Below, piece after piece: positions 1 to 64,000 of a stretch of 64,000 nucleotides of DNA; positions within the stretch are counted from its first letter, which is position 1; every line of letters starts with the position of its first letter. The notes beneath the pieces were generated by a model. That model was not told the DNA's origin, ran no database searches, and was given only the letters and a program-made list of their open reading frames with translations. The position numbers and the translations under genes were made by a program. This stretch comes from Amylibacter marinus (GTDB lineage: Bacteria; Pseudomonadota; Alphaproteobacteria; Rhodobacterales; Rhodobacteraceae), in contig NZ_BSNN01000004.1 in assembly GCF_030160015.1 (NCBI RefSeq), forward strand, positions 434,001 through 498,000, written 5' to 3'.

Positions 1-120
1 GATCTCGCAGGTGCCACAGTTTTCACCATTGCGATATAGATCGATGGGGGTCGGGCTGGTTGTGGATTCTACGGCGCCAAAATAGCGGCCATTTTCAATT
101 TTAAGACGGGTCAGTTTCAT
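1..120 (-). CDS. hypothetical protein, N-terminal part only
   Basis: An open frame reads leftward from an ATG at 120-118 and leaves the window, giving 40 visible residues that begin MKLTRLKIENGRYFGAV. The frame has no stop, and two cysteines (a CGTC pair) lie near the edge. It starts 9 bases after the stop of the DUF6478 gene on the same strand, so the two are probably one transcript. I do not recognise a family from this fragment. The call rests on the open frame, a plausible start and the operon-like spacing. Confidence 0.45.
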   Translation of the reverse strand, partial: MKLTRLKIENGRYFGAVESTTSPTPIDLYRNGENCGTCEI

Positions 121-128
121 TGCTGTTC

Positions 129-902
129 CTAAATACTGGGCCGTGGACGTGCGAACACGCATAAATCCCGCAGGATCATCTGATTCATTTCTGGATTGTC
201 AAACAGGATATCCAGCCAAACTGCGGTGGTGTTCTCTGGCGAGAAATCCGTGGAATATAGATCAAAGTCTAGTGCGATATCTGGCTCTAAGGGGTCGATC
301 TGTTGAGCAACTTGTTGGTGGTTGGGACCATTTTGCAGATTTAGCCGCACATAGACATCGGTGGGGAATTGTATTTCCATCAATAGGTTAACCCGCAACA
401 AGGTATCTTTGCTAAGGTTTTTCAAAATATCCGACGGCATATTCAACATTACAGAAAGGTAAGATCCACCAAAGGTTAGAACATCCATATGCAACGCATA
501 GGGTGATAGAAACTTGCGGTTACGATTGCGAATTTGGCGCAGGGTAATTTCGTTAATTTTGGAATCGTGAAAAATGGTGGTTTCAGGATTCAGGCTGGTC
601 TTGTTTTTTACAGATGTGGCCCCATAAGAAGACAGGGGTGCGGCCCATAATCCGGGACGATAGGCCCATGTGGTGCGCTGAGGCTTGCGCATCGCGTTGC
701 TATCAATGGCGGGCAAGGACAGTCGCTGTGCGGCGAAAACATCAAATGCCTCTAGTTGGGCCTTGGATTTGCGGGCTTTGCGGCGCAATTCTGCTATGTC
801 GGACAGGGATGTTGCGCGATCAGATTCCGCCGCTCGCTGCCAGTAGCGTCGGTGTTCGCGCAAAGCAAAGCGTTCGGTGACCTTTCGAAACAGTGTTTTC
901 AT
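129..902 (-). CDS. DUF6478 family protein
   Basis: 257 residues, no signal peptide and no membrane segment. The N-terminus is basic and helix-prone, rich in Arg/Lys up to about residue 50. The middle contains a W-x-RP-x-LW segment, an 'IFHD' segment, an 'LRQIRNRN' segment, and 'VRLNLQNGPN' near residue 190. These resemble the pattern I recall for DUF6478, a family largely limited to Rhodobacterales with no known function; the assignment is from memory. It is divergent from the CPBP protease gene, with an AT-rich gap (TATATATA near 935-945) likely to hold both promoters. GAGAAGAG just upstream of the ATG serves as ribosome binding site. Confidence 0.6.
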   Translation of the reverse strand: MKTLFRKVTERFALREHRRYWQRAAESDRATSLSDIAELRRKARKSKAQLEAFDVFAAQRLSLPAIDSNAMRKPQRTTWAYRPGLWAAPLSSYGATSVKNKTSLNPETTIFHDSKINEITLRQIRNRNRKFLSPYALHMDVLTFGGSYLSVMLNMPSDILKNLSKDTLLRVNLLMEIQFPTDVYVRLNLQNGPNHQQVAQQIDPLEPDIALDFDLYSTDFSPENTTAVWLDILFDNPEMNQMILRDLCVFARPRPSI

Positions 903-1007
903 CTCTTCTCGACTTTATTCGGTTGTTTGCGCTTATATATATAAGAAAGAAGTTATAAACAGGGCTAGGATGAATAATTTCTTAGAAAACCGCGGAATGG
1001 ACAGTGG

Positions 1008-1922
1008 ATGACACAGAATTTTCAAAACTTTATCGCGCCTGCACAGGCCAGAAATCAGCTGTGGCGTATTTTGGCCGTTCTGGTGTTGTGGTTGATGGGA
1101 TATTTGGCGCTGGCCTTTGGTATTGGGTTGCTGGGCGTGGTGTTTTTTGGCGGCGAGGTTGAGCAATCCTTTGCGACGGGTGTATTTGATCGACCTGCTT
1201 CCATGTTGGTGGTGCTGACCACGTTTGTGGGCTGGGTTCTAGCGCTTGTCGGGGCGGTATATGCCCTGCACCGACGCGGCCTGTTTTCGATGCTAGGCGG
1301 GGGTGCGCGGGCGTTTGGTATTTTTTTTATTATCGCGGTTATCGGCTTTGTGCTTTTGGTTTTTATCATGGGTTTGGTGTTTCCAGAACGCTATGATATT
1401 GTTGAGAATCTAACGTTATCTATTTGGTATAAATCACTGTTTATTGGTGTTATTTTGATGTTGATACAGGTCAGCGCTGAAGAGCTGCTGTTCCGCGGGT
1501 ACCTGATGCAGCAATTGGCGGTACGCTTTAGGTCGCGCTGGGTCTATATGGTTTTACCCTCTGTATTGTTCGGCCTTGGGCATTTCAGCACCACAGGCGG
1601 CGCCTATTTGGGGTTCTTGATCGTGGCCAGCACGGCCTTGCTTGGGTTGTTTTTGGCGGACTTGACCTATCGCACGGGGAATTTGGGCGCGGCCATTGGG
1701 GTGCATTTCGCCAATAATTTTTTCGCGATGTTCTGGGTAACCTATCAGCAAGAGATGAGCGGATTGGCGCGCTATACCGTACCGCATTACGCGGATAATC
1801 CGCAGGATTTGGTACAGATTCTAGAGCCTGCGTTGATCTCGCAGATTGTGCTGTTCGCTCTCTACTGGCTGGTGATGGAGCGGCGCGCGCAACGCATTGC
1901 AATCCCTGCGCAACAGCCGTAA
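1008..1922 (+). CDS. CPBP family intramembrane metalloprotease (Rce1/CAAX type)
   Basis: 304 residues with about eight hydrophobic segments, so an inner-membrane protein. The three family motifs appear in order: EELLFRG (EExxxR) near residue 158, FGLGHF (FxxxH type) near residue 188, and HFANN (HxxxN) near residue 235. The Glu and His residues are the expected zinc and catalytic ligands. Bacterial members cleave membrane peptides or act in immunity to bacteriocins; the substrate here cannot be inferred. It lies just upstream of accD on the same strand with a short gap, so it may share its transcript. The ATG overlaps the stop of a 13-codon frame at 970-1011, which I do not treat as a gene. 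Confidence 0.9.
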   Translation: MTQNFQNFIAPAQARNQLWRILAVLVLWLMGYLALAFGIGLLGVVFFGGEVEQSFATGVFDRPASMLVVLTTFVGWVLALVGAVYALHRRGLFSMLGGGARAFGIFFIIAVIGFVLLVFIMGLVFPERYDIVENLTLSIWYKSLFIGVILMLIQVSAEELLFRGYLMQQLAVRFRSRWVYMVLPSVLFGLGHFSTTGGAYLGFLIVASTALLGLFLADLTYRTGNLGAAIGVHFANNFFAMFWVTYQQEMSGLARYTVPHYADNPQDLVQILEPALISQIVLFALYWLVMERRAQRIAIPAQQP

Positions 1923-1956
1923 AACTATAGATTGATCAGATAACAAGGTTTAAGTG

Positions 1957-2880
1957 ATGAACTGGATTTCCAACTATATGAAGCCGAAGATCAATTCGAT
2001 CTTTTCGCGCCGTGAAACCCCCGACAATCTGTGGAGCAAGTGCACAGAATGCGGCACAATGCTGTTTCATCGCGAGCTGACGGAAAACATGAACGTTTGC
2101 ACCAATTGTAATCACCATATGCATATCAGCCCCCGAGATCGCGTAACCGCGCTGTTTGACGGTGGCATTTTCACGGAATTTGATGCCAAAGAGCCCGTAA
2201 CGGATCCGCTGAAATTCAAGGATCAAAAGCGCTATACCGATCGTATCAAGGCCGCCCAACGCAAAACCGGCGAAGATGATGCGATGCTATTGGCCGAGGG
2301 TGAAATGGGCCGCACCAAGGTTGTTGTTGCCGCACAGGATTTCGGATTTATGGGCGGGTCGATGGGCATGGCTGTTGGCAATGCTATTATTGCGGCCTGT
2401 GAACAGGCGGTAAAGCGTAAATGCCCGCTGATCCTCTTTTCCGCCGCTGGGGGCGCGCGCATGCAAGAGGGCATCCTATCCTTGATGCAAATGCCGCGCA
2501 CAACTGTGGCGCTGCAGATGCTGAAAGAGGCGAACCTGCCGTTCATTGTGGTTCTGACGCACCCCACCACGGGGGGGGTTACCGCCTCTTATGCGATGCT
2601 GGGGGATGTGCATATTGCCGAGCCAAATGCGCTGATTGGATTTGCAGGTGCGCGCGTGATTGAACAAACCATCCGCGAAAAACTGCCCGAGGGTTTCCAG
2701 CGCGCCGAATACCTGCTGGATCACGGCATGCTGGATCGCGTTACCCACCGCAAAGATATGCGAGAAGAGCTGATCACAATCGTGCGCCTGTTGATGAAGC
2801 AAACCCCCGCGATCAAGGGTGATTTACCCGCACCGAACCCAGCCGAGCAAAAAGCAACCGCAAAGGACGCCAAAGCGTGA
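1957..2880 (+). CDS. accD: acetyl-CoA carboxylase carboxyltransferase subunit beta
   Basis: 307 residues from the ATG at 1957; a GTG directly before it (1954) is also possible. AACAAGG at 1943-1949 fits either start. The zinc ribbon has Cys29, Cys32, Cys48 and Cys51. The crotonase-like carboxyltransferase core follows with the GGSMGMAVGNAI, SAAGGARMQEG and HPTTGGVTASYA segments that hold the acyl-CoA oxyanion holes. With AccA (not in the window) it transfers the carboxyl group from biotin to acetyl-CoA to make malonyl-CoA, the first step of fatty acid synthesis. Its last four bases overlap the start of folC, the usual accD-folC arrangement. Confidence 0.97.
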   Translation: MNWISNYMKPKINSIFSRRETPDNLWSKCTECGTMLFHRELTENMNVCTNCNHHMHISPRDRVTALFDGGIFTEFDAKEPVTDPLKFKDQKRYTDRIKAAQRKTGEDDAMLLAEGEMGRTKVVVAAQDFGFMGGSMGMAVGNAIIAACEQAVKRKCPLILFSAAGGARMQEGILSLMQMPRTTVALQMLKEANLPFIVVLTHPTTGGVTASYAMLGDVHIAEPNALIGFAGARVIEQTIREKLPEGFQRAEYLLDHGMLDRVTHRKDMREELITIVRLLMKQTPAIKGDLPAPNPAEQKATAKDAKA

Positions 2881-4151
2881 GCAACCCCAGTAGCGACATC
2901 ATCCTAGAGCGGCTGATGGCGCTGCACCCCAAGGTGATTGATCTAACCTTGGATCGCATGACGCGCCTATTGGATGCGCTGGGCAACCCTCAGAACAACC
3001 TGCCCCCTGTCATTCATATCGCGGGCACCAATGGCAAGGGCTCAACTCAGGCGATGATTCGTGCGGGCCTAGAGGCCGCGGGCAAGACCTGCCATGCCTA
3101 TACCTCGCCGCATTTAGCGCGGTTTCATGAACGCATTGTTCTGGCGGGCGCGTTGATCCCCGAGGATTTATTGGCCGAAACATTGGCCGAATGCGAAGAG
3201 GTCAACGGCGGCGTCCCCATCACCTATTTCGAAATCACCACCTGTGCGGCGCTGTTGGCGTTTTCACGGGTCGAGGCAGATTACACATTGCTAGAGGTCG
3301 GCCTTGGTGGGCGCCTTGATGCAACAAATGTGATTGATGATCCTGTGATGACGGTGATCACACCCGTTTCAATCGATCATCAGCAATTTCTGGGCGATAC
3401 ATTGCCCGAAATCGCCGGTGAAAAGGCAGGTATCCTAAAGCGCAATTGCTTTGCCGTAATTGGCCCACAGCAAGATGAAGCGCTGGACGTTATCGAACAT
3501 CAGGCCATGCGTGTCGGTGCCACCTGTAAATCCCATGGCCAGCATTGGCATGTGTCCGAGGAAGCAGGCCGTCTGATTTATCAAGATGATTATGGCCTAC
3601 TGGATTTACCCATGCCGGCCTTGATCGGCGCGCATCAGGTGCAAAATGCAGGTATTGCGATCACCGCCCTGCGTTTGCTGGGTTACGGCGAAGATGCGGC
3701 CATTGGCGCGATGCAAAACGCCAGCTGGCCCGCGCGGTTGCAAAAATTGCGCACAGGGCCATTAAACAGCGCCGCCCCAAGTGCCGAAATTTGGCTAGAT
3801 GGCGGGCATAACACTGCCGCCGGTTCTGCGCTGGCCGAGGCGCTGGGCCGCCTGCCCGCGCGCCCCTTGCATTTGATTGTGGGGATGTTGAACACCAAAG
3901 ACGTGTCTGGCTACTTGGCCAATCTTGCCCCCCTAGCCCAAGATTTACGCGGTGTGTCTATCCCAAACGAGAACGCCACCCTAAGTGCCGCAGAAACTGT
4001 TGCGGCGGCGCGGGGCGCAGGCATTCAGGCGGATGAGGCAAAGGATGTTCTGTCCGCTGTGACCGAGATCGGATCAGTCTCTCCAAATGCGCGCATTTTG
4101 ATTTGCGGTTCTCTTTACCTTGCGGGGAATGTGCTACAAACTAACGCATAG
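2877..4151 (+). CDS. folC: bifunctional folylpolyglutamate / dihydrofolate synthase
   Basis: 424 residues, starting at a GTG that overlaps the accD stop (GTGA), so translation is probably coupled. The Mur-ligase ATP loop GTNGKGST lies near residue 50, followed by the YTSPHL folate-loop segment and the LLEVGLGGRLDATNV block. LDGGHNTAAG near residue 305 and the C-terminal FolC domain complete the family pattern. The protein adds glutate to dihydropteroate and to folates, keeping them in the cytoplasm. Here it would also support the folate-dependent formate assimilation by Fhs encoded at 23.7 kb. Confidence 0.96.
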   Translation: MSNPSSDIILERLMALHPKVIDLTLDRMTRLLDALGNPQNNLPPVIHIAGTNGKGSTQAMIRAGLEAAGKTCHAYTSPHLARFHERIVLAGALIPEDLLAETLAECEEVNGGVPITYFEITTCAALLAFSRVEADYTLLEVGLGGRLDATNVIDDPVMTVITPVSIDHQQFLGDTLPEIAGEKAGILKRNCFAVIGPQQDEALDVIEHQAMRVGATCKSHGQHWHVSEEAGRLIYQDDYGLLDLPMPALIGAHQVQNAGIAITALRLLGYGEDAAIGAMQNASWPARLQKLRTGPLNSAAPSAEIWLDGGHNTAAGSALAEALGRLPARPLHLIVGMLNTKDVSGYLANLAPLAQDLRGVSIPNENATLSAAETVAAARGAGIQADEAKDVLSAVTEIGSVSPNARILICGSLYLAGNVLQTNA

Positions 4152-4220
4152 AGAAAATTACCTTAGGTCACTTTGGTATTCAATGGTATACACACTATCA
4201 GAGATCTAGTGGAGGAATTG

Positions 4221-6161
<1,941 letters not shown>

Positions 6162-6167
6162 CATAGT

Positions 6168-6198
6168 TTGCTGGCCAAGCAGATCGCTTGGCCAGCAA
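6168..6198 (+). terminator. hairpin after acs
   Basis: A perfect 13-bp stem (TTGCTGGCCAAGC with its complement at 6186-6198) closes a 5-base loop AGATC, 7 bases after the acs stop codon. Only a short CTTT follows, so termination may be weak or the hairpin may mainly protect the 3' end. Confidence 0.6.
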
Positions 6199-6211
6199 CT
6201 TTGGGTGTCCT

Positions 6212-6535
6212 ATGTATAAAATTTTGGCGTTTATCTCTGCGGGGTTCTGCGTGGCCTGTGCGCAATTACCTGACAGCGTAATTCTGGTAGAAGAGCCAGA
6301 GCTATTACAACCCGAAACGGATATCGCATCGGTGTTGGGCGCGGGGGCGACACGCGCCGAGGTGCAGGCCTATCTAGGCCAGCCGCTGGATATATCTAAA
6401 ATTTCTGACGATAAGTTTCACATATATAAGGCCGATGAAATCCGCATCTATGCCGATGCCAACAGCCGCCACCACGAATACCACATTAGTTATCTAGCTG
6501 GTCAGCTGGTTTCTTGGTGGCATATCGAAAGCTAA
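6212..6535 (+). CDS. small putative lipoprotein, BamE-like fold suspected
   Basis: 107 residues from the ATG at 6212; an upstream TTG at 6188 is less likely because it would put polar residues before the signal. MYKILAFISAGFCVAC forms a short hydrophobic leader with Cys16 as a possible lipidation site, although the lipobox is imperfect. The mature part has GATRAEVQAYLGQPLD followed by alternating strands ending YLAGQLVSWWHIES. The pattern G-x-T-x-x-E-V-x-x-x-L-G-x-P is that of SmpA/OmlA (BamE) domains, small outer-membrane lipoproteins. I give the BamE link as a resemblance only. It has no evident partner among its neighbours. Confidence 0.6.
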   Translation: MYKILAFISAGFCVACAQLPDSVILVEEPELLQPETDIASVLGAGATRAEVQAYLGQPLDISKISDDKFHIYKADEIRIYADANSRHHEYHISYLAGQLVSWWHIES

Positions 6536-6624
6536 CAACGAACGGCACCTTTGCGGGCATTGCGTTTTAAGCGGAAGTAGTAGATTGGTTTTTGTGCTTG
6601 AAAAAATCTATACTGTAGAAAATT

Positions 6625-7071
6625 TTGTTCACACCAAGACCCATCGCCGTTTTGTCGGCATCCCTATTCCTTTTTGCATGTGCTGAAACCCCTTCCGAAC
6701 CAAAGAAGGACGTCGATGCAGCCTTTTGGGAATCTAGTAAGCAGTGTGGTGGTGATGAGGTTTATACAGTTGCCACGTTTATGGCGTCGACTATAGATAA
6801 AGATAAAGGCTTCGGAGGGGGAAACAAACTCCTTGGTGCAACAACGGATGGCCGAATTGTAACGATTAAGCTTCAGGTTTCCGATACATTTAAAAACGCG
6901 CCGCCTGTCAAAGGGCGTGATGGAGTCGCACAACTTCGTGATGTCGTATTAAAGAAATCGTGCAAAGAGCCGGTTTTTAAACGGTTTTTATCCTTGGGCG
7001 GAGAGTTTCATATGGATTTGATTCTAAAGTCCGGCAAGTCATACAGATCCGCGGTGATTAAAAATTGTTGA
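6625..7071 (+). CDS. putative lipoprotein of unknown function
   Basis: 148 residues from a TTG start at 6625, the first possible start after an in-frame stop at 6616. The leader MFTPRPIAVLSASLFLFAC ends in a good lipobox (LFAC) with Cys19 as the lipid site. The mature domain has four more cysteines (near residues 41, 112 and the C-terminal NC), a lysine-rich surface and no motif I recognise. Codon use is more AT-rich than in the flanking genes and the ribosome binding site is poor. It ends just before the bidirectional terminator facing the aceA transcript. It is probably a real but rare or strain-specific gene. Confidence 0.6.
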   Translation: MFTPRPIAVLSASLFLFACAETPSEPKKDVDAAFWESSKQCGGDEVYTVATFMASTIDKDKGFGGGNKLLGATTDGRIVTIKLQVSDTFKNAPPVKGRDGVAQLRDVVLKKSCKEPVFKRFLSLGGEFHMDLILKSGKSYRSAVIKNC

Positions 7072-7128
7072 TGGGCAACAAATACTCAATCTAGATCTGC
7101 ATGACCTATTGGATGTGCAAACGCAAAA

Positions 7129-7154
7129 AAACCCCGCCGGTTAGGGCGGGGTTT
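7129..7154 (-). terminator. intrinsic terminator of the aceA transcript
   Basis: Stem AAACCCCGCC (7129-7138) pairs with GGCGGGGTTT (7145-7154) around a 6-base loop. The A-run at 7125-7131 becomes a U-tract for leftward transcripts, so it mainly ends the aceA unit. It may also work weakly for the rightward lipoprotein gene. Confidence 0.85.
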
Positions 7155-7200
7155 CGTACAGGGGATGGGTTCTGATTCCACCCTGTAATTCAAAATCCGA

Positions 7201-7422
7201 TTAGGACTTGGTGATCACCGGTACCATCAAATCACCCCAGTTCCCTTCGCCATTGTGATGCCGGCTAGACCGGATCAGCTCTACGGAAACACCGGCCTCT
7301 ACAGCGCGAACAACGGATTGGTTTAACCGGTGTAGATCATTTGCCAGCATGCGAATTGCGCTGTCTGTTTGATCGATTTGCTCTGATGTAGGTGGTGTGA
7401 TTGGTTTGATTTCGGCACTCAT
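7201..7422 (-). CDS. small conserved-looking protein downstream of isocitrate lyase
   Basis: 73 residues, no signal peptide. AAGGAGA lies upstream of the ATG at the usual distance, so translation is well supported. The sequence is polar and predicted helical from about residue 10 to 50 (LANDLHRLNQSVVRAVEAG), followed by a His/Gly-rich RSSRHHNGEGNWGD segment. It lies 22 bases after aceA on the same strand and before the terminator, so both are on one transcript. I do not recognise a family. A helper or regulator of isocitrate lyase is possible but is only inferred from position. Confidence 0.7.
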   Translation of the reverse strand: MSAEIKPITPPTSEQIDQTDSAIRMLANDLHRLNQSVVRAVEAGVSVELIRSSRHHNGEGNWGDLMVPVITKS

Positions 7423-7444
7423 GGTAATCTCCTTTTCTATCCGA

Positions 7445-9040
7445 TTATTCGAATTGGTTCATGGTATTGTCTTCGCCAGATGCTTTCAGGGCGGCATCAC
7501 CAGCAAAGTACTCTTTGTGGTCATCGCCGATGTCTGATCCGGCCATGTTCTGATGCTTCACACAGGCAACGCCTTTGCGAATTTCTTGGCGCTGTACACC
7601 CTTAACGTAGCCCAGCATGCCGTCATCGCCGAAGTAGGTCTCGGTTAGGTTATTCATGGTCAAGGCTTCGGTGTGATAGGTCGGCAGGGTGATCAGGTGA
7701 TGGAAAATGCCCGCCTCGCGTGCCGCGTCCGCTTGGAATGTGCGAATGCGGTTATCAGCCTCGGTAGACAGCTCTGAATCGTCATAGCTGGCATCCATCA
7801 ATTTGGCGCGGTCATAGGCAGAAACATCTTTGCCTTCTTCTGACCAAGCATCAAAAACCTGCTGGCGGAAATTCAGCGTCCAGTTAAAGCTGGGCGAGTT
7901 ATTATAAACCAGTTTCGCATTTGGGATAACCTCGCGAATGGCATCAACCATGCCCTTGATTTGCCCGATGTGGGGCTTCTCGGTTTCGATCCACAACAGA
8001 TCCGCACCCTCTTGTAGGGATGTGATGCTGTCTAGAACACAGCGTGCCTCGCCCGTGCCAGCGCGGAATTGGAACAGGTTGGATGGTAGGCGCTTGGGGC
8101 GCACCATTTTGCCACCTTGGTTGATCAAAACATCGCCGTTTTTCATGTCGTCCATGGTAACTTCTTCGCAATCAAGGAAGCTGTTGTATTGATCCCCCAG
8201 ATCACCGGGTGTCTCGGTGTAGGCGATTTGCTTGGTTAGGCCCGCACCCAGACTATCGGTACGTGTTACGATAACGCCATCATCAACGCCCAGCTCTAGG
8301 AATGCATAGCGCACCGCGCGCACCTTGGCCAAGAAATCAGAATGCGGAACCGTAACCTTACCATCTTGGTGGCCACATTGCTTCTCATCAGAAACTTGGT
8401 TCTCGATTTGAATACAGCAGGCGCCAGCCTCGATCATCTTCTTAGACAAAAGATACGTTGCCTCGGCATTCCCAAAGCCCGCATCGATATCTGCGATGAT
8501 CGGCACAACATGGGTCTCGTGATTGTCAATCTTGTCCTGAGCTTCGGCGGCCTTAGCGGTGTCACCAGCGGCGGTCGCGGCATCCAGATCGCGGTACAGG
8601 TTGCCCAACTCGCGCGCATCTGCCTGACGCAAGAAGGTGTATAGCTCTTCGATCAAGGCGGGTACGGATGTTTTCTCGTGCATTGACTGATCAGGCAATG
8701 GCCCGAATTCAGAACGCAGTGCGGCAATCATCCAACCAGATAGATACAGGTATGATCCTTTGGTTGTGCCGAAATGCTTCTTGATAGAAATCATTTTTTG
8801 CTGGGCAACAAACCCATGCCAGCAACCCAGTGATTGGGTGTAATTCGCAGGATCAGCATCATAGGCGGCCATGTCTTTGCGCATGATACCAGCGGTGTAT
8901 TTCGCAATATCTAGGCCAGTTAGGAAACGATTTTGGGCGCGCATACGGGCCACGGATTCGGCGTTAATGGAATCCCATGTGCCACCATAGCTTTCCTTTA
9001 GGCGGGCAATCTCGTTTGATTGGTTTTGATCATATGGCAT
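7445..9040 (-). CDS. aceA: isocitrate lyase
   Basis: 531 residues, the longer of the two common isocitrate lyase types. The catalytic-loop motif is present as EKQCGH (KKCGH in E. coli) near residue 220, preceded by VVPIIADIDAGFGN, which carries the metal-binding Asp residues. It cleaves isocitrate to succinate and glyoxylate, the first step of the glyoxylate shunt for growth on acetate or fatty acids. Malate synthase is not in this window. GGAGG sits 5 bases before the ATG. The gene is divergent from a RamB/ScfR-type regulator, and the shared promoter carries repeated TTGTAA elements. Confidence 0.97.
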   Translation of the reverse strand: MPYDQNQSNEIARLKESYGGTWDSINAESVARMRAQNRFLTGLDIAKYTAGIMRKDMAAYDADPANYTQSLGCWHGFVAQQKMISIKKHFGTTKGSYLYLSGWMIAALRSEFGPLPDQSMHEKTSVPALIEELYTFLRQADARELGNLYRDLDAATAAGDTAKAAEAQDKIDNHETHVVPIIADIDAGFGNAEATYLLSKKMIEAGACCIQIENQVSDEKQCGHQDGKVTVPHSDFLAKVRAVRYAFLELGVDDGVIVTRTDSLGAGLTKQIAYTETPGDLGDQYNSFLDCEEVTMDDMKNGDVLINQGGKMVRPKRLPSNLFQFRAGTGEARCVLDSITSLQEGADLLWIETEKPHIGQIKGMVDAIREVIPNAKLVYNNSPSFNWTLNFRQQVFDAWSEEGKDVSAYDRAKLMDASYDDSELSTEADNRIRTFQADAAREAGIFHHLITLPTYHTEALTMNNLTETYFGDDGMLGYVKGVQRQEIRKGVACVKHQNMAGSDIGDDHKEYFAGDAALKASGEDNTMNQFE

Positions 9041-9066
9041 TTTTGCCTCCGTCTGATTCTATTTGG

Positions 9067-9206
9067 TTTGTAAATTTTGGTAACTTGTAATCTTTGTTAC
9101 AAATCAATCGGGGCAAATCACCAATTATTAGGCGGTTATTGCCTTTCGCGGCGTAATCTTGTAAAGATGTGGGCGATATCTCTTGTAAACTTGTAAAGAT
9201 TGTAAC
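9067..9206. promoter_or_regulatory. cluster of TTGTAA repeats between aceA and its divergent regulator
   Basis: Seven copies of a TTGTAA-type element occur in 140 bp: TTTGTAAA 9067-9074, CTTGTAA 9084-9090, TTTGTAAC on the minus strand 9096-9103, CTTGTAAAGAT 9158-9168, CTTGTAAA 9182-9189, CTTGTAAAGAT 9190-9200 and ATTGTAAC 9199-9206. Three lie near the aceA start and four in the 55 bases before the regulator ATG at 9213. This is the layout expected for an autoregulated activator/repressor of aceA. Binding by the encoded regulator is inferred. Confidence 0.65.
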
Positions 9207-9212
9207 AGACAC

Positions 9213-10619
9213 ATGGATCGAAAAATCTTCGCTGGGCCGCGGGTGAAACGCCTGCGCATGGCCCGCAACCTTAGCCAGACTGCAATGGCCAAAGAGCTGG
9301 AAATATCAGCCAGCTATCTAAACCTAATCGAGCGCAATCAACGCCCGCTAACGGTACAGCTGATCCTAAAGCTGTCGAAAACCTATAATGTTACCCCAGA
9401 GGAGCTGCACGGCGATACCGATGGTAGTGTAAATGCCCTAAAAGAGGTTTTTGCAGATGCTCTGCTGAAAGATGAATTGCCTGGGTATGAGGAATTGTTC
9501 GAATTAGCCGATGTCGCCCCGAATGTGGCCAGCGGCATTCAAAAGCTGCACCATGCCTACCGCCAATCCTTAGATCAGCTGTCAGAATTGAATGCCTTGT
9601 TGGCCAAGGGCGGGGCGGAAATTGATTTGGGCACCACAGGTAGCCCCCATGATCAGGTATTTCAGGCCATGGCGGGGCGCGCCAATTATTATGATGCGCT
9701 GGATCGCGCCTGCGAAGAAATGGCCAACAGTTTTGACCCCGCTCGGGGGCTGTGGACCAATCTGGTCGATTGGCTGGCCAAAGAGCACCATATCAATGTC
9801 CAGATGTTACCCGAAGAAACCATGCCCGAATGGCGCCACCACTATGATCGCCACTCGGCGCGTCTGTTTATCTCGGATCGCTTGGGGGTGGCGCATCGCC
9901 TGCTAGAGCTGGCCTCCTTTGTGGTGCATCTGGCATTCGAGGATAAAATCGAATCCGCGGTCCTGCGGTTGAACCTGCGGGATCAAATGTCCCAAGAGTT
10001 GGGCGCCAATGAAATGGCCCGCTATGGGGCGTTGGCCATTCTGATGCCTTATCGGCGGTTTTATACCGCGGCGGTGCGGGCCAAATATAACGTGACCGTT
10101 CTGGCTGGGCGCTTTGACGTGCCGTTTGAATTGATCGCGCGTCGCCTGACCAGCCTTGGGCGGATGAAAATGCAAGGCGCGCCGTTTTTCATGATCGTGG
10201 GTGATGGGGCGGGTAACCAAATCGCCTTGTTGGGTACCGCGGGTTTTCCGCGTATTGAATTTGGGGGGCGCTGTCCCAAGCTTAAAATTTATCGCGCTGA
10301 CGAGCGTTCGCTACAGCTGTGCCGCGAAGTTGTGGAAATGCCCAATGGTGATCAATTCCTAACCCTAACCAAGGCGAATGTCTTGCCCGATGGGGTCTCT
10401 CATCGTGGGGCAAAACAAACCACCACCATGCTGGTGTGTGATGCCAAAGAGGCAATGGATTTGTTCTATGATGTTACACGGCGGGCCATTCCGGTCGGGC
10501 CTAATTGTCGGCTATGTGACCGCGGGCATTGTGCCCAGCGCGCCGAGGCCCCAATCACCCAGCCTATCGCCATCAGCAAAATCCAGCGCAGCATTTCGGA
10601 TTTTGAATTCAAATCCTAG
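9213..10619 (+). CDS. RamB/ScfR-type XRE transcriptional regulator
   Basis: 468 residues. An XRE helix-turn-helix fills residues 8-62 (RMARNLSQTAMAKELEISAS is the core). A middle IrrE-like region contains HINVQMLPEE and LASFVVHLAFEDKIE but no intact HExxH, so peptidase activity is unlikely. The C-terminal part is of the DUF2083 short-chain fatty acyl regulator type and ends with a Cys-rich CRLCDRGHCAQR motif. Relatives (RamB in actinobacteria, ScfR in proteobacteria) control isocitrate lyase and acetate or propionate genes, and some bind acyl-CoA. Its divergent position next to aceA fits that role. The stop overlaps the convergent oxidoreductase stop by CTAG. Confidence 0.88.
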   Translation: MDRKIFAGPRVKRLRMARNLSQTAMAKELEISASYLNLIERNQRPLTVQLILKLSKTYNVTPEELHGDTDGSVNALKEVFADALLKDELPGYEELFELADVAPNVASGIQKLHHAYRQSLDQLSELNALLAKGGAEIDLGTTGSPHDQVFQAMAGRANYYDALDRACEEMANSFDPARGLWTNLVDWLAKEHHINVQMLPEETMPEWRHHYDRHSARLFISDRLGVAHRLLELASFVVHLAFEDKIESAVLRLNLRDQMSQELGANEMARYGALAILMPYRRFYTAAVRAKYNVTVLAGRFDVPFELIARRLTSLGRMKMQGAPFFMIVGDGAGNQIALLGTAGFPRIEFGGRCPKLKIYRADERSLQLCREVVEMPNGDQFLTLTKANVLPDGVSHRGAKQTTTMLVCDAKEAMDLFYDVTRRAIPVGPNCRLCDRGHCAQRAEAPITQPIAISKIQRSISDFEFKS

Positions 10620-11596
10620 GGTACCAGCAGGATTTTCCCGTGGTGGCCGCCCGCCTCCATCTGACGGTGCGCCTCTGCGGCCTGTTCAAACGGTAGGATT
10701 GCATGGGTGTGCGGCGCAATCTTGCCGTCCACAAACTTCGGCCAAACCTCGGAGCGCAAATCGGCGGCAATGCTGGATTTATAGGCATCTGGGCGCGAGC
10801 GCAGGGTTGATCCCGTTAGGGTCAGGCGCTTTAGCATGATCGGCATCAGGTTGATCTCGACCTTTGATCCCGCATTGAAGGCCAGCTGAACAATGCGGGC
10901 ATCCGCATGGGCGGCTTTTATGTTCTTGGCGATGTAATCCCCACCAATGATATCTAGGATTACATTGGCACCACCCGCATCTCGTAGGATTTCCACAAAA
11001 TCTTCGGATGTGTAGTCAATGGCGCGCTCGGCACCTAGGGTGGATACATAGGTGCGCGCTAGCGGTGCACAGGTGGTAAAAACCCGCATACCCATGCGCG
11101 CGGCCAGCTGAATAGCGGCGGACCCGATCCCCCCTGCGCCGCCATGCACCAGCAGGATATCGCCTTTATTGATTTGCTGGTTGTGGAAAACATTGCTCCA
11201 GACTGTGAAGAATGTTTCGCATAGCCCCGCCGCATCTATGATCGACACGCCCTTGGGCACGGGCAAGCAATGGCTGGCATTCACGGCCACATATTCCGCA
11301 TAGCCCCCACCATTGCACAGGGCACAAACCGCATCATCGATTTTCCATCCCTTGACCCCTGAACCGGTGGCCACGATTGTGCCAGAAACCTCTAGCCCCA
11401 GCAGATCGCTGGCGCCCTTGGGCGGTGGATAATGGCCGCGCCTCTGAACCAGATCTGGCCCGTTCACACCGGCGGCATTAACCCGTATCAGCACTTGGTT
11501 TTTACCAATTTCTGGCACGCCACGCTGACCAACATATAGTTCGTCATACCCACCCGGTTGGCGCATTTCGACGGTTCTCATGGTGTCTGGGATCAT
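10616..11596 (-). CDS. NAD(P)H:quinone oxidoreductase, zeta-crystallin/PIG3 type
   Basis: 326 residues of the zinc-free medium-chain dehydrogenase superfamily. The GroES-like N-terminal half contains NGPDLVQRRGHYPPP, typical of the PIG3 branch, and the cofactor loop VHGGAGGIGSAAIQLA lies near residue 150. No structural-zinc cysteine cluster is present. Members reduce quinones with NADPH. AAGGAC 8 bases before the ATG at 11596 supports this start over the in-frame ATG at 11581. It is convergent with the aceA regulator and divergent from the LysR gene, so it appears to be a one-gene unit. Confidence 0.9.
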   Translation of the reverse strand: MIPDTMRTVEMRQPGGYDELYVGQRGVPEIGKNQVLIRVNAAGVNGPDLVQRRGHYPPPKGASDLLGLEVSGTIVATGSGVKGWKIDDAVCALCNGGGYAEYVAVNASHCLPVPKGVSIIDAAGLCETFFTVWSNVFHNQQINKGDILLVHGGAGGIGSAAIQLAARMGMRVFTTCAPLARTYVSTLGAERAIDYTSEDFVEILRDAGGANVILDIIGGDYIAKNIKAAHADARIVQLAFNAGSKVEINLMPIMLKRLTLTGSTLRSRPDAYKSSIAADLRSEVWPKFVDGKIAPHTHAILPFEQAAEAHRQMEAGGHHGKILLVP

Positions 11597-11689
11597 CAGA
11601 TGTCCTTAGTTCTTGGTGGCCTCGACAAGGTATAATTTATTGGGTTACAGATTGATCATCAGATTGGCAAATAAAATTGGGCGGCATAG

Positions 11690-12574
11690 ATGGTTGATAT
11701 TCGAGATATGGAAATGCTTATTGCCCTTGCGCAACACCAACATTTTTCTCTGGCTGCGGATCAGTGCGGAGTATCTCAGCCAGCATTTTCTGCCCGTATC
11801 CGTAAAATTGAATCCGATCTGGGCCTGTCGATTGTGCGGCGTGGAAACAAGTTCCAGGACTTCACCCGCGAGGGCGAGTTATTGTTGAAGTGGTCGCGCA
11901 AAATTCTGGCAGATGTCCAAGGCATGCATCAGGATCTGGAAATAGCCAAAGGCCAGCTGCGAGGTAAATTGGTGATCGGTGCGGTACCAACATCCCTGCC
12001 GTTTGTGGCGGGTGCGGCGGCGGATCTACGCGATGAATACCCCGATTTGATGGTCGAGATTCATTCGATGTCATCCCAGCAAATCGCCAAGGGCCTTAAT
12101 GACTTTCGCCTTGATGCAGGGATTATCTATGTCGGGGCGGATGTTGGGCTGAATGCGGCACTAGAGCCGCTGTATGACGAGCAGTATTTCCTAACTGCGC
12201 CCAAAGGGATGGTTGATCCTGAGCGGCATGAAATAACATGGGACGAAGCGGCGAAATTGCCCCTATGCTTGTTGACGCGCAATATGCGCAACCGCCAGAT
12301 CATTGATGCGGCCTTTCAATCCATCGGCGCGGCCCCAGAGCCGGTGGCAGAGACCAGCGGGTTTACTGCGGCGGTATCCTTGGTTGCGCGCGGGGCTGTG
12401 GCCACCATTACCCCAAAGAGCATTGCCCAAAGCATGTTTAGCCATGCGGATGTTGTCCACCTGCCCTTGGTTGGGCCGCGCCTGTCGCATTCTATTGGGC
12501 TGGCGGTTCAAGAGCACGATCCGGCCTTACCTGCGCTGGATGCCCTGCGGCGGGTGATCAAGGCTTCAATATAA
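11690..12574 (+). CDS. LysR family regulator upstream of formate dehydrogenase
   Basis: 294 residues. The LysR winged helix-turn-helix is at residues 3-62 (ALAQHQHFSLAADQCGVSQP), followed by a two-lobed effector domain starting near residue 93 (KLVIGAVPTSLPFV). It stands directly upstream of the fds genes in the same direction with an 86-bp gap. It probably activates them in response to formate or a related signal, as LysR proteins beside fds loci in other proteobacteria do. A dyad in the gap (12602-12619) fits a T-N11-A LysR site. The effector is not known. Confidence 0.9.
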   Translation: MVDIRDMEMLIALAQHQHFSLAADQCGVSQPAFSARIRKIESDLGLSIVRRGNKFQDFTREGELLLKWSRKILADVQGMHQDLEIAKGQLRGKLVIGAVPTSLPFVAGAAADLRDEYPDLMVEIHSMSSQQIAKGLNDFRLDAGIIYVGADVGLNAALEPLYDEQYFLTAPKGMVDPERHEITWDEAAKLPLCLLTRNMRNRQIIDAAFQSIGAAPEPVAETSGFTAAVSLVARGAVATITPKSIAQSMFSHADVVHLPLVGPRLSHSIGLAVQEHDPALPALDALRRVIKASI

Positions 12575-12601
12575 CCAAAAACAATAGCGCAGTAACTAAT
12601 A

Positions 12602-12619
12602 GTTATTTGTATTTATAAC
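12602..12619. promoter_or_regulatory. candidate LysR operator before the fds genes
   Basis: Inverted repeat GTTAT-N8-ATAAC, containing a T-N11-A core, 42 bases before the GTG start of the formate dehydrogenase operon and 28 bases after the LysR gene. Assignment to the upstream LysR protein is inferred from position and symmetry. Confidence 0.45.
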
Positions 12620-12660
12620 CAAGCCACGTAACATAGCCCCACTCAGCATAGGAGATTGGG

Positions 12661-14355
12661 GTGAACATCGAAAACCAGCCAGGAATTTGGAAATCAGGCC
12701 GCGGCAAGGGGCGCAAGGTTCCAAAGGGTCGCCAGTTTGAAGATACCGCATTACAACAGGTGCAGGCGCTGCTGGCTGATCGCCCCCGTGCCCGCGACCT
12801 GTTGATAGAGTTTCTGCATCTGATCCAAGATGAGTATGGCCATATTTCGGCGGTGCATCTACGCGCATTGGCCGAGGAAATGCGCCTGTCTCAGGCCGAG
12901 GTTTACGAGGTGGCCACCTTCTATGCGCATTTCGATGTAGTGAAAGAGGACGAAGCCCCGCCCCCCGATCTGACCATTCGGGTTTGCGATAGCCTGTCAT
13001 GTGAGCTGGCCGGGGCGCAGGCCCTGTTGGCGGCTCTGCGTGATGGTATGGATCCAGCGCAGGTGCGGGTTCTGCGTGCGCCCTGCATGGGGCGTTGTGA
13101 TACCGCACCGGTCTTGGAAATCGGGCATAATCATATCGATCATGCCACGCCGGAACTGGTACAACAGGCGATTGCGGCGGATGACACCCACGCCCATATC
13201 CCTGACTACGAGGATTTCGCCGCCTACAGTGCGGCGGGGGGCTATGATGCCCTGCGTGATCTGCGCGCCGGCGCCAAAACCCCTGATCAGGTGCAAGACG
13301 ATATCTTGGCATCGGGCCTGCGCGGCCTTGGTGGCGCTGGTTTTCCATCGGGGCGCAAATGGTCGTTTGTACGCGCCGAGTCTGGCCCGCGATACTTGGC
13401 AGTAAATGGTGACGAAGGCGAACCGGGCACATTTAAGGATCGCTATTACCTAGAGCGCATCCCTCATGCCTTCCTAGAGGGTATGCTGATTGCGGCATGG
13501 GCTGTAGATGCGGAAAAATGCTTTATTTATATGCGCGATGAATACCCTGCGGTTCTTGAAATTCTAGCCCGTGAGATTGCGGCGCTGGAACGGTCGGGTG
13601 TTGTGGATGCGGGCTATATTGATCTACGCCGCGGCGCGGGTGCTTATATCTGCGGAGAAGAGAGCGCGATGATCGAGAGCATCGAGGGCAAGCGTGGTTT
13701 GCCCCGCCATCGCCCGCCCTTTGTGGCGCAGGTGGGTATATTCAATCGCCCGACCTTGGTGCATAATGTGGAAACATTGCATTGGGTGTCAAAAATTTGC
13801 CGCGAAGGCCCCGAATGCCTGAACAGCACCGAGCTAAACGGCCGCGTTGGCCTACGATCCTATTCCGTATCTGGGCGGGTCAAAAATGCAGGCGTGCACC
13901 TGCTGCCCGCTGGGTCGACCATCACCGATATCATCGCCGCCGCTGGTGGAATGATGGATGGGCACCAGTTTAAGGCCTACCAGCCAGGGGGGCCATCATC
14001 TGGGATTTTGCCGGCGCATATGAATGATATCCCACTGGATTTCGATACATTACAACCCCACGGCACCTTTATTGGATCAGCTGCGGTGGTGATCCTGTCT
14101 GATCAAGATAGCGCCAAAGAGGCGGCCCTGAATATGCTGAGATTTTTCGAAGACGAAAGCTGTGGACAATGCACGCCCTGCCGCGTGGGCTGTAGCAAGG
14201 CCGTTCAGTTGATGCAGGCCGATACTTGGGACACGGACCTGCTAGAAGAGCTGAGCAGTGTGATGGTGGATGCATCAATCTGTGGCCTTGGCCAAGCGGC
14301 CCCTAACCCGATCCGCCTGACGATCAAACATTTTGCCGACGAGGTCTCATCATGA
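12661..14355 (+). CDS. formate dehydrogenase diaphorase subunit, fused FdsG-FdsB (NuoE-NuoF type)
   Basis: 564 residues from a GTG with GGAGA 5-10 bases upstream. Residues 40-170 form a NuoE-like thioredoxin-fold domain whose 2Fe-2S ligands are Cys109, Cys114, Cys142 and Cys146. The rest is NuoF-like: GLGGAGFPSGRKW (FMN/NADH site), NGDEGEPGTFKDR, GAYICGEESA and the C-terminal 4Fe-4S motif ESCGQCTPCRVG. Together these pass electrons from the FdsA formate site through FMN to NAD+. In many bacteria FdsG is a separate gene; here both parts are one protein. The stop overlaps the fdsA start by ATGA, so the subunits are translationally coupled. Confidence 0.92.
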   Translation: MNIENQPGIWKSGRGKGRKVPKGRQFEDTALQQVQALLADRPRARDLLIEFLHLIQDEYGHISAVHLRALAEEMRLSQAEVYEVATFYAHFDVVKEDEAPPPDLTIRVCDSLSCELAGAQALLAALRDGMDPAQVRVLRAPCMGRCDTAPVLEIGHNHIDHATPELVQQAIAADDTHAHIPDYEDFAAYSAAGGYDALRDLRAGAKTPDQVQDDILASGLRGLGGAGFPSGRKWSFVRAESGPRYLAVNGDEGEPGTFKDRYYLERIPHAFLEGMLIAAWAVDAEKCFIYMRDEYPAVLEILAREIAALERSGVVDAGYIDLRRGAGAYICGEESAMIESIEGKRGLPRHRPPFVAQVGIFNRPTLVHNVETLHWVSKICREGPECLNSTELNGRVGLRSYSVSGRVKNAGVHLLPAGSTITDIIAAAGGMMDGHQFKAYQPGGPSSGILPAHMNDIPLDFDTLQPHGTFIGSAAVVILSDQDSAKEAALNMLRFFEDESCGQCTPCRVGCSKAVQLMQADTWDTDLLEELSSVMVDASICGLGQAAPNPIRLTIKHFADEVSS

Positions 14356-17117
14356 GCGAGAAAATCACCTTCACCCTAGATGGCAAAGAGATCAGCGCAG
14401 ACAGCGACCAAACGATTTGGCAAATTGCAAAGGATCAGGGCACGACCATACCGCATTTGTGCCACAAGGATGCCTCTGGATATCAGCCAGACGGCAATTG
14501 CCGTGCCTGTATGGTGGAAATCGATGGCGAGCGCACGCTGGCCGCATCCTGTGTGCGCACCCCTACGCAGGGCATGGTGGTAAAATCGGCCTCTACGCGG
14601 GCGAAAACTGCCCAGAAAATGGTGGTGGAAATGTTGGTGGCCGATCAGCCCCCCCGCGAAACCGCCCATGACAAGAATTCCCACCTTTGGAACATTGCCG
14701 ATCAGCACGGCATAGAGACCAGCCGCCTGCCCGCGCGCGCGCGCGATAGCGTGCCCCTGCTGGATGCATCGCATCTGGCAATGGCGGTAAATCTGGACGC
14801 CTGTATCAGCTGTAATTTATGTGTGCGGGCCTGTGGCGATGTGCAGGTAAATGATGTGATTGGCCTATCTGGGCGCGGGATGAATTCCAAAATCACTTTT
14901 GATTTCGATGACCCTATGGGCGCGTCTAGCTGTGTTGCCTGTGGGGAATGCGTACAGGCATGCCCAACGGGGGCTTTGATGCCTGCGGCGGTGCTGGATG
15001 AAAATCAGGTGGGCGACAGCGCTGATTACGACCGCGAGGTGAAATCCGTCTGCCCCTATTGCGGGGTAGGCTGTCAGCTGTCGTTCAAGATCAAGGACGA
15101 TAAAATTGCGTGGGTTGATGGCGTAGATGGCCCAGCCAATGAAAACCGCCTGTGCGTTAAGGGGCGTTTTGGATTTGATTATATTGACCACCCGCATCGC
15201 CTGACTACGCCGCTGATCCGGCGCGATGATGCACCGGCCAAGGGGCTGAATGTTGACCCTGCCAATCTGTCCACACATTTTCGCGAGGCCACATGGGATG
15301 AGGCGCTGGACGCCGCCGCCAATGGGCTGCGCGGGCGCGGCGCAGAAATCGCAGGCCTTGGTTCGGCGAAATGTTCTAACGAAGAGGCCTACCTCTTTCA
15401 AAAGCTGATCCGCCAAGCATTTAAGCATAACAACGTCGATCACTGTACACGTCTGTGCCACGCCTCTTCGGTGGCGGCCCTGCTGGAAAACGTGGGATCA
15501 GGGGCCGTGACGGCCACGTTTAACGAGATCGAAAACGCGGATGTGGCCATATTGATTGGCTGTAATCCCGCCGAAAACCACCCCGTTGCCGCCAGCTATT
15601 TTAAACAGTTCACCAAACGTGGTGGCAAGCTGATCATCATGGATCCGCGCGGTCAGGCCATGAAGCGCCACGCAGAGCACATGCTGCAATTTCGCCCTGG
15701 CACCGATGTGGCCATGCTGAATGCGATCATGAATGTGATCGTAGAAGAAGGTCTGTACGACGAACAATACATCAAAGGCTACACAGAAAATTGGGAGGCG
15801 ATGAAGACGCATCTGGCGGATTTCCCCCCAGAAAAGATGGCAGAGCTATGCGGCATTGATGCCCAGACCCTACGCGTGGTGGCGCGCGAATTCGCAGGCG
15901 CCAAGGCGGGCATGATCTTCTGGGGCATGGGGATTTCACAGCATATCCACGGCACAGACAACTCGCGATGCTTGATCTCTCTGGCCTTGATGACGGGTCA
16001 AATTGGCCGCCCCGGTGCGGGGCTTCATCCGCTGCGCGGTCAGAACAATGTACAGGGCGCATCTGATGCGGGTCTGATCCCGATGTTCCTGCCTGATTAT
16101 CAATCGGTCGAGGATGATGGTGTGCGCAGTGCCTTTACCGAGGTGTGGAAATCGGATGATTTCAGCAATCAGAAAGGCCTAACCACGGTAGAGATGATCG
16201 ATGCAATCGATGCAGGTCAGGTGAAGGGCATGTATATTCTGGGTGAAAACCCAGCCATGTCTGACCCGGATGTAGAACATGCCCGCGCGGCATTTGCCAA
16301 ATTGGATTGTATGGTGGTTCAGGATATTTTCCTAACCGAGACCGCGAATTTCGCGGATGTGATTTTTCCAGCCTCTGCTTGGGCAGAGAAAACCGGTACC
16401 GCGACCAACACCAATCGTCAGGTGCAAATGGGTCGCCCCGCGGTATCCCCGCCCGGCGATGCACGCGAAGATTGGTGGATCACCACAGAATTGGCCAAAC
16501 GGCTGGGCCTAAATTGGGATTACACACATCCCAAACAGGTGTTCAACGAAATGAAGCAAAATATGAAGTCGTTGGATAATATCACATGGGAGCGTCTAGA
16601 GCAGGCGGCGGTGACCTATCCCAGCCTATCGCCCACGGATCCGGGGCAACCGATTGTATTTGGCGACGGTTTCCCACGCTCAGATGGGCGGGCACGTTTT
16701 ACCCCCGCACAGGTAACTGCCCCCGCAGAGGTGCCGGATGCAGATTTCCCTATGATCTTAACCACAGGGCGTCAGCTGGAGCATTGGCATACAGGATCAA
16801 TGACGCGCCGCGCATCGGTGTTGGACTGGGCCGAGCCAGAGGCAAATGCATCCCTACACCCCAAAACCCTGCGCAAAATGGGGGTAAAGGCGGGCGATAT
16901 GATCACCATCGAAACACGCCGCGGTGCGATTCAGATTATGGCGCGCGCTGACCGTGCGGTATCCGAGGATATGGTCTTTGTGCCCTTTGCCTATGTCGAG
17001 GCATCGGCAAATGTTTTGACAAATCCTAAATTGGATCCTTATGGCAAAATCCCAGAGTTTAAGTTCGCCGCCTGTCGTGTAGCGCCGGCGGAACAGGCGA
17101 TCAGCGCAGCAGAATAG
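14352..17117 (+). CDS. fdsA: formate dehydrogenase catalytic subunit, molybdenum/tungsten type
   Basis: 921 residues. The N-terminal 2Fe-2S ferredoxin domain uses Cys37, Cys50, Cys53 and Cys67. Two ferredoxin-type 4Fe-4S motifs follow at residues 151-161 (CISCNLCVRAC) and 194-204 (CVACGECVQAC). The bis-MGD domain begins at CPYCGVGC near residue 234, and the metal-ligand residue is Cys369 in TRLCHASSV, so this is the cysteine rather than selenocysteine form. The MopB C-terminal cofactor domain is complete. It oxidises formate to CO2 in the cytoplasm. The NuoG-like His/Cys-rich segment expected between the first domains has no cysteines here. No fdhD or fdsD follows. Confidence 0.94.
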   Translation: MSEKITFTLDGKEISADSDQTIWQIAKDQGTTIPHLCHKDASGYQPDGNCRACMVEIDGERTLAASCVRTPTQGMVVKSASTRAKTAQKMVVEMLVADQPPRETAHDKNSHLWNIADQHGIETSRLPARARDSVPLLDASHLAMAVNLDACISCNLCVRACGDVQVNDVIGLSGRGMNSKITFDFDDPMGASSCVACGECVQACPTGALMPAAVLDENQVGDSADYDREVKSVCPYCGVGCQLSFKIKDDKIAWVDGVDGPANENRLCVKGRFGFDYIDHPHRLTTPLIRRDDAPAKGLNVDPANLSTHFREATWDEALDAAANGLRGRGAEIAGLGSAKCSNEEAYLFQKLIRQAFKHNNVDHCTRLCHASSVAALLENVGSGAVTATFNEIENADVAILIGCNPAENHPVAASYFKQFTKRGGKLIIMDPRGQAMKRHAEHMLQFRPGTDVAMLNAIMNVIVEEGLYDEQYIKGYTENWEAMKTHLADFPPEKMAELCGIDAQTLRVVAREFAGAKAGMIFWGMGISQHIHGTDNSRCLISLALMTGQIGRPGAGLHPLRGQNNVQGASDAGLIPMFLPDYQSVEDDGVRSAFTEVWKSDDFSNQKGLTTVEMIDAIDAGQVKGMYILGENPAMSDPDVEHARAAFAKLDCMVVQDIFLTETANFADVIFPASAWAEKTGTATNTNRQVQMGRPAVSPPGDAREDWWITTELAKRLGLNWDYTHPKQVFNEMKQNMKSLDNITWERLEQAAVTYPSLSPTDPGQPIVFGDGFPRSDGRARFTPAQVTAPAEVPDADFPMILTTGRQLEHWHTGSMTRRASVLDWAEPEANASLHPKTLRKMGVKAGDMITIETRRGAIQIMARADRAVSEDMVFVPFAYVEASANVLTNPKLDPYGKIPEFKFAACRVAPAEQAISAAE

Positions 17118-17187
17118 CGCGAAGATGGGGGATGCGCTATGCGCGCTGATCAGCTAATCTGGTGGTGAACTGCCAGAGGGATGCCGC

Positions 17188-18231
17188 ATGAAAATTCTGA
17201 TACTTGGGGCGTCTTATGGCTCGCTGTTGTCGACAAAATTGTTGATGGCAGGGCATGATGTTACACTGATTTGCCGCGAGGAAACGGCGCATCTGATTAA
17301 TACCCATGGGACAGAGGTGCGGCTAAAGTTACGCGGTGAAAATCAACATCGGCAAATCCTATCGCAAAATCTGGCAGGAACTGTGGATGCCACGACACCT
17401 GATGCGGCGATGCCAATGGATTACGATCTGATTGCATTCGCAATGCAAGAACCACAGTACAGCGCCCCAAATGTGCGGGCGCTGATGGGGCGCATCGCGC
17501 AGAGCAAAAAACCTTGCCTGTCGATTATGAATATGCCCCCCCTTGCCTATTTAAATCGCATTCAGGCCTTGCGTGATATCGATTTGGAATCTTGCTATAG
17601 CGCCCCTGATATTTGGCGCGATTTTGATCCAGACCTAATCAGCCTGTGCAGTCCAGACCCGCAGGCATTTCGCCCACCCCAAGAGGCCAACAATGTTTTG
17701 CACGTTGGTCTGCCGACCAATTTCAAGGCTGCTAAATTTGGCAACGCCACCCATACTGAGCTGCTGGAACGGCTGGCTACGGATATTGCTGATCTGCGTT
17801 TCGAGGGCCAAGATGTGCCGGTAAAATTGCGCCTACACGATAGCCTGTTTGTACCCTTGGCAAAATGGTCAATGTTGTTGGCGGGGAATTACCGCTGTGT
17901 TTTACGTGCAGGAGAACAATCCATACAGCATGCGGTACATGCTGATTTGGCCGCCTCGGAAAAGATGTATGTCTGGGTGGATGAACTGGCGCAAACGCTG
18001 GGCGCGGACAGTGCCGATCAGGTACCATTTGAAAAATATGCCCGTGCTGCGCAGGGGTTGCTAAAACCCAGCAGCGCCGCGCGGGCAATCGCCGCCGGTG
18101 CCAAGCATATCGAACGCGTAGATTTGCTGGTTCAGGCCATCGCGCGATCATTGAACATGCAAAATAGTATGGTTGATGAAATCGTCAGTACCGTTAATCA
18201 CCGACTAGCCGAAAATCGCAAAAGGCAGTAA
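17188..18231 (+). CDS. ketopantoate reductase-like (PanE/ApbA) protein
   Basis: 347 residues. The N-terminus ILILGASYGSLLSTKLLMAG is a Rossmann nucleotide loop in the PanE/ApbA style, and CSPDPQAFRPP plus a long helical C-terminal domain follow. The usual GxGxxG is GASYGS, and the classical catalytic Lys/Glu pattern of true PanE is not clear to me, so the substrate is open. It sits 70 bases after fdsA on the same strand and may be part of the formate dehydrogenase transcript. A redox role related to formate metabolism is possible; pantothenate synthesis is less likely from context alone. Confidence 0.7.
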   Translation: MKILILGASYGSLLSTKLLMAGHDVTLICREETAHLINTHGTEVRLKLRGENQHRQILSQNLAGTVDATTPDAAMPMDYDLIAFAMQEPQYSAPNVRALMGRIAQSKKPCLSIMNMPPLAYLNRIQALRDIDLESCYSAPDIWRDFDPDLISLCSPDPQAFRPPQEANNVLHVGLPTNFKAAKFGNATHTELLERLATDIADLRFEGQDVPVKLRLHDSLFVPLAKWSMLLAGNYRCVLRAGEQSIQHAVHADLAASEKMYVWVDELAQTLGADSADQVPFEKYARAAQGLLKPSSAARAIAAGAKHIERVDLLVQAIARSLNMQNSMVDEIVSTVNHRLAENRKRQ

Positions 18232-18270
18232 AAGGCTCTTATTGGCTGAATTGCGAAATAGGGGGCATGC

Positions 18271-19236
18271 ATGAAATTTGAGAAAGTCGCGTTCCGCGGA
18301 AAATCTATTTGCATCGCGCTGTGTAGTCATGGGCGACGCGAGATGCTGTTGCGCCTGCTACGTTCGATTGCTGATCTTTACGTAGAAGATTATTATACGG
18401 TTTCGGTTCTGGTGGTTGAAAACGAGGTTGAACCCAAACTAGAGGCCGAGCTGAAGGCGTTGGATTTCCCATTCCCGCTTCACTATACCCATGAGCCAAA
18501 TCTGGGGCTGGTGAATGCACGCAACCGTATTTTCACCGAGTTGGAAAAGATGGATGTGGATTGGATGTGCGGGGTGGACGACGACGAGGTTTTGCACCCC
18601 GATTGGCTGGTGCGATACGAACAGGCGGTGACAGAGCTGCCAGATTGCATGGCCTTTATCGGGGCGGTTTCTTGTAATTATGGCCCTGATTTTTCTAAGT
18701 ATGTCCCGCATCGGATCACCTCAAATCGCAAGCTGGGTGCAGCGCCGGAATTCTATACCACGGGCAATTACATGATCCACCGAAAGCTTTATCACAGCGA
18801 CGATATCGGCCATCGGTTTGATCCACGATTTAACACCTCTGGTGGTGAGGATACGGCTTTTTTCGTGTGGATCGAAAAGCAAAACCACGAGATTTGTTTT
18901 GTGCCAGAGGCAATAGTTTACGAGGAAATGCACGGCGAGCGAAACCGGTTTTCAAGCGTATTTCGCCGCCATCGCCGCCGCTGGGGTGTGCATCATAAAA
19001 TTTTGCGGCCCTATAGATCAGGGCCAAGTTACACCAAACAGGTACTATTGCGTCTGTGCCGCGAAATCTTTCTAGCGCTGGGGGATGTAACGCGGGGGCT
19101 GATATTGCTCTTGGTGAATACCAAAAAGGCCAGATTGGCAATTGGCAGCGCGGGGATGCGTATGGCGGTGGTGTTGGGCACCATAGACTACTATTGCAAG
19201 ATAAATACACATGAATACGGATATTTCGAAAAGTGA
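18271..19236 (+). CDS. family 2 glycosyltransferase
   Basis: 321 residues. The GT-A fold starts at ICIALCSHGRREMLLRLLRS, has a VVENEVEP strand end, LGLVNARN, and a DXD-type metal/nucleotide-sugar motif GVDDDEVLHPDWL near residue 105. GGEDTAFF near residue 190 is the usual second acidic motif. A C-terminal hydrophobic stretch (about residues 262-310) may touch the membrane. It would transfer a sugar to a surface polymer or lipid, but no polysaccharide genes surround it. It follows the PanE-like gene by 40 bases in the same direction. Confidence 0.85.
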   Translation: MKFEKVAFRGKSICIALCSHGRREMLLRLLRSIADLYVEDYYTVSVLVVENEVEPKLEAELKALDFPFPLHYTHEPNLGLVNARNRIFTELEKMDVDWMCGVDDDEVLHPDWLVRYEQAVTELPDCMAFIGAVSCNYGPDFSKYVPHRITSNRKLGAAPEFYTTGNYMIHRKLYHSDDIGHRFDPRFNTSGGEDTAFFVWIEKQNHEICFVPEAIVYEEMHGERNRFSSVFRRHRRRWGVHHKILRPYRSGPSYTKQVLLRLCREIFLALGDVTRGLILLLVNTKKARLAIGSAGMRMAVVLGTIDYYCKINTHEYGYFEK

Positions 19237-19306
19237 TTTTTTTTACTTTATATTTTGAATTTTTGCGATAACAGTCGGACTACACTCACCTATCTAGGAA
19301 AATAAA

Positions 19307-19522
19307 ATGAAAAAAGCACTTATGATCGCAGGCGGTTTCATCGCATCTGCATCAGCAGTTATCGCCGGTACACTAACTGAGCCAGCTGTTGAAGAAATGG
19401 TAAAAGTTGAAGAAGCTGGTTCTTCTTCTTCTGGTATCCTGATCCCATTGTTGATCGTTGCAGTTGTTGCAGCTGTTATCGCATCTAGCGACGACGACGA
19501 CGACAACGCTTCTGTATACTAA
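19307..19522 (+). CDS. tiny exported protein with acidic tail
   Basis: 71 residues. MKKALMIAGGFIASASAVIA is a convincing signal peptide with cleavage likely after AxA. The mature part is an acidic stretch (EPAVEEMVKVEEAG), SSSS, a hydrophobic helix ILIPLLIVAVVAAVIAS, and a DDDDD tail. Codon use is strongly biased to a few codons (GCA/GCT, GTT, GAA, TCT, ATC), unlike the neighbours and typical of a very highly expressed gene. It has its own strong terminator at 19542. I do not recognise a family; an abundant small membrane or envelope protein is the plain reading. Confidence 0.8.
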   Translation: MKKALMIAGGFIASASAVIAGTLTEPAVEEMVKVEEAGSSSSGILIPLLIVAVVAAVIASSDDDDDNASVY

Positions 19523-19541
19523 TTCTAGTATCTCTGAATTG

Positions 19542-19572
19542 AAAAGGGCGGCCAGTTTGGCCGCCCTTTTTT
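19542..19572 (+). terminator. strong intrinsic terminator, shared with sucD
   Basis: Stem AAAAGGGCGGCC (19542-19553) pairs with GGCCGCCCTTTT (19559-19570) around AGTTT, and the rightward transcript continues with more T. It ends the small exported-protein gene. Leftward, the A-run gives a U-tract for the convergent sucD transcript, so it is bidirectional. Confidence 0.9.
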
Positions 19573-19588
19573 GTGCGTAGGGTTGAAT

Positions 19589-20488
19589 TTACTTCAGCAA
19601 TTCAACCAGTGTTTCGCCCAGTTTCGCAGGGGATGGAGAGACAGAGATACCTGCGGCTTTCATTGCCTCGATCTTGTCCTCGGCACCACCTTTGCCGCCG
19701 GAAATAACAGCGCCCGCATGGCCCATTGTACGGCCCGGAGGCGCTGTACGACCCGCGATAAAGCCTACCACCGGTTTCTTGCGGCCCTTCTTGGCTTCGT
19801 CAATTAGGAACTGCGCGGCTTCTTCTTCTGCGCTGCCGCCAATTTCACCAATCATGATGATCGACTTGGTTGCTTCATCCGCTAGGTACAGTTCCAAAAT
19901 ATCGATGAATTCCGTACCCTTAACTGGATCACCACCAATACCCACGGCTGATGTCTGACCCAGACCCGCAACTGTCGTTTGGTATACGGCCTCGTAGGTC
20001 AATGTACCCGAGCGAGACAAAACACCCACAGACCCGTTTTTAAAGATAGAACCGGGCATAATGCCGATTTTACATTGATCAGGTGTCATAAGGCCGGGAC
20101 AGTTTGGCCCGATCAAGCGAGAATTAGATGCATCCAGCTTTTCTTTAACACGTACCATATCCATCACAGGCACACCTTCGGTGATACATGTGATCAATTC
20201 GATGCCCGCATCAATCGCTTCTTCGATTGCGGCGGCGGCGCCGGCAGGGGGTACATAGATCACAGATGCGCTCGCGCCTGTTACGTCCTTGGCTTCTGCC
20301 ACGGATGCAAATATTGGCAATGCTTGGCCGCTGGCGGCTGTCCAATCTGTGCCACCTTTTTTAGGGTGCGTACCCGCAACCATTTGCGTACCGTGATAGG
20401 CCAATGCCTGTTCTGTATGAAATGTACCGGTTTTTCCGGTCAGGCCTTGAACGATGATTTTAGTGTCTGAGTTGATTAAGATAGACAT
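19589..20488 (-). CDS. sucD: succinyl-CoA synthetase subunit alpha
   Basis: 299 residues. The CoA-binding Rossmann part starts with [20 protein letters not shown], and the active-site histidine is in [11 protein letters not shown] near residue 247. With SucC it interconverts succinyl-CoA and succinate with nucleotide formation in the TCA cycle. It starts 4 bases after the sucC stop, in one transcript. No sucA or sucB follows; the unit ends at the bidirectional terminator. Confidence 0.97.
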
Positions 20489-20492
20489 GATA

Positions 20493-21686
20493 TTATCCTT
20501 TCACCGCTTTAACAATTTTCTGGGCGGCGTCGTCCAGATCGTCGGCGGCAATTACATTCAGGCCGCTTTCGTTGATCAATTTCTTGCCCTCGGCAACTTT
20601 GGTGCCCTCTAGGCGAACAACCAATGGAACCTCAAGACCTACGTCTTTCACCGCTTGGATCACGCCCTCGGCGATGACATCACAGCGCATGATGCCACCA
20701 AAGATGTTCACCAAAATGCCCTTTACGTTCGGGTCGGATGTGATGATTTTAAATGCGGCAGTCACCTTTTCTGTTGTGGCACCACCACCAACGTCCAAGA
20801 AGTTTGCAGGAGATGCGCCGTATAATTTGATGATGTCCATTGTGGCCATGGCCAAACCAGCACCGTTCACCATACAGCCAATTTCACCATCTAGGGCGAT
20901 ATAGGCCAGATCGTATTTCGAGGCCTCGATCTCTTTGGCGTCTTCTTCTGTCTCGTCGCGGTATTCCATGATGTCTGGGTGGCGGAACAATGCGTTGCCA
21001 TCAAATGATACCTTGGCATCCAAAACCTGCACGTCGTTTTTCTTGGTCACGATCAGCGGATTGATTTCCAGCAAGGCCATGTCTTTTTCAACGAATGCTT
21101 TGTACAGAACCTTGAACAATGCAATGCCCTGCTCGCGGGCAGTACCCTCTAGCTTATAGGCGTCGGCGATTTTCGCCGCATCCGCGTCCGTGCAACCCGC
21201 GGCGGCACTAATGCCGATTGTGTGGATCAATTCTGGTGTTTCTTCGGCAACGGCCTCGATGTCCATGCCGCCCTCGGTAGAGGCCACGAAGGATGTCTGA
21301 CCTGTTTCACGATCAACCAAGATGGATAGGTACAATTCGCTTTCGATGTCAGCGCCATCTTCGATATACAAACGGTTTACCTGTTTGCCTGCTGGGCCAG
21401 TTTGCGCGGTTACCAATGTGTTGCCAAACATTTCTTTGACGTTGGCCAATGCTTCTTCGGCAGAGAATGAAACGCGTACGCCGCCTTTGGCATCCTCGGG
21501 CAGTTCTACGAATTTACCTTTGCCGCGGCCACCTGCGTGGATTTGGCTTTTTACCACCCAAACAGGGCCGGGCAGGGAGTTTATAGCGGCCTCAGCCTGT
21601 GTGATATCGGTTATCGCCGCGCCATCCGCAACCGGTGCGCCAAAACCCTTTAGGATCTGTTTGGCTTGGTATTCATGAATGTTCAT
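20493..21686 (-). CDS. sucC: succinyl-CoA synthetase subunit beta
   Basis: 397 residues from the ATG at 21686 ([10 protein letters not shown]), chosen because AGGAGAG lies just before it; an upstream in-frame start at 21728 would add 14 residues absent from the family. The ATP-grasp domain ([16 protein letters not shown]) fills the first half, and the C-terminal CoA-ligase domain has [11 protein letters not shown] and GGGATTEKV. It supplies the nucleotide-binding half of the enzyme. It is the first gene of a sucC-sucD pair, separate from any mdh or sucAB. Confidence 0.97.
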
Positions 21687-21810
21687 TCTCTCTCTCCTGA
21701 GTGTACTCGACTTCGAATATGTGTCCAACTTAGTTCACTTAGATAGGGGTAATAACGATTTTGACCCGGCTATACCAGTGCTTACTGGTGAACAGCAGAA
21801 ACCTAGGCTG

Positions 21811-21824
21811 TATGTGATCACAAA
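21811..21824. promoter_or_regulatory. TGTGATCACA operator copy 1
   Basis: TATGTGATCACAAA contains the self-complementary core TGTGATCACA. It is about 125 bases upstream of sucC and 430 upstream of frc. The same core recurs twice next to frc. Confidence 0.5.
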
Positions 21825-22155
21825 TTAAGCGCGCTAAAAGTTCTAATTACCGATCAACGGTGAAATGAGGCAGATCGAGGCGCATTTTTACAATTTAATA
21901 ACAGCGGCTTAGGGGGGACTCTTCCAATGATCGAATTGCTGAAACAGGTTACCCCAGAGATCAACCAAAGCAGAGGGAGAATTGATCGCGATCAGAACAA
22001 ATGTAGACAAGATCCCAAGCGGGTGTTCATTTGTCGCACCGTGTGCTCTTCGTTTGCGGCCTATACCGCGCCACAGTTCACAACTCCCCTAGATCCCTAC
22101 ACGGATTCGCCTTGATTGCAGCGCGAGAATGGTAGCATCTGTACCTTGGTTGTAA

Positions 22156-22189
22156 ATGTGATCACGCAATAGGAATATGTGATCACATA
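22156..22189. promoter_or_regulatory. tandem TGTGATCACA operators before frc
   Basis: ATGTGATCACG at 22156-22166 and the perfect 14-bp palindrome TATGTGATCACATA at 22176-22189 are spaced about two helical turns apart, centre to centre, and end 65 bases before the frc ATG. The core looks like sites of FadR/GntR-type dimers; a CRP-type site would need a 6-base spacer. The protein that binds is not identifiable from the window. Confidence 0.6.
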
Positions 22190-22254
22190 ATTTAAAGCTT
22201 GATAAAACCCCAAAAGCTTGTTCAAAAATTTACATGAACTGAAGGAATATTATT

Positions 22255-23514
22255 ATGAAAGCCCTCGACGGTATCAAAGTCCTCGATTTCACCCATGTTC
22301 AATCTGGCCCCACCTGCACACAGATGCTGGGCTGGTTCGGCGCAGATGTCCTAAAAGTAGAACGCCCCGGCATGGGGGATGCCACCCGCCAACAGCTGGT
22401 TGATGTGCCTGGTGCAGACAGTTTGTATTTTACGATGCTTAATCATAACAAACGCTCGATCGAGCTGAATTCCAAAGATGAAGTTGGCAAAAAGGTGCTG
22501 ACACGCTTGATCGAGGAATGCGATGTCTTGGTGGAAAACTTTGCCCCTGGCGCATTGGATCGCATGGGGTTTTCATGGGAACGCATTCAGGAAATAAACC
22601 CGCGTATTATTCTGGCATCAATCAAAGGCTTCGGCCCAGGAAAATACCAAGACTGCAAGGTCTATGAAAACGTGGCCCAATGTGTCGGGGGCTCTGCCTC
22701 TACTACGGGATTTCGTGACGGGTTGCCCTTGGTAACCGCCGCTCAGGTCGGTGATAGCGGTACGGGGCTACATCTGTGCTTGGGCATCGTAACGGCGCTG
22801 TATCAACGCCAGACAACAAACCGCGGCCAGCGCGTATCGGCGGCAATGCAGGATTCGGTTCTAAACCTAGTGCGGGTGAAGCTGCGCGATCAACAACGCC
22901 TGCAAAAAGGCCCGCTTGTGGAATATTCACAGCACGGCGAGGGCATTCCCTTTGGCGATGCAACGCCGCGCGGGGGCAATGATTCCGGCGGTGGACAACC
23001 CGGACGTATATTAAAGTGCTTGGGTTGGGAGCAGGACCCCAACGCTTATACCTATTTTATTATTCAAGCGGCAATCTGGGACAAGGTTTGTGATGTAATC
23101 GGCGAGCCCAATTGGAAAACCGCCGATGGCTTTGCCAAGCCGGCGGATCGGCTGGACAAGCTAAACCTGATTTTTGAGCGCATAGAACAATGGACAATGA
23201 CCAAAACCAAATTTGAGGTGATGGACATGTGCAACCCCCACGATATTCCGGTGGGGCCGATCTTATCAATGAAGGAAATCGCCGAGGACGACGGGCTGTA
23301 CGCCTCTGGCACCTTGGTCAATGTGCCCCATCCAGAACGGGGCGAATACCTATCTGTTGGCTGCCCTATAAAATTGTCGGATAGCCCTGTCGAGGTTACG
23401 CGCTCGCCACTATTGGGCGAGCATACTACAGAAATCCTAGAGGATGTATTGGGATACTCTGGTGAAGAGCTGGCGCAGATCTTGGCATCAGGTGCGGTAG
23501 GGGCGGCAAAATGA
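22255..23514 (+). CDS. frc: formyl-CoA:oxalate CoA-transferase
   Basis: 419 residues of the class III CoA-transferase (CaiB/BaiF) family. The N-terminus [18 protein letters not shown], the [10 protein letters not shown]-like segment, [10 protein letters not shown] (catalytic Asp at about residue 169) and the [12 protein letters not shown] glycine loop match what I recall of Oxalobacter Frc, including its glycine loop. It moves CoA from formyl-CoA to oxalate. The usual partner, oxalyl-CoA decarboxylase (oxc), is not here; instead formate-tetrahydrofolate ligase follows and formate dehydrogenase is 5 kb upstream. AAGGA precedes the ATG. Another acyl acceptor than oxalate cannot be excluded. Confidence 0.88.
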
Positions 23515-23695
23515 TTCGCACCCACAACCCGCCCTAGCCCCCATATTCCCGCCTCAACAACGCCAAACAACGCAACAGGGCGGTAATATGTCTGTTTTTG
23601 ACTACTAGGAGCATTTAAATAGTGCCACCCTCAGAGGCGGGGCATCAGAGCACGCCCAAACGCATTTATGAATTCGGCCACGAAGGACAGCAAAA

Positions 23696-25372
23696 ATGGC
23701 ATATAAAACAGACATTGAAATCGCCCGCGAGGCCAACAAAAAACCGATCCAAGAAATTGGTAAAAAACTGGGTATCAGCGAGAAAGATTTGGTACCCTAT
23801 GGCCATGATAAGGCCAAGATTTCCGCAGAGTTTATTGAACAATCCAAAAAGAATAAATCAGGCAAGCTGATCTTGGTCACTGCCATCAATCCGACACCGG
23901 CAGGCGAGGGTAAGACCACCACTACCGTCGGCTTGGGCGATGGGCTGAACCGCATTGGCAAAAATGCCATGATCTGTATCCGCGAGGCATCCCTTGGCCC
24001 GTGTTTTGGAATGAAGGGCGGTGCTGCGGGCGGCGGCATGGCACAGGTGGTGCCGATGGAGGACATGAACCTGCATTTCACCGGCGATTTTCATGCCATT
24101 ACATCCGCGCATAATCTGCTATCGGCAATGATCGACAACCACATCTATTGGGGCAACGAGCTGGAAATTGACCAGCGTCGTGTAACATGGAAACGGGTAA
24201 TGGACATGAACGACCGCGCATTGCGCGATATCGTAACCTCGCTGGGCGGCGTACCAAATGGCTTCCCACGTCAGGCAGGTTTTGACATCACCGTTGCTTC
24301 CGAGGTGATGGCGATTCTGTGCTTGGCGCTGGATTTGCAAGATCTGGAAAAACGTCTGGGTGATATCATCGTGGCCTATCGTCGTGATCGTACCCCCGTC
24401 TATTGCCGCGATATCAAGGCCGATGGAGCCATGACAGTCTTGCTAAAGGATGCGATGCAACCAAATCTGGTGCAAACGCTGGAAAACAACGCAGCCTTCG
24501 TGCATGGCGGCCCGTTTGCCAATATCGCCCATGGTTGTAATTCTGTTGTGGCCACCAAGACTGCGCTGAAACTGACAGATTACGTCGTTACCGAGGCTGG
24601 CTTTGGTGCTGATCTGGGTGCCGAGAAATTCATGAACATCAAATGTCGCAAGGCCGATCTGGCCCCCAGTGTCGTGGTCTTGGTGGCCACAGTGCGGGCG
24701 ATGAAAATGAACGGCGGCGTAGCCAAGGCCGATCTGGGCACAGAAAATGTAGCTGCCGTGCGGGATGGTTGCCCAAATTTGGGCCGCCACATCGAGAACC
24801 TGAAATCATTTGGTGTGCCTGTGGTGGTCGCCATAAACCATTTCGTTACCGATACAGATGCCGAGGTAGATGCGATCAAGGAATTTGTTGCCGCACAGGG
24901 TTCCGAGGCAATTCTATCTAAACATTGGGAATTTGGTTCCGAAGGATCTGCTGATTTGGCCACACGGGTTGCGGAAATCGCTGATGCAGATATGGCCAAC
25001 TTTGCGCCGATTTATCCTGATGATATGCGCCTGATGGAAAAAATAGAAACCATCGCCAAGCGTATCTACCGCGCCGACGAGGTGCTGGCGGACAAAAAGA
25101 TCCGCAGCCAATTAAAGGATTGGGAAGAGCAGGGCTATGGTGATCTGCCGGTCTGTATGGCCAAAACCCAATATTCCTTCTCTACGGATCCAAACCTGCG
25201 CGGCGCGCCCACGGGGCATTCGCTGCCGATCCGCGAGGTGCGTCTAAGCGCTGGTGCTGGATTTATCGTTGTGGTTTGCGGGGAAATAATGACCATGCCC
25301 GGCCTGCCGCGCGTACCCTCATCCGAGGCAATTTGCCTGAACGCAGATAACCAAATCGACGGCTTGTTCTAA
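23696..25372 (+). CDS. fhs: formate--tetrahydrofolate ligase
   Basis: 558 residues, the family's usual length. The ATP loop is [18 protein letters not shown] near residue 67, followed by [16 protein letters not shown] and [13 protein letters not shown]. It makes 10-formyl-THF from formate, ATP and THF, putting formate into one-carbon metabolism. It lies 180 bases after frc in the same direction. That gap contains a CCGCCCT...AGGGCGG repeat with a loop too long for a terminator, and may hold a separate promoter. A strong hairpin follows the stop. Confidence 0.97.
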
Positions 25373-25390
25373 CGCCATAGGTTTTTCAAA

Positions 25391-25423
25391 GAAAAGCGGC
25401 GCAATTACCCTGCGCCGCTTTTC
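25391..25423 (+). terminator. terminator after fhs
   Basis: A perfect 13-bp stem (GAAAAGCGGCGCA, 25391-25403, with its complement 25411-25423) closes a 7-base loop. The 3' arm ends CTTTTC, giving a short U-run within the arm. It starts 18 bases after the fhs stop. Confidence 0.8.
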
Positions 25424-25543
25424 CACCATCAGCCCCATGTGATGCAATCGCCGATAGCGTAACCAATGACGCCAACGCAAAATGGGCTTTAAAATGGTCG
25501 CATAAATCGTTATGCATCGACCTCTAATCCAAGGGGTAGTAAC

Positions 25544-27823
25544 ATGGCACAGAAATCCAAAACTGGTGATATTCGCTCAAAGGCGCTGGATTATCACGAG
25601 TATCCAAACCCAGGTAAGCTGGAAATCCGCCCAACCAAACCAATGGCCAATGGTCGCGATCTGTCGCGTGCCTATAGCCCCGGTGTAGCGGATGCTTGTA
25701 TGGAAATTGCCGCCAACCCCGCCGATGCTGTGCGCTATACCGCCAAGGGCAATATGGTGGCTGTGATTTCTAATGGTACTGCGGTTTTGGGCTTGGGTGA
25801 TATTGGTGCACTGGCTTCTAAACCAGTGATGGAAGGTAAGGCGGTTCTGTTCAAGAAATTCGCCGGTATCGATTGCTTTGATATCGAGGTGAACGAAACC
25901 GACCCTGTCAAACTTGCCAATATCGTAACCGCCCTAGAGCCTACATTTGGCGCGATTAACCTTGAGGATATCAAGGCCCCGGATTGCTTCATTGTCGAAG
26001 ACCTGTGTCGCAAACAGATGAACATCCCCGTGTTCCATGATGATCAACACGGTACCGCAATTGTGGTTGCCGCTGCTGCCGTAAACGCAATGAAGCTAAC
26101 GGGTAAATCATTTGACAAAATCAAGGTCGCATCGGCAGGTGGCGGGGCGGCTGGCATTGCCTGCCTAAACATGCTGGTAAACCTTGGGGTTCGGGTTGAA
26201 AATATCTGGCTGGCTGATCGTTCCGGTGTGATCCGCAAGGGCCGCTCTGAGCCAATGTCCCCCCAACAGGAAGTCTATGCCCAAGATACCGACCTAGAAA
26301 ATCTGGCGGATATCGTCGAGGGTGCAGATCTGTTTCTAGGCCTATCTGGCCCCAATGTTCTGACGCCGGAAATGGTGAAATCCATGACACCTCAGCCGAT
26401 CATTTTCGCGTTGGCAAACCCGACACCAGAAATTATGCCAGAAGAGGCCCGCAGGGTGGCCCCCGACGCCATTCTGGCCACCGGCCGCTCGGATATCCCG
26501 AACCAGGTGAACAATGTGCTGTGCTTCCCGTTTATTTTCCGCGGTGCATTGGATGTCGGGGCGACCGAAATTAACGAGGAGATGAAGGTTGCCTGTGCCA
26601 ATGCCATTGCCGAATTGGCCCGCACCTACTCCACCGCTGAAACCGCCGCCGCATATGTGGATGAAAAGCTGATCTTTGGCCCAGAATATCTGATCCCCAA
26701 GGCCTTTGACCCGCGCCTGTTATCCGTTGTGGCGCTGGCCGTGGCGCGTACGGCCATGGAAACGGGTGTTGCCACCCGCCCTGTTGATCTGGATGCCTAT
26801 GCGGCCAAACTGGATGCATCGATTAACAAAACCGCCATGATCATGCGCCCGGTGTTTAGTGCCGCGCGTACCTCGCATCGTCGCATTGTATATGCCGAGG
26901 GCGAGGACACGCGCGTGATCCGATCCGCCAATGCCATTATCGAAGAATCGGTGGATACGCCCATTCTGATTGGCCGCCCAGAGGTGATTGTGCACCGGTG
27001 CGAACAAATCGGCCTAACGATCAATCCGTTAGAGGTGTTTGATATCGTGAATCCCGAAAACGATCCGCGCTTCCACGAATATTGGACAAGCTACCATCGG
27101 CTAATGGAACGTGATGGCGTAACCCCTGATACAGCCAAGGCAATCCTGCGCACCAACACCACCGCCATCGGCGCGGTCATGGTGCACCGCGGCGAGGCAG
27201 ACAGCCTGATCTGTGGCACATTTGGCCAATACAAATGGCATATGAAATACATCAACCAAATTCTGGGTCGTGATGGGCTTAGCCCAATTGGCGCACTCTC
27301 TGCGATGATCCTAGAGGACGGGCCCTTGTTCGTGGCAGATACCCACGTGAACAACGAGCCAGATGCGCAGAAAATTGTGGATATCGTCATTGCCGCCGCA
27401 CGCCATGCGCGCCGCTTTGGGGTAGAGCCTAAAATCGCGCTGTGCTCTTCCTCGCAGTTTGGCAACCTAGACAGCAACACAGGCGTGAACATGCGCGCCG
27501 CGCTGAAAATTCTGGATACGATGGATTTGAATTTCGAATACGAGGGCGAAATGCACTCGGACACCGCTTTGGATCCCGCATTGCGCCAGCGCCTGTTCCC
27601 CAATGCGCGGATGAAGGCCAAGGCGAATGTTTTGATCTACGGCAATTCTGATGCATCCGGTGCCACGCGTAACATTCTGAAAGAAGTGTCCAGCGGGCTA
27701 GAGGTTGGGCCGATCTTGATGGGTATGGGCAACCGTGCCCATATTGTGACCCCCTCGGTCACCGCGCGCGGGCTGTTGAACACCACGGCATTGGCCGGCA
27801 CATCAGTGGCCAGCTACGGCTAG
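25544..27823 (+). CDS. maeB: NADP-dependent malic enzyme with phosphotransacetylase-like domain
   Basis: 759 residues. The malic enzyme half (about 1-430) has SRAYSPGVADACMEIA, IEVNETDPVKLANIVTALEP, FHDDQHGTAI and an NADP Rossmann loop ASAGGGAAGIACLN. The C-terminal third (about 430-759) resembles phosphotransacetylase (IVYAEGEDTRVIRSA, LCSSSQFGN) but in MaeB proteins serves regulation, being a site for acetyl-CoA control. The enzyme decarboxylates malate to pyruvate with NADPH formation, needed for growth on acetate or C4 acids. Its stop shares CTAG with the convergent idi gene. Confidence 0.95.
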   Translation: MAQKSKTGDIRSKALDYHEYPNPGKLEIRPTKPMANGRDLSRAYSPGVADACMEIAANPADAVRYTAKGNMVAVISNGTAVLGLGDIGALASKPVMEGKAVLFKKFAGIDCFDIEVNETDPVKLANIVTALEPTFGAINLEDIKAPDCFIVEDLCRKQMNIPVFHDDQHGTAIVVAAAAVNAMKLTGKSFDKIKVASAGGGAAGIACLNMLVNLGVRVENIWLADRSGVIRKGRSEPMSPQQEVYAQDTDLENLADIVEGADLFLGLSGPNVLTPEMVKSMTPQPIIFALANPTPEIMPEEARRVAPDAILATGRSDIPNQVNNVLCFPFIFRGALDVGATEINEEMKVACANAIAELARTYSTAETAAAYVDEKLIFGPEYLIPKAFDPRLLSVVALAVARTAMETGVATRPVDLDAYAAKLDASINKTAMIMRPVFSAARTSHRRIVYAEGEDTRVIRSANAIIEESVDTPILIGRPEVIVHRCEQIGLTINPLEVFDIVNPENDPRFHEYWTSYHRLMERDGVTPDTAKAILRTNTTAIGAVMVHRGEADSLICGTFGQYKWHMKYINQILGRDGLSPIGALSAMILEDGPLFVADTHVNNEPDAQKIVDIVIAAARHARRFGVEPKIALCSSSQFGNLDSNTGVNMRAALKILDTMDLNFEYEGEMHSDTALDPALRQRLFPNARMKAKANVLIYGNSDASGATRNILKEVSSGLEVGPILMGMGNRAHIVTPSVTARGLLNTTALAGTSVASYG

Positions 27824-28341
27824 GCTAGATCGGCTAGGAAATCCGCATGCTGATCTAGATAAATCTTCAGCCACGGGGTAAATTGCTGTGGTTGTTGGGC
27901 GATCAACGCTCTGATGTCATCTAGGCTGTGCCACGCAATGGCGTTCACCTCGTCTGGGTTCAGGGCATAGGCCTCTGGATCCGGCATCTCGCCCCAATAA
28001 ATATCCACCACCTCGTGTTCGATCAGGCCACCGCCAACATCGGCGCGGTATTCTGCGGTTTTCACATAGGTGAGGGTGTCCTGAATGATCCCCAGCTCTT
28101 CTTGCAGGCGGCGCTGGGCGCAGGCCATGCTATCTTCTTGCCAATGGGGGTGGGTGCAACAGCTGTTGGCCCACATGCCCGGCGTGTGATATTTACCCAG
28201 CGCGCGCTGTTGTAGCAATATTTTGCCACCGTTGGTTAGGAAAACCGACACCGCCTTGTGCTTTACTCCTAGCTGATGCGCCTTTAGTTTTTCCATAGGA
28301 ATCAATTGGTTATCTACCCAAACTGGTATCATTATATCCAT
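27820..28341 (-). CDS. idi: isopentenyl-diphosphate delta-isomerase, type 1
   Basis: 173 residues from the ATG at 28341, preceded by GGGGCG; an in-frame upstream start at 28428 would add an unrelated leader crossing the hemF promoter. The Nudix core holds the catalytic cysteine in NSCCTHPHW and the glutamates in the LIEHEVVDIYWGE segment. It interconverts IPP and DMAPP for isoprenoids such as ubiquinone, and for carotenoids or bacteriochlorophyll tails in related bacteria. It is divergent from hemF, whose product is also used in porphyrin synthesis. Confidence 0.93.
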   Translation of the reverse strand: MDIMIPVWVDNQLIPMEKLKAHQLGVKHKAVSVFLTNGGKILLQQRALGKYHTPGMWANSCCTHPHWQEDSMACAQRRLQEELGIIQDTLTYVKTAEYRADVGGGLIEHEVVDIYWGEMPDPEAYALNPDEVNAIAWHSLDDIRALIAQQPQQFTPWLKIYLDQHADFLADLA

Positions 28342-28402
28342 AATTTCGCCCCAAGAAATATCTGCATACCTCAGATGCGCTATTCTAGGATAAATGACAA
28401 GC

Positions 28403-28437
28403 ATTAGGGATGGATGTTTTGCATACAAAACCCTAAT
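28403..28437. promoter_or_regulatory. nested inverted repeat before hemF
   Basis: Outer arms ATTAGGG (28403-28409) and CCCTAAT (28431-28437) enclose inner arms GTTTTG (28416-28421) and CAAAAC (28426-28431) around CATA. It lies 28 bases before the hemF ATG, in the idi/hemF divergent promoter. It could be an operator or a hairpin in the hemF leader. Confidence 0.45.
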
Positions 28438-28464
28438 TTAATGGCGCAAATGAAAGGCAAAACC

Positions 28465-29349
28465 ATGAGCACCATCACCGAAAATCACAAAACGCAGGCC
28501 TCTGACTGGTTTCGTACCATTCGCGATGAAATCTGCACGGCTTTTGAAGCGCTGGAAGATAGCCATACCACAGGGCCGCTATCAGATCGCGCGGCGGGGC
28601 GATTTGAGCTACGCGAGACACAGCGCGATGGTGGCGCTGGCGGCGGTGGGCTGATGTCTGTGATGCGTGGCGGGCGGCTGTTTGAGAAGGTGGGGGTGAA
28701 TATATCCACCGTGCACGGCACCCTTTCGCCGATGATGATCAAGGCCATGGCCGCGCGCAAAGATATCCCCGGCCTTGCTGATAACCCAATTTTCTGGGCC
28801 TCGGGCATTTCGTTGGTGGCGCATATGAACAACCCCAAAACCCCTGCGGTGCATATGAACACCCGTATGTTCTGGACACCCGTTGCCCATTGGTTTGGCG
28901 GTGGTATGGATCTAAATCCGATGATCGAGTACCCAGAGGACACGGCGGCATTTCATAAGGTGCTGAACCAGTTCTGTGACAAGCATGACCCCGAATATTA
29001 TCCTAAATTCAAGGCATGGGCGGATGAGTATTTTATGATCAAGCATTGGAACGAGCCGCGCGGTGTCGGCGGGATTTTCTATGATGATCTGAACAGCGGT
29101 AACTGGGATGCAGATTTTGCATTTACGCGTGATGTGGGCCGTGGGTTTCTTGATGCCTTTTTGCCCATCACCAACAAACGCCGCAGCGAGAGCTGGACAG
29201 ATGCCGACCGCGAGACCCAGCTGATTAAGCGCGGCCGCTACGCAGAATTTAATCTGGTCTATGATCGCGGCACGCATTTTGGGTTGCAATCCGGCCATGA
29301 TCCGGCGGCGGTCTTGATGTCTATGCCCCCCGAGGCCAAATGGCCCTAG
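28465..29349 (+). CDS. hemF: oxygen-dependent coproporphyrinogen III oxidase
   Basis: 294 residues from the ATG at 28465; in-frame starts at 28414 and 28441 exist but the first lies inside an inverted repeat. Family blocks include GAGGGGLMSVMRGG, GISLVAHMNNPKTPAVHMNTR, WFGGGMDLNP and RGTHFGLQSG near the end. It decarboxylates coproporphyrinogen III to protoporphyrinogen IX with O2, a step of heme synthesis in the cytoplasm. Its use implies aerobic growth. The stop overlaps the histidine kinase stop by CTAG. Confidence 0.95.
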   Translation: MSTITENHKTQASDWFRTIRDEICTAFEALEDSHTTGPLSDRAAGRFELRETQRDGGAGGGGLMSVMRGGRLFEKVGVNISTVHGTLSPMMIKAMAARKDIPGLADNPIFWASGISLVAHMNNPKTPAVHMNTRMFWTPVAHWFGGGMDLNPMIEYPEDTAAFHKVLNQFCDKHDPEYYPKFKAWADEYFMIKHWNEPRGVGGIFYDDLNSGNWDADFAFTRDVGRGFLDAFLPITNKRRSESWTDADRETQLIKRGRYAEFNLVYDRGTHFGLQSGHDPAAVLMSMPPEAKWP

Positions 29350-31985
29350 CCCAGCGGCAGGCGCACGCTGAATTTGGCGCCTGTTTTGCTGCCCACCACC
29401 TCTAGGGTGCCGCCAAGGTTCTTTACAATCTCTTTGCTGATCGCCAGCCCAAGGCCCACGCCACTGCCGGCCTTGTTGCGCTGAAGTTGGGCAAATTTGT
29501 CAAAGATGCGCTCGCGATCCGCACGCGGGATGCCTGGGCCATTGTCATGGAATGTGATGCGGATATCGCCTTTGGCCCTGCGGCAATCGATATTCAGCAC
29601 GGGCACATCTTTGTCTGAATATTTGATCGCGTTGGTGATCAGGTTGATAAACACCTGTGCCAGCCGATCCGAATCCGTATCAAACCGCGCGCCTAGGGCT
29701 GGGCCGGCCACATGGATTTCTGCGTTGGCCGCTTGGCTAATTTGCTGGGTGGCCTGTAGGGCGCGATCCATCACCCCGGTCACAGAATGGCGGCGCATGT
29801 TCAGTTGAACCTTGCCGCTTTCCAGAAAGCTGAGATCAAGGATTTCATCCAGCAGGCGGGTCAGGCGTTGGCTCTCTTCGTTAATCACGTTCGAGAAATG
29901 CTCTCGCTGGGCCTGATCCAAATTTTGCCCTGTGCGTAGAATTTCAGAAAAACTGCGGATCGAGGTCATGGGTGTACGCAACTCATGGCTGACTTGGCTT
30001 AGGAAGTCATCCTTCTGTGCGCTTAGCTCTGTTAGGCGGGTGTTCACCGCGCGCAATTCTTCCGCGGTTTTGGTGAGCTGTTTTGACTGCTCTTCCAATT
30101 GGGTGGAATATTCGATCACCTGCACGGTCTCATCGGCCACGGCGATCAAATCCTCTACCGATATATCCTTGCCGCCCACCGCTTGGCTGATCATGGTGTG
30201 GGCCGTCGCCGCACCAACAGACCCCGAGAATTCCTTCTCGAGCAATTCCATGAACTCAGTATCGATTTCCACATCGTGATCCAGCTGATCAAACAGGCGG
30301 GCAGCATGATTGCGCCCCAATATCCGCTGGGCCAGAATAAACAGATCATCGCGCGTGGCTGCCTGATTTAGGGTGCGCCGCCCTGACTGTTGACCATAGA
30401 CATTGATGAACTGCAGCGCCTGTAGCTGTTCTAGCGGTCTGGGGGTGCTTAGCAGCGAGCATAGAACAAATACCACAGTATTGGCGGACATCGACCAAAA
30501 CACCGCATGGATCAAGGGATCCGAAATATCTGTGCCAAACAGCGCCTGCGGGCGTAGAAATTCGATGCCCAGCGGCCCGTTATCCAGCACCGCCTGCGAT
30601 AGGATGAAATCCCCGCCAAAGCTGGGCAAAAACAACGTATAGGCCCAGAGAAAAAACCCAACAGTAATCCCCGAAATCGCGCCAATGCGCGTGGCGTTTT
30701 GCCAGAACATCCCCCCCACCAGCGATGGCAATACCTGTGCAACCCCCAGAAAGGCTATCAACCCGATCGATGCCAACGCAGATGTGCCCCCCGTCAGGAT
30801 GAAATAGAAATACCCAAGAGCCAAAATCCCCGCGATGCTGATCCTGCGTGATCGTAACAGCACGGTGCGGATATCGTCGCTCTGGGGGTTTTTGCGCTGT
30901 GATCGGTATAGCCACAGCGGCAAAACGATGTGGTTGGATACCATGGTGGATAGGGCAATGGCCGCCACAATCACCATGGATGTAGATGCGGAAAATCCGC
31001 CCAGAAATGCCAGCGCGGCTAGGCTTTCGCGGTTCTCGGCTAGCGGTATGGTCAAAACAAACAGATCAGGGTTTGATCCCTCGGGTAGAATATGCAGACC
31101 CGTTGCCGCAATGGGCAATACAAAAACACACATCAAAAATAGATACAGCGGGAACGCCCAGCTGGCGGTGGCCAGATGGCGCTCGGCGGTGTTTTCAACC
31201 ACCATCACCTGAAACATCCGCGGTAGGCAGATGATCGCGGTGGCGGATAAAAACGTAAGCGTCACCCAGCGTGGAGCAAACAGACCCTGTTGCTGGGGGA
31301 TGCGTTGCTCCATCAATGTCAGCGTGTTCGCCGGCCCATCCGATACCCCCCAGACCACAAATATCCCCACCGCCACAAGAGCCACTAATTTCACAATCGC
31401 CTCCATGGCGATGGCCGTGACCACGCCGTGGTGGCGCTCGTTTGCATCCAGATTGCGCGTGCCAAACACAATGATAAAGGCAGCCAACCCAAGCGCTATA
31501 AACAGCGCCGTAATCGCGGGGCCCGCCTCTGTTGGCCCTTCGGTAAATACAGCAAAACTTAGCGTCAGAGATTGCAGCTGAAGCGCAATATAAGGGGTTG
31601 AACCAAGCACCGCCAAAAGGGTGACAATCACCGCCAAAACATTGCTTTTGCCATAGCGCGAAGAGATCAGATCAGCGATTGATGTGATGCGCTGGGTTCG
31701 CCCAATGCGCACCAGTTTGCGCAAAAACCACCACCAGCCCACAAACACCAACGTTGGCCCCAGATAGATGGATAGAAATTCAAACCCGTTGCGCGCCGCT
31801 GACCCAACCGAGCCATAATATGTCCATGCGGTGCAATAAACCGATAGGGATAGCGTATATATTATAGGAGATTTCAGGATCCCCAAGCGCCCTTGTTTGG
31901 CGCGCCGCTCGGCCACGGCCGCCACGATAAACAACAGGATCACATAGACCAAACAAATGGTCGCAATCAGATTAAAGCTGAGCAT
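29346..31985 (-). CDS. sensor histidine kinase with sodium/solute-symporter (SLC5) domain, CbrA/CrbS type
   Basis: 879 residues. Residues 1-510 form about 13 membrane helices of the sodium:solute symporter fold (SVYCTAWTYYGSVGSAARNG near 48, RITSIADLISSRYGKSN near 99). Residues 540-620 are helical and lie where CbrA-type proteins have a STAC domain. A coiled coil follows, then the HisKA domain with the phosphorylated His667 in SHELRTPMTSIR, and a complete ATPase domain (NLITNAIKYS, DNGPGIP, GVGLGLAISKEI). Relatives control carbon use, including acs in Vibrio. Here the start shares one base with the stop of the 2-TM gene, in an operon with a receiver protein. The transported or sensed solute is unknown. 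Confidence 0.9.
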   Translation of the reverse strand: MLSFNLIATICLVYVILLFIVAAVAERRAKQGRLGILKSPIIYTLSLSVYCTAWTYYGSVGSAARNGFEFLSIYLGPTLVFVGWWWFLRKLVRIGRTQRITSIADLISSRYGKSNVLAVIVTLLAVLGSTPYIALQLQSLTLSFAVFTEGPTEAGPAITALFIALGLAAFIIVFGTRNLDANERHHGVVTAIAMEAIVKLVALVAVGIFVVWGVSDGPANTLTLMEQRIPQQQGLFAPRWVTLTFLSATAIICLPRMFQVMVVENTAERHLATASWAFPLYLFLMCVFVLPIAATGLHILPEGSNPDLFVLTIPLAENRESLAALAFLGGFSASTSMVIVAAIALSTMVSNHIVLPLWLYRSQRKNPQSDDIRTVLLRSRRISIAGILALGYFYFILTGGTSALASIGLIAFLGVAQVLPSLVGGMFWQNATRIGAISGITVGFFLWAYTLFLPSFGGDFILSQAVLDNGPLGIEFLRPQALFGTDISDPLIHAVFWSMSANTVVFVLCSLLSTPRPLEQLQALQFINVYGQQSGRRTLNQAATRDDLFILAQRILGRNHAARLFDQLDHDVEIDTEFMELLEKEFSGSVGAATAHTMISQAVGGKDISVEDLIAVADETVQVIEYSTQLEEQSKQLTKTAEELRAVNTRLTELSAQKDDFLSQVSHELRTPMTSIRSFSEILRTGQNLDQAQREHFSNVINEESQRLTRLLDEILDLSFLESGKVQLNMRRHSVTGVMDRALQATQQISQAANAEIHVAGPALGARFDTDSDRLAQVFINLITNAIKYSDKDVPVLNIDCRRAKGDIRITFHDNGPGIPRADRERIFDKFAQLQRNKAGSGVGLGLAISKEIVKNLGGTLEVVGSKTGAKFSVRLPLG

Positions 31986-32248
31986 CAGTCATCCGCCATC
32001 TGCGAGATCAACATGCGGGATACGAAAAATGCCCCCAAGATGAGCGCCGCCCATGCGCCAAAGACATAAACCAACAGCGCAAATATTGATGGGTTGGCTC
32101 CCTCGGTTGTAAAAATGTTGACCATCGGCGTTACCCAAAGGATCACACCAGCGATTGTCATACCAATTGAAATCTCGGATTTCTTGCGCGCATTGCGGCG
32201 ATTTTCATCGCGCTTTTGGCTGGGGGTTATGGCGTTTTTCGCGCTCAT
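31985..32248 (-). CDS. small two-helix membrane protein between receiver and kinase
   Basis: 87 residues. A polar, basic N-terminus with KRDENRRNARKKSE (cytoplasmic) is followed by two hydrophobic segments, ISIGMTIAGVILWVTPMVNI (about residues 27-46) and FALLVYVFGAWAALILGAFFV (first 20 residues counted, about 57-76). Its start overlaps the receiver stop by ATGA and its stop shares a base with the kinase start, so it is made in step with both. I do not recognise the family. It resembles in size the small subunits found beside some sodium symporters and may assist the symporter-like domain of the kinase; that is inference. Confidence 0.75.
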   Translation of the reverse strand: MSAKNAITPSQKRDENRRNARKKSEISIGMTIAGVILWVTPMVNIFTTEGANPSIFALLVYVFGAWAALILGAFFVSRMLISQMADD

Positions 32249-32613
32249 GAATCCAGTAAATCCAGAACCGAGGCCACCAGTTCGTCATTCGAAAATGGCT
32301 TGGTCATGAATAAATCTACCCCCGCATCGATCGCCGCTTTGCGGTCCCTTTTCTGTCCCTTGGCGGTTAGCATCAATACGGGAAGCCTCTTAAGGCCTTG
32401 ATTATTGCGAATATTTTCTAAAATCTCCATGCCGGATATATTGGGCAGCATGATGTCCAATATCACCAAATCGGGTGTGACCTGCTGAATAAATTCAATC
32501 GATCCTGCGCCATTGGCAAAGGATCGCACAGTAAGACCGGCGCGCTCTAAAAGAAATGTCAGCGCCTCTACGATGAAGGGTTCGTCTTCGATAATAGCTA
32601 CGGACTTAGACAC
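32245..32613 (-). CDS. single-domain response regulator (receiver only)
   Basis: 122 residues from a GTG at 32613 preceded by GGGAGGA; an upstream TTG at 32643 is less likely. It is a lone receiver: acidic pair in IIEDEP, phosphoacceptor Asp53 in VILDIMLPN, Thr in LMLTAKG and Lys in MTKPFSNDEL. There is no DNA-binding output domain. As part of the same operon as the symporter-type kinase it is the natural phosphoryl acceptor. The output could pass through protein contacts, a phosphorelay, or the XRE regulator encoded 63 bases upstream. Confidence 0.92.
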   Translation of the reverse strand: MSKSVAIIEDEPFIVEALTFLLERAGLTVRSFANGAGSIEFIQQVTPDLVILDIMLPNISGMEILENIRNNQGLKRLPVLMLTAKGQKRDRKAAIDAGVDLFMTKPFSNDELVASVLDLLDS

Positions 32614-32676
32614 AGATTCCTCCCAAAATATGTGCAGTTTCAACCTAGCTGGATTTTGCCACAGGTCAAACGGTGT

Positions 32677-33966
32677 TTATTTATCTAGTAAATAGGCCGA
32701 GCGCCGAGCACTGCATTTTTGGCGTGGGCAGACCGCACATTGCATACCAACGGATAGCTGTGGTAGGGATTTCAACCCGTCAATCAGGGCGTAGTCGGCA
32801 GTGAACAACATAATGCTTTCAGATTGCGCCGGCATGCCGATCTGCGCCACTTCGGTTGGGTAGGAATAGCTAAGAGTAAACAGGCGCTCGCCGCTGGGCA
32901 GATCTATAAATGCGGCAATGGGCTGGGTGGGCTGCGAGGCGCTGCGGTAAATCGGCCATAGCGGACAGGCCCCTCCAAACCGTGGCAGCGCAAACACCGG
33001 TAATTGTTTGCGGTATAAAACCGCCCCAGACCCATCGCATTGCAACAGCCCAAACCGTGGCATATCCGGCGCCTGGGGCATATGGGCCAATCGAAACATC
33101 ACCAAGGGCAACGCGACCCCCATGTCCGAGGCGATGCTAAGCGCATCGAAATGATGGGCCTGCGCTGTTTCCAAAAATGGTTGGATTGGCAGGGTGGTTG
33201 CCATATCCACATAGGATTGCAACGAGGCCTTGGTCTGGATCTGTAGGGCCGCGGGAACGGCCAGTTTTTCTACCATTTCGGCAACACTCTCGCGGCCTTG
33301 CTCCAGGGGCTCTAGGTAGAAATGATGCTGCTCTAGCAATGTATCAAATGGCGCGTTGTCGGGGCTGGCCACCTGCGCATCAGAGCTTGGCTCAAAATGA
33401 TCCAAGACATCACTAGCGGTTTCAGACAGGCGTGCGCTTTCGGACAGAAGGTTTTGCAAAAACCGCTGAGATTGATCGCGCGGTATATCAGGCATGCTGG
33501 CCAAAATATCGGCGGTGGAATGAATGGCCGTGATGTTGGACAGCATCAAATGGATCGATTCGGCAAAGAAGGGGTCATTGTGCATTTGATCCGCTAATGC
33601 GGCAAAGTTTTCCTGCTGTTGTTCCTGTTGATCCTGTAGGCGCGCCACCAGCCGCGCAAAACCGGGGTAGCGGGCGGTAAACTCCTCGGTGCGCTCGGTT
33701 TCCGGCTTTAGGTGGCTGGCCGAAAGGGCGGCTTTCTTCACGCGATCCACCAACGCGCGATCCGATCCCTCTGACAGCAGGCTCTGATCAATTTCCAGTG
33801 CATTCGCCAACGATAGCAGGGTTTTCCCGGCGATTCCGCGGCGGTTGTGTTCGATCAGGTTTAGGTAGGATGCAGATATACCCGCAATACGTGCAAGATC
33901 CTTTTGGGTTAATCTCTTCGCGCGGCGTGCTTCGCGGATGCGGGTGCCTAAGAGAGTTCTGGCCAT
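32677..33966 (-). CDS. second RamB/ScfR-like XRE regulator
   Basis: 429 residues from the ATG at 33966, which has CAGGAGA 8 bases upstream. An XRE helix-turn-helix is at residues 7-62 (RLTQKDLARIAGISASYLNL). A Gln-rich helical linker (QDQQEQQQENFAAL) lies near residue 125, and the C-terminal part contains FGGACPLWPIYRSASQPTQP and ends with Cys-rich CAVCPRQKCSARR, similar to the ending of the aceA-linked regulator at 9.2 kb. It heads the operon with the receiver, 2-TM protein and kinase, and is divergent from the ABC importer. It most likely controls one or both units and itself. Confidence 0.85.
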   Translation of the reverse strand: MARTLLGTRIREARRAKRLTQKDLARIAGISASYLNLIEHNRRGIAGKTLLSLANALEIDQSLLSEGSDRALVDRVKKAALSASHLKPETERTEEFTARYPGFARLVARLQDQQEQQQENFAALADQMHNDPFFAESIHLMLSNITAIHSTADILASMPDIPRDQSQRFLQNLLSESARLSETASDVLDHFEPSSDAQVASPDNAPFDTLLEQHHFYLEPLEQGRESVAEMVEKLAVPAALQIQTKASLQSYVDMATTLPIQPFLETAQAHHFDALSIASDMGVALPLVMFRLAHMPQAPDMPRFGLLQCDGSGAVLYRKQLPVFALPRFGGACPLWPIYRSASQPTQPIAAFIDLPSGERLFTLSYSYPTEVAQIGMPAQSESIMLFTADYALIDGLKSLPQLSVGMQCAVCPRQKCSARRSAYLLDK

Positions 33967-34005
33967 GGATATTTCTCCTGCAAAATCAAACATCTTGGGG
34001 TTATG

Positions 34006-34021
34006 TGTAAATTAATTTACA
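34006..34021. promoter_or_regulatory. perfect palindrome before the XRE regulator
   Basis: TGTAAATTAATTTACA is a perfect 16-bp palindrome 40 bases upstream of the regulator ATG, in the divergent gap to the ABC importer. A further TTTACAAA lies near 34048-34055. The TGTAAA half-site matches the repeats in the aceA promoter. Confidence 0.6.
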
Positions 34022-34178
34022 TTATTGGGAATTGCAAATGATTAGAATTTACAAAAAAAGCGTTAATAAACAAGTAGTTGTTGAATAACTTTCATTTTGC
34101 CGTAGCGTAAAGAGGTCTATTGGACACTGGCGTATGTTGCGAGGAGGCAACCTGCGGACAGAACTAGGGAGGATATCT

Positions 34179-35516
34179 ATGTCTAACTTTACACGACGTG
34201 GGCTTTTGAAAACCACTGCCATTGCTGGCGCCGGTTTGGCGATGCCTACATTGATCACAAGCCCTGTGGCGGCCTATACAAATGCCCCGACAGGCGGCTC
34301 GGTTACGCTGGGCTTTAATGTTCCACAAACTGGCCCATATGCGGACGAGGGTGCGGACGAGTTGCGCGCCTATCAATTGGCCGTTGAGCATCTGAATGGC
34401 GGCGGCGATGGCGGCATGATGAACACATTCTCATCCAAAGAGCTAAAGGGTAACGGTATCCTTGGCAAAAAGGTGGAATATGTAACAGGTGATACGCAAA
34501 CCAAATCCGATGCAGCGCGTGCCTCTGCAAAATCCATGATTGAAAAAGACGGGGCAGTGATGATCACTGGTGGCTCTTCTTCTGGTGTGGCGATTGCGGT
34601 GCAGGGCCTATGCCAAGAAGCTGGCGTTATCTTTATGGCCGGTTTGACACACTCAAATGATACAACCGGTAAGGATAAGAAGGCCAATGGCTTCCGCCAC
34701 TTCTTTAATGGTTACATGTCAGGTGCCGCCTTGGCACCGGTGCTAGAGGCACGTTACGGCAAAGACCGTAATGCCTATCACCTAACGGCTGATTACACAT
34801 GGGGTTGGACACAGCAAGAATCGATTGCTGCTGCAACCGAGGCCAAGGGCTGGAATACCGTGAACAACGTGCTGACACCACTGGCCACCACAGACTTCTC
34901 GTCCTATGTGGCGCCTGTGTTGAACTCTGGTGCTGATGTTTTGGTGCTGAATCACTACGGCGGAAACATGATCAACTCGTTGACCTCTGCGGTTCAATTC
35001 GGCCTGCGTGACAAGGTTGTGAACAACAAGAACTTCGAAATCGTTGTTCCATTGTACTCTCGCCTAATGGCACGTGGTGCGGGTGAAAACGTCAAAGGAA
35101 TCTTTGGCTCTACCAACTGGCACTGGTCGCTAACGGATGAAGGTACAAAGGCATTCGTTAAATCCTTTGGCGAGAAGTACGGCTTCCCACCTTCACAGGC
35201 GGCGCACACAACATACGTGCAAACCCTGCTATATGCGGATGCATGTGAGCGTGCCGGCACCTTTAACCCATGCGGCGTAGCCGAGGCTCTAGAGGGCTTC
35301 AAATTCGACGGCTTGGGCAATGGCCCAACCGAGTACCGCGCCGAAGATCACCAGTGCTTCAAGGATGTATTGGTGGTGAAGGGTAAAGAGAACCCAACCT
35401 CTGAATTTGATGTTCTGGAAGTTGTGGAAATCACCCCCCGAGCACAGGTTGAATACGCACCAGATCACCCAATGTTTGCGGGCGGTAATCTGGGCGCATG
35501 TAACTCGGGCGCATAA
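34179..35516 (+). CDS. ABC importer substrate-binding protein, Tat-exported (HAAT/amide-urea type)
   Basis: 445 residues from the ATG at 34179, preceded by AGGGAGGA. The N-terminus MSNFTRRGLLKTTAIAGAGL is a Tat signal, so the protein is exported folded. The rest is a type I periplasmic binding fold (GGSVTLGFNVPQTGPYADEG; GGSSSGVAIAVQGLCQEAG). It is longer than leucine-binding proteins and nearer to the urea/short-amide group. With the four following genes it forms a complete importer. No urease or amidase gene is nearby, so the ligand is open: amino acids, amides, urea or organic acids are all possible. Confidence 0.9.
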   Translation: MSNFTRRGLLKTTAIAGAGLAMPTLITSPVAAYTNAPTGGSVTLGFNVPQTGPYADEGADELRAYQLAVEHLNGGGDGGMMNTFSSKELKGNGILGKKVEYVTGDTQTKSDAARASAKSMIEKDGAVMITGGSSSGVAIAVQGLCQEAGVIFMAGLTHSNDTTGKDKKANGFRHFFNGYMSGAALAPVLEARYGKDRNAYHLTADYTWGWTQQESIAAATEAKGWNTVNNVLTPLATTDFSSYVAPVLNSGADVLVLNHYGGNMINSLTSAVQFGLRDKVVNNKNFEIVVPLYSRLMARGAGENVKGIFGSTNWHWSLTDEGTKAFVKSFGEKYGFPPSQAAHTTYVQTLLYADACERAGTFNPCGVAEALEGFKFDGLGNGPTEYRAEDHQCFKDVLVVKGKENPTSEFDVLEVVEITPRAQVEYAPDHPMFAGGNLGACNSGA

Positions 35517-35609
35517 TCAAATCTTTAAATCGCGGTCGTGGCGTTTTTGCGCCGCGACCTTGCACCGGATTGCACCGCGCAAATCCGAGGAAGACAAGGT
35601 ATACGGGAC

Positions 35610-36656
35610 ATGGATGCACTCCTTCTACAAATTCTAAATGGTCTGGACAAAGGCAGCGCATACGCGTTGATCGCGCTGGGCCTTACGCTGATTTTCGGCA
35701 CACTGGGGGTGGTGAATTTCGCCCATGGTGCGCTGTTTATGGTAGGGGCGTTTTGCGCCGTTACATTGCAACATATTATCGGGCTATCCAAAATAACAAT
35801 CGATCCGACCAAGGTGGATTTTCTGGGTAATCCAGCCAAGGTTAAAACACCCTATGTGGTGGAATGGTTCGGCGAAAGCGCGGGTATGACCATTATAGAT
35901 TGGGCGGTTCCTTTGGCGCTGCTGTTCTCAATACCCGTTATGTTGCTAATCGGCTATGCGATGGAACGTGGTCTGATTAAACATTTCTACAAACGTCCCC
36001 ATGCAGACCAAATTTTGGTGACCTTTGGTCTGGCTATTGTAATTGGCGAAATCGTCAAAACCAATTTTGGCGCAACGGAAATTCAGGTGCCGGCACCGGA
36101 TTCATTGGCGGGGGTTTCTGATATTGGGGCGATGTTTGGTATGGGGGCAGGGCAACTGGCCTATCCCACTTGGCGCATAGTTTACTTCTTCTTTGCACTT
36201 GGAATTATCGGAGCGATTTTTGCCTTTCTGCGGTTTACGACCTTTGGGATGGTTGTGCGTGCTGGCATGGCGGATCGCGAGACGGTGGGCCTGCTGGGTA
36301 TTAATATCGATCGCCGTTTTACCATCATGTTTGCTATCGCGGCTGTGGTCGCGGGGCTGGCGGGGGTGATGTACACCCCGATCAAGCCACCCTCCTATGA
36401 ATTGGGTATGCAATTCTTGGTTATCTCATTCGTGGTTGTTGTTGTGGGCGGCATGGGTTCTTTACCCGGCGCAGTCGCGGCAGGATTTATGCTGGGTATT
36501 CTAGAAAGTTTTGCTTCTATGAATGTGGTTAAATCCTTCTTCGAGGCGATCTACCTACCCTCAATCGACCAAATCATCATCTATCTAGTGGCCATTATCG
36601 TCTTGCTAACCAGACCACGCGGTTTGATGGGCAAAGCTGGCGTAATGGAGGAATAA
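35610..36656 (+). CDS. ABC importer permease 1, LivH type
   Basis: 348 residues from the ATG at 35610 (MDALLLQILNGLDKG). An upstream in-frame start at 35538 gives an unlikely basic leader. About eight membrane helices; LIALGLTLIFGTLGVVNFAHG is the LivH signature (first 20 residues quoted from residue 20), and VVGGMGSLPGAVAAGFMLG holds the EAA-like contact with the ATPase. Longer than standard LivH because of an insert around residues 55-95 (TKVDFLGNPAKVKTPY). The stop TAA is followed at once by the next permease ATG. Confidence 0.92.
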   Translation: MDALLLQILNGLDKGSAYALIALGLTLIFGTLGVVNFAHGALFMVGAFCAVTLQHIIGLSKITIDPTKVDFLGNPAKVKTPYVVEWFGESAGMTIIDWAVPLALLFSIPVMLLIGYAMERGLIKHFYKRPHADQILVTFGLAIVIGEIVKTNFGATEIQVPAPDSLAGVSDIGAMFGMGAGQLAYPTWRIVYFFFALGIIGAIFAFLRFTTFGMVVRAGMADRETVGLLGINIDRRFTIMFAIAAVVAGLAGVMYTPIKPPSYELGMQFLVISFVVVVVGGMGSLPGAVAAGFMLGILESFASMNVVKSFFEAIYLPSIDQIIIYLVAIIVLLTRPRGLMGKAGVMEE

Positions 36657-37847
36657 ATGAAATCTCTTGCAAAATCAGACAAGCGCACCCTGCTGTTTGT
36701 CATCTTTATCGCCATCGCGGCACCCTTCCTGTTGAATCCCTTCCCAGAAGGGTCAGCCATGGCGCAATTCAACGCGGGCTACCCCGATTTAATGCAACGC
36801 TTCGCATATTTCGGGGTGCTGGCCATTGGGTTTAACATCCTGTTTGGGCTAACGGGCTACCTGTCTTTTGGTCACGCGGCCTTTTTGGGTGTGGGGTCCT
36901 ATTCCGCGGTTTGGATGTTCAAACTATTGGGCATGAATATCATACCAGGCCTGATCCTATCGGTTATCGTCGCGGGGATATTCTCGCTGTTGATCGGTTA
37001 TATCAGCCTGCGCCGCTCTGGTATCTATTTCTCGATCCTAACACTGGCCTTTGCCCAGATGTCCTTTGCTATGGCCTATTCGGTGCTAACGCCGCTGACC
37101 AATGGCGAAACCGGCCTACAGGTGTATGCGGATGATCCACAGGTTTTCATGAATGAAAACTCAATAGCTGTGCCGCATCTGTTTGGGTTAAAGATGCAGG
37201 ATACCTTTACGTTGGATATCGGACCTTGGGCGTTTCAGTTCAACATCGGCTACTATATCTGTGCGCTGTTTTTGATTGCGGCCTTTTATATGTCTTTGCG
37301 GATTTTCCGCTCGCCTTTCGGGTTGATGTTGCGCGCGATTAAAACCAACCAAACGCGTCTGAACTATACGGGGATCAATACACGGCCCTATACGTTGGCG
37401 GCCTTTGTTATTTCTGGCATGTATGCTGGTTTGGCCGGTGGTTTGATGGCCTCTATGGATCCTTTGGCCGGTGCCGAACGGATGCAATGGACAGCATCGG
37501 GCGAGATCGTATTAATGACAATCCTTGGCGGCGCTGGTACGCTTATCGGGCCAGTGCTGGGCGCGGGCTTCATCAAATATTTCGAGAATATTTTCTCAAA
37601 GATCAATGAAACCGTTCTGCACGGCTGGTTTGCATTCCTGCCTGATGGTTTGGAAAACGCCATTGTCTGGGTGTTGCATTTTTTCGTGGGCAAGGGCTGG
37701 CACCTAACGCTTGGCCTGTTGTTCATGGCGATTGTTATCTTCTTGCCGGGTGGCCTGATGGAGGGCGCGCAACGCATCGGCAATTGGTGGAAAAACCGCC
37801 GCGCAAAAGGGAAAACCTCTTCTGCCAAAACGACACCTGCAGAATAG
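36657..37847 (+). CDS. ABC importer permease 2, LivM type
   Basis: 396 residues with about ten membrane helices. [20 protein letters not shown] near residue 62 is the LivM signature, and [17 protein letters not shown] near residue 290 is the ATPase-contact loop. It directly abuts the upstream permease gene. A periplasmic insert (about residues 145-185) contains [16 protein letters not shown] and is probably near the binding-protein side. The C-terminus is basic ([11 protein letters not shown]) and cytoplasmic. Confidence 0.92.
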
Positions 37848-37856
37848 GAGCGGCAG

Positions 37857-38615
37857 ATGGGAATTCTAGAAGTAAATAACGTAAACAAGAGCTTTGGCGG
37901 GCTGAAGGCCCTCCAGAATGTGAACTTGGATATCGAAGAAGGCAAAATCCACGCCATCATCGGCCCTAACGGTGCGGGTAAATCAACCCTGTTAAACTGT
38001 TTCGTGGGCAAACTGGTGCCCGATACAGGGACGGTCATGTTCAATGGCCAATCCCTGTTGGGGATTAAACCCCACGAGATCAATCAGGTGGGGGTTAGCC
38101 GCGTGTTTCAGACGCCGGAAATTTTTTCTGAATTGTCGGTGTTTGAAAACGTGATGATCCCCTGTTTTGCCAAACGAGATGGGGCCTTTACCCTGAATGC
38201 ATTAAATCGTGTGCACTCTGAACAGGATATCCGTGAACGCGCCGAGGAAATGCTGGTGGATGTTAACCTGATCGACAAGCGGGATATGATCGCATCTTCC
38301 ATGTCTCGCGGTGATAAACGTCGCCTTGAAATGGCGATGTGCCTGTCTCAGCAACCAAAACTGCTGTTGCTAGACGAGCCCACCGCCGGCATGGCACGGG
38401 CCGATACAGAAAGCACAATCGAACTGTTGAAAACCATTCAAGAGCGGCTGAAAATCACCATGGCAATTATCGAACATGACATGGGCGTGGTGTTTTCGCT
38501 GGCGCAAAAAATATCGGTTCTGGCACAGGGCACCGTGATCGTCGAAGATCTGCCCGAAAACATCAAAGGCCACCCTAAGGTAAAAGAAGCATACCTTGGC
38601 GAAGCACAAGTATAA
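37857..38615 (+). CDS. ABC importer ATPase 1, LivG type
   Basis: 252 residues. Walker A GPNGAGKSTL near residue 37, a signature segment SMSRGDKRRLEMAM in place of LSGGQ, Walker B LLLLDEPTAGMA, and the switch His in IIEHDMG. The signature variant (MSRGDKR) is typical of the UrtD-like branch rather than LivG proper. It starts 9 bases after the second permease. It energises uptake together with the next gene product. Confidence 0.93.
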   Translation: MGILEVNNVNKSFGGLKALQNVNLDIEEGKIHAIIGPNGAGKSTLLNCFVGKLVPDTGTVMFNGQSLLGIKPHEINQVGVSRVFQTPEIFSELSVFENVMIPCFAKRDGAFTLNALNRVHSEQDIRERAEEMLVDVNLIDKRDMIASSMSRGDKRRLEMAMCLSQQPKLLLLDEPTAGMARADTESTIELLKTIQERLKITMAIIEHDMGVVFSLAQKISVLAQGTVIVEDLPENIKGHPKVKEAYLGEAQV

Positions 38616-38625
38616 GGCGGATAAG

Positions 38626-39366
38626 ATGACAAATACTTCTGACAACAAAGAACCCTCAAAACCGGTCTACTTTTCTGCCCATGACATCCACGCCTACTAT
38701 GGCGAGAGCTATATCGTGCAGGGCGTATCGATCAATGTGCACGAAGGCGAAATTCTGGCCTTGCTTGGGCGAAATGGGGCGGGCAAAACATCCACCCTAC
38801 GCGCGCTGGCACGCCTTGATGATCCGGCGGTGCATCGCGGTGAAATCTGGCTGGACCATCAGCCGCTGCACCACATGAAGGCCTATCAGGCGGCACAGGC
38901 GGGCATAGCATTGGTACCCGAGGATCGCCGCATCATTCAGGGCCTAACCGTGGAAGAGAACCTGCAATTGGCCCAGATTGAAAAACCCATCGGTTGGACA
39001 ATTGAACGCATCTACGAACTGTTCCCGCGTCTGGGCGAGCGGCGCAAACAAGAGGGCACAACCCTCTCTGGCGGTGAGCAACAGATGCTGGCAATCGGGC
39101 GCGCCTTGGCGCGCGACATCAAATTGTTGTTGCTGGATGAACCCTACGAGGGTCTAGCGCCCGTGATCGTTCAGGAAATCGAAAAGACCCTGAAACTGAT
39201 CCGCGAGCAAGGCATCACCACCATTATCGTGGAACAAAACGCGGTGGCGGCCCTAAAGTTGGCAGACCGCGCGGTTATTCTGGATACCGGCGGGGTGGTG
39301 TTTGATGGCACCGCCAAAGAGGTGCTGGATAACGAACAGCTGCGCCACGAATATTTGGCGATCTAG
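38626..39366 (+). CDS. ABC importer ATPase 2, LivF type
   Basis: 246 residues from the ATG at 38626 with AAGGCGG upstream; an in-frame ATG at 38596 overlaps the previous gene. Walker A GRNGAGKTST near residue 46, signature LSGGEQQMLA, Walker B LLLLDEPYEGLAP, and VEQNAVAALKLADR as the LivF-type switch region. It ends the five-gene importer operon. A short GC hairpin at 39382-39400 lies between it and the convergent enolase-superfamily gene but has no U-tract. Confidence 0.93.
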   Translation: MTNTSDNKEPSKPVYFSAHDIHAYYGESYIVQGVSINVHEGEILALLGRNGAGKTSTLRALARLDDPAVHRGEIWLDHQPLHHMKAYQAAQAGIALVPEDRRIIQGLTVEENLQLAQIEKPIGWTIERIYELFPRLGERRKQEGTTLSGGEQQMLAIGRALARDIKLLLLDEPYEGLAPVIVQEIEKTLKLIREQGITTIIVEQNAVAALKLADRAVILDTGGVVFDGTAKEVLDNEQLRHEYLAI

Positions 39367-39385
39367 TACGAGGATCTGGAGGGGG

Positions 39386-40615
39386 CTAATCTACAGCCCC
39401 ACCACCAAAGCTATTCCCATGGGAATAGTCGCAAGGCTCCTCTTGCGCCTGTAGGTGCAAACCCGTGCCAAGGTACGGGTTTGCCCGCGCCAGATCTTCA
39501 TTGAATGTAATGCCCAGCCCCGGTTCTTGGGGCGCTAGGATATAGCCATCTTCCCATGTGATGGACTGATGGATCAAATCCCCCCAAAATCCGCCACCGG
39601 TTTTGATGGTCTCGACCATCAATAGATTGGGGATGTTCACGGCCAATTGAATGTTGGCGGCCCATTCTACCGCGCCCGCATACAAATGCGGGGCCACCTG
39701 GGCATTATGCGCCTCGGCGATGGCGGCGATTTTCTTACCCTCTAAAATTCCGCCAGAACGCCCCAGAGCGGGTTGCACGATACTGGCAGCACCGGCGCGC
39801 AACACTTCACCAAATTCGGCCTTGGTGGTCAGACGCTCGCCCGTGGCCACAGGGATGCGCACCGCGCGCGCCACGCGCGCCATCTCGCTTACATTATCTG
39901 GCGGGATTGGCTCTTCATACCACAGGGGATCAAATCCCTCGATAGCACGCCCAAGGCGAATAGCCCCGCCCGTGCTGAATTGCCCATGGGTGCCAAACAA
40001 TAGATCAGCGCGGTTGCCCACCGCCGCGCGAATGGCATTTCCCACGCGTACCGATGCATCGATATCGCGCATGGATGGCATATGCCCCGCGCGCACCGTA
40101 TAGGGGCCAGCGGGGTCAAATTTAACAGCCGTGAAACCCTGATCCACTAGGGCCAATGCGGCCTCGGCCTGCATATCGGGATCCGTCCAGAATGTATCGA
40201 GATCATGATGGGGCAGTGGATAAATGTAGCTATAGCTGCGCACCCGCTCATTGATCGCCCCCCCCAGCAATGCATAGACAGGGCGGTTATGGGCCTTGCC
40301 CAGTATATCCCAGCAGGCGATCTCTAGCCCAGAAAACGCCCCCATTACGGTTAGATCGGGGCGCTGGGTAAAGCCGCTGGAATAGGCGCGGCGAAACATT
40401 AGCTCTGTGTTTTCAGGGGTTTCATTCAGCATATGGCGCTGGAATACATCGCGGATCACAGCTATCATCGCATCCGGCCCTACAGATGCGGCATACACTT
40501 CGCCATAGCCCGTAATTCCGCAAGCGGTGGTAAGCTTGACGAATATGAAATAGCGCCCGCCCCAGTTAGGCGGCTGATTGCCCACCACAAAAATTTCCAG
40601 ATCGCATAGCTTCAT
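39386..40615 (-). CDS. enolase-superfamily (mandelate racemase/MLE) protein, probable sugar-acid dehydratase
   Basis: 409 residues. The N-terminal capping domain is followed by the barrel: VKFDP near 165, FGTHGQF around His210, WYEEP (Glu234/Glu235), TGER (Glu260) and APH (His310). Glu residues and His310 fit the galactonate/mannonate dehydratase branch. The first metal ligand, normally Asp two residues before His210, is Gly208 here, so metal binding may differ. It is the last gene of an operon with an alcohol dehydrogenase and a HAD phosphatase, which suggests sugar or sugar-acid catabolism. The substrate is not predictable. Confidence 0.85.
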   Translation of the reverse strand: MKLCDLEIFVVGNQPPNWGGRYFIFVKLTTACGITGYGEVYAASVGPDAMIAVIRDVFQRHMLNETPENTELMFRRAYSSGFTQRPDLTVMGAFSGLEIACWDILGKAHNRPVYALLGGAINERVRSYSYIYPLPHHDLDTFWTDPDMQAEAALALVDQGFTAVKFDPAGPYTVRAGHMPSMRDIDASVRVGNAIRAAVGNRADLLFGTHGQFSTGGAIRLGRAIEGFDPLWYEEPIPPDNVSEMARVARAVRIPVATGERLTTKAEFGEVLRAGAASIVQPALGRSGGILEGKKIAAIAEAHNAQVAPHLYAGAVEWAANIQLAVNIPNLLMVETIKTGGGFWGDLIHQSITWEDGYILAPQEPGLGITFNEDLARANPYLGTGLHLQAQEEPCDYSHGNSFGGGAVD

Positions 40616-40627
40616 TTTTGCTCTTTC

Positions 40628-41704
40628 CTAGTCGAACACAATGACGTTGCGCTTGGCGTTGCCGGATTTGGTATCGGCAATAGCCTCGTTTATCTGATCC
40701 AAAGAATAGCGGTTTGAAATCAGCTCGTCCAATTTCAGCGCGCCCCTTTGGTATAGATCCAGCAACATGGGGATGTCGCGCGCCAGAACCGTCTCGCCCA
40801 TTTTGGATCCGCGGATCGCTTGGCTGGCGGACGCTAGGTTCACAGGCTGGTAGCTGGCCTTGGCGCCAACGGGTGGCATGCCAACTATGATCACCTCGCC
40901 GCGCGGGGCCAATAGATCGGGGGCGATGTTAAACGCGCTGATCGCGCCTACGGTTACAAATACAAAGTCAGCACCAATGCCGGTTAGGGCCATGACCCGA
41001 GCAACAAGCGTGCCATCCGAAATCAAACAGTCGGTCGCGCCAAAATCGCGGGCAACATCCAGTTTGTCGTGGGATAGATCCACCGCAATTATCTGTTCCG
41101 CCCCGTTCAGGGCCGCCCCTTGAATGGTGTTCAGCCCCACACCGCCGGCGCCGATTACCACCACCCTTGCCTTGCGCGGCATACGCGCGGAATTGGTCAC
41201 CGCCCCAAATCCAGTGATCACGCCACAGGATAATAGGCTGGCCACATCCATATCCATTTGGGCAGGCACAGCCATGATCTGACTTTGATCCACAACAATC
41301 TCTTGGGCAAATGCCCCAATGGCCATGCCATGTTCCAGCTGTTTGCCGGCCGCATCGCGCAACGGGCTTTGGGCCATGCGATCATAGGGCTTGGAACAAC
41401 TGGTCGGGTGATCTGCCATGCAATGCCCACAGGTACCACAAGAGCGCATCAGCGTGGCAATCACATGATCACCGATCGCACAATCGCTAACCCCCTCGCC
41501 CAGCGCAATCACACGCCCCGCGGCCTCGTGCCCATAAACAGCAGGCAGATCACCGCCAAAGGTGCCATCGATAAAGGCAATATCAGAATGGCAAATGGCA
41601 CAGGCATCGACCCTGATATGCACCTGCCCGGCGCTGGGCGGGGCCAGGGTGACCTCTTCGATCTGAAGAGGCTGGCCAAAGGATCGGCAAACAGCTGCTT
41701 TCAT
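40628..41704 (-). CDS. zinc-dependent alcohol dehydrogenase (MDR superfamily)
   Basis: 358 residues. The catalytic-zinc motif ACAICHSDIAFIDG and GHEAAGRV, and the structural-zinc cysteines in CGTCGHCMADHPTSC, are all present. The NAD loop VVIGAGGVGLNTIQGA lies near residue 185. It oxidises an alcohol or polyol with NAD+, or a thiol adduct as in class III enzymes. Its start overlaps the HAD phosphatase stop (ATGA), and the enolase-superfamily gene follows after 12 bases, so the three are one operon. Confidence 0.92.
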   Translation of the reverse strand: MKAAVCRSFGQPLQIEEVTLAPPSAGQVHIRVDACAICHSDIAFIDGTFGGDLPAVYGHEAAGRVIALGEGVSDCAIGDHVIATLMRSCGTCGHCMADHPTSCSKPYDRMAQSPLRDAAGKQLEHGMAIGAFAQEIVVDQSQIMAVPAQMDMDVASLLSCGVITGFGAVTNSARMPRKARVVVIGAGGVGLNTIQGAALNGAEQIIAVDLSHDKLDVARDFGATDCLISDGTLVARVMALTGIGADFVFVTVGAISAFNIAPDLLAPRGEVIIVGMPPVGAKASYQPVNLASASQAIRGSKMGETVLARDIPMLLDLYQRGALKLDELISNRYSLDQINEAIADTKSGNAKRNVIVFD

Positions 41705-42369
41705 TGGGATTCCAGTTCAGAGGGTGTGGTTTCAATTAGATTGGGCAGATCTGCCATTGATGTGAACAGCCGCTGGCACAGTGGGCGCATCCTTTCGGCG
41801 GGTGTTTCACGGATGAACCCGAAACAGGGAATGCCCGCGCGCTGGGCGGCCAAGGCCCCGCTGGGGCTGTCCTCGATTACCAAACAATCGCTGGGATCAA
41901 CATTAAATTGGCGCGCGGCATGTAGGAAAAGATCAGGCCGCGGCTTGGGCATGCCCAGCGAATGCGCGGAATAGAGCGCCTGCTGAAAATGGGGCAACAG
42001 CTGGGTGCGGCCCAGCGATATGCGCATCTGTTCCAGGCTGCCGTTCGAGGCCACGCAGAGGGGCAGCCCTGCACCCTTGACCCAATTAATCACGTCAAAA
42101 ATATGTGGGATTGGCTGAACCTTTTGCGCCAGTGCTTGATAGATCTGGCCATAGATTTCATCAACCCAGCCGCGCGGTAAATCGGCCCCCATGTCACGCG
42201 CCACCTCGCCAATCATCGCCATGGTTTTGCCGGTGAAATGGGCCATACAGGCGCGAGGCGTTAGGGTCAGACCATGCCTGTGTAAATTCTGGGAAATGGC
42301 GGTGTTGGAAATAAGCTCACTGTCTACCAGCACACCATCGCAATCAAAAATAATCAGTTTGGGCGTCAT
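41701..42369 (-). CDS. HAD-superfamily hydrolase (beta-phosphoglucomutase/phosphatase type)
   Basis: 222 residues from the ATG at 42369; a TTG two codons earlier is possible. FDCDGVLVDSE holds the nucleophile and acid Asp residues, ASNGS is motif II, KPRPDLF carries the motif III Lys, and VIEDSPSGALAA is motif IV. The helical cap between motifs I and II is that of subclass IA. It probably removes phosphate from a sugar phosphate; a haloacid dehalogenase is less likely because the DxD pair is a phosphatase mark. First gene of the three-gene catabolic operon. Confidence 0.9.
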   Translation of the reverse strand: MTPKLIIFDCDGVLVDSELISNTAISQNLHRHGLTLTPRACMAHFTGKTMAMIGEVARDMGADLPRGWVDEIYGQIYQALAQKVQPIPHIFDVINWVKGAGLPLCVASNGSLEQMRISLGRTQLLPHFQQALYSAHSLGMPKPRPDLFLHAARQFNVDPSDCLVIEDSPSGALAAQRAGIPCFGFIRETPAERMRPLCQRLFTSMADLPNLIETTPSELESQ

Positions 42370-42508
42370 GGGCAACTTCTCTGCGATGGAGTGATGGCGA
42401 AGGATTGTCGCGGGGTCGTTCAGGCTAGGCTAAATCCACCTTGGCATAAAAACTGCCACTCAGCGACAAAAATGTCGCAATTCTGCTGGGAGGTTTTGTA
42501 TTTGAATC

Positions 42509-42934
42509 CTAGCGCTTGGCGCGGGCGGTGTGGGGGATTGATGCTTGGTTTATTCGTGCTGCAAAACGCACAATCTCATCGGGGATTTCTGCGGGCCAGT
42601 TTTTGTGAATCATCACCTGTTTATCATCATGGATAAAGGCCATCAGCAGGGCCTCGCCAACAATCTTGCTGGGCAGATCATTTGGCACCTTGCCAAGCTG
42701 CGAGAGATGCATGCCCAGCGTTATGCCACATACCGGCCCATCACCCGAAATATCTAGCGGCTGGCGTTTGCCATCTGCAAAATTCAAAACCTCGAGCAGG
42801 GCGCCAAAGCCATCGCGCTGATGTTCGATCAAATAAACGGTGGATTTTGCCGCCGCCTGCGCCAAATCCCACGAATAGCCCGCCCCAAAGGCGGCCTGTT
42901 GCGCAACATTGATTATGTTAGATCGAGATAGCAT
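42509..42934 (-). CDS. DUF3726 domain protein
   Basis: 141 residues, cytoplasmic. The start MLSRSNIINVAQQAAFGAGYSWDLAQAA (first 20 relevant residues to GAGYSW) matches the pattern of DUF3726, whose members open with a helix and a GxGYSWG-like motif. No function is known for the family. It lies alone between the catabolic operon (same strand, 133-bp gap) and the divergent reductive dehalogenase gene. Whether it belongs with either is open. Members are usually near 200 residues as I recall, so this one may be short. Confidence 0.65.
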   Translation of the reverse strand: MLSRSNIINVAQQAAFGAGYSWDLAQAAAKSTVYLIEHQRDGFGALLEVLNFADGKRQPLDISGDGPVCGITLGMHLSQLGKVPNDLPSKIVGEALLMAFIHDDKQVMIHKNWPAEIPDEIVRFAARINQASIPHTARAKR

Positions 42935-43171
42935 TTTTAGCCCTTTAAAGTGTTATACGGCTCGACTTGAATGTGAATAATCTAAAATAGCGATGTAAAA
43001 ATACTAACGGCTTTGGACAAGTAAAAGCAACTTAAATTCATATACAATTCTACCAATGGTAGAAATTTCTATAATTACCTCGCGTAAATTTTCCACTAGA
43101 CGGTCATATAATTCATTGTACAGTTCCAACATGCATAAATCGGAGGCGGCTGTAATCTTTGGATCGTTCAA

Positions 43172-46100
43172 ATGTTTGGGGATTTTCTCCACGGTTTTCC
43201 AAACCTGATGCGCATCTTTTCGGATAAAAACCGCGCGCCTCATTTGGGGCCTTATCCGCTGGAACGCTTGGCGCGCCGCAGTGATGCGCCTGATTTGTCA
43301 GATGTATCTGCGCCCGCGCCCCTTAGCTTTGATCTGGGCCAGCCCCAGCAATCCATCACCCACGCCATGCGCGACTATCAGGCCATGATGGATGCAATCC
43401 GCACCGGGCTGATCAATAAGGGCCGCAGCGAAATCCCCAATGATCCGATAGAGCGCGCCCAACACTTTAAATCATTTGCCTATTTTCAGGATGTATCGAT
43501 GGTGGGGATCGCCTGCATGACGCACGAATGCAGGCTGGATCAACCACTGAAAAATCCGGATGTCGCGGCCCTAGCGCAGGATCTACAGACCAAACAAACC
43601 AAGACATTTGCCGCCGGAATGGATGTGATCATGGCAGAGCTGAAAGATGCGGTGTCTGCCCCGCCCACCGGCATTGACGCCCATAGCCATGCTTTGGTTT
43701 TCCTGCATGAATACCCCCGTGATCCTGCATCTGACGAGGTGGGCGCCGCGTGGATTCAAAACGCCCAGCCCCACCGCGCGGCCTTGCTGGGCGCAGAGGT
43801 CGCCAATGTGGTGGCAAACTATATCCGCCTGTTAGGGCATGATGCCCGCGCACATTCCGCCACCGCATCCGAGGTAAATGTGAACCGGCTGGCCGTTTTG
43901 GCAGGGCTGGCCACATGGCAAGACGGCGCATTGCATAACCCCTATCTGGGCACTGGTTTTGGAATTTCCGTGGTGACCACCACACTGGATATGGCCGCCG
44001 ATCTGCCCCTTGCGGCTATGGCTGATCAACCGCGGCGCGCCAGCCACGGATTGGCATGGAAAATCGGCAAGGGTTCGGTGAAGTCGGCGCTAAATAGCGA
44101 CCCGTTCAAGAAGCGCCGCTTTGTCGATGGCCCATATCCATTCGAGAAGATCAAACGCGTTGATACCCCCACCACGCTGATCGACGAACCTAATATCCCC
44201 CGCGTGCCCAAACGTGCCGATCTGTTCGCCCGCGCCCAGTTTGGCGATCTGGGACCGGCGGTGGCGGATGGTGCGCGCAATGGGCATTATGTGCGCAAAA
44301 CCGCCCCCTCTAGCGCCCAAAGAAAACCCATGAGCGCATTTGTCTTGTTGCAAAACAAAGAGCGGGCATCCCACATTGATGACAGCGCAACCGATCCCCA
44401 AATCAATGCCGATAACATCAAGGCTACATCCTATTTTCTTGGCCTAGATGCAGTAGGTATTTCACGCGCCCCTGAATGGGCATTCTACTCGCATGATGCC
44501 ACGGGCACACCCATTGAAACCACCCATACCAACGCCATTTCAATGATCGTGGATCAGCGCTTTGATACGATGGATGGGTCATCTGGGGATGATTGGATCT
44601 CTGTGGCGCTGTCTATGCGGGCCTACCTGCGGTTTTCGTTGCTGGGTGGGGTGATTGCCGAACAAATCCGCGCGCTGGGCTATAGCGCCAAGGCCCATAC
44701 CGCCACCGATAGCGATGTGATCCAGCCCCCCCTGTTGTTGCTGGCAGGGTTGGGCGAGGTCAGCCGCATTGGCGAGGTGATCCTAAATCCGTTTCTGGGG
44801 CCGCGCCTGAAATCCGGTGTGATCACCACCGATATGCCGCTGGCCCATGACAAGCCCATTGATTTCGGCATGCAGAATTTCTGCAACTCTTGCAACAAAT
44901 GCGCGCGGGAATGCCCATCGGGGGCGATCACCGCAGGGCCAAAGAAAATGTTCAATGGCTATGAAATCTGGAAATCAGACAGCCAGCGCTGTGCCACCTA
45001 TCGCATTACGTCACCTGATGGGGCTATGTGCGGGCGCTGTATGAAAACATGCCCATGGAACCTAGAGGGCCTGTTCGCCGAGGCACCCTTTCGCTGGGCG
45101 GCAACTCATATTCCCAAGGCCGCACCCCTGCTGGCGCGCCTAGATGATCGGCTGGGCAATGGCGGGTTAAATCCTGCGAAGAAGTGGTGGTGGGATTTGG
45201 AAATCCAAGAAGACGAAGGATTTCGCCCCACGCAAAACGGCACCCATCAGCGGGATCTACAGGTGGATTTGAAAATCGACCCCGCCGAGCAAACACTGGC
45301 CGTTTACCCCGCTGACCAAGCCCCCCCACCGTGGCCTTTCCCGTTTCCGATGGATCGCGAACAGGGTATTCAAGCCTATCAAGAGCTGTTGTCCCCAGAG
45401 GAGTACCGCACCCACAGCGATGCGGGGACGCTGGATCAACATTTGCATAAATACACGCTACCAACGGATAGCCCCGCATTGCAAACACGCCTAAGCCGCG
45501 TAACAGAGCTAACCCCAAATATCAGCCTGTATGATTTTACACTGGAAAATGGCGCTGACCTACCGGAGTGGACGGCGGGTGCACATATTGATGTGGTGAT
45601 TGCCCCAGGGTTCATCCGCCAGTATTCGCTGTGTGGTGATCCAGCGGATCGCAGCAGATACCAAATCGCCGTTCTGCGCGAAGATGCGGGCAAGGGCGGA
45701 TCAAAGCTGTTGCATAAGATATTCACGCTAGGGCGGCGGGTGTTTATCTCGAAACCGATCAACCATTTCCCACTGGTGACGCCCGCGGCGCAATCCATTT
45801 TGATGGGCGGAGGCATTGGCATTACGCCGATGATCGCCATGGCCCATCAGGCCCATGCCTTGGGTCTAGAATTTCAGCTTCACTACTGTTGCAGTCGCAA
45901 GATGGATGCAGGGTTTGGCGATATATTGGCGCAAATGCCATGGGCAGATCGCGTTACATATCATTTCAGCGATACCGGCACGCGTGCAGATCTGTCCGCC
46001 ATAATGCGCCGCAATCCGGTAAACACCCATCTGTATACCTGTGGCCCTGATCGATTTATGGATGCGGTGATGGATGCGGGCGCGCAGGCTGGCCTGCCTG

Positions 46101-46423
46101 ATGACCACCGCCATTTGGAATATTTCAGCGCCCCAGAGGCGCCCGAATATGAAAACCACCCCTTTGTGGTACAGCTGGCCAACAGCGGCCAAACCTTTGA
46201 TATCCCTGCGGATCAAAGCATAACAGAGGTGCTTGCCGCGCATAATATCCCCGTGAATACCAAATGTTCCGATGGCATTTGCGGCGTGTGCAAATGCGGC
46301 TACTCTGGCGGTGATATCGAACACCGCGATTTCGTATTGTCTAACAAACAGCGCGAGACAGCCATGATCCCCTGCCAGTCGCGTGCGGCAACGATAGGGG
46401 CCAAGATCACTCTTGATCTCTAA
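43172..46423 (+). CDS. self-sufficient cobalamin-type reductive dehalogenase fused to flavin/2Fe-2S reductase
   Basis: 1083 residues, no Tat or Sec signal, so cytoplasmic. Residues 90-290 and 410-560 are two related copies of the B12-binding nitroreductase-like core. Then come two 4Fe-4S motifs: Cys571/574/577/581 and Cys607/620/623/627. Residues 765-1083 are a phthalate-dioxygenase-reductase module: flavin motif RQYS (816-819), NAD loop GGGIGITP (879-886), and a plant-type 2Fe-2S site Cys1032/1037/1040/1068. This is the layout of catabolic enzymes such as BhbA and NpRdhA, which remove bromine or chlorine from phenolic rings using NAD(P)H. Tyr439 and Lys507 are candidates for the acid pair. 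Start 43172 is weakly supported; 43208 is the alternative. Confidence 0.88.
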   Translation: MFGDFLHGFPNLMRIFSDKNRAPHLGPYPLERLARRSDAPDLSDVSAPAPLSFDLGQPQQSITHAMRDYQAMMDAIRTGLINKGRSEIPNDPIERAQHFKSFAYFQDVSMVGIACMTHECRLDQPLKNPDVAALAQDLQTKQTKTFAAGMDVIMAELKDAVSAPPTGIDAHSHALVFLHEYPRDPASDEVGAAWIQNAQPHRAALLGAEVANVVANYIRLLGHDARAHSATASEVNVNRLAVLAGLATWQDGALHNPYLGTGFGISVVTTTLDMAADLPLAAMADQPRRASHGLAWKIGKGSVKSALNSDPFKKRRFVDGPYPFEKIKRVDTPTTLIDEPNIPRVPKRADLFARAQFGDLGPAVADGARNGHYVRKTAPSSAQRKPMSAFVLLQNKERASHIDDSATDPQINADNIKATSYFLGLDAVGISRAPEWAFYSHDATGTPIETTHTNAISMIVDQRFDTMDGSSGDDWISVALSMRAYLRFSLLGGVIAEQIRALGYSAKAHTATDSDVIQPPLLLLAGLGEVSRIGEVILNPFLGPRLKSGVITTDMPLAHDKPIDFGMQNFCNSCNKCARECPSGAITAGPKKMFNGYEIWKSDSQRCATYRITSPDGAMCGRCMKTCPWNLEGLFAEAPFRWAATHIPKAAPLLARLDDRLGNGGLNPAKKWWWDLEIQEDEGFRPTQNGTHQRDLQVDLKIDPAEQTLAVYPADQAPPPWPFPFPMDREQGIQAYQELLSPEEYRTHSDAGTLDQHLHKYTLPTDSPALQTRLSRVTELTPNISLYDFTLENGADLPEWTAGAHIDVVIAPGFIRQYSLCGDPADRSRYQIAVLREDAGKGGSKLLHKIFTLGRRVFISKPINHFPLVTPAAQSILMGGGIGITPMIAMAHQAHALGLEFQLHYCCSRKMDAGFGDILAQMPWADRVTYHFSDTGTRADLSAIMRRNPVNTHLYTCGPDRFMDAVMDAGAQAGLPDDHRHLEYFSAPEAPEYENHPFVVQLANSGQTFDIPADQSITEVLAAHNIPVNTKCSDGICGVCKCGYSGGDIEHRDFVLSNKQRETAMIPCQSRAATIGAKITLDL

Positions 46424-46503
46424 TAATTAACAATGAATACTTCTCTTTCGACACATTCGGCCTTAAATAAAGGTCTGCAGCCAATAACCCCAAGGGGAGC
46501 ACT

Positions 46504-47544
46504 ATGATTTTTTCTGGTTCATCTGAAATGAAATCTCAGCTCGAAGCCGCCTTCGACCTAGAGCCATCAGCCGCAATGTTCAAAGAAACCGAACACCTAT
46601 ACCAGCGGGCCAACCGTGTGATCCCCGAGGCCGATTGGCTGGCGCGCGCGCCATACATCAAGGCAATCAATGACCTAAAGGCGGAAAAAGACGCCGTGGT
46701 TTTGGCCCATAACTATATGACCCCAGATATCTATCACGGTGTTGCAGATATCGTGGGCGATAGCCTGCAACTGGCGATCGAGGCTACCAAAGTTAAGCAA
46801 AGCACCATCATCCAAGGTGGCGTGCACTTTATGGCCGAAACCTCAAAAATCCTCAGCCCAGAGAAAACCGTACTCATCCCCGATCGCAAGGCAGGCTGTT
46901 CCCTAGCCGAGAGCATCACCGCTGCGGATATCGAAATGATGCGCGCCCAATACCCAGGGGCCAAGGTGGTCTCCTATGTAAACACCACCGCCGAGGTAAA
47001 AGCCGCCTCTGACATTTGCTGTACATCCTCAAATGCCGCCAAAATCGTAGATGCCCAAGAGGGCGATTTGGTGATCATGACCCCCGATGGGCACTTGGCG
47101 CAAAATGTGGCAAAACAAACCAAGAAGAAGATCGTCTATTGGGAAGGCGCCTGCATGGTGCACATCGAGTTTAAGGCGGATGAATTGCGCGAATACCGCA
47201 AATACGAACCAGATGCCCTGATCATCGGCCACCCAGAATGCCCCACAGATGTGATCGATGAATGCGATTTCAGCGGCTCTACCGCGGGCATGATTGACTA
47301 TGTGCGTAAAAATAAACCTGAAAAGGTTCTGTTGATCACCGAATGTTCCATGGGATCAAATATCGCAAACGAGGTGCCAGAGGTGAATTTCCTAGGGCCC
47401 TGCAACCTATGCCCGCACATGCAAAAAATCACGCTCGAGAACATCCTATGGTCTCTGCACACCGGCGAAGGTGCCGTAGAAGTCGAGGAAAAACTCGCAG
47501 CCAAGGCGCGCCTAGCCGTTCAACGCATGATCGATTTGAAATAG
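46504..47544 (+). CDS. nadA: quinolinate synthase
   Basis: 346 residues. The 4Fe-4S cluster ligands are cysteines in [17 protein letters not shown] and [30 protein letters not shown] and STAGM are substrate-site blocks. It condenses iminoaspartate with dihydroxyacetone phosphate to make quinolinate for NAD synthesis, and is oxygen-sensitive. AGGGGAGC precedes the ATG. It heads the nadABC operon, starting 80 bases after the dehalogenase gene in the same direction, so read-through from that gene is possible. Confidence 0.97.
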
Positions 47545-47547
47545 TAA

Positions 47548-49098
47548 ATGCCAGATACCCAGCACAGCACCCTGATCATAGGCGCAGGCCTTGCGGGGCT
47601 TTATGCGGCGCTTACACTGGCGCCGCGTCCTGTTACCATCCTATCACCAGAGCCGCTGGGTGATGGCGCCAGCAGCGCATGGGCACAGGGCGGGGTGGCG
47701 GCCGCAATGGACAAAGACGACACACCAGAGGCCCACGCCGAGGATACAGTGAACGCTGGCGATGGGATCGTAGATCCCGATATCGCCTCTTTCGTTACTG
47801 GCGCTGCCAAGGCGCATGTCTTGGAATTGGCCGATGTAGGCACCCCCTTTGATCGCACGGCGGACGGCGGGTTTGTCATGTCCAAAGAGGCGGCGCACGG
47901 GTTTGCGCGCGTGGTACGGGTAAAGGGCGATCAGGCCGGTGCTGCGATTATGAAAACCCTAGTGGCCGAGGTGAAAAGAACCCCTTCTATCACCGTGATC
48001 GAAGGCGCAACCGCGCTGGATCTCATCTCCAAAAACAGCCAAATGCAGGGCGTGCTGGTTAGCGTTAACAACCAAGAACCCTTTGTTATACAAGCAAAAA
48101 CATACCTGTTGGCCGCAGGTGGCGCAGGCAGCTTGTTTATCAAAACCACCAACCCGCCATCGGTGCGGGGCTTGGCGCTGGGCATGGCGGCGCGCGCAGG
48201 CGCGAAAATCGCTGATGCTGAATTTGTGCAATTCCACCCAACCGCTATTGATCTGAACTTAGACCCCGCTCCACTGGCAACAGAGGCCCTGCGCGGCGAG
48301 GGCGCTACCTTGATCAACAAATCAGGCGCACGCTTTATGCAGGCCATCCACAAGGATGCCGAACTGGCCCCGCGCGATATCGTTGCACGAGCGATTTTCA
48401 ATGAACACCAAGCCGGCAATCGCCCAATGCTGGACACCCGCGCGGCGATTGGTGCGCATATCATCGATGAATTTCCCTCGGTTTCTGATGCCTGCCTAAA
48501 GGGTGGGATTGATCCGGTTAATGACCCTATTCCGGTGGTTCCTGCGGCGCATTACCATATGGGCGGCGTGGCCACGGATATAACGGGCATGTCCACAATC
48601 AATGGATTGTGGGTGGCGGGCGAGGCCTCTTCTACCGGCCTGCACGGCGCCAATCGTCTGGCCTCTAATGGCTTGCTCGAGGCCTTGGTTTATGCGGCTA
48701 CATGCGCGGGGGGCATTGCCCAATCCATCGATAAAACCGGCGGTCAGCCGATGGTGGAAAATCTGGCGATACCACAGTTGGCCTATGCGGTGGTTGATCC
48801 GGTGGCGGTGCAACGCCTACGCGAAACCATGTCTGCCAAGGTGGGCGTATTACGCGAACAAGCGGGGCTAAAGGATGCGCTAATCACCCTACGCGCCCTT
48901 GATGCGGAATATGGCGGTACATCGACCAATTTTGATAACATGCTGGCCGCGGCCACGCTGATTGCCGCCGCCGCCTATTTACGCCGGGAATCCCGTGGCG
49001 GCCATTACCGCACGGATTACCCAGATAAAGACCCGGCCTTTCAAAGCCGTAGCGAAATAACATTGGCAGAGGCAATTGCCCTGCGCGACAGCCTGTAA
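47548..49098 (+). CDS. nadB: L-aspartate oxidase
   Basis: 516 residues, 3 bases after nadA. FAD loop LIIGAGLAGLYAALTL at residue 7, SAWAQGGVAAAMDKDD, EFVQFHPTAI and HYHMGGVATDITGMS are the succinate dehydrogenase-type flavoprotein blocks. The C-terminal helical domain has RRESRGGHYRTDYPD. It oxidises aspartate to iminoaspartate, the substrate of NadA, using O2 or fumarate. Confidence 0.97.
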   Translation: MPDTQHSTLIIGAGLAGLYAALTLAPRPVTILSPEPLGDGASSAWAQGGVAAAMDKDDTPEAHAEDTVNAGDGIVDPDIASFVTGAAKAHVLELADVGTPFDRTADGGFVMSKEAAHGFARVVRVKGDQAGAAIMKTLVAEVKRTPSITVIEGATALDLISKNSQMQGVLVSVNNQEPFVIQAKTYLLAAGGAGSLFIKTTNPPSVRGLALGMAARAGAKIADAEFVQFHPTAIDLNLDPAPLATEALRGEGATLINKSGARFMQAIHKDAELAPRDIVARAIFNEHQAGNRPMLDTRAAIGAHIIDEFPSVSDACLKGGIDPVNDPIPVVPAAHYHMGGVATDITGMSTINGLWVAGEASSTGLHGANRLASNGLLEALVYAATCAGGIAQSIDKTGGQPMVENLAIPQLAYAVVDPVAVQRLRETMSAKVGVLREQAGLKDALITLRALDAEYGGTSTNFDNMLAAATLIAAAAYLRRESRGGHYRTDYPDKDPAFQSRSEITLAEAIALRDSL

Positions 49099-49106
49099 GG
49101 ACAAAT

Positions 49107-49955
49107 ATGACCCACCCATCCGTTCCTGACTTTCTGCTAACTGATCTGATCAAACGCTCGCTTGACGAGGATTTGGGCGGGGCGGGTGATGTGACCAGCC
49201 GCGCGGTGATCCCCGATGGCACCACCTATCAGGCCCGCCTGAATGCGCGTGATCCAGGGGTGATATCTGGTATGCAGCTGGCGCGCCTGTCGTTCCACAC
49301 TGTTGATCCAACATTGGTGGTTGATACGCTGATCGCAGATGGCAACGAAGCCAAAGCAGGCGACATATGCATGACGATTTCTGGCGATGCCAAGGCAATT
49401 CTGATGGGCGAACGCGTGGCGTTGAACCTTGCGGGACGCCTTTCTGGTATTGCCACCATGACGTCTAGCTTTGTCGCGCAAACTACTGGAACAAAAGCAA
49501 AAATAACCTGTACGCGCAAAACAACACCGGGCCTGCGTCTTGTGGAAAAAGAGGCAGTGCGCCATGGTGGCGGATCAAATCACCGCTTTGGTTTGAATGA
49601 TGCTATTATGATAAAGGACAATCACATCGCCGCCGCTGGCAGCATTGAACAGGTGCTGAAACGCGCCCGCGAATTTGCGTCGCACATGCGTACCATCGAG
49701 ATCGAGGTTGATACCCTTGCCCAGTTAGAAACAGTGCTGAGCGTGGGGGGGGCCAATGTGGTGCTGTTGGATAATATGTCCAATGCGGATATGACCCGCG
49801 CGGTGGAAATGGTGTCCGGCGCTCTGATTGTCGAGGCCTCTGGTGGTATGACACTAGATCGCATCGCTTCTGTGGCGGCCACTGGCGTCGACTATATATC
49901 CGTAGGTGCGTTGACCCATACGGTTACTAATCTAGACTTGGGGCTGGACTTTTAG
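49107..49955 (+). CDS. nadC: nicotinate-nucleotide pyrophosphorylase (carboxylating)
   Basis: 282 residues. DEDLGGAGDVTSRAVIP near residue 17, TRKTTPGLRLVEKEAVRHGG near residue 137 and KDNH and EVDTL segments are the quinolinate and PRPP binding blocks; EASGGMTLDRI is the phosphate loop. It converts quinolinate and PRPP to nicotinate mononucleotide with CO2 release, the last step encoded by this operon. It starts 8 bases after nadB. Confidence 0.97.
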   Translation: MTHPSVPDFLLTDLIKRSLDEDLGGAGDVTSRAVIPDGTTYQARLNARDPGVISGMQLARLSFHTVDPTLVVDTLIADGNEAKAGDICMTISGDAKAILMGERVALNLAGRLSGIATMTSSFVAQTTGTKAKITCTRKTTPGLRLVEKEAVRHGGGSNHRFGLNDAIMIKDNHIAAAGSIEQVLKRAREFASHMRTIEIEVDTLAQLETVLSVGGANVVLLDNMSNADMTRAVEMVSGALIVEASGGMTLDRIASVAATGVDYISVGALTHTVTNLDLGLDF

Positions 49956-49964
49956 TATTTATCT

Positions 49965-49978
49965 ACTAATAAATTAGT
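49965..49978. promoter_or_regulatory. small dyad between nadC and glpK
   Basis: ACTAAT-AA-ATTAGT lies in the 48-bp gap, 26 bases before the glpK ATG. It is AT-rich and could be an operator for glpK or a chance repeat. Confidence 0.3.
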
Positions 49979-50003
49979 TGTACTAAGCATTCACGGGGGG
50001 CGA

Positions 50004-51452
50004 ATGACCTATATCCTAGCAATCGACCAAGGCACCACATCCAGCCGCGCCATACTGTTTGATCAAGACCTAAAACCACAGGCACAGGCCCAGCAAGAAT
50101 TTGGTCAAATCTTTCCCAAATCAGGCTGGGTGGAACATGATCCAGAGGAAATCTGGCAATCCACCCTAGATGTCTGCACAGAGGTTGGCCTAGATCAGGT
50201 GGCCGCCATCGGTATCACCAACCAGCGCGAAACCACTGTGATCTGGGATCGCCACACAGGGCATGCAATTTTCAATGCAATCGTCTGGCAGGATCGCCGC
50301 ACGGGTGAATATTGCGACAGCCTACGCGATGAATGGCAGGAAAAAATCGCCGACAAGACCGGCCTGTTACTGGATAGCTACTTTTCCGCGACCAAGGTGA
50401 ACTGGATACTGGATCATGTCGAGGGCGCACGCACCCGCGCCGATGCGGGGGATCTGTTGTTTGGCACCATCGACAGCTTCCTTATCTGGCGCATGACGGG
50501 TGGGGCATCCCATGTGACCGACGCCACCAATGCTGCGCGCACCATGCTGTACAATATCCATGACGGGTGTTGGGATAACGCGCTATTGGAATTGTTTGGC
50601 ATTCCTGAATCTATGATGCCACAGGTGCTGGATAGCGCCGCTGATTTCGGCACCACCACGATTTTTGATCGACCCATTCCCATCACAGGTGTGGCAGGTG
50701 ACCAGCAAGCCGCCACCGTTGGACAGGCCTGTTTTCGCCCGGGCATGATGAAATCCACCTATGGCACGGGATGCTTTGCCCTGATGAACACAGGCGATAC
50801 ACCAGTGAAATCCAACAACCGCCTGCTGACCACCATCGCCTATCAGCTAAACGGCAAGCCCACTTATGCGCTAGAAGGATCAATTTTCATTGCAGGCGCG
50901 GTGGTTCAATGGCTTCGTGATGGGATACAAATCATTGAAAATGCGGCCGAAACCACAGATATGGCACTGGCGGCAAACCCCGAGGAACAGGTGTATTTCA
51001 TACCCGCCTTCACTGGCCTTGGGGCACCCTACTGGCGGGCGGATGTGCGCGGGGCGCTCTTTGGTCTAACGCGCAACACAGGGCGCGCAGAAATCGCCAA
51101 GGCGGCATTGGAATCCGTGGCCTTTCAAACCCGCGACCTGTGGGATGCGATGCAAAAAGATGGCGCCACCAGCGCCTCGGTGCGTGTAGATGGCGGCATG
51201 GCTAATTCAGATTGGACTATGCAAAACCTTGCGGATATTTTGGGTGTGGATGTGGATCGCCCTACGGTTACAGAAACCACCGCAATGGGGGCGGCCTATC
51301 TGGCGGGGCTATTTATCGGCCATTACCCAGAACCAGATGAATTTGCCAAATCATGGGCGTTGGATCGCCGGTTCAGCCCAGAGATGCCGGCATCCGATGC
51401 GGCGGCGCGCGTTGCCGGTTGGAATGATGCCATTGCGCGGCTCACCAATTAA
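50004..51452 (+). CDS. glpK: glycerol kinase
   Basis: 482 residues. The FGGY-kinase start [16 protein letters not shown], the [14 protein letters not shown] block, [16 protein letters not shown] and [11 protein letters not shown] are all typical. It makes sn-glycerol-3-phosphate from glycerol and ATP. It is a lone gene here, without glpF, glpD or glpR, directly behind nadC, so it may be partly transcribed from the nad promoter. GGGGGGCGA serves as ribosome binding site. Slightly shorter than the 500-residue family average. Confidence 0.95.
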
Positions 51453-51455
51453 AAA

Positions 51456-51473
51456 GGGCCGCATATGCGGCCC
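51456..51473 (-). terminator. terminator of the addBA-trxA transcript
   Basis: Perfect palindrome GGGCCGCATATGCGGCCC. The AAAAA at 51451-51455 becomes a U-tract for leftward transcripts, so it ends the trxA unit; it lies 4 bases after the convergent glpK stop and can also limit that transcript. Confidence 0.85.
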
Positions 51474-51497
51474 CAAAATCTAAAAATCGCGGGCGGT

Positions 51498-51818
51498 TTA
51501 AACGCTGGCGTTAATCCAATCCACCAATGCGGCCTTGGGGGCAGCGCCGGTTTTGTTGGAAACGATCTCACCGCCGTTCAAAATGAACAATGCTGGGATT
51601 CCGCGCACGCCTAGCTGTGCCGGTGTGTCTGGATTTTCATCCACATTCACCTTGGCAATTTTTACCCTGCCTGCGAATTCTTCTGATAATTCTTCCAAAG
51701 ACGGGCCAATTTGCTTACACGGGCCACACCATTCCGCCCAGAAATCAACCAATACGGGAATGTCGGATTGCATAACTTCTGCGGCGAAGGTTTCGTCGGT
51801 TACTTTTACGGTTGCCAT
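51498..51818 (-). CDS. trxA: thioredoxin
   Basis: 106 residues from the ATG at 51818 with GGAGAG upstream; an in-frame start at 51830 would add four residues. The active site is [10 protein letters not shown], with the cis-proline in RGIPALFI. It is the general cytoplasmic disulfide reductant. It follows addA by 33 bases and ends the long leftward transcript at the terminator, an arrangement seen in related genomes. Confidence 0.97.
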
Positions 51819-51851
51819 TGGGCTCTCCACTTAACTCGTTCTATAACCAAA

Positions 51852-54800
51852 CTAGGTAGCCTCTGCGCGATGGTCAAGATGTTGTGCGTGGATAACCGCG
51901 TCAATCGCGATATTGTGTGGAATAGAGAGCAAGGCCCCCTTGGCTGTCCATAGTATAGAGATATTTATGCGGTGCTGGGGGTAAATCTGGCGTAACCCCA
52001 GCAGGTATAACCCCATCTGCGCCAGTATCCCGGCTGGCACCTCTACGGCAGATGACGGCACGGCGGCATTGCTCTTGAAATCATAGGCATGGATTTCGGT
52101 GTCGCTGATCACCAACTTGTCGATGACACCCGCCATGCGTTGCCCTCCCAGATCGGGGATATCGGCGGTGATCTCTACCTCGCTCAGGGTTTCTGGGGCG
52201 AACAGGAACTGAAAATCTGCGTTGCACAGAATCGCGCGCGCCTCTGCCAGCGCCTCTGCGGTGTTCTCGTGGTTATGTAGCAACGTCGCTGCGCGCTCTG
52301 GCCAACGTTCCTGTGGCACCGCACAGAGATGTTCCAGCAATAAATGCACTTGCGATCCGTATAACATGGCGGCTTCGCCTTCGCGGGCCAGTGCCGAGGG
52401 CAGGGCCTTGGCTCCTGCCATTTTTGACGGCGCAAGGGGTTGGACGGGGCGCGGCAACTTGGCAGCCTGTTGGGTGATCCAATCAGGCAGGGGAGTGCTG
52501 GGCCTCTCCTTGGTGTCCTCCTTGGGGCGATCGGGCTTGGTGATCCAATTCGCACTTTGCACCGTCAATGCCCCCGCCTCTACCCCGCCAATGTTCTTGG
52601 CGGCATTGCTGATCAGATCATACCAATCAGTGCCCTGTTTCCCGCGCTGGCCCGCGCCGCAGACCACCAGCCAACTTTCGGCGCGGGTCAGGGCCACGTA
52701 CAACAGGCGCATGCGTTCTGCTACTTGTAGCTCCGCGTGGGTCGTGGCGCGCGTGCTCTGGCCATCTGTGATATCTGCGCCGCTGCCATTCCATACCGAT
52801 AAGTCACCGGCGATGGATATGGGCCCTGCGTTATGGGTCTTGCGCTGGCCCGTCTGTGGCAGAATAACAATCGGCGCCTCTAGCCCCTTGGATCCATGCA
52901 CCGTCATCAGGCGCACCTGATCCATCTGCGAATCCATCTCACGCTTGATCTCTACATCCCCTGCCTCGAACCACGCTAAAAATCCAGTCAGGCTCGGGGC
53001 CTCGATTTGCTCATACTGCATGGCCTGCGCCAGTAATTCGTCTATGCCATCCTCTACCTCTGTACCAAGGCGAGCTATCAGCTTTGCGCGGCCTTGGTGG
53101 GTGATCAAAATCCGCTCGATTAATTCATAGGGGCGCAGAAAATCAGATTGTGCACGCAAGTCGCGCAAGATGTCCAAAATCCCCCCATGATTGCTGTCGC
53201 GCAGAGATTGCCACAGGGTGCCCGAACGCCCATGAGCCAGATGAAACAGCTCCGCTTCGCTCAGCCCCAACAACGGTGATCGCAGAGCCTCGGCCAAGGA
53301 TAGATCATCATCGGCCAGCGCCAAGAAGCGCAACAGCGCCAGCAGATCGCGCACGGCCAGTTCTGCCCCGACTTTTAGCCGATCGGCCCCCGCCACAGGC
53401 ACCGACAGACCCTTTAGCGCCTTTAGAACTGCATGGAACAGCCTGCCACGACTTTGGAACAATATTAGAAAATCGCGGGGGCGTACGGCGCGGGTGGTTT
53501 TACCCACCTGAATTTGCTGTCCTAAATGCAGGGTTTGGTGAATGTGCTGGGCGATCTGTTCGGCCAGCTGAATTCCGGGATCACTGGGCGAGGCCTGATC
53601 AAGTGGTTGATACCAAGGGCCACTTTTTGGTTTTCCCTCACTTTCAATAAAGGGCCAAATATCGATGCGCCCTGGTTTTTGCGATTGAAAGGCCTTGTGC
53701 TCGGGTAGGGCCTGCATCTTGGCCCCCGCAGGCCCCTTAAATATTTGATCCACCAAATCCAAGATCACGGGCGAAGAGCGAAAAGAATGTAACAAGGCGC
53801 TGTCTTGTAGGGGGGCCTGAATTTGCATCAGCTCGTGATCGAAATGGGCTTTCATTTCGCCAAATACTTGCGGATCGGCCCCTTGAAAGGAATAGATAGA
53901 CTGCTTCTCATCGCCCACCACAAACAGCGTGCGTTTCGCGTCGCGACCCGTATCGCCCACGGTGAATTCCGCGGCCAATTGGCGGATCACCCGCCACTGG
54001 GCGGGGCTGGTATCCTGGGCCTCGTCCACCAATATGTGATCCAAACCGCCATCAAGACGATACAAAACCCACTGTGCCATGCGGCTTTCGGTTAGCAACT
54101 GAGCCGTGCATTCGATCAAATCCTCGAAATCCATCAGGGCGCGGCTGGCCTTATAGGCATCATAGCGCGCCAGAAAGGCATGGGCGAACTCATGCAAGGC
54201 TTGTGTTTTTTCAAGGGCTAGATGGGCTACGCGCTGTGTGCGCAGCTCTTGTACAAATAGGGCCAGCTCGTTTACTTGGGCGCGCAGCTCGGGGTGCTGA
54301 TCCACCGATAAGGTCCGTTTCAGTGTCACACCTGATGGCACAGTATCGATTTTAGCGCCAAAGGGATTCTGTGCCTTTACGCCAAATAACAAAAAGCTCT
54401 CTAGGCTCTTCAGCTCTGGGTGATGCTGGCCCATCAAGGATTTCTCAAGCGTTGGCACTAGCTCTTGGTCTTTTGATCCACCCTCGCGCATGATCCCGAT
54501 CAGCCGTTCTAACAGATCGGTATATTTGGCCAAACCCCTGCAGGTCTCGGCAAAATCCACGCCCTCTGAGATACCAAAATCCGCAGGTTCTGGTGCGCGG
54601 GCAAACCCGTGGCGGTTGTGCAATATTTGGGCGGTGATCTCATGGGTATCCAGCCCTGTGAAATAACGCGCAAACTGCTGTAGAACCTTGGGGTCATCCA
54701 TGGCCATCTGTTCGATGATGTCGCTGCGCAGCTGCTTGGCTTGGCGATCCTCCATCACTGCAAATTGCGGTGCGACACCTGCCTCTAGCGGAAAGCGGCG

Positions 54801-55196
54801 CAATACCGCATCGCAAAAGGCATGGATGGTTTGTATTTTCAACCCGCCGGGGGTTTCCAGTGCCGATGCAAACAATCGCCGCGCATCGCGCAATTTGTCG
54901 CGATCCAGAAAGGCCTCGTCCTCGCCCAATTCCAGCAGGGTCTGGCGCAAATCCGCATCGGGCATCATGGCCCAAGTGCCAAGACGCTGGAACAATCTGT
55001 CCTGCATTTCTGCGGCCGCAGCCTTGGTATAGGTCAGGCACAAAATGCGCTGGGGCAGGGTACCATGTAGCAACAGCCGCGCTACGCGGTTGGTCAATAC
55101 ATGGGTCTTGCCCGAACCCGCATTTGCAGTGACCCATGTGTTTTCATTGGGCATTGCCGCGCTAATCTGGGCCTGTGTCGCCTCGTTAAATCTCAT
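51852..55196 (-). CDS. addA: double-strand break repair helicase AddA
   Basis: 1114 residues. UvrD-type motifs in order: Walker A in NAGSGKTHVL near residue 25, DEAQDTSPAQW (motif II) near 390, VVGDEKQSIYSFQGADP (motif III), MTVHGSKGLEAPIV (motif V) and LLYVALTRAE (motif VI). A C-terminal PD-(D/E)xK nuclease site is visible as GVIDKL...AYDFKS. With AddB it unwinds and cuts DNA ends and loads RecA at Chi-like sites. Its start lies inside the end of addB (11-bp overlap). Confidence 0.95.
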   Translation of the reverse strand: MRFNEATQAQISAAMPNENTWVTANAGSGKTHVLTNRVARLLLHGTLPQRILCLTYTKAAAAEMQDRLFQRLGTWAMMPDADLRQTLLELGEDEAFLDRDKLRDARRLFASALETPGGLKIQTIHAFCDAVLRRFPLEAGVAPQFAVMEDRQAKQLRSDIIEQMAMDDPKVLQQFARYFTGLDTHEITAQILHNRHGFARAPEPADFGISEGVDFAETCRGLAKYTDLLERLIGIMREGGSKDQELVPTLEKSLMGQHHPELKSLESFLLFGVKAQNPFGAKIDTVPSGVTLKRTLSVDQHPELRAQVNELALFVQELRTQRVAHLALEKTQALHEFAHAFLARYDAYKASRALMDFEDLIECTAQLLTESRMAQWVLYRLDGGLDHILVDEAQDTSPAQWRVIRQLAAEFTVGDTGRDAKRTLFVVGDEKQSIYSFQGADPQVFGEMKAHFDHELMQIQAPLQDSALLHSFRSSPVILDLVDQIFKGPAGAKMQALPEHKAFQSQKPGRIDIWPFIESEGKPKSGPWYQPLDQASPSDPGIQLAEQIAQHIHQTLHLGQQIQVGKTTRAVRPRDFLILFQSRGRLFHAVLKALKGLSVPVAGADRLKVGAELAVRDLLALLRFLALADDDLSLAEALRSPLLGLSEAELFHLAHGRSGTLWQSLRDSNHGGILDILRDLRAQSDFLRPYELIERILITHQGRAKLIARLGTEVEDGIDELLAQAMQYEQIEAPSLTGFLAWFEAGDVEIKREMDSQMDQVRLMTVHGSKGLEAPIVILPQTGQRKTHNAGPISIAGDLSVWNGSGADITDGQSTRATTHAELQVAERMRLLYVALTRAESWLVVCGAGQRGKQGTDWYDLISNAAKNIGGVEAGALTVQSANWITKPDRPKEDTKERPSTPLPDWITQQAAKLPRPVQPLAPSKMAGAKALPSALAREGEAAMLYGSQVHLLLEHLCAVPQERWPERAATLLHNHENTAEALAEARAILCNADFQFLFAPETLSEVEITADIPDLGGQRMAGVIDKLVISDTEIHAYDFKSNAAVPSSAVEVPAGILAQMGLYLLGLRQIYPQHRINISILWTAKGALLSIPHNIAIDAVIHAQHLDHRAEAT

Positions 55197-58152
55197 CGCT
55201 GATCTCTATCTTTTCGGGGGCATCGCTATCGGTCCACTCGCCGCGGCGCGACAGATGATCAAAATCGCCAATATCTTGGTTCAGTTGTTCCTTATCATGG
55301 GCGTTAAAACCATGACCTGCGATATTGTAATAGCCGATCAGCTGTTTCAGCTCGTCCTCTGTCGTGACAATGGTCTCGTCATCCACATCGATGGGCAGGG
55401 TGGTTTGATCGCTGTGCATACCGATAAATTCTAGATGTTCGACAGGTGCGCCGGGCATGCCATCCATGCCGCCACGCACGGCAATCAGGGCCGTTAAATG
55501 CAATTGGCGGTCAAATACCTTGACCACAGAGGATGTCGGTGGCTTGCCGGCCTTGTAATCATAAATCCGCAGACCCTTTTGCCCTTGATCTAGCCGATCT
55601 GCCTGTACCGATAGGGTGAAATCCAGCTCTTTAAAATACAACTCGCCCGAACGCTCGGTGGCGGTAATCACCCCCAACCTTCTGCGCGTGGCCTCGGCCG
55701 CCAAAAACCAATCCGCCACCTGCGCCAAACGCGCCAACCATAGATGCCGTGCCGAAGGCCAAGGCACGCTGCGCGCCAAAACCTTCTCGGCGCTGGCCAA
55801 AAATGCGGCCCTAGGCTCTTCGGGCAGGGCGTGGGGGTATTCGGTGCTAAACTGTTCCAAAACCGCGTGAACGGCAATGCCGCGCGCCAAGGCATCGGGC
55901 TGTTTTCCCAGCGGCTCCAGCTTGCGCAGGCCCAGAATACGCCGGGCATATATTTCATAGGGATTACGGATCAGGCGCTGTACCTGTGTGACCGATAGGC
56001 GGTCAATGCGCGCACCCTTGGGCGGCACGGGCGCGGGCCTTGGGGCGGGGGGGCTATGCGCAATTGCGGGCGCGCTGTGCACGGGGAGATCGATCAGACG
56101 CGCCAAGCGCACCCATTGATCACCGCGCTGGCGCATATCGCGCACCGCCTCTTTACCGGTATCCCCGATACCCTCTAACAGATTGGTCAGGCGCATTAAC
56201 CACCGCGAGGGGTTGGCCAGCGCCTCGCCATCACGCAAACAGCGGCTGATCACCACGCGCGCCGCCCCCATGGCCTGCTGAAAATCATGGGCAGATAATC
56301 CAATAGAGCGCTCAGGCAATAACAACCCCAGTTGTTTACGCATATCGCGATTCAGCCACATGTCGGGCTTTGGGTTTTCGGGCCAGATTCCCTCGTTTAA
56401 CCCCCCAAGGATGACCAGATCGGCACCCTGTACGCGTGCCTCTAGCGTGCCCCAAATGGCGATATTTGGGTGGGAAAATTGCGCATCGCGGCGCACCTCG
56501 GTGGACAGAACGCGCGCGATCAGGCTTTGGTATTCTATCGCGCTCATATGGCCGCCATGGGCCTGTTCTTGGCGCAATTCATCCATTACCTCGCGGGCAC
56601 GCCGGCCTGCGGCCTTGTCCCACAAAATGCCACTGCCCTCGCCCGAAGGCCCCGCGGCCAGCGCCTCGGCGGTTGTAAAATGCAAATCAATCCACGCGGC
56701 TAACGGTAGATGCGTTGTCTGTGCCAGCGGTGCGAAAACCCGTGCAATCCATGCGGCCCAAATCACCTGCTCGGGGGTGGATTTTTTACCATCCGCCCAA
56801 TGGGTTATGGTATCAAGCGATACAAAAGGCGGCCCACCACGCAGTACCGCAACCTCTAGGCGCTGGGTCATCAGATTGTGCTCGGGGCGCGCCTCGGTGG
56901 AATGGCATAGGGTATGTTTCAACAGCGCCGACAGGTTTTGTGGCGCAAGCGGGCGGCCAAACAGCCCCGCAATAGACCGCAGGAATACCCCCGGTGGTGT
57001 GAGCTGTAGCGGCACACCGGCGGAATCGTCCGCCTCGATCCCCCAGCGCGCCAAATTGGCGCTAACGCGCCGGGTCAGAGTTCTGTTTGGAGTGATCAGC
57101 ACGGCCTTTTGTTCTTGCTCGGCGGCATTGCGCAGACAGATAGCTATGGCCAGCGCCTCCTCCTTTTGTACATCGGCCTCGATCATGGTGATGTCTTGGG
57201 TGGCGGTGGTGACCTGTGGGATCAGGTCGGGGCCTTCTTGCATCCATTGATCGGTCATGGGCGCGGGGCGCAACGCCAGTGATATCAGCGCGTTGCGCGC
57301 TGGATTTGCAGGGGCTGCCTCGTACCACACGGGGGCATCGCTGCGCTCTATACCCAGCACCTCAAACAGCTTAGCAAAGCCGGCCTGTGGGTGATCCAGC
57401 GTGGCGCTGGGGGTTTTAAAGCTGTGCCATAGATGTGCGGGTTCGGCTGGTTCAACACCGGGCAGGATCACGGCGCCCTGCGGCAGGTTTGCCACCGCCT
57501 GCATAAAGGCGGCGGTCTCGCCGCGCGACCCGGTGGAACCTGCGATAATTACGGGGTGCTGGGGCGGGTTCTGGGCCCAGATTTGCGCATACAGTTGGCT
57601 GATATGGCGCATGCGATCTTGGGGATCGGTCAGGGCGTTCTGATCCCAGTAATTGGCCAGGATTTCCAAGAACCGCTTGGATCGGCCCCAATGTTCGGAA
57701 TGCTCTGCCACATCCAGATTTACCACATCTGCCATGGTGACGCCCTCGCCCTGCACTTCGTCCATCAGGGCAGATAGGGATTGCACCAAATCATAGGTTG
57801 CAGAAATCGGCGCAAGCGATGGCTCGGCCTGCAAAAGCTGTTGGATCAGCTGCCCCAGCAGCAATTGGCGGCGCAGGCTGGGGGCGGCCTCGGGCAGATT
57901 GGCCAGCATCAATGGGTCGTCGGATAGGGAAGTGATCAGACGAATGCGCGGTAAAAATCCCGCGCCCCGTTGATAGAATATCTCCTGTACACGGCGCTTC
58001 ATGCGCTGGGTGTTTACATATAGATCTACACGAGCCATAGCCTCGGGGGGGGTATCTGCCATATGGGTGATTAGCCCATCCACCAGATTTTGTGAAAAAT
58101 CACAGCCCAGCGGCTGGGCGAAGACCCGAGGGATTTGCTGGGGGTTAAACAT
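55186..58152 (-). CDS. addB: double-strand break repair protein AddB
   Basis: 988 residues, the alphaproteobacterial AddB type. The N-terminal half is a degenerate helicase fold (VIIAGSTGSRGETAAFMQAV in place of a strict Walker A). LVILGGLNEGIWPENPKPD near residue 580 is a family mark. The C-terminal nuclease has LRIYDYKAGKPP with the DxK pair near residue 900. The protein carries out Chi recognition and cuts the 5' strand in related complexes. It overlaps murU by 8 bp upstream and addA by 11 bp downstream. Confidence 0.93.
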   Translation of the reverse strand: MFNPQQIPRVFAQPLGCDFSQNLVDGLITHMADTPPEAMARVDLYVNTQRMKRRVQEIFYQRGAGFLPRIRLITSLSDDPLMLANLPEAAPSLRRQLLLGQLIQQLLQAEPSLAPISATYDLVQSLSALMDEVQGEGVTMADVVNLDVAEHSEHWGRSKRFLEILANYWDQNALTDPQDRMRHISQLYAQIWAQNPPQHPVIIAGSTGSRGETAAFMQAVANLPQGAVILPGVEPAEPAHLWHSFKTPSATLDHPQAGFAKLFEVLGIERSDAPVWYEAAPANPARNALISLALRPAPMTDQWMQEGPDLIPQVTTATQDITMIEADVQKEEALAIAICLRNAAEQEQKAVLITPNRTLTRRVSANLARWGIEADDSAGVPLQLTPPGVFLRSIAGLFGRPLAPQNLSALLKHTLCHSTEARPEHNLMTQRLEVAVLRGGPPFVSLDTITHWADGKKSTPEQVIWAAWIARVFAPLAQTTHLPLAAWIDLHFTTAEALAAGPSGEGSGILWDKAAGRRAREVMDELRQEQAHGGHMSAIEYQSLIARVLSTEVRRDAQFSHPNIAIWGTLEARVQGADLVILGGLNEGIWPENPKPDMWLNRDMRKQLGLLLPERSIGLSAHDFQQAMGAARVVISRCLRDGEALANPSRWLMRLTNLLEGIGDTGKEAVRDMRQRGDQWVRLARLIDLPVHSAPAIAHSPPAPRPAPVPPKGARIDRLSVTQVQRLIRNPYEIYARRILGLRKLEPLGKQPDALARGIAVHAVLEQFSTEYPHALPEEPRAAFLASAEKVLARSVPWPSARHLWLARLAQVADWFLAAEATRRRLGVITATERSGELYFKELDFTLSVQADRLDQGQKGLRIYDYKAGKPPTSSVVKVFDRQLHLTALIAVRGGMDGMPGAPVEHLEFIGMHSDQTTLPIDVDDETIVTTEDELKQLIGYYNIAGHGFNAHDKEQLNQDIGDFDHLSRRGEWTDSDAPEKIEISDEI

Positions 58153-58840
58153 CCGTATCCTCTAGCATTTTTTCGGCGGCGGTAATGCCCGCTGGATGGC
58201 CCACATCAACCCACCCCCCCTGATGTACCACCCCACACAGACGTTGATCCGCCAGCATCTGATCCCACAGAAGGTTCAGCGAAAATTTGGTCTGGGTGAT
58301 CTGCTGTAGCAAATCGGTCTTGATGATCTGTGCGCCGGTATACACATAGGGGGCGCTGGTTGCATCACCGCGCCTGCTGATGCGGCGCTGATCGTGTAGA
58401 TTAAAATCCCCCGCTCCGCGATATTCGCGCGCGCACTCCTTGGGCACCAAGGCCAGCAACCCATCCATGCGATCCGGATCCCAGTGATCCGCCAGCAGGG
58501 TTAGCGGATTATCCCCCGTCCAGACCGCATCGCTGTTTAATGTATAAACAGCACCGCCCCCCAGCAGCCCAAGCGCGTTCTTCAGCCCGCCACCGGTCTC
58601 CAAAATATCGGGCTCGAAAATACTGTGCACGCCCTGTGGCAGATGCGCGGTGATTTGATCGGATAGGTAATGCGTATTTACCACCACCGTCTTGACCGCG
58701 GCCTGCTGTGCCAATGTCAGCGCGTAATCCAGCAGGGGCCGCCCAGCCACGGGAATCATCGGCTTGGGCTGGGTAGCGGTTAAATGCCCCATGCGTGTGC
58801 CAAGGCCAGCGGCGAAAATCATCAGGCTATCTACGCTCAT
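58145..58840 (-). CDS. sugar-1-phosphate nucleotidyltransferase, MurU-like
   Basis: 231 residues from the ATG at 58840, which overlaps the kinase stop by ATGA; the longer frame to 58903 is not needed. The nucleotide-binding start MIFAAGLGTRMGHLTATQPKP and VAGRPLLDYAL is followed by NSDAVW (metal-binding Asp). Next to an AmgK-like kinase, the likely reaction is MurNAc-1-phosphate to UDP-MurNAc, the anomeric cell-wall recycling route known in Pseudomonas. The function is inferred from this pairing. Confidence 0.85.
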   Translation of the reverse strand: MSVDSLMIFAAGLGTRMGHLTATQPKPMIPVAGRPLLDYALTLAQQAAVKTVVVNTHYLSDQITAHLPQGVHSIFEPDILETGGGLKNALGLLGGGAVYTLNSDAVWTGDNPLTLLADHWDPDRMDGLLALVPKECAREYRGAGDFNLHDQRRISRRGDATSAPYVYTGAQIIKTDLLQQITQTKFSLNLLWDQMLADQRLCGVVHQGGWVDVGHPAGITAAEKMLEDTDV

Positions 58841-59838
58841 GCCTGTGCCTTTATTTGGGTCAAGAGCGCGGTATCGGGGGCGGGTACGTGATCGGCAAAC
58901 CACTGGCGCATGGGGGCACAGGATGGGTGGGATAAATCACGCATTAAATGGCCCCAGACACGTGGAATCAGGTCCACGTAATGGGCCTTGGCATCGCGAA
59001 TACATAGCCGAGTGAAAATTCCCAAAATCTTAATGTTTCGCTGCATTCCCAGTATGTTATAAGCAGCTGTAAATGTTTTTTCATCTAGGCCGCTGGCCGA
59101 TAGATAGCGGGTGATCATGGCCTGGCGAAGCACAGGAGATGTGTCGCGGCGCGCATCTTCCAGCAACGACACCAGATCATAGGCCGGATGCCCCATCAAC
59201 GCATCTTGGTAATCCAGCATTCCCACACGTGCAACAGACCTCCGCTGGGGCAACCATAGCAGATTATCCGCATGGTAATCCCGCAATACCAGAACGGGTT
59301 CTTGATCTAGGATCGGAGTGCAAGCATTTGATATTATTTCAGAAAAACTATCCTCTAAAGAGGAGAGCACCTTGACCCCCGCGGCGGGCATATACCACTG
59401 GGTTAGCAGGCTTGCCTCGCGCTGATAGGTGGCCATGTCATAGGGTAGTGGGCCGCTGGCATCGGTGCTGTGCAGATGCAGCAGGGCATCAACCGCGCCG
59501 CCATATAGGCTGGTTTCTTGGGCTGGGGTCTGGCGGCACAGGGTGCTGAACAGCCCATCCCCCAGATCCTCTAGCAACAGGAACCCCTGATCGATATCTT
59601 GGGCAATGATTTCGGGTGCCGACAGCCCTGCACCGCGCAGCTGTTGGGTAATCGCCACAAAGGGGCGCACATCCTCGCCGGCCTCGTAGGGTGCATCCAT
59701 CAGCATCGCGCGATCCGCGCCCAATATCAAACGGGTGTAACGCCGCCCTGACGCATCGGCCATCAGGGGATGGGCCTCTGCGTTGGCCCAGGGGGTGCTG
59801 GCTAGAAAATTCTGTTGCGCGGTGGCACGGCTATTCAT
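58837..59838 (-). CDS. aminoglycoside-phosphotransferase-fold sugar kinase, AmgK-like
   Basis: 333 residues. The kinase core has DYHADNLLW (catalytic Asp/Asn) near residue 196 and LDYQDALMGHPAYDL (metal-binding Asp) near 220. The N-lobe starts with RRYTRLILGADRAMLMD. AmgK proteins phosphorylate MurNAc and GlcNAc at C1, supplying MurU, whose gene overlaps this one. Lies between tsaE (8-bp overlap) and murU, so all three are co-transcribed. General phosphotransferase annotations in databases would match too. Confidence 0.85.
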   Translation of the reverse strand: MNSRATAQQNFLASTPWANAEAHPLMADASGRRYTRLILGADRAMLMDAPYEAGEDVRPFVAITQQLRGAGLSAPEIIAQDIDQGFLLLEDLGDGLFSTLCRQTPAQETSLYGGAVDALLHLHSTDASGPLPYDMATYQREASLLTQWYMPAAGVKVLSSLEDSFSEIISNACTPILDQEPVLVLRDYHADNLLWLPQRRSVARVGMLDYQDALMGHPAYDLVSLLEDARRDTSPVLRQAMITRYLSASGLDEKTFTAAYNILGMQRNIKILGIFTRLCIRDAKAHYVDLIPRVWGHLMRDLSHPSCAPMRQWFADHVPAPDTALLTQIKAQA

Positions 59839-60319
59839 GGATGGGATATTCCTTAACTATAGGTAGCAGGATGCCATCCCAGCGCGGATCATTCCAGCAT
59901 ATTCTGACGGCGCGCGCATCGCCCTCTAGCGTGTCAAATGCCAAGGTGATGGCGGTGCTGGGGGTTAGCTCTGCCAATCTATCAGGCCATTCCACGAGGC
60001 AGATATCGGTCTCAAACGCGGCCTCTAGGCCCAGCTCATAAACCTCGTCTGGCCCCGTTAATCGGTATAGATCCGCGTGCCAAATATCGCATGACTCAAG
60101 CTCGTAGGTCTGAACAAGGGTGAAGGTCGGCGATGGGATATCCTCTACGCGCCCCAATTGTGCAAGGCGTGCGCGAATAACATGACGCGCGAAAAAGCTC
60201 TTGCCGGCGCCCACCTCTCCAGACAGCAACAGACAATCCCCCGCCGCCAAATGCGGGGCGATGCTGTTTGCAAAACGCGCGCTTTGGGGCTCGCTTGATA
60301 ACCGGATATGCCTGTCCAT
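59831..60319 (-). CDS. tsaE: tRNA threonylcarbamoyladenosine biosynthesis ATPase TsaE
   Basis: 162 residues from the ATG at 60319 (MDRHIRLSSE), with GGAG 7 bases upstream. Walker A LSGEVGAGKSFFARHVI near residue 30, SPTFTLVQTYE (switch) near residue 62, HADLYRL and VEWPDR are the TsaE marks. It supports t6A37 modification of tRNAs with TsaB and TsaD, which are not here. Length agrees with the family. Confidence 0.95.
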   Translation of the reverse strand: MDRHIRLSSEPQSARFANSIAPHLAAGDCLLLSGEVGAGKSFFARHVIRARLAQLGRVEDIPSPTFTLVQTYELESCDIWHADLYRLTGPDEVYELGLEAAFETDICLVEWPDRLAELTPSTAITLAFDTLEGDARAVRICWNDPRWDGILLPIVKEYPIHE

Positions 60320-60368
60320 TTTCTGCTCCGCATGAATACCACTGCTATTCATACCGATTTCGCGGGGT

Positions 60369-61580
60369 TCAGCCAGCCTGATTTAGCGGCGATGCAGATT
60401 CAACCGGCGGCATGCCCAAAGGCGCATGGGAAAACTCTACCAACGTATAGCCACCCGGAATGGGCGATACCCGCGTGATCAGGGATTTGCCGTTATTCAT
60501 CTCGGCCAAGCTTTGAAATCTTGCGCGGTCATAAATCTGAGTAGAGAAATCGCGGATATCACCCCAAATAGGCGTGGGCTTGCACTTGTCTTGCCAAATA
60601 TCGGTCAGATCGGCGATGTTCGGCGACAGCAGGTTATCGGCAAACTGGGTATTCCACAGCCGATCAAAAGCATTATTGGCAAAGCTAAGGGTGCCAGAAC
60701 TATCAAACACCACCAATGCCGAATCCAGCTGGTCAAAAATGCCGTACAGACGCTCAACCTCTAGGCGGAAATTGCGCTCTACCTCGGTGGAGCGGGTGAT
60801 ATCCTCGAACACAAATGCCACAGACCCAGCGGGATGCGAGCGCCCCGTAACGCGGAAAACCTGATCATTGGGCATGTGCCAATCATCGGTGTAGGCATCT
60901 GACTCTGCGCTTTTCTCCATCTCGATGATCTGATCACGCCAGCTTTTGAAATCACGAGGCTCGGGCAATGCGCCCTTGTCGTGTAATCGATCCAGAAAAT
61001 CGCGCAGGCTTGGCTTTTTGGCCAACCACATGATTTCCAGATCCAATAACGCCGAGAGCGCCGGGTTAAACAGCGATAAGTCGCGTTCCTTGTCGAACAC
61101 CGCCACACCAATGGGCAGATGCGCAAAGCTCTCCGATAGGGTCTGTACGAACCGCTTGCGGTCGCGTTCCGCCGTTACGGCGGCCTTGGCGGAAATAGCG
61201 GCGTAATAATTTAGACCACCTGAGAAAAAGTGAAAAACATCAAAATGGTATGTCGTCTTGCCGGGGCCGCTCTCTAGTCGTGCGCGGCTCTGTGATCTGT
61301 TCTCCTCTAACGGTTTCGCCAGATTGAAATGCTCGATCATCAGCCGCTGTTTGCCGAAGGCCTCCTCCATGCGTTGATGGGTTGCATTTGCCCAAACAAC
61401 GGTGTCATCCGCCTCGACCCAGATCAGCGCGGGCAGGTTGAATAATATTTCCGCTTGTAGCTTTGCCAGATTTCTGCCGACGGTATTGTCACGCGGTTTA
61501 CTGCTATAGCTTAGCAATAGCGCAAACATTGCCAGCACTAAGAGAAACAGCCAATACCAGATAGTTATGGAATGATCCAA
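60369..61580 (-). CDS. membrane-anchored PAS-domain protein without kinase domain
   Basis: 403 residues from a TTG at 61580 preceded by AAAGGGAAG; the frame opens at a TTG at 61619 that has no such site. One N-terminal membrane helix (WYWLFLLVLAMFALLLSYS) is followed by three PAS-like units starting near residues 37, 140 and 270 (ESFAHLPIGVAVFDKERDLS; FDQLDSALVVFDSSGTLSFA). No HisKA or ATPase domain follows: the protein ends after the last PAS. It is in the leftward unit between regB and tsaE. It may sense a signal and act on a partner, or be a kinase that lost its catalytic part. Confidence 0.8.
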   Translation of the reverse strand: MDHSITIWYWLFLLVLAMFALLLSYSSKPRDNTVGRNLAKLQAEILFNLPALIWVEADDTVVWANATHQRMEEAFGKQRLMIEHFNLAKPLEENRSQSRARLESGPGKTTYHFDVFHFFSGGLNYYAAISAKAAVTAERDRKRFVQTLSESFAHLPIGVAVFDKERDLSLFNPALSALLDLEIMWLAKKPSLRDFLDRLHDKGALPEPRDFKSWRDQIIEMEKSAESDAYTDDWHMPNDQVFRVTGRSHPAGSVAFVFEDITRSTEVERNFRLEVERLYGIFDQLDSALVVFDSSGTLSFANNAFDRLWNTQFADNLLSPNIADLTDIWQDKCKPTPIWGDIRDFSTQIYDRARFQSLAEMNNGKSLITRVSPIPGGYTLVEFSHAPLGMPPVESASPLNQAG

Positions 61581-61647
61581 TAGTCTTCCCTTTGTCGAAT
61601 GTATTCGATACCAGATCAATTTGACGTTAACGAAAGGTTAACTCAAG

Positions 61648-63045
61648 CTAAATATTAAACTTAGGGTTGTTTTTGTATGAAGGCTGATCATCCTTAAGTA
61701 GCTCTAGAGGCCATCTAACGGTGGCAACGGCCCCGCGCCGCCCCGCCATATGCTCGCTAAGCCCTGCGTCCAATTTACCTGAATTGGCATTGGTAAACTC
61801 TAGTTGTGCGCCTGTGCGTTCTAGCAATGTCTTGGCGATGAACAAGCCCAGGCCCATGCCCTCATATTCTGGGCGATCGGGGTTTTTCTTGGCCTTGCTA
61901 CGGCGCAAAAATGGGTCTCCAATACGTGACAAATACTCATACGGATATCCGCGCCCGTTGTCGCCAATAGAAATGTGCAAATAGGTGCGATCCCATTGGA
62001 TATTAACCCAGACTTTCGAGGCAGCAAAATCCACCGCATTCTGGATTAGATTGCGCAATCCATGAACAATCTCAGGATGGCGTGGTATGGCGGGCATCCG
62101 CGCCTCTAGGGCTAGATCTGTCAATCCATTGGTTAGGAAAATGATTGTCTTGCCCCGATCCTGATGTGGGGCTGCCGCCTCTTGAACCACCGTTAGAACG
62201 GGCGCGCGTTTCATATGCAGATCATCCTTGCCGGTTTTACCCATACCGCGCAGGATACCACTTAGACGTTCTGCCTGATCTTTGATCAAGATCACATCCT
62301 CCTGTAGTTCCGGACGCGCGCCCAGCTCGTCTTGCAATTCCGACGCCACCAGCTTGATTGTGGCCAGCGGCGTGCCCATTTCATGGGTGGTGGCGGCCAT
62401 AGCGCCGCCCAAAATTGTCAACTTGTGTTCGCGATCCAGCGCCATCTGCGTGGCCGCCAGCGCCTGAGACATATTGAATGTCTCCATGGTGATCTGGCGC
62501 GCATAGATGGCTAAAAATACCGACCCAATTACCAAGGCAAACCAGTTTCCCCATAGCAAAAGATCGGGTAGAATAATCACCGTACCATCCAGACGTGTTA
62601 ACGGCAGATTGAATTTTGCCAAAAGAGTGATGGCCAAGATACCAGAGGCCCCCAACAATACCGTAGATCGTAGGGTCAGCGCCGTGGCTGAAATGATGAC
62701 AGGGGCCAGCAACAACAATGCAAATGGATTGGTTAACCCACCCGTTAAATACAATAACAAGACCAGCTGAAACAAATCAAAGAACAGGCTAAACACCGCC
62801 GCCGGCTCTGATAGGCGTTGAATACGGGTCAACACCGCGCCAGATACAATGTTAAACCCAACCGATAGCCCAATGGCAAACAGACACAACGCCAGATTAA
62901 TGCGGATGTCCAAAAACGCATAGGCGACGACCAGCGCCAGAACCTGCCCAGAAACCGCCATCCACCGCAACAACGTTAGCGTGCGTAGCCGCACCCATTC
63001 ACTGCGAGAAGAGCTGTTCGCAAGGCTAAGAGATTTATACATCAT
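61648..63045 (-). CDS. regB: redox-type sensor histidine kinase RegB/PrrB
   Basis: 465 residues. Six membrane helices fill residues 25-185, and the quinone-site motif GGLTNPF is at 102-108. The H-box is HEMGTPLATIKLVASEL with His221; the ATPase domain has GLRNLIQNAVDFA, GDNGRGYP and GMGLGLFIAKTLLE. It phosphorylates RegA, controlling respiration, carbon fixation and photosynthesis genes in relatives. The redox-active cysteine expected 40 residues after the histidine (Cys265 in Rhodobacter) is Leu261 here. It is divergent from senC-regA, the standard arrangement. Confidence 0.95.
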   Translation of the reverse strand: MMYKSLSLANSSSRSEWVRLRTLTLLRWMAVSGQVLALVVAYAFLDIRINLALCLFAIGLSVGFNIVSGAVLTRIQRLSEPAAVFSLFFDLFQLVLLLYLTGGLTNPFALLLLAPVIISATALTLRSTVLLGASGILAITLLAKFNLPLTRLDGTVIILPDLLLWGNWFALVIGSVFLAIYARQITMETFNMSQALAATQMALDREHKLTILGGAMAATTHEMGTPLATIKLVASELQDELGARPELQEDVILIKDQAERLSGILRGMGKTGKDDLHMKRAPVLTVVQEAAAPHQDRGKTIIFLTNGLTDLALEARMPAIPRHPEIVHGLRNLIQNAVDFAASKVWVNIQWDRTYLHISIGDNGRGYPYEYLSRIGDPFLRRSKAKKNPDRPEYEGMGLGLFIAKTLLERTGAQLEFTNANSGKLDAGLSEHMAGRRGAVATVRWPLELLKDDQPSYKNNPKFNI

Positions 63046-63140
63046 AAAGCTTTCGTGACGGTACAGAGTTTGCGGTTTAGGCGCGCCTGAAAATAGGCTA
63101 ATGCACAGATATCAGTTTGACCAGCAAAAGGAAATTTCAG

Positions 63141-63743
63141 ATGGGCAAGAGATTGGGCGTCGCTCTGGCAGGCGTTGCAGCGGTGGCGGTTCTGGGCACT
63201 GGGTATATGGTATCTTGGCAAAGTGGCCTTCAGGCCTGTGGTTCCACCGTAATTGCGGGCGAGCAGGCAAGTATCGGCGGGCCATTTGAATTGATCGACC
63301 AATACGGAAAAACCCGCACCTCGGCCGATGTGATCACCGGCCCCACATTGATCTATTTCGGCTATACTTTTTGCCCCGACATTTGCCCCCTAGATACGGT
63401 GCGTAATCTAGATGCCATTGATATTCTGGATGAACGCGGCATTGATGTTTTGCCGGTATTCATCACCATTGATCCCGCGCGCGATACGGTATCCGCCCTT
63501 GCGGATTACGCAGAGGTCAGCCACCCGCGTATGCTGGCCCTAACCGGTAGCGAGGCACAGGTTGCCGCCGCATCAAAGGCCTATCGCACATTCTATCGTA
63601 AAAGTGGCGAAGGCGAGGATTACCTGATGGATCACTCGACCTTTAGCTACTTGATGGATGAAACCGGCTTTGTGGAATTTTTTAGGCGCGATGCCTCGCC
63701 AGCCGAGGTGGCCGATGCAATCGGGTGCTTTACGGAGATTTGA
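63141..63743 (+). CDS. senC: SCO1/SenC copper-binding protein
   Basis: 200 residues from the ATG at 63141 with AAAGGA upstream. An N-terminal membrane anchor (VALAGVAAVAVLGTGYMV) holds a thioredoxin-like domain with the copper ligands Cys78 and Cys82 in FCPDICP and His165 in MDHSTFSY. It delivers copper to cytochrome c oxidase (Cu-A or Cu-B) in the periplasm, and PrrC/SenC influences RegB signalling in Rhodobacter. regA follows after 45 bases. Confidence 0.95.
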   Translation: MGKRLGVALAGVAAVAVLGTGYMVSWQSGLQACGSTVIAGEQASIGGPFELIDQYGKTRTSADVITGPTLIYFGYTFCPDICPLDTVRNLDAIDILDERGIDVLPVFITIDPARDTVSALADYAEVSHPRMLALTGSEAQVAAASKAYRTFYRKSGEGEDYLMDHSTFSYLMDETGFVEFFRRDASPAEVADAIGCFTEI

Positions 63744-63788
63744 CCATAGGGTAACTTGCGCATAGGGTAGGCCGCGGAGGGGCACAAT

Positions 63789-64000
63789 ATGACTGATAAA
63801 TCCTTGAACGAAATCGGGCCGGACAACACCCTGCTTATTCTGGATGATGATGAACCCTTCCGTAACCGACTGGCCCGCGCCATGGATAAGCGCGGCTTTC
63901 AGACCACCGCCCTTGATTGCGTGGCCGCCGGGCGTGCCTTTTGTACCGCCACACCCCCCGCATATGCCGTGATTGACCTGCGCCTAGAGGATGGGAATGG
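63789..64000 (+). CDS. regA: response regulator RegA/PrrA, N-terminal part
   Basis: 70 residues visible before the window ends. GGAGGGG precedes the ATG at 63789. The receiver has the acidic triad in LLILDDDEPFRNRLARAM and the phosphorylated Asp in VIDLRLEDGNG (about residue 63). The DNA-binding Fis-type helix-turn-helix lies beyond the edge. It is the cognate regulator of the divergent regB kinase gene. Confidence 0.93.
   Translation, partial: MTDKSLNEIGPDNTLLILDDDEPFRNRLARAMDKRGFQTTALDCVAAGRAFCTATPPAYAVIDLRLEDGN

Follow-up and report, generated by a model that had tools for sequence, protein, structure and literature searches.

The window, a stretch of 64,000 nucleotides from Amylibacter marinus, contains near its end a gene for a sensor histidine kinase on the reverse strand (61648..63045); its open reading frame starts with ATG, has no internal stops, and encodes 465 amino acids. 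The translated product scores 607.2 bits against NF045988, the Rhodobacterales model named "sensor histidine kinase RegB" (cut-off 570), and 508.6 bits against NF033792, the ActS/PrrB/RegB model (cut-off 350); both models are NCBIfam equivalogs with curated cut-offs, and the product is above both. The Pfam domains HisKA and HATPase_c are also present. Divergent from regB lies senC (SCO1/SenC; 63117..63743, forward strand, start codon uncertain), with its CxxxC cysteines, and next to it regA (63789..64000, forward strand), which runs past the window end. The full regA, encoding 184 amino acids, was read from the source genome (L052:3790-4344, i.e., G000:C4:497789-498343), and it keeps Asp63 and Cys156. 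Having regA and senC as neighbors is a membership feature of RegB/PrrB, and the first-pass annotation had rightly called this an otherwise standard regB-senC-regA locus. By its NF045988 score and this neighborhood, the product of 61648-63045 is a RegB orthologue. The gene is single-copy; a second RegB that carries the cysteine discussed below was considered for the source genome and rejected, the next match being only 29.9 bits. On the downstream side, regB is adjoined by a gene for a PAS-domain protein (60369..61619, reverse strand), possibly in one transcript with it, and a similar open reading frame also follows regB in another member of the genus (G120). Elsewhere in the window, a protein of 1083 amino acids is encoded at 43172-46423 (forward strand); it combines a double-cluster 4Fe-4S domain with a reductase-like/2Fe-2S part at its C-terminus, and we take it to resemble the self-sufficient reductive dehalogenases of aerobic marine bacteria.

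The six transmembrane helices of RegB/PrrB were counted in the window RegB from a fold model, not from a transmembrane prediction (helices 20-43, 51-71, 80-100, 109-120, 125-144, and one from 161). The phospho-acceptor, His221 (62383..62385, reverse strand), lies in the H-box HEMGTP, and the ATP-binding N, G1, F, and G2 boxes are all in place. The motif GGLTNPF, reported as intact in the first-pass annotation, indeed occupies residues 102-108 (62722..62742, reverse strand); PMC8191878 describes it as the quinone-binding motif of RegB proteins. The redox box with its conserved Cys265 is the feature that was not found: the codon aligned with R. capsulatus Cys265 is CTA (62263..62265, reverse strand), which encodes Leu261. 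Because the curated model still assigns the protein, we file it as a variant RegB without the redox-box cysteine.

The placement of this residue deserves attention. Leu261 (in QAERLSGILRG) is located exactly 40 residues after His221, without gaps, as the first-pass annotation had counted and as the translation bears out. We assume, following that annotation, that phospho-His225 and the redox-active Cys265 of R. capsulatus RegB are also 40 residues apart. In gap-free stretches, the His+40 position is occupied by a cysteine in Phaeovulum veldkampii, in ActS of Sinorhizobium meliloti (His219/Cys259), and in the protein of Azospirillum lipoferum (229/269). The R-C-R motif of the redox box, which Swem and colleagues are said to have defined in 2003 as a cysteine flanked by cationic residues, reads R-L-S in the window RegB. 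The R. capsulatus kinase becomes inactive when its Cys265 is oxidized to sulfenic acid or engaged in an intermolecular disulfide. Leu261 probably stands at the Cys265 position; this assignment was made from the His225-Cys265 spacing, the R-C-R context, and the invariance of the cysteine outside the genus. The column of residue 261 was matched to Cys265 because cysteine is invariant there in 147 outside proteins, which is not the case for Cys54. PMC9147068 and PMC8191878 describe Cys265 as the conserved cytosolic cysteine that controls kinase activity. A cysteine shifted along the chain was also considered and rejected, the offset from the histidine being 40 without gaps. Replacement of cysteine by leucine takes a minimum of two base changes, and six kinds of leucine codons were seen at position 261 in the genus, which excludes a base-call error. 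The statement that no cysteine lies within 30 residues of Leu261 is true and even understated: Cys54 (62884..62886, reverse strand), in the predicted transmembrane helix 2 (51-71), is the only cysteine of the protein.

The first-pass annotation had proposed an alignment of RegB proteins as a check of how the loss is distributed, and this comparison shows that, in the genomes sampled, the loss is both confined to the source genus and genus-wide within it. RegB was detected (E 1e-40) in 30 of 33 genomes of the genus, with one match in each, the three genomes without it being 71, 79, and 83% complete; all 30 proteins have leucine at position 261. In GTDB terms, this genus is probably Amylibacter, and its members are probably marine bacteria. 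In a set of 12 full-length proteins, the three with leucine (L038, L043, and L049) are identical, across the columns aligned, to RegBs of the genus (those of G416, G421, and G399), and the nine further RegBs have cysteine at this site. For the family, we used a degenerate DNA pattern permitting any residue at the site, which matched 328 of 394 genomes (393 genera), and a version restricted to cysteine codons, which matched 326 of 394; the only genomes that matched the former and not the latter were the two members of the genus in this draw, G000 (the source genome) and G120. A backward control pattern gave 0 among the matches listed. The 66 pattern-negative genomes were followed up: 33 were re-searched with a protein query (30 RegBs, three without), 13 RegBs were fetched, and 20 genomes were without RegB. 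The resulting 43 RegBs include 42 with cysteine and one (L087) that ends before the site. Altogether, outside the genus but within the family, 368 of 368 RegBs that could be read at the site have cysteine, i.e., 326 pattern matches, counted as RegB on the pattern alone, and 42 proteins read.

A class-level sample gave the same result, with cysteine at the site in 68 of 68 sequences read. Here, 142 genomes were searched by the family model and 70 matched; the 68 sequences (30 loci and 38 fetched) omit the match of the window itself, one partial protein (G455), and two fragments (G467), and they include one from the source family (L135, G210), two from a single genome (G463), and two below the family cut-off (L195 and L196). 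No sporadic loss of Cys261 was seen in other genera, either in the family pattern counts, in the family RegBs read, or in the class sample. The first-pass annotation had named, as an outcome that would refute it, leucine being common in RegB proteins proven to use thiol control; leucine was found in no RegB read outside the genus. It should be noted that some genomes of the family were without a RegB match (20 of 295 at E 1e-60, and 3 of 33 at E 1e-40), among them G130, G167, G283, G352, and G390, although these are 99-100% complete; the whole kinase seems to have been lost elsewhere in the family.

The contrast is specific to this position and far from what chance would give. In an alignment of 30 genus proteins versus 147 others (80 from the family and 67 from the class), the 147 show no variation in 18 columns; of these, column 261 is the only one in which the genus majority differs, in 30 of 30 proteins. 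At a conservation level of 98%, it is the only switched column of 31; at 95%, two of 55 columns are switched, 223 and 261. The 80 family rows are not a random draw, since they were chosen partly as the closest matches to the window RegB and partly as RegBs missed by the pattern; the pattern counts cover the whole draw. In a tree of 114 proteins, inferred with column 261 blanked (a quick method, LG+G4, no bootstrap, with three non-genus rows on long branches), the 29 genus rows form a single clade, set off by a branch with SH-aLRT of 100, and a single residue change at position 261 is needed. A separate alignment of 39 proteins was made with L105 and L066 left out. We conclude that Leu261 is a genus-wide state that was reached once. 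The second switched column corresponds to Met223 (62377-62379), two residues after the phosphorylated histidine, which replaces leucine in 29 of 30 genus proteins, compared to 6 of 80 in the family and 0 of 67 in the class; Met223 is possibly a packing partner of Leu261.

Several observations bear on whether the kinase has stayed functional. All 30 genus RegBs share an identical G2 box, 29 have the H-box HEMGTP and one has HETGTP, and the five commonest variants of the quinone motif, which cover 29 of 30 proteins, all conform to GGxxNPF, the remaining protein (L115) being truncated there. The dN/dS ratios, calculated with an in-house Nei-Gojobori procedure, are 0.027-0.075 in the 12 genus pairs, of 14 compared, in which dS was not saturated, and 0.101-0.117 in three of four cysteine-bearing pairs; thus, purifying selection acts on the genus RegBs and on the cysteine-bearing RegBs alike. 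The window RegB is most likely active as a kinase.

The choice of leucine is of interest in its own right. Residues 247, 251, 254, 258, 261, 265, and 268, on alpha-2 of the dimerization domain, are mostly non-polar and follow a 4-3, heptad-like spacing, as expected for the core of a four-helix bundle; by this spacing, residue 261 is probably buried. In an AlphaFold2 model of middling confidence (mean pLDDT 73.8, pTM 0.43), residue 261 is in a helix comprising residues 245-274, and His221 is in the preceding helix. CpxA has leucine at the position aligned with 261; of seven other kinases of the source genome, six align at this site, with L, L, L, M, F, and I (pairwise alignments, some of them gappy). 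Because a hydrophobic residue is found there in the other histidine kinases compared, leucine restores what appears to be the general histidine-kinase pattern, and its fixation may reflect packing alone. The residue that follows the cysteine site is arginine in 74 of 80 family proteins versus 13 of 30 in the genus (S in 15, G in one, and A in one), as if the redox box has been decaying in the genus after the loss of the cysteine.

Taken together, we consider it probable that the window encodes an orthologous, functional RegB, the cytosolic thiol brake of which was lost once in the ancestor of the genus, leaving oxidized quinone as its remaining known input. According to this model, the fold and the activity would be kept with leucine in place of cysteine, and the Leu261 kinase would no longer be switched off by thiol oxidation or by disulfide tetramers. 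Inhibition of the window RegB by thiol oxidation is, therefore, predicted to be absent. Oxidized ubiquinone acting at GGxxNPF would be the remaining known redox input of RegB; given the intact motif, it is reasonable to suppose that this RegB reads the quinone pool only. Of the known cysteine switches in this pathway, Cys156 of RegA alone would then remain. A reason for the loss might be found in an aerobic life, in which a brake responding to oxygen is dispensable or harmful.

This last point can be compared with gene content. In the genus, napA was found in 0 of 33 genomes versus 11 of 33 in other genera (Fisher p 0.0004), ccoN (cbb3 oxidase; E 1e-50, some of the matches being fragments or below the cut-off) in 23 of 33 versus 32 of 33 (Fisher p 0.006), and pufM in 3 of 33 versus 10 of 33 (Fisher p 0.06). 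The comparison set consisted of 33 other genera of the family picked for high completeness. When the genus is restricted to the 24 genomes with a completeness of 90% or more, ccoN is present in 18 and pufM in one. Because species are not independent and nine of 33 genus genomes are less than 90% complete, this contrast is only suggestive. In the source genome, ccoN is present, and pufM and napA were not found at the thresholds used. The classic RegA targets are not simply gone, as the ccoN and pufM counts of the genus indicate; ccoN was not found (E 1e-50) in four genomes that are 98-100% complete and have RegB (G396, G412, G414, and G415). A loss solely through lost photosynthesis was rejected: two genomes (G402 and G420) have pufM, yet their RegB has leucine. 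PMC11837527 describes its Amylibacter genomes as lacking phototrophy genes; it also credits them with dissimilatory sulfate reduction, and this is at odds with a purely aerobic lineage. We lean towards an aerobic lineage, which does not by itself prove the cause of the cysteine loss.

These data are relevant for a neutral alternative, in which the brake became irrelevant in an aerobic lineage and the residue drifted to a generic core residue under relaxed constraint, with the same biochemistry and no selection. The napA, ccoN, and pufM counts, the decay of Arg262 of the redox box following the loss of the cysteine, and the finding that other kinases carry leucine or a different hydrophobic residue here are all compatible with such a loss. 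However, leucine is fully fixed, none of the 30 proteins having Ala, Ser, Val, Ile, or Met instead, although the core positions 251 and 258 vary, and the gene counts come from genus and control samples that are not independent, with the incomplete genomes noted above. We put this alternative at a little below an even chance. A selective version, in which an aerobic genus was selected for a thiol-blind RegB (Leu261 fixed and Met223 nearly so) and RegA retained its own cysteine switch, is conceivable, and we are inclined to doubt it somewhat. If true, quinone sensing and cytosolic thiol sensing would be split over two proteins, whereas in Rhodobacter both report to RegB.

Another possibility is that thiol sensing has not been lost but has moved, with Cys54 or Cys92 in the membrane part of RegB, or Cys156 of RegA, acting instead. 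From residue 182 onward, 28 of 30 genus RegBs are cysteine-free, and the two exceptions, L108 with one cysteine (442) and L114 with three (309, 346, and 394), share no column; therefore, a replacement cysteine at a functional position, the other outcome that would have spoken against the first-pass annotation, was not found. (The match of L115 spans residues 139-453 only.) Of the 29 genus RegBs readable at Cys54, 23 retain this residue, which may be reactive, and its retention could be read in favor of moved sensing; however, six lack it, and being equally common in the family RegBs that have Cys261 (64 of 80), it is not a replacement. Three genus RegBs (L098, L101, and L106) have no cysteine at all in the 473-480 residues read. 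A search of the flanks in the corresponding loci (G404, G394, and G395) revealed no senC, and the gap between regB and regA is less than about 200 bases; senC was likewise not found beside the cysteine-bearing RegBs L011 and L033, so that a cysteine-free RegB and the absence of senC need not be linked. As for RegA, all 28 genus loci whose flank includes the whole protein have both Cys156 and Asp63 (the flank of L105 includes RegA in part, and that of L115 not at all), and this, too, could be counted for moved sensing, although Cys156 is also present in the loci of other genera that cover it. In R. capsulatus RegA, Cys156 is reported in PMC9147068 to form a disulfide with copper and oxygen. Given that RegA keeps this cysteine, the system is not thiol-free, and control by thiols or copper could still operate one step downstream of RegB. 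A transfer of the sensing function is nonetheless unlikely. The original proposal of a RegB without thiol switching is strongly supported as far as the Cys265-type switch is concerned, considering 30 of 30 leucines and no replacement cysteine.

It is even harder to believe that Leu261 mimics the oxidized, inactive state, so that RegB would be a weak kinase acting mainly as a RegA phosphatase. A bulky residue in a four-helix bundle can, as a matter of general knowledge, shift the balance between kinase and phosphatase, dephosphorylation of their partner by RegB-family proteins is cited in PMC6530869, and Met223, beside the phosphorylated histidine, is near-fixed in the genus. Against this, the kinase motifs are intact, and other kinases also carry leucine at the site. 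Finally, an artefact of assembly, alignment, or orthology assignment, for which no supporting point was found, is hardly credible in view of 30 species-level genomes, six leucine codons, a gap-free His+40 offset, one RegB match per genome, and no hit of the backward control among the matches listed.

Under the preferred reading, i.e., a working RegB that lost its thiol brake once, the genus is a natural experiment on the thiol switch, having lost the cysteine a single time while the motifs and purifying selection were kept. RegB is a redox-sensing kinase of many proteobacteria, and Cys265 has been described as its conserved redox switch; all RegBs readable outside the genus have this cysteine. 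Its single loss in a clade that kept the motifs and purifying selection suggests that the cysteine may be dispensable for a working RegB. In our judgement, the share of Cys265 in vivo is hard to separate from the quinone signal in Rhodobacter, and orthologues with leucine and with cysteine provide matched pairs for testing the cysteine. A warning for annotation follows as well: labels assigned by family alone call such cysteine-less RegBs "redox-sensitive". Among the openly available papers searched, we found none on a RegB without this cysteine.

Comparison to known systems places the window RegB as follows. R. capsulatus RegB and R. sphaeroides PrrB, as known from the literature, share with it the transmembrane kinase architecture, GGxxNPF, HE(L/M)GTP, the divergent regB-senC-regA arrangement, and the NF045988 assignment; the difference is Cys265 within R-C-R in R. 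capsulatus versus Leu261 within R-L-S here. S. meliloti ActS, a kinase of the ActS/PrrB/RegB family adjoining ActR, aligns along 90% of the window RegB, but with 39% identity and with cysteine at His+40. SpdS of Caulobacter crescentus is homologous to RegB (NF033792 has a match in the Caulobacter genome used as a control), and, according to PMC6530869, it keeps the conserved cysteine, C248, unlike the window RegB. Conversely, CpxA and generic HisKA kinases share with the window RegB leucine at the aligned position of alpha-2; CpxA, however, aligns with it in the kinase part alone and is not a RegB orthologue.
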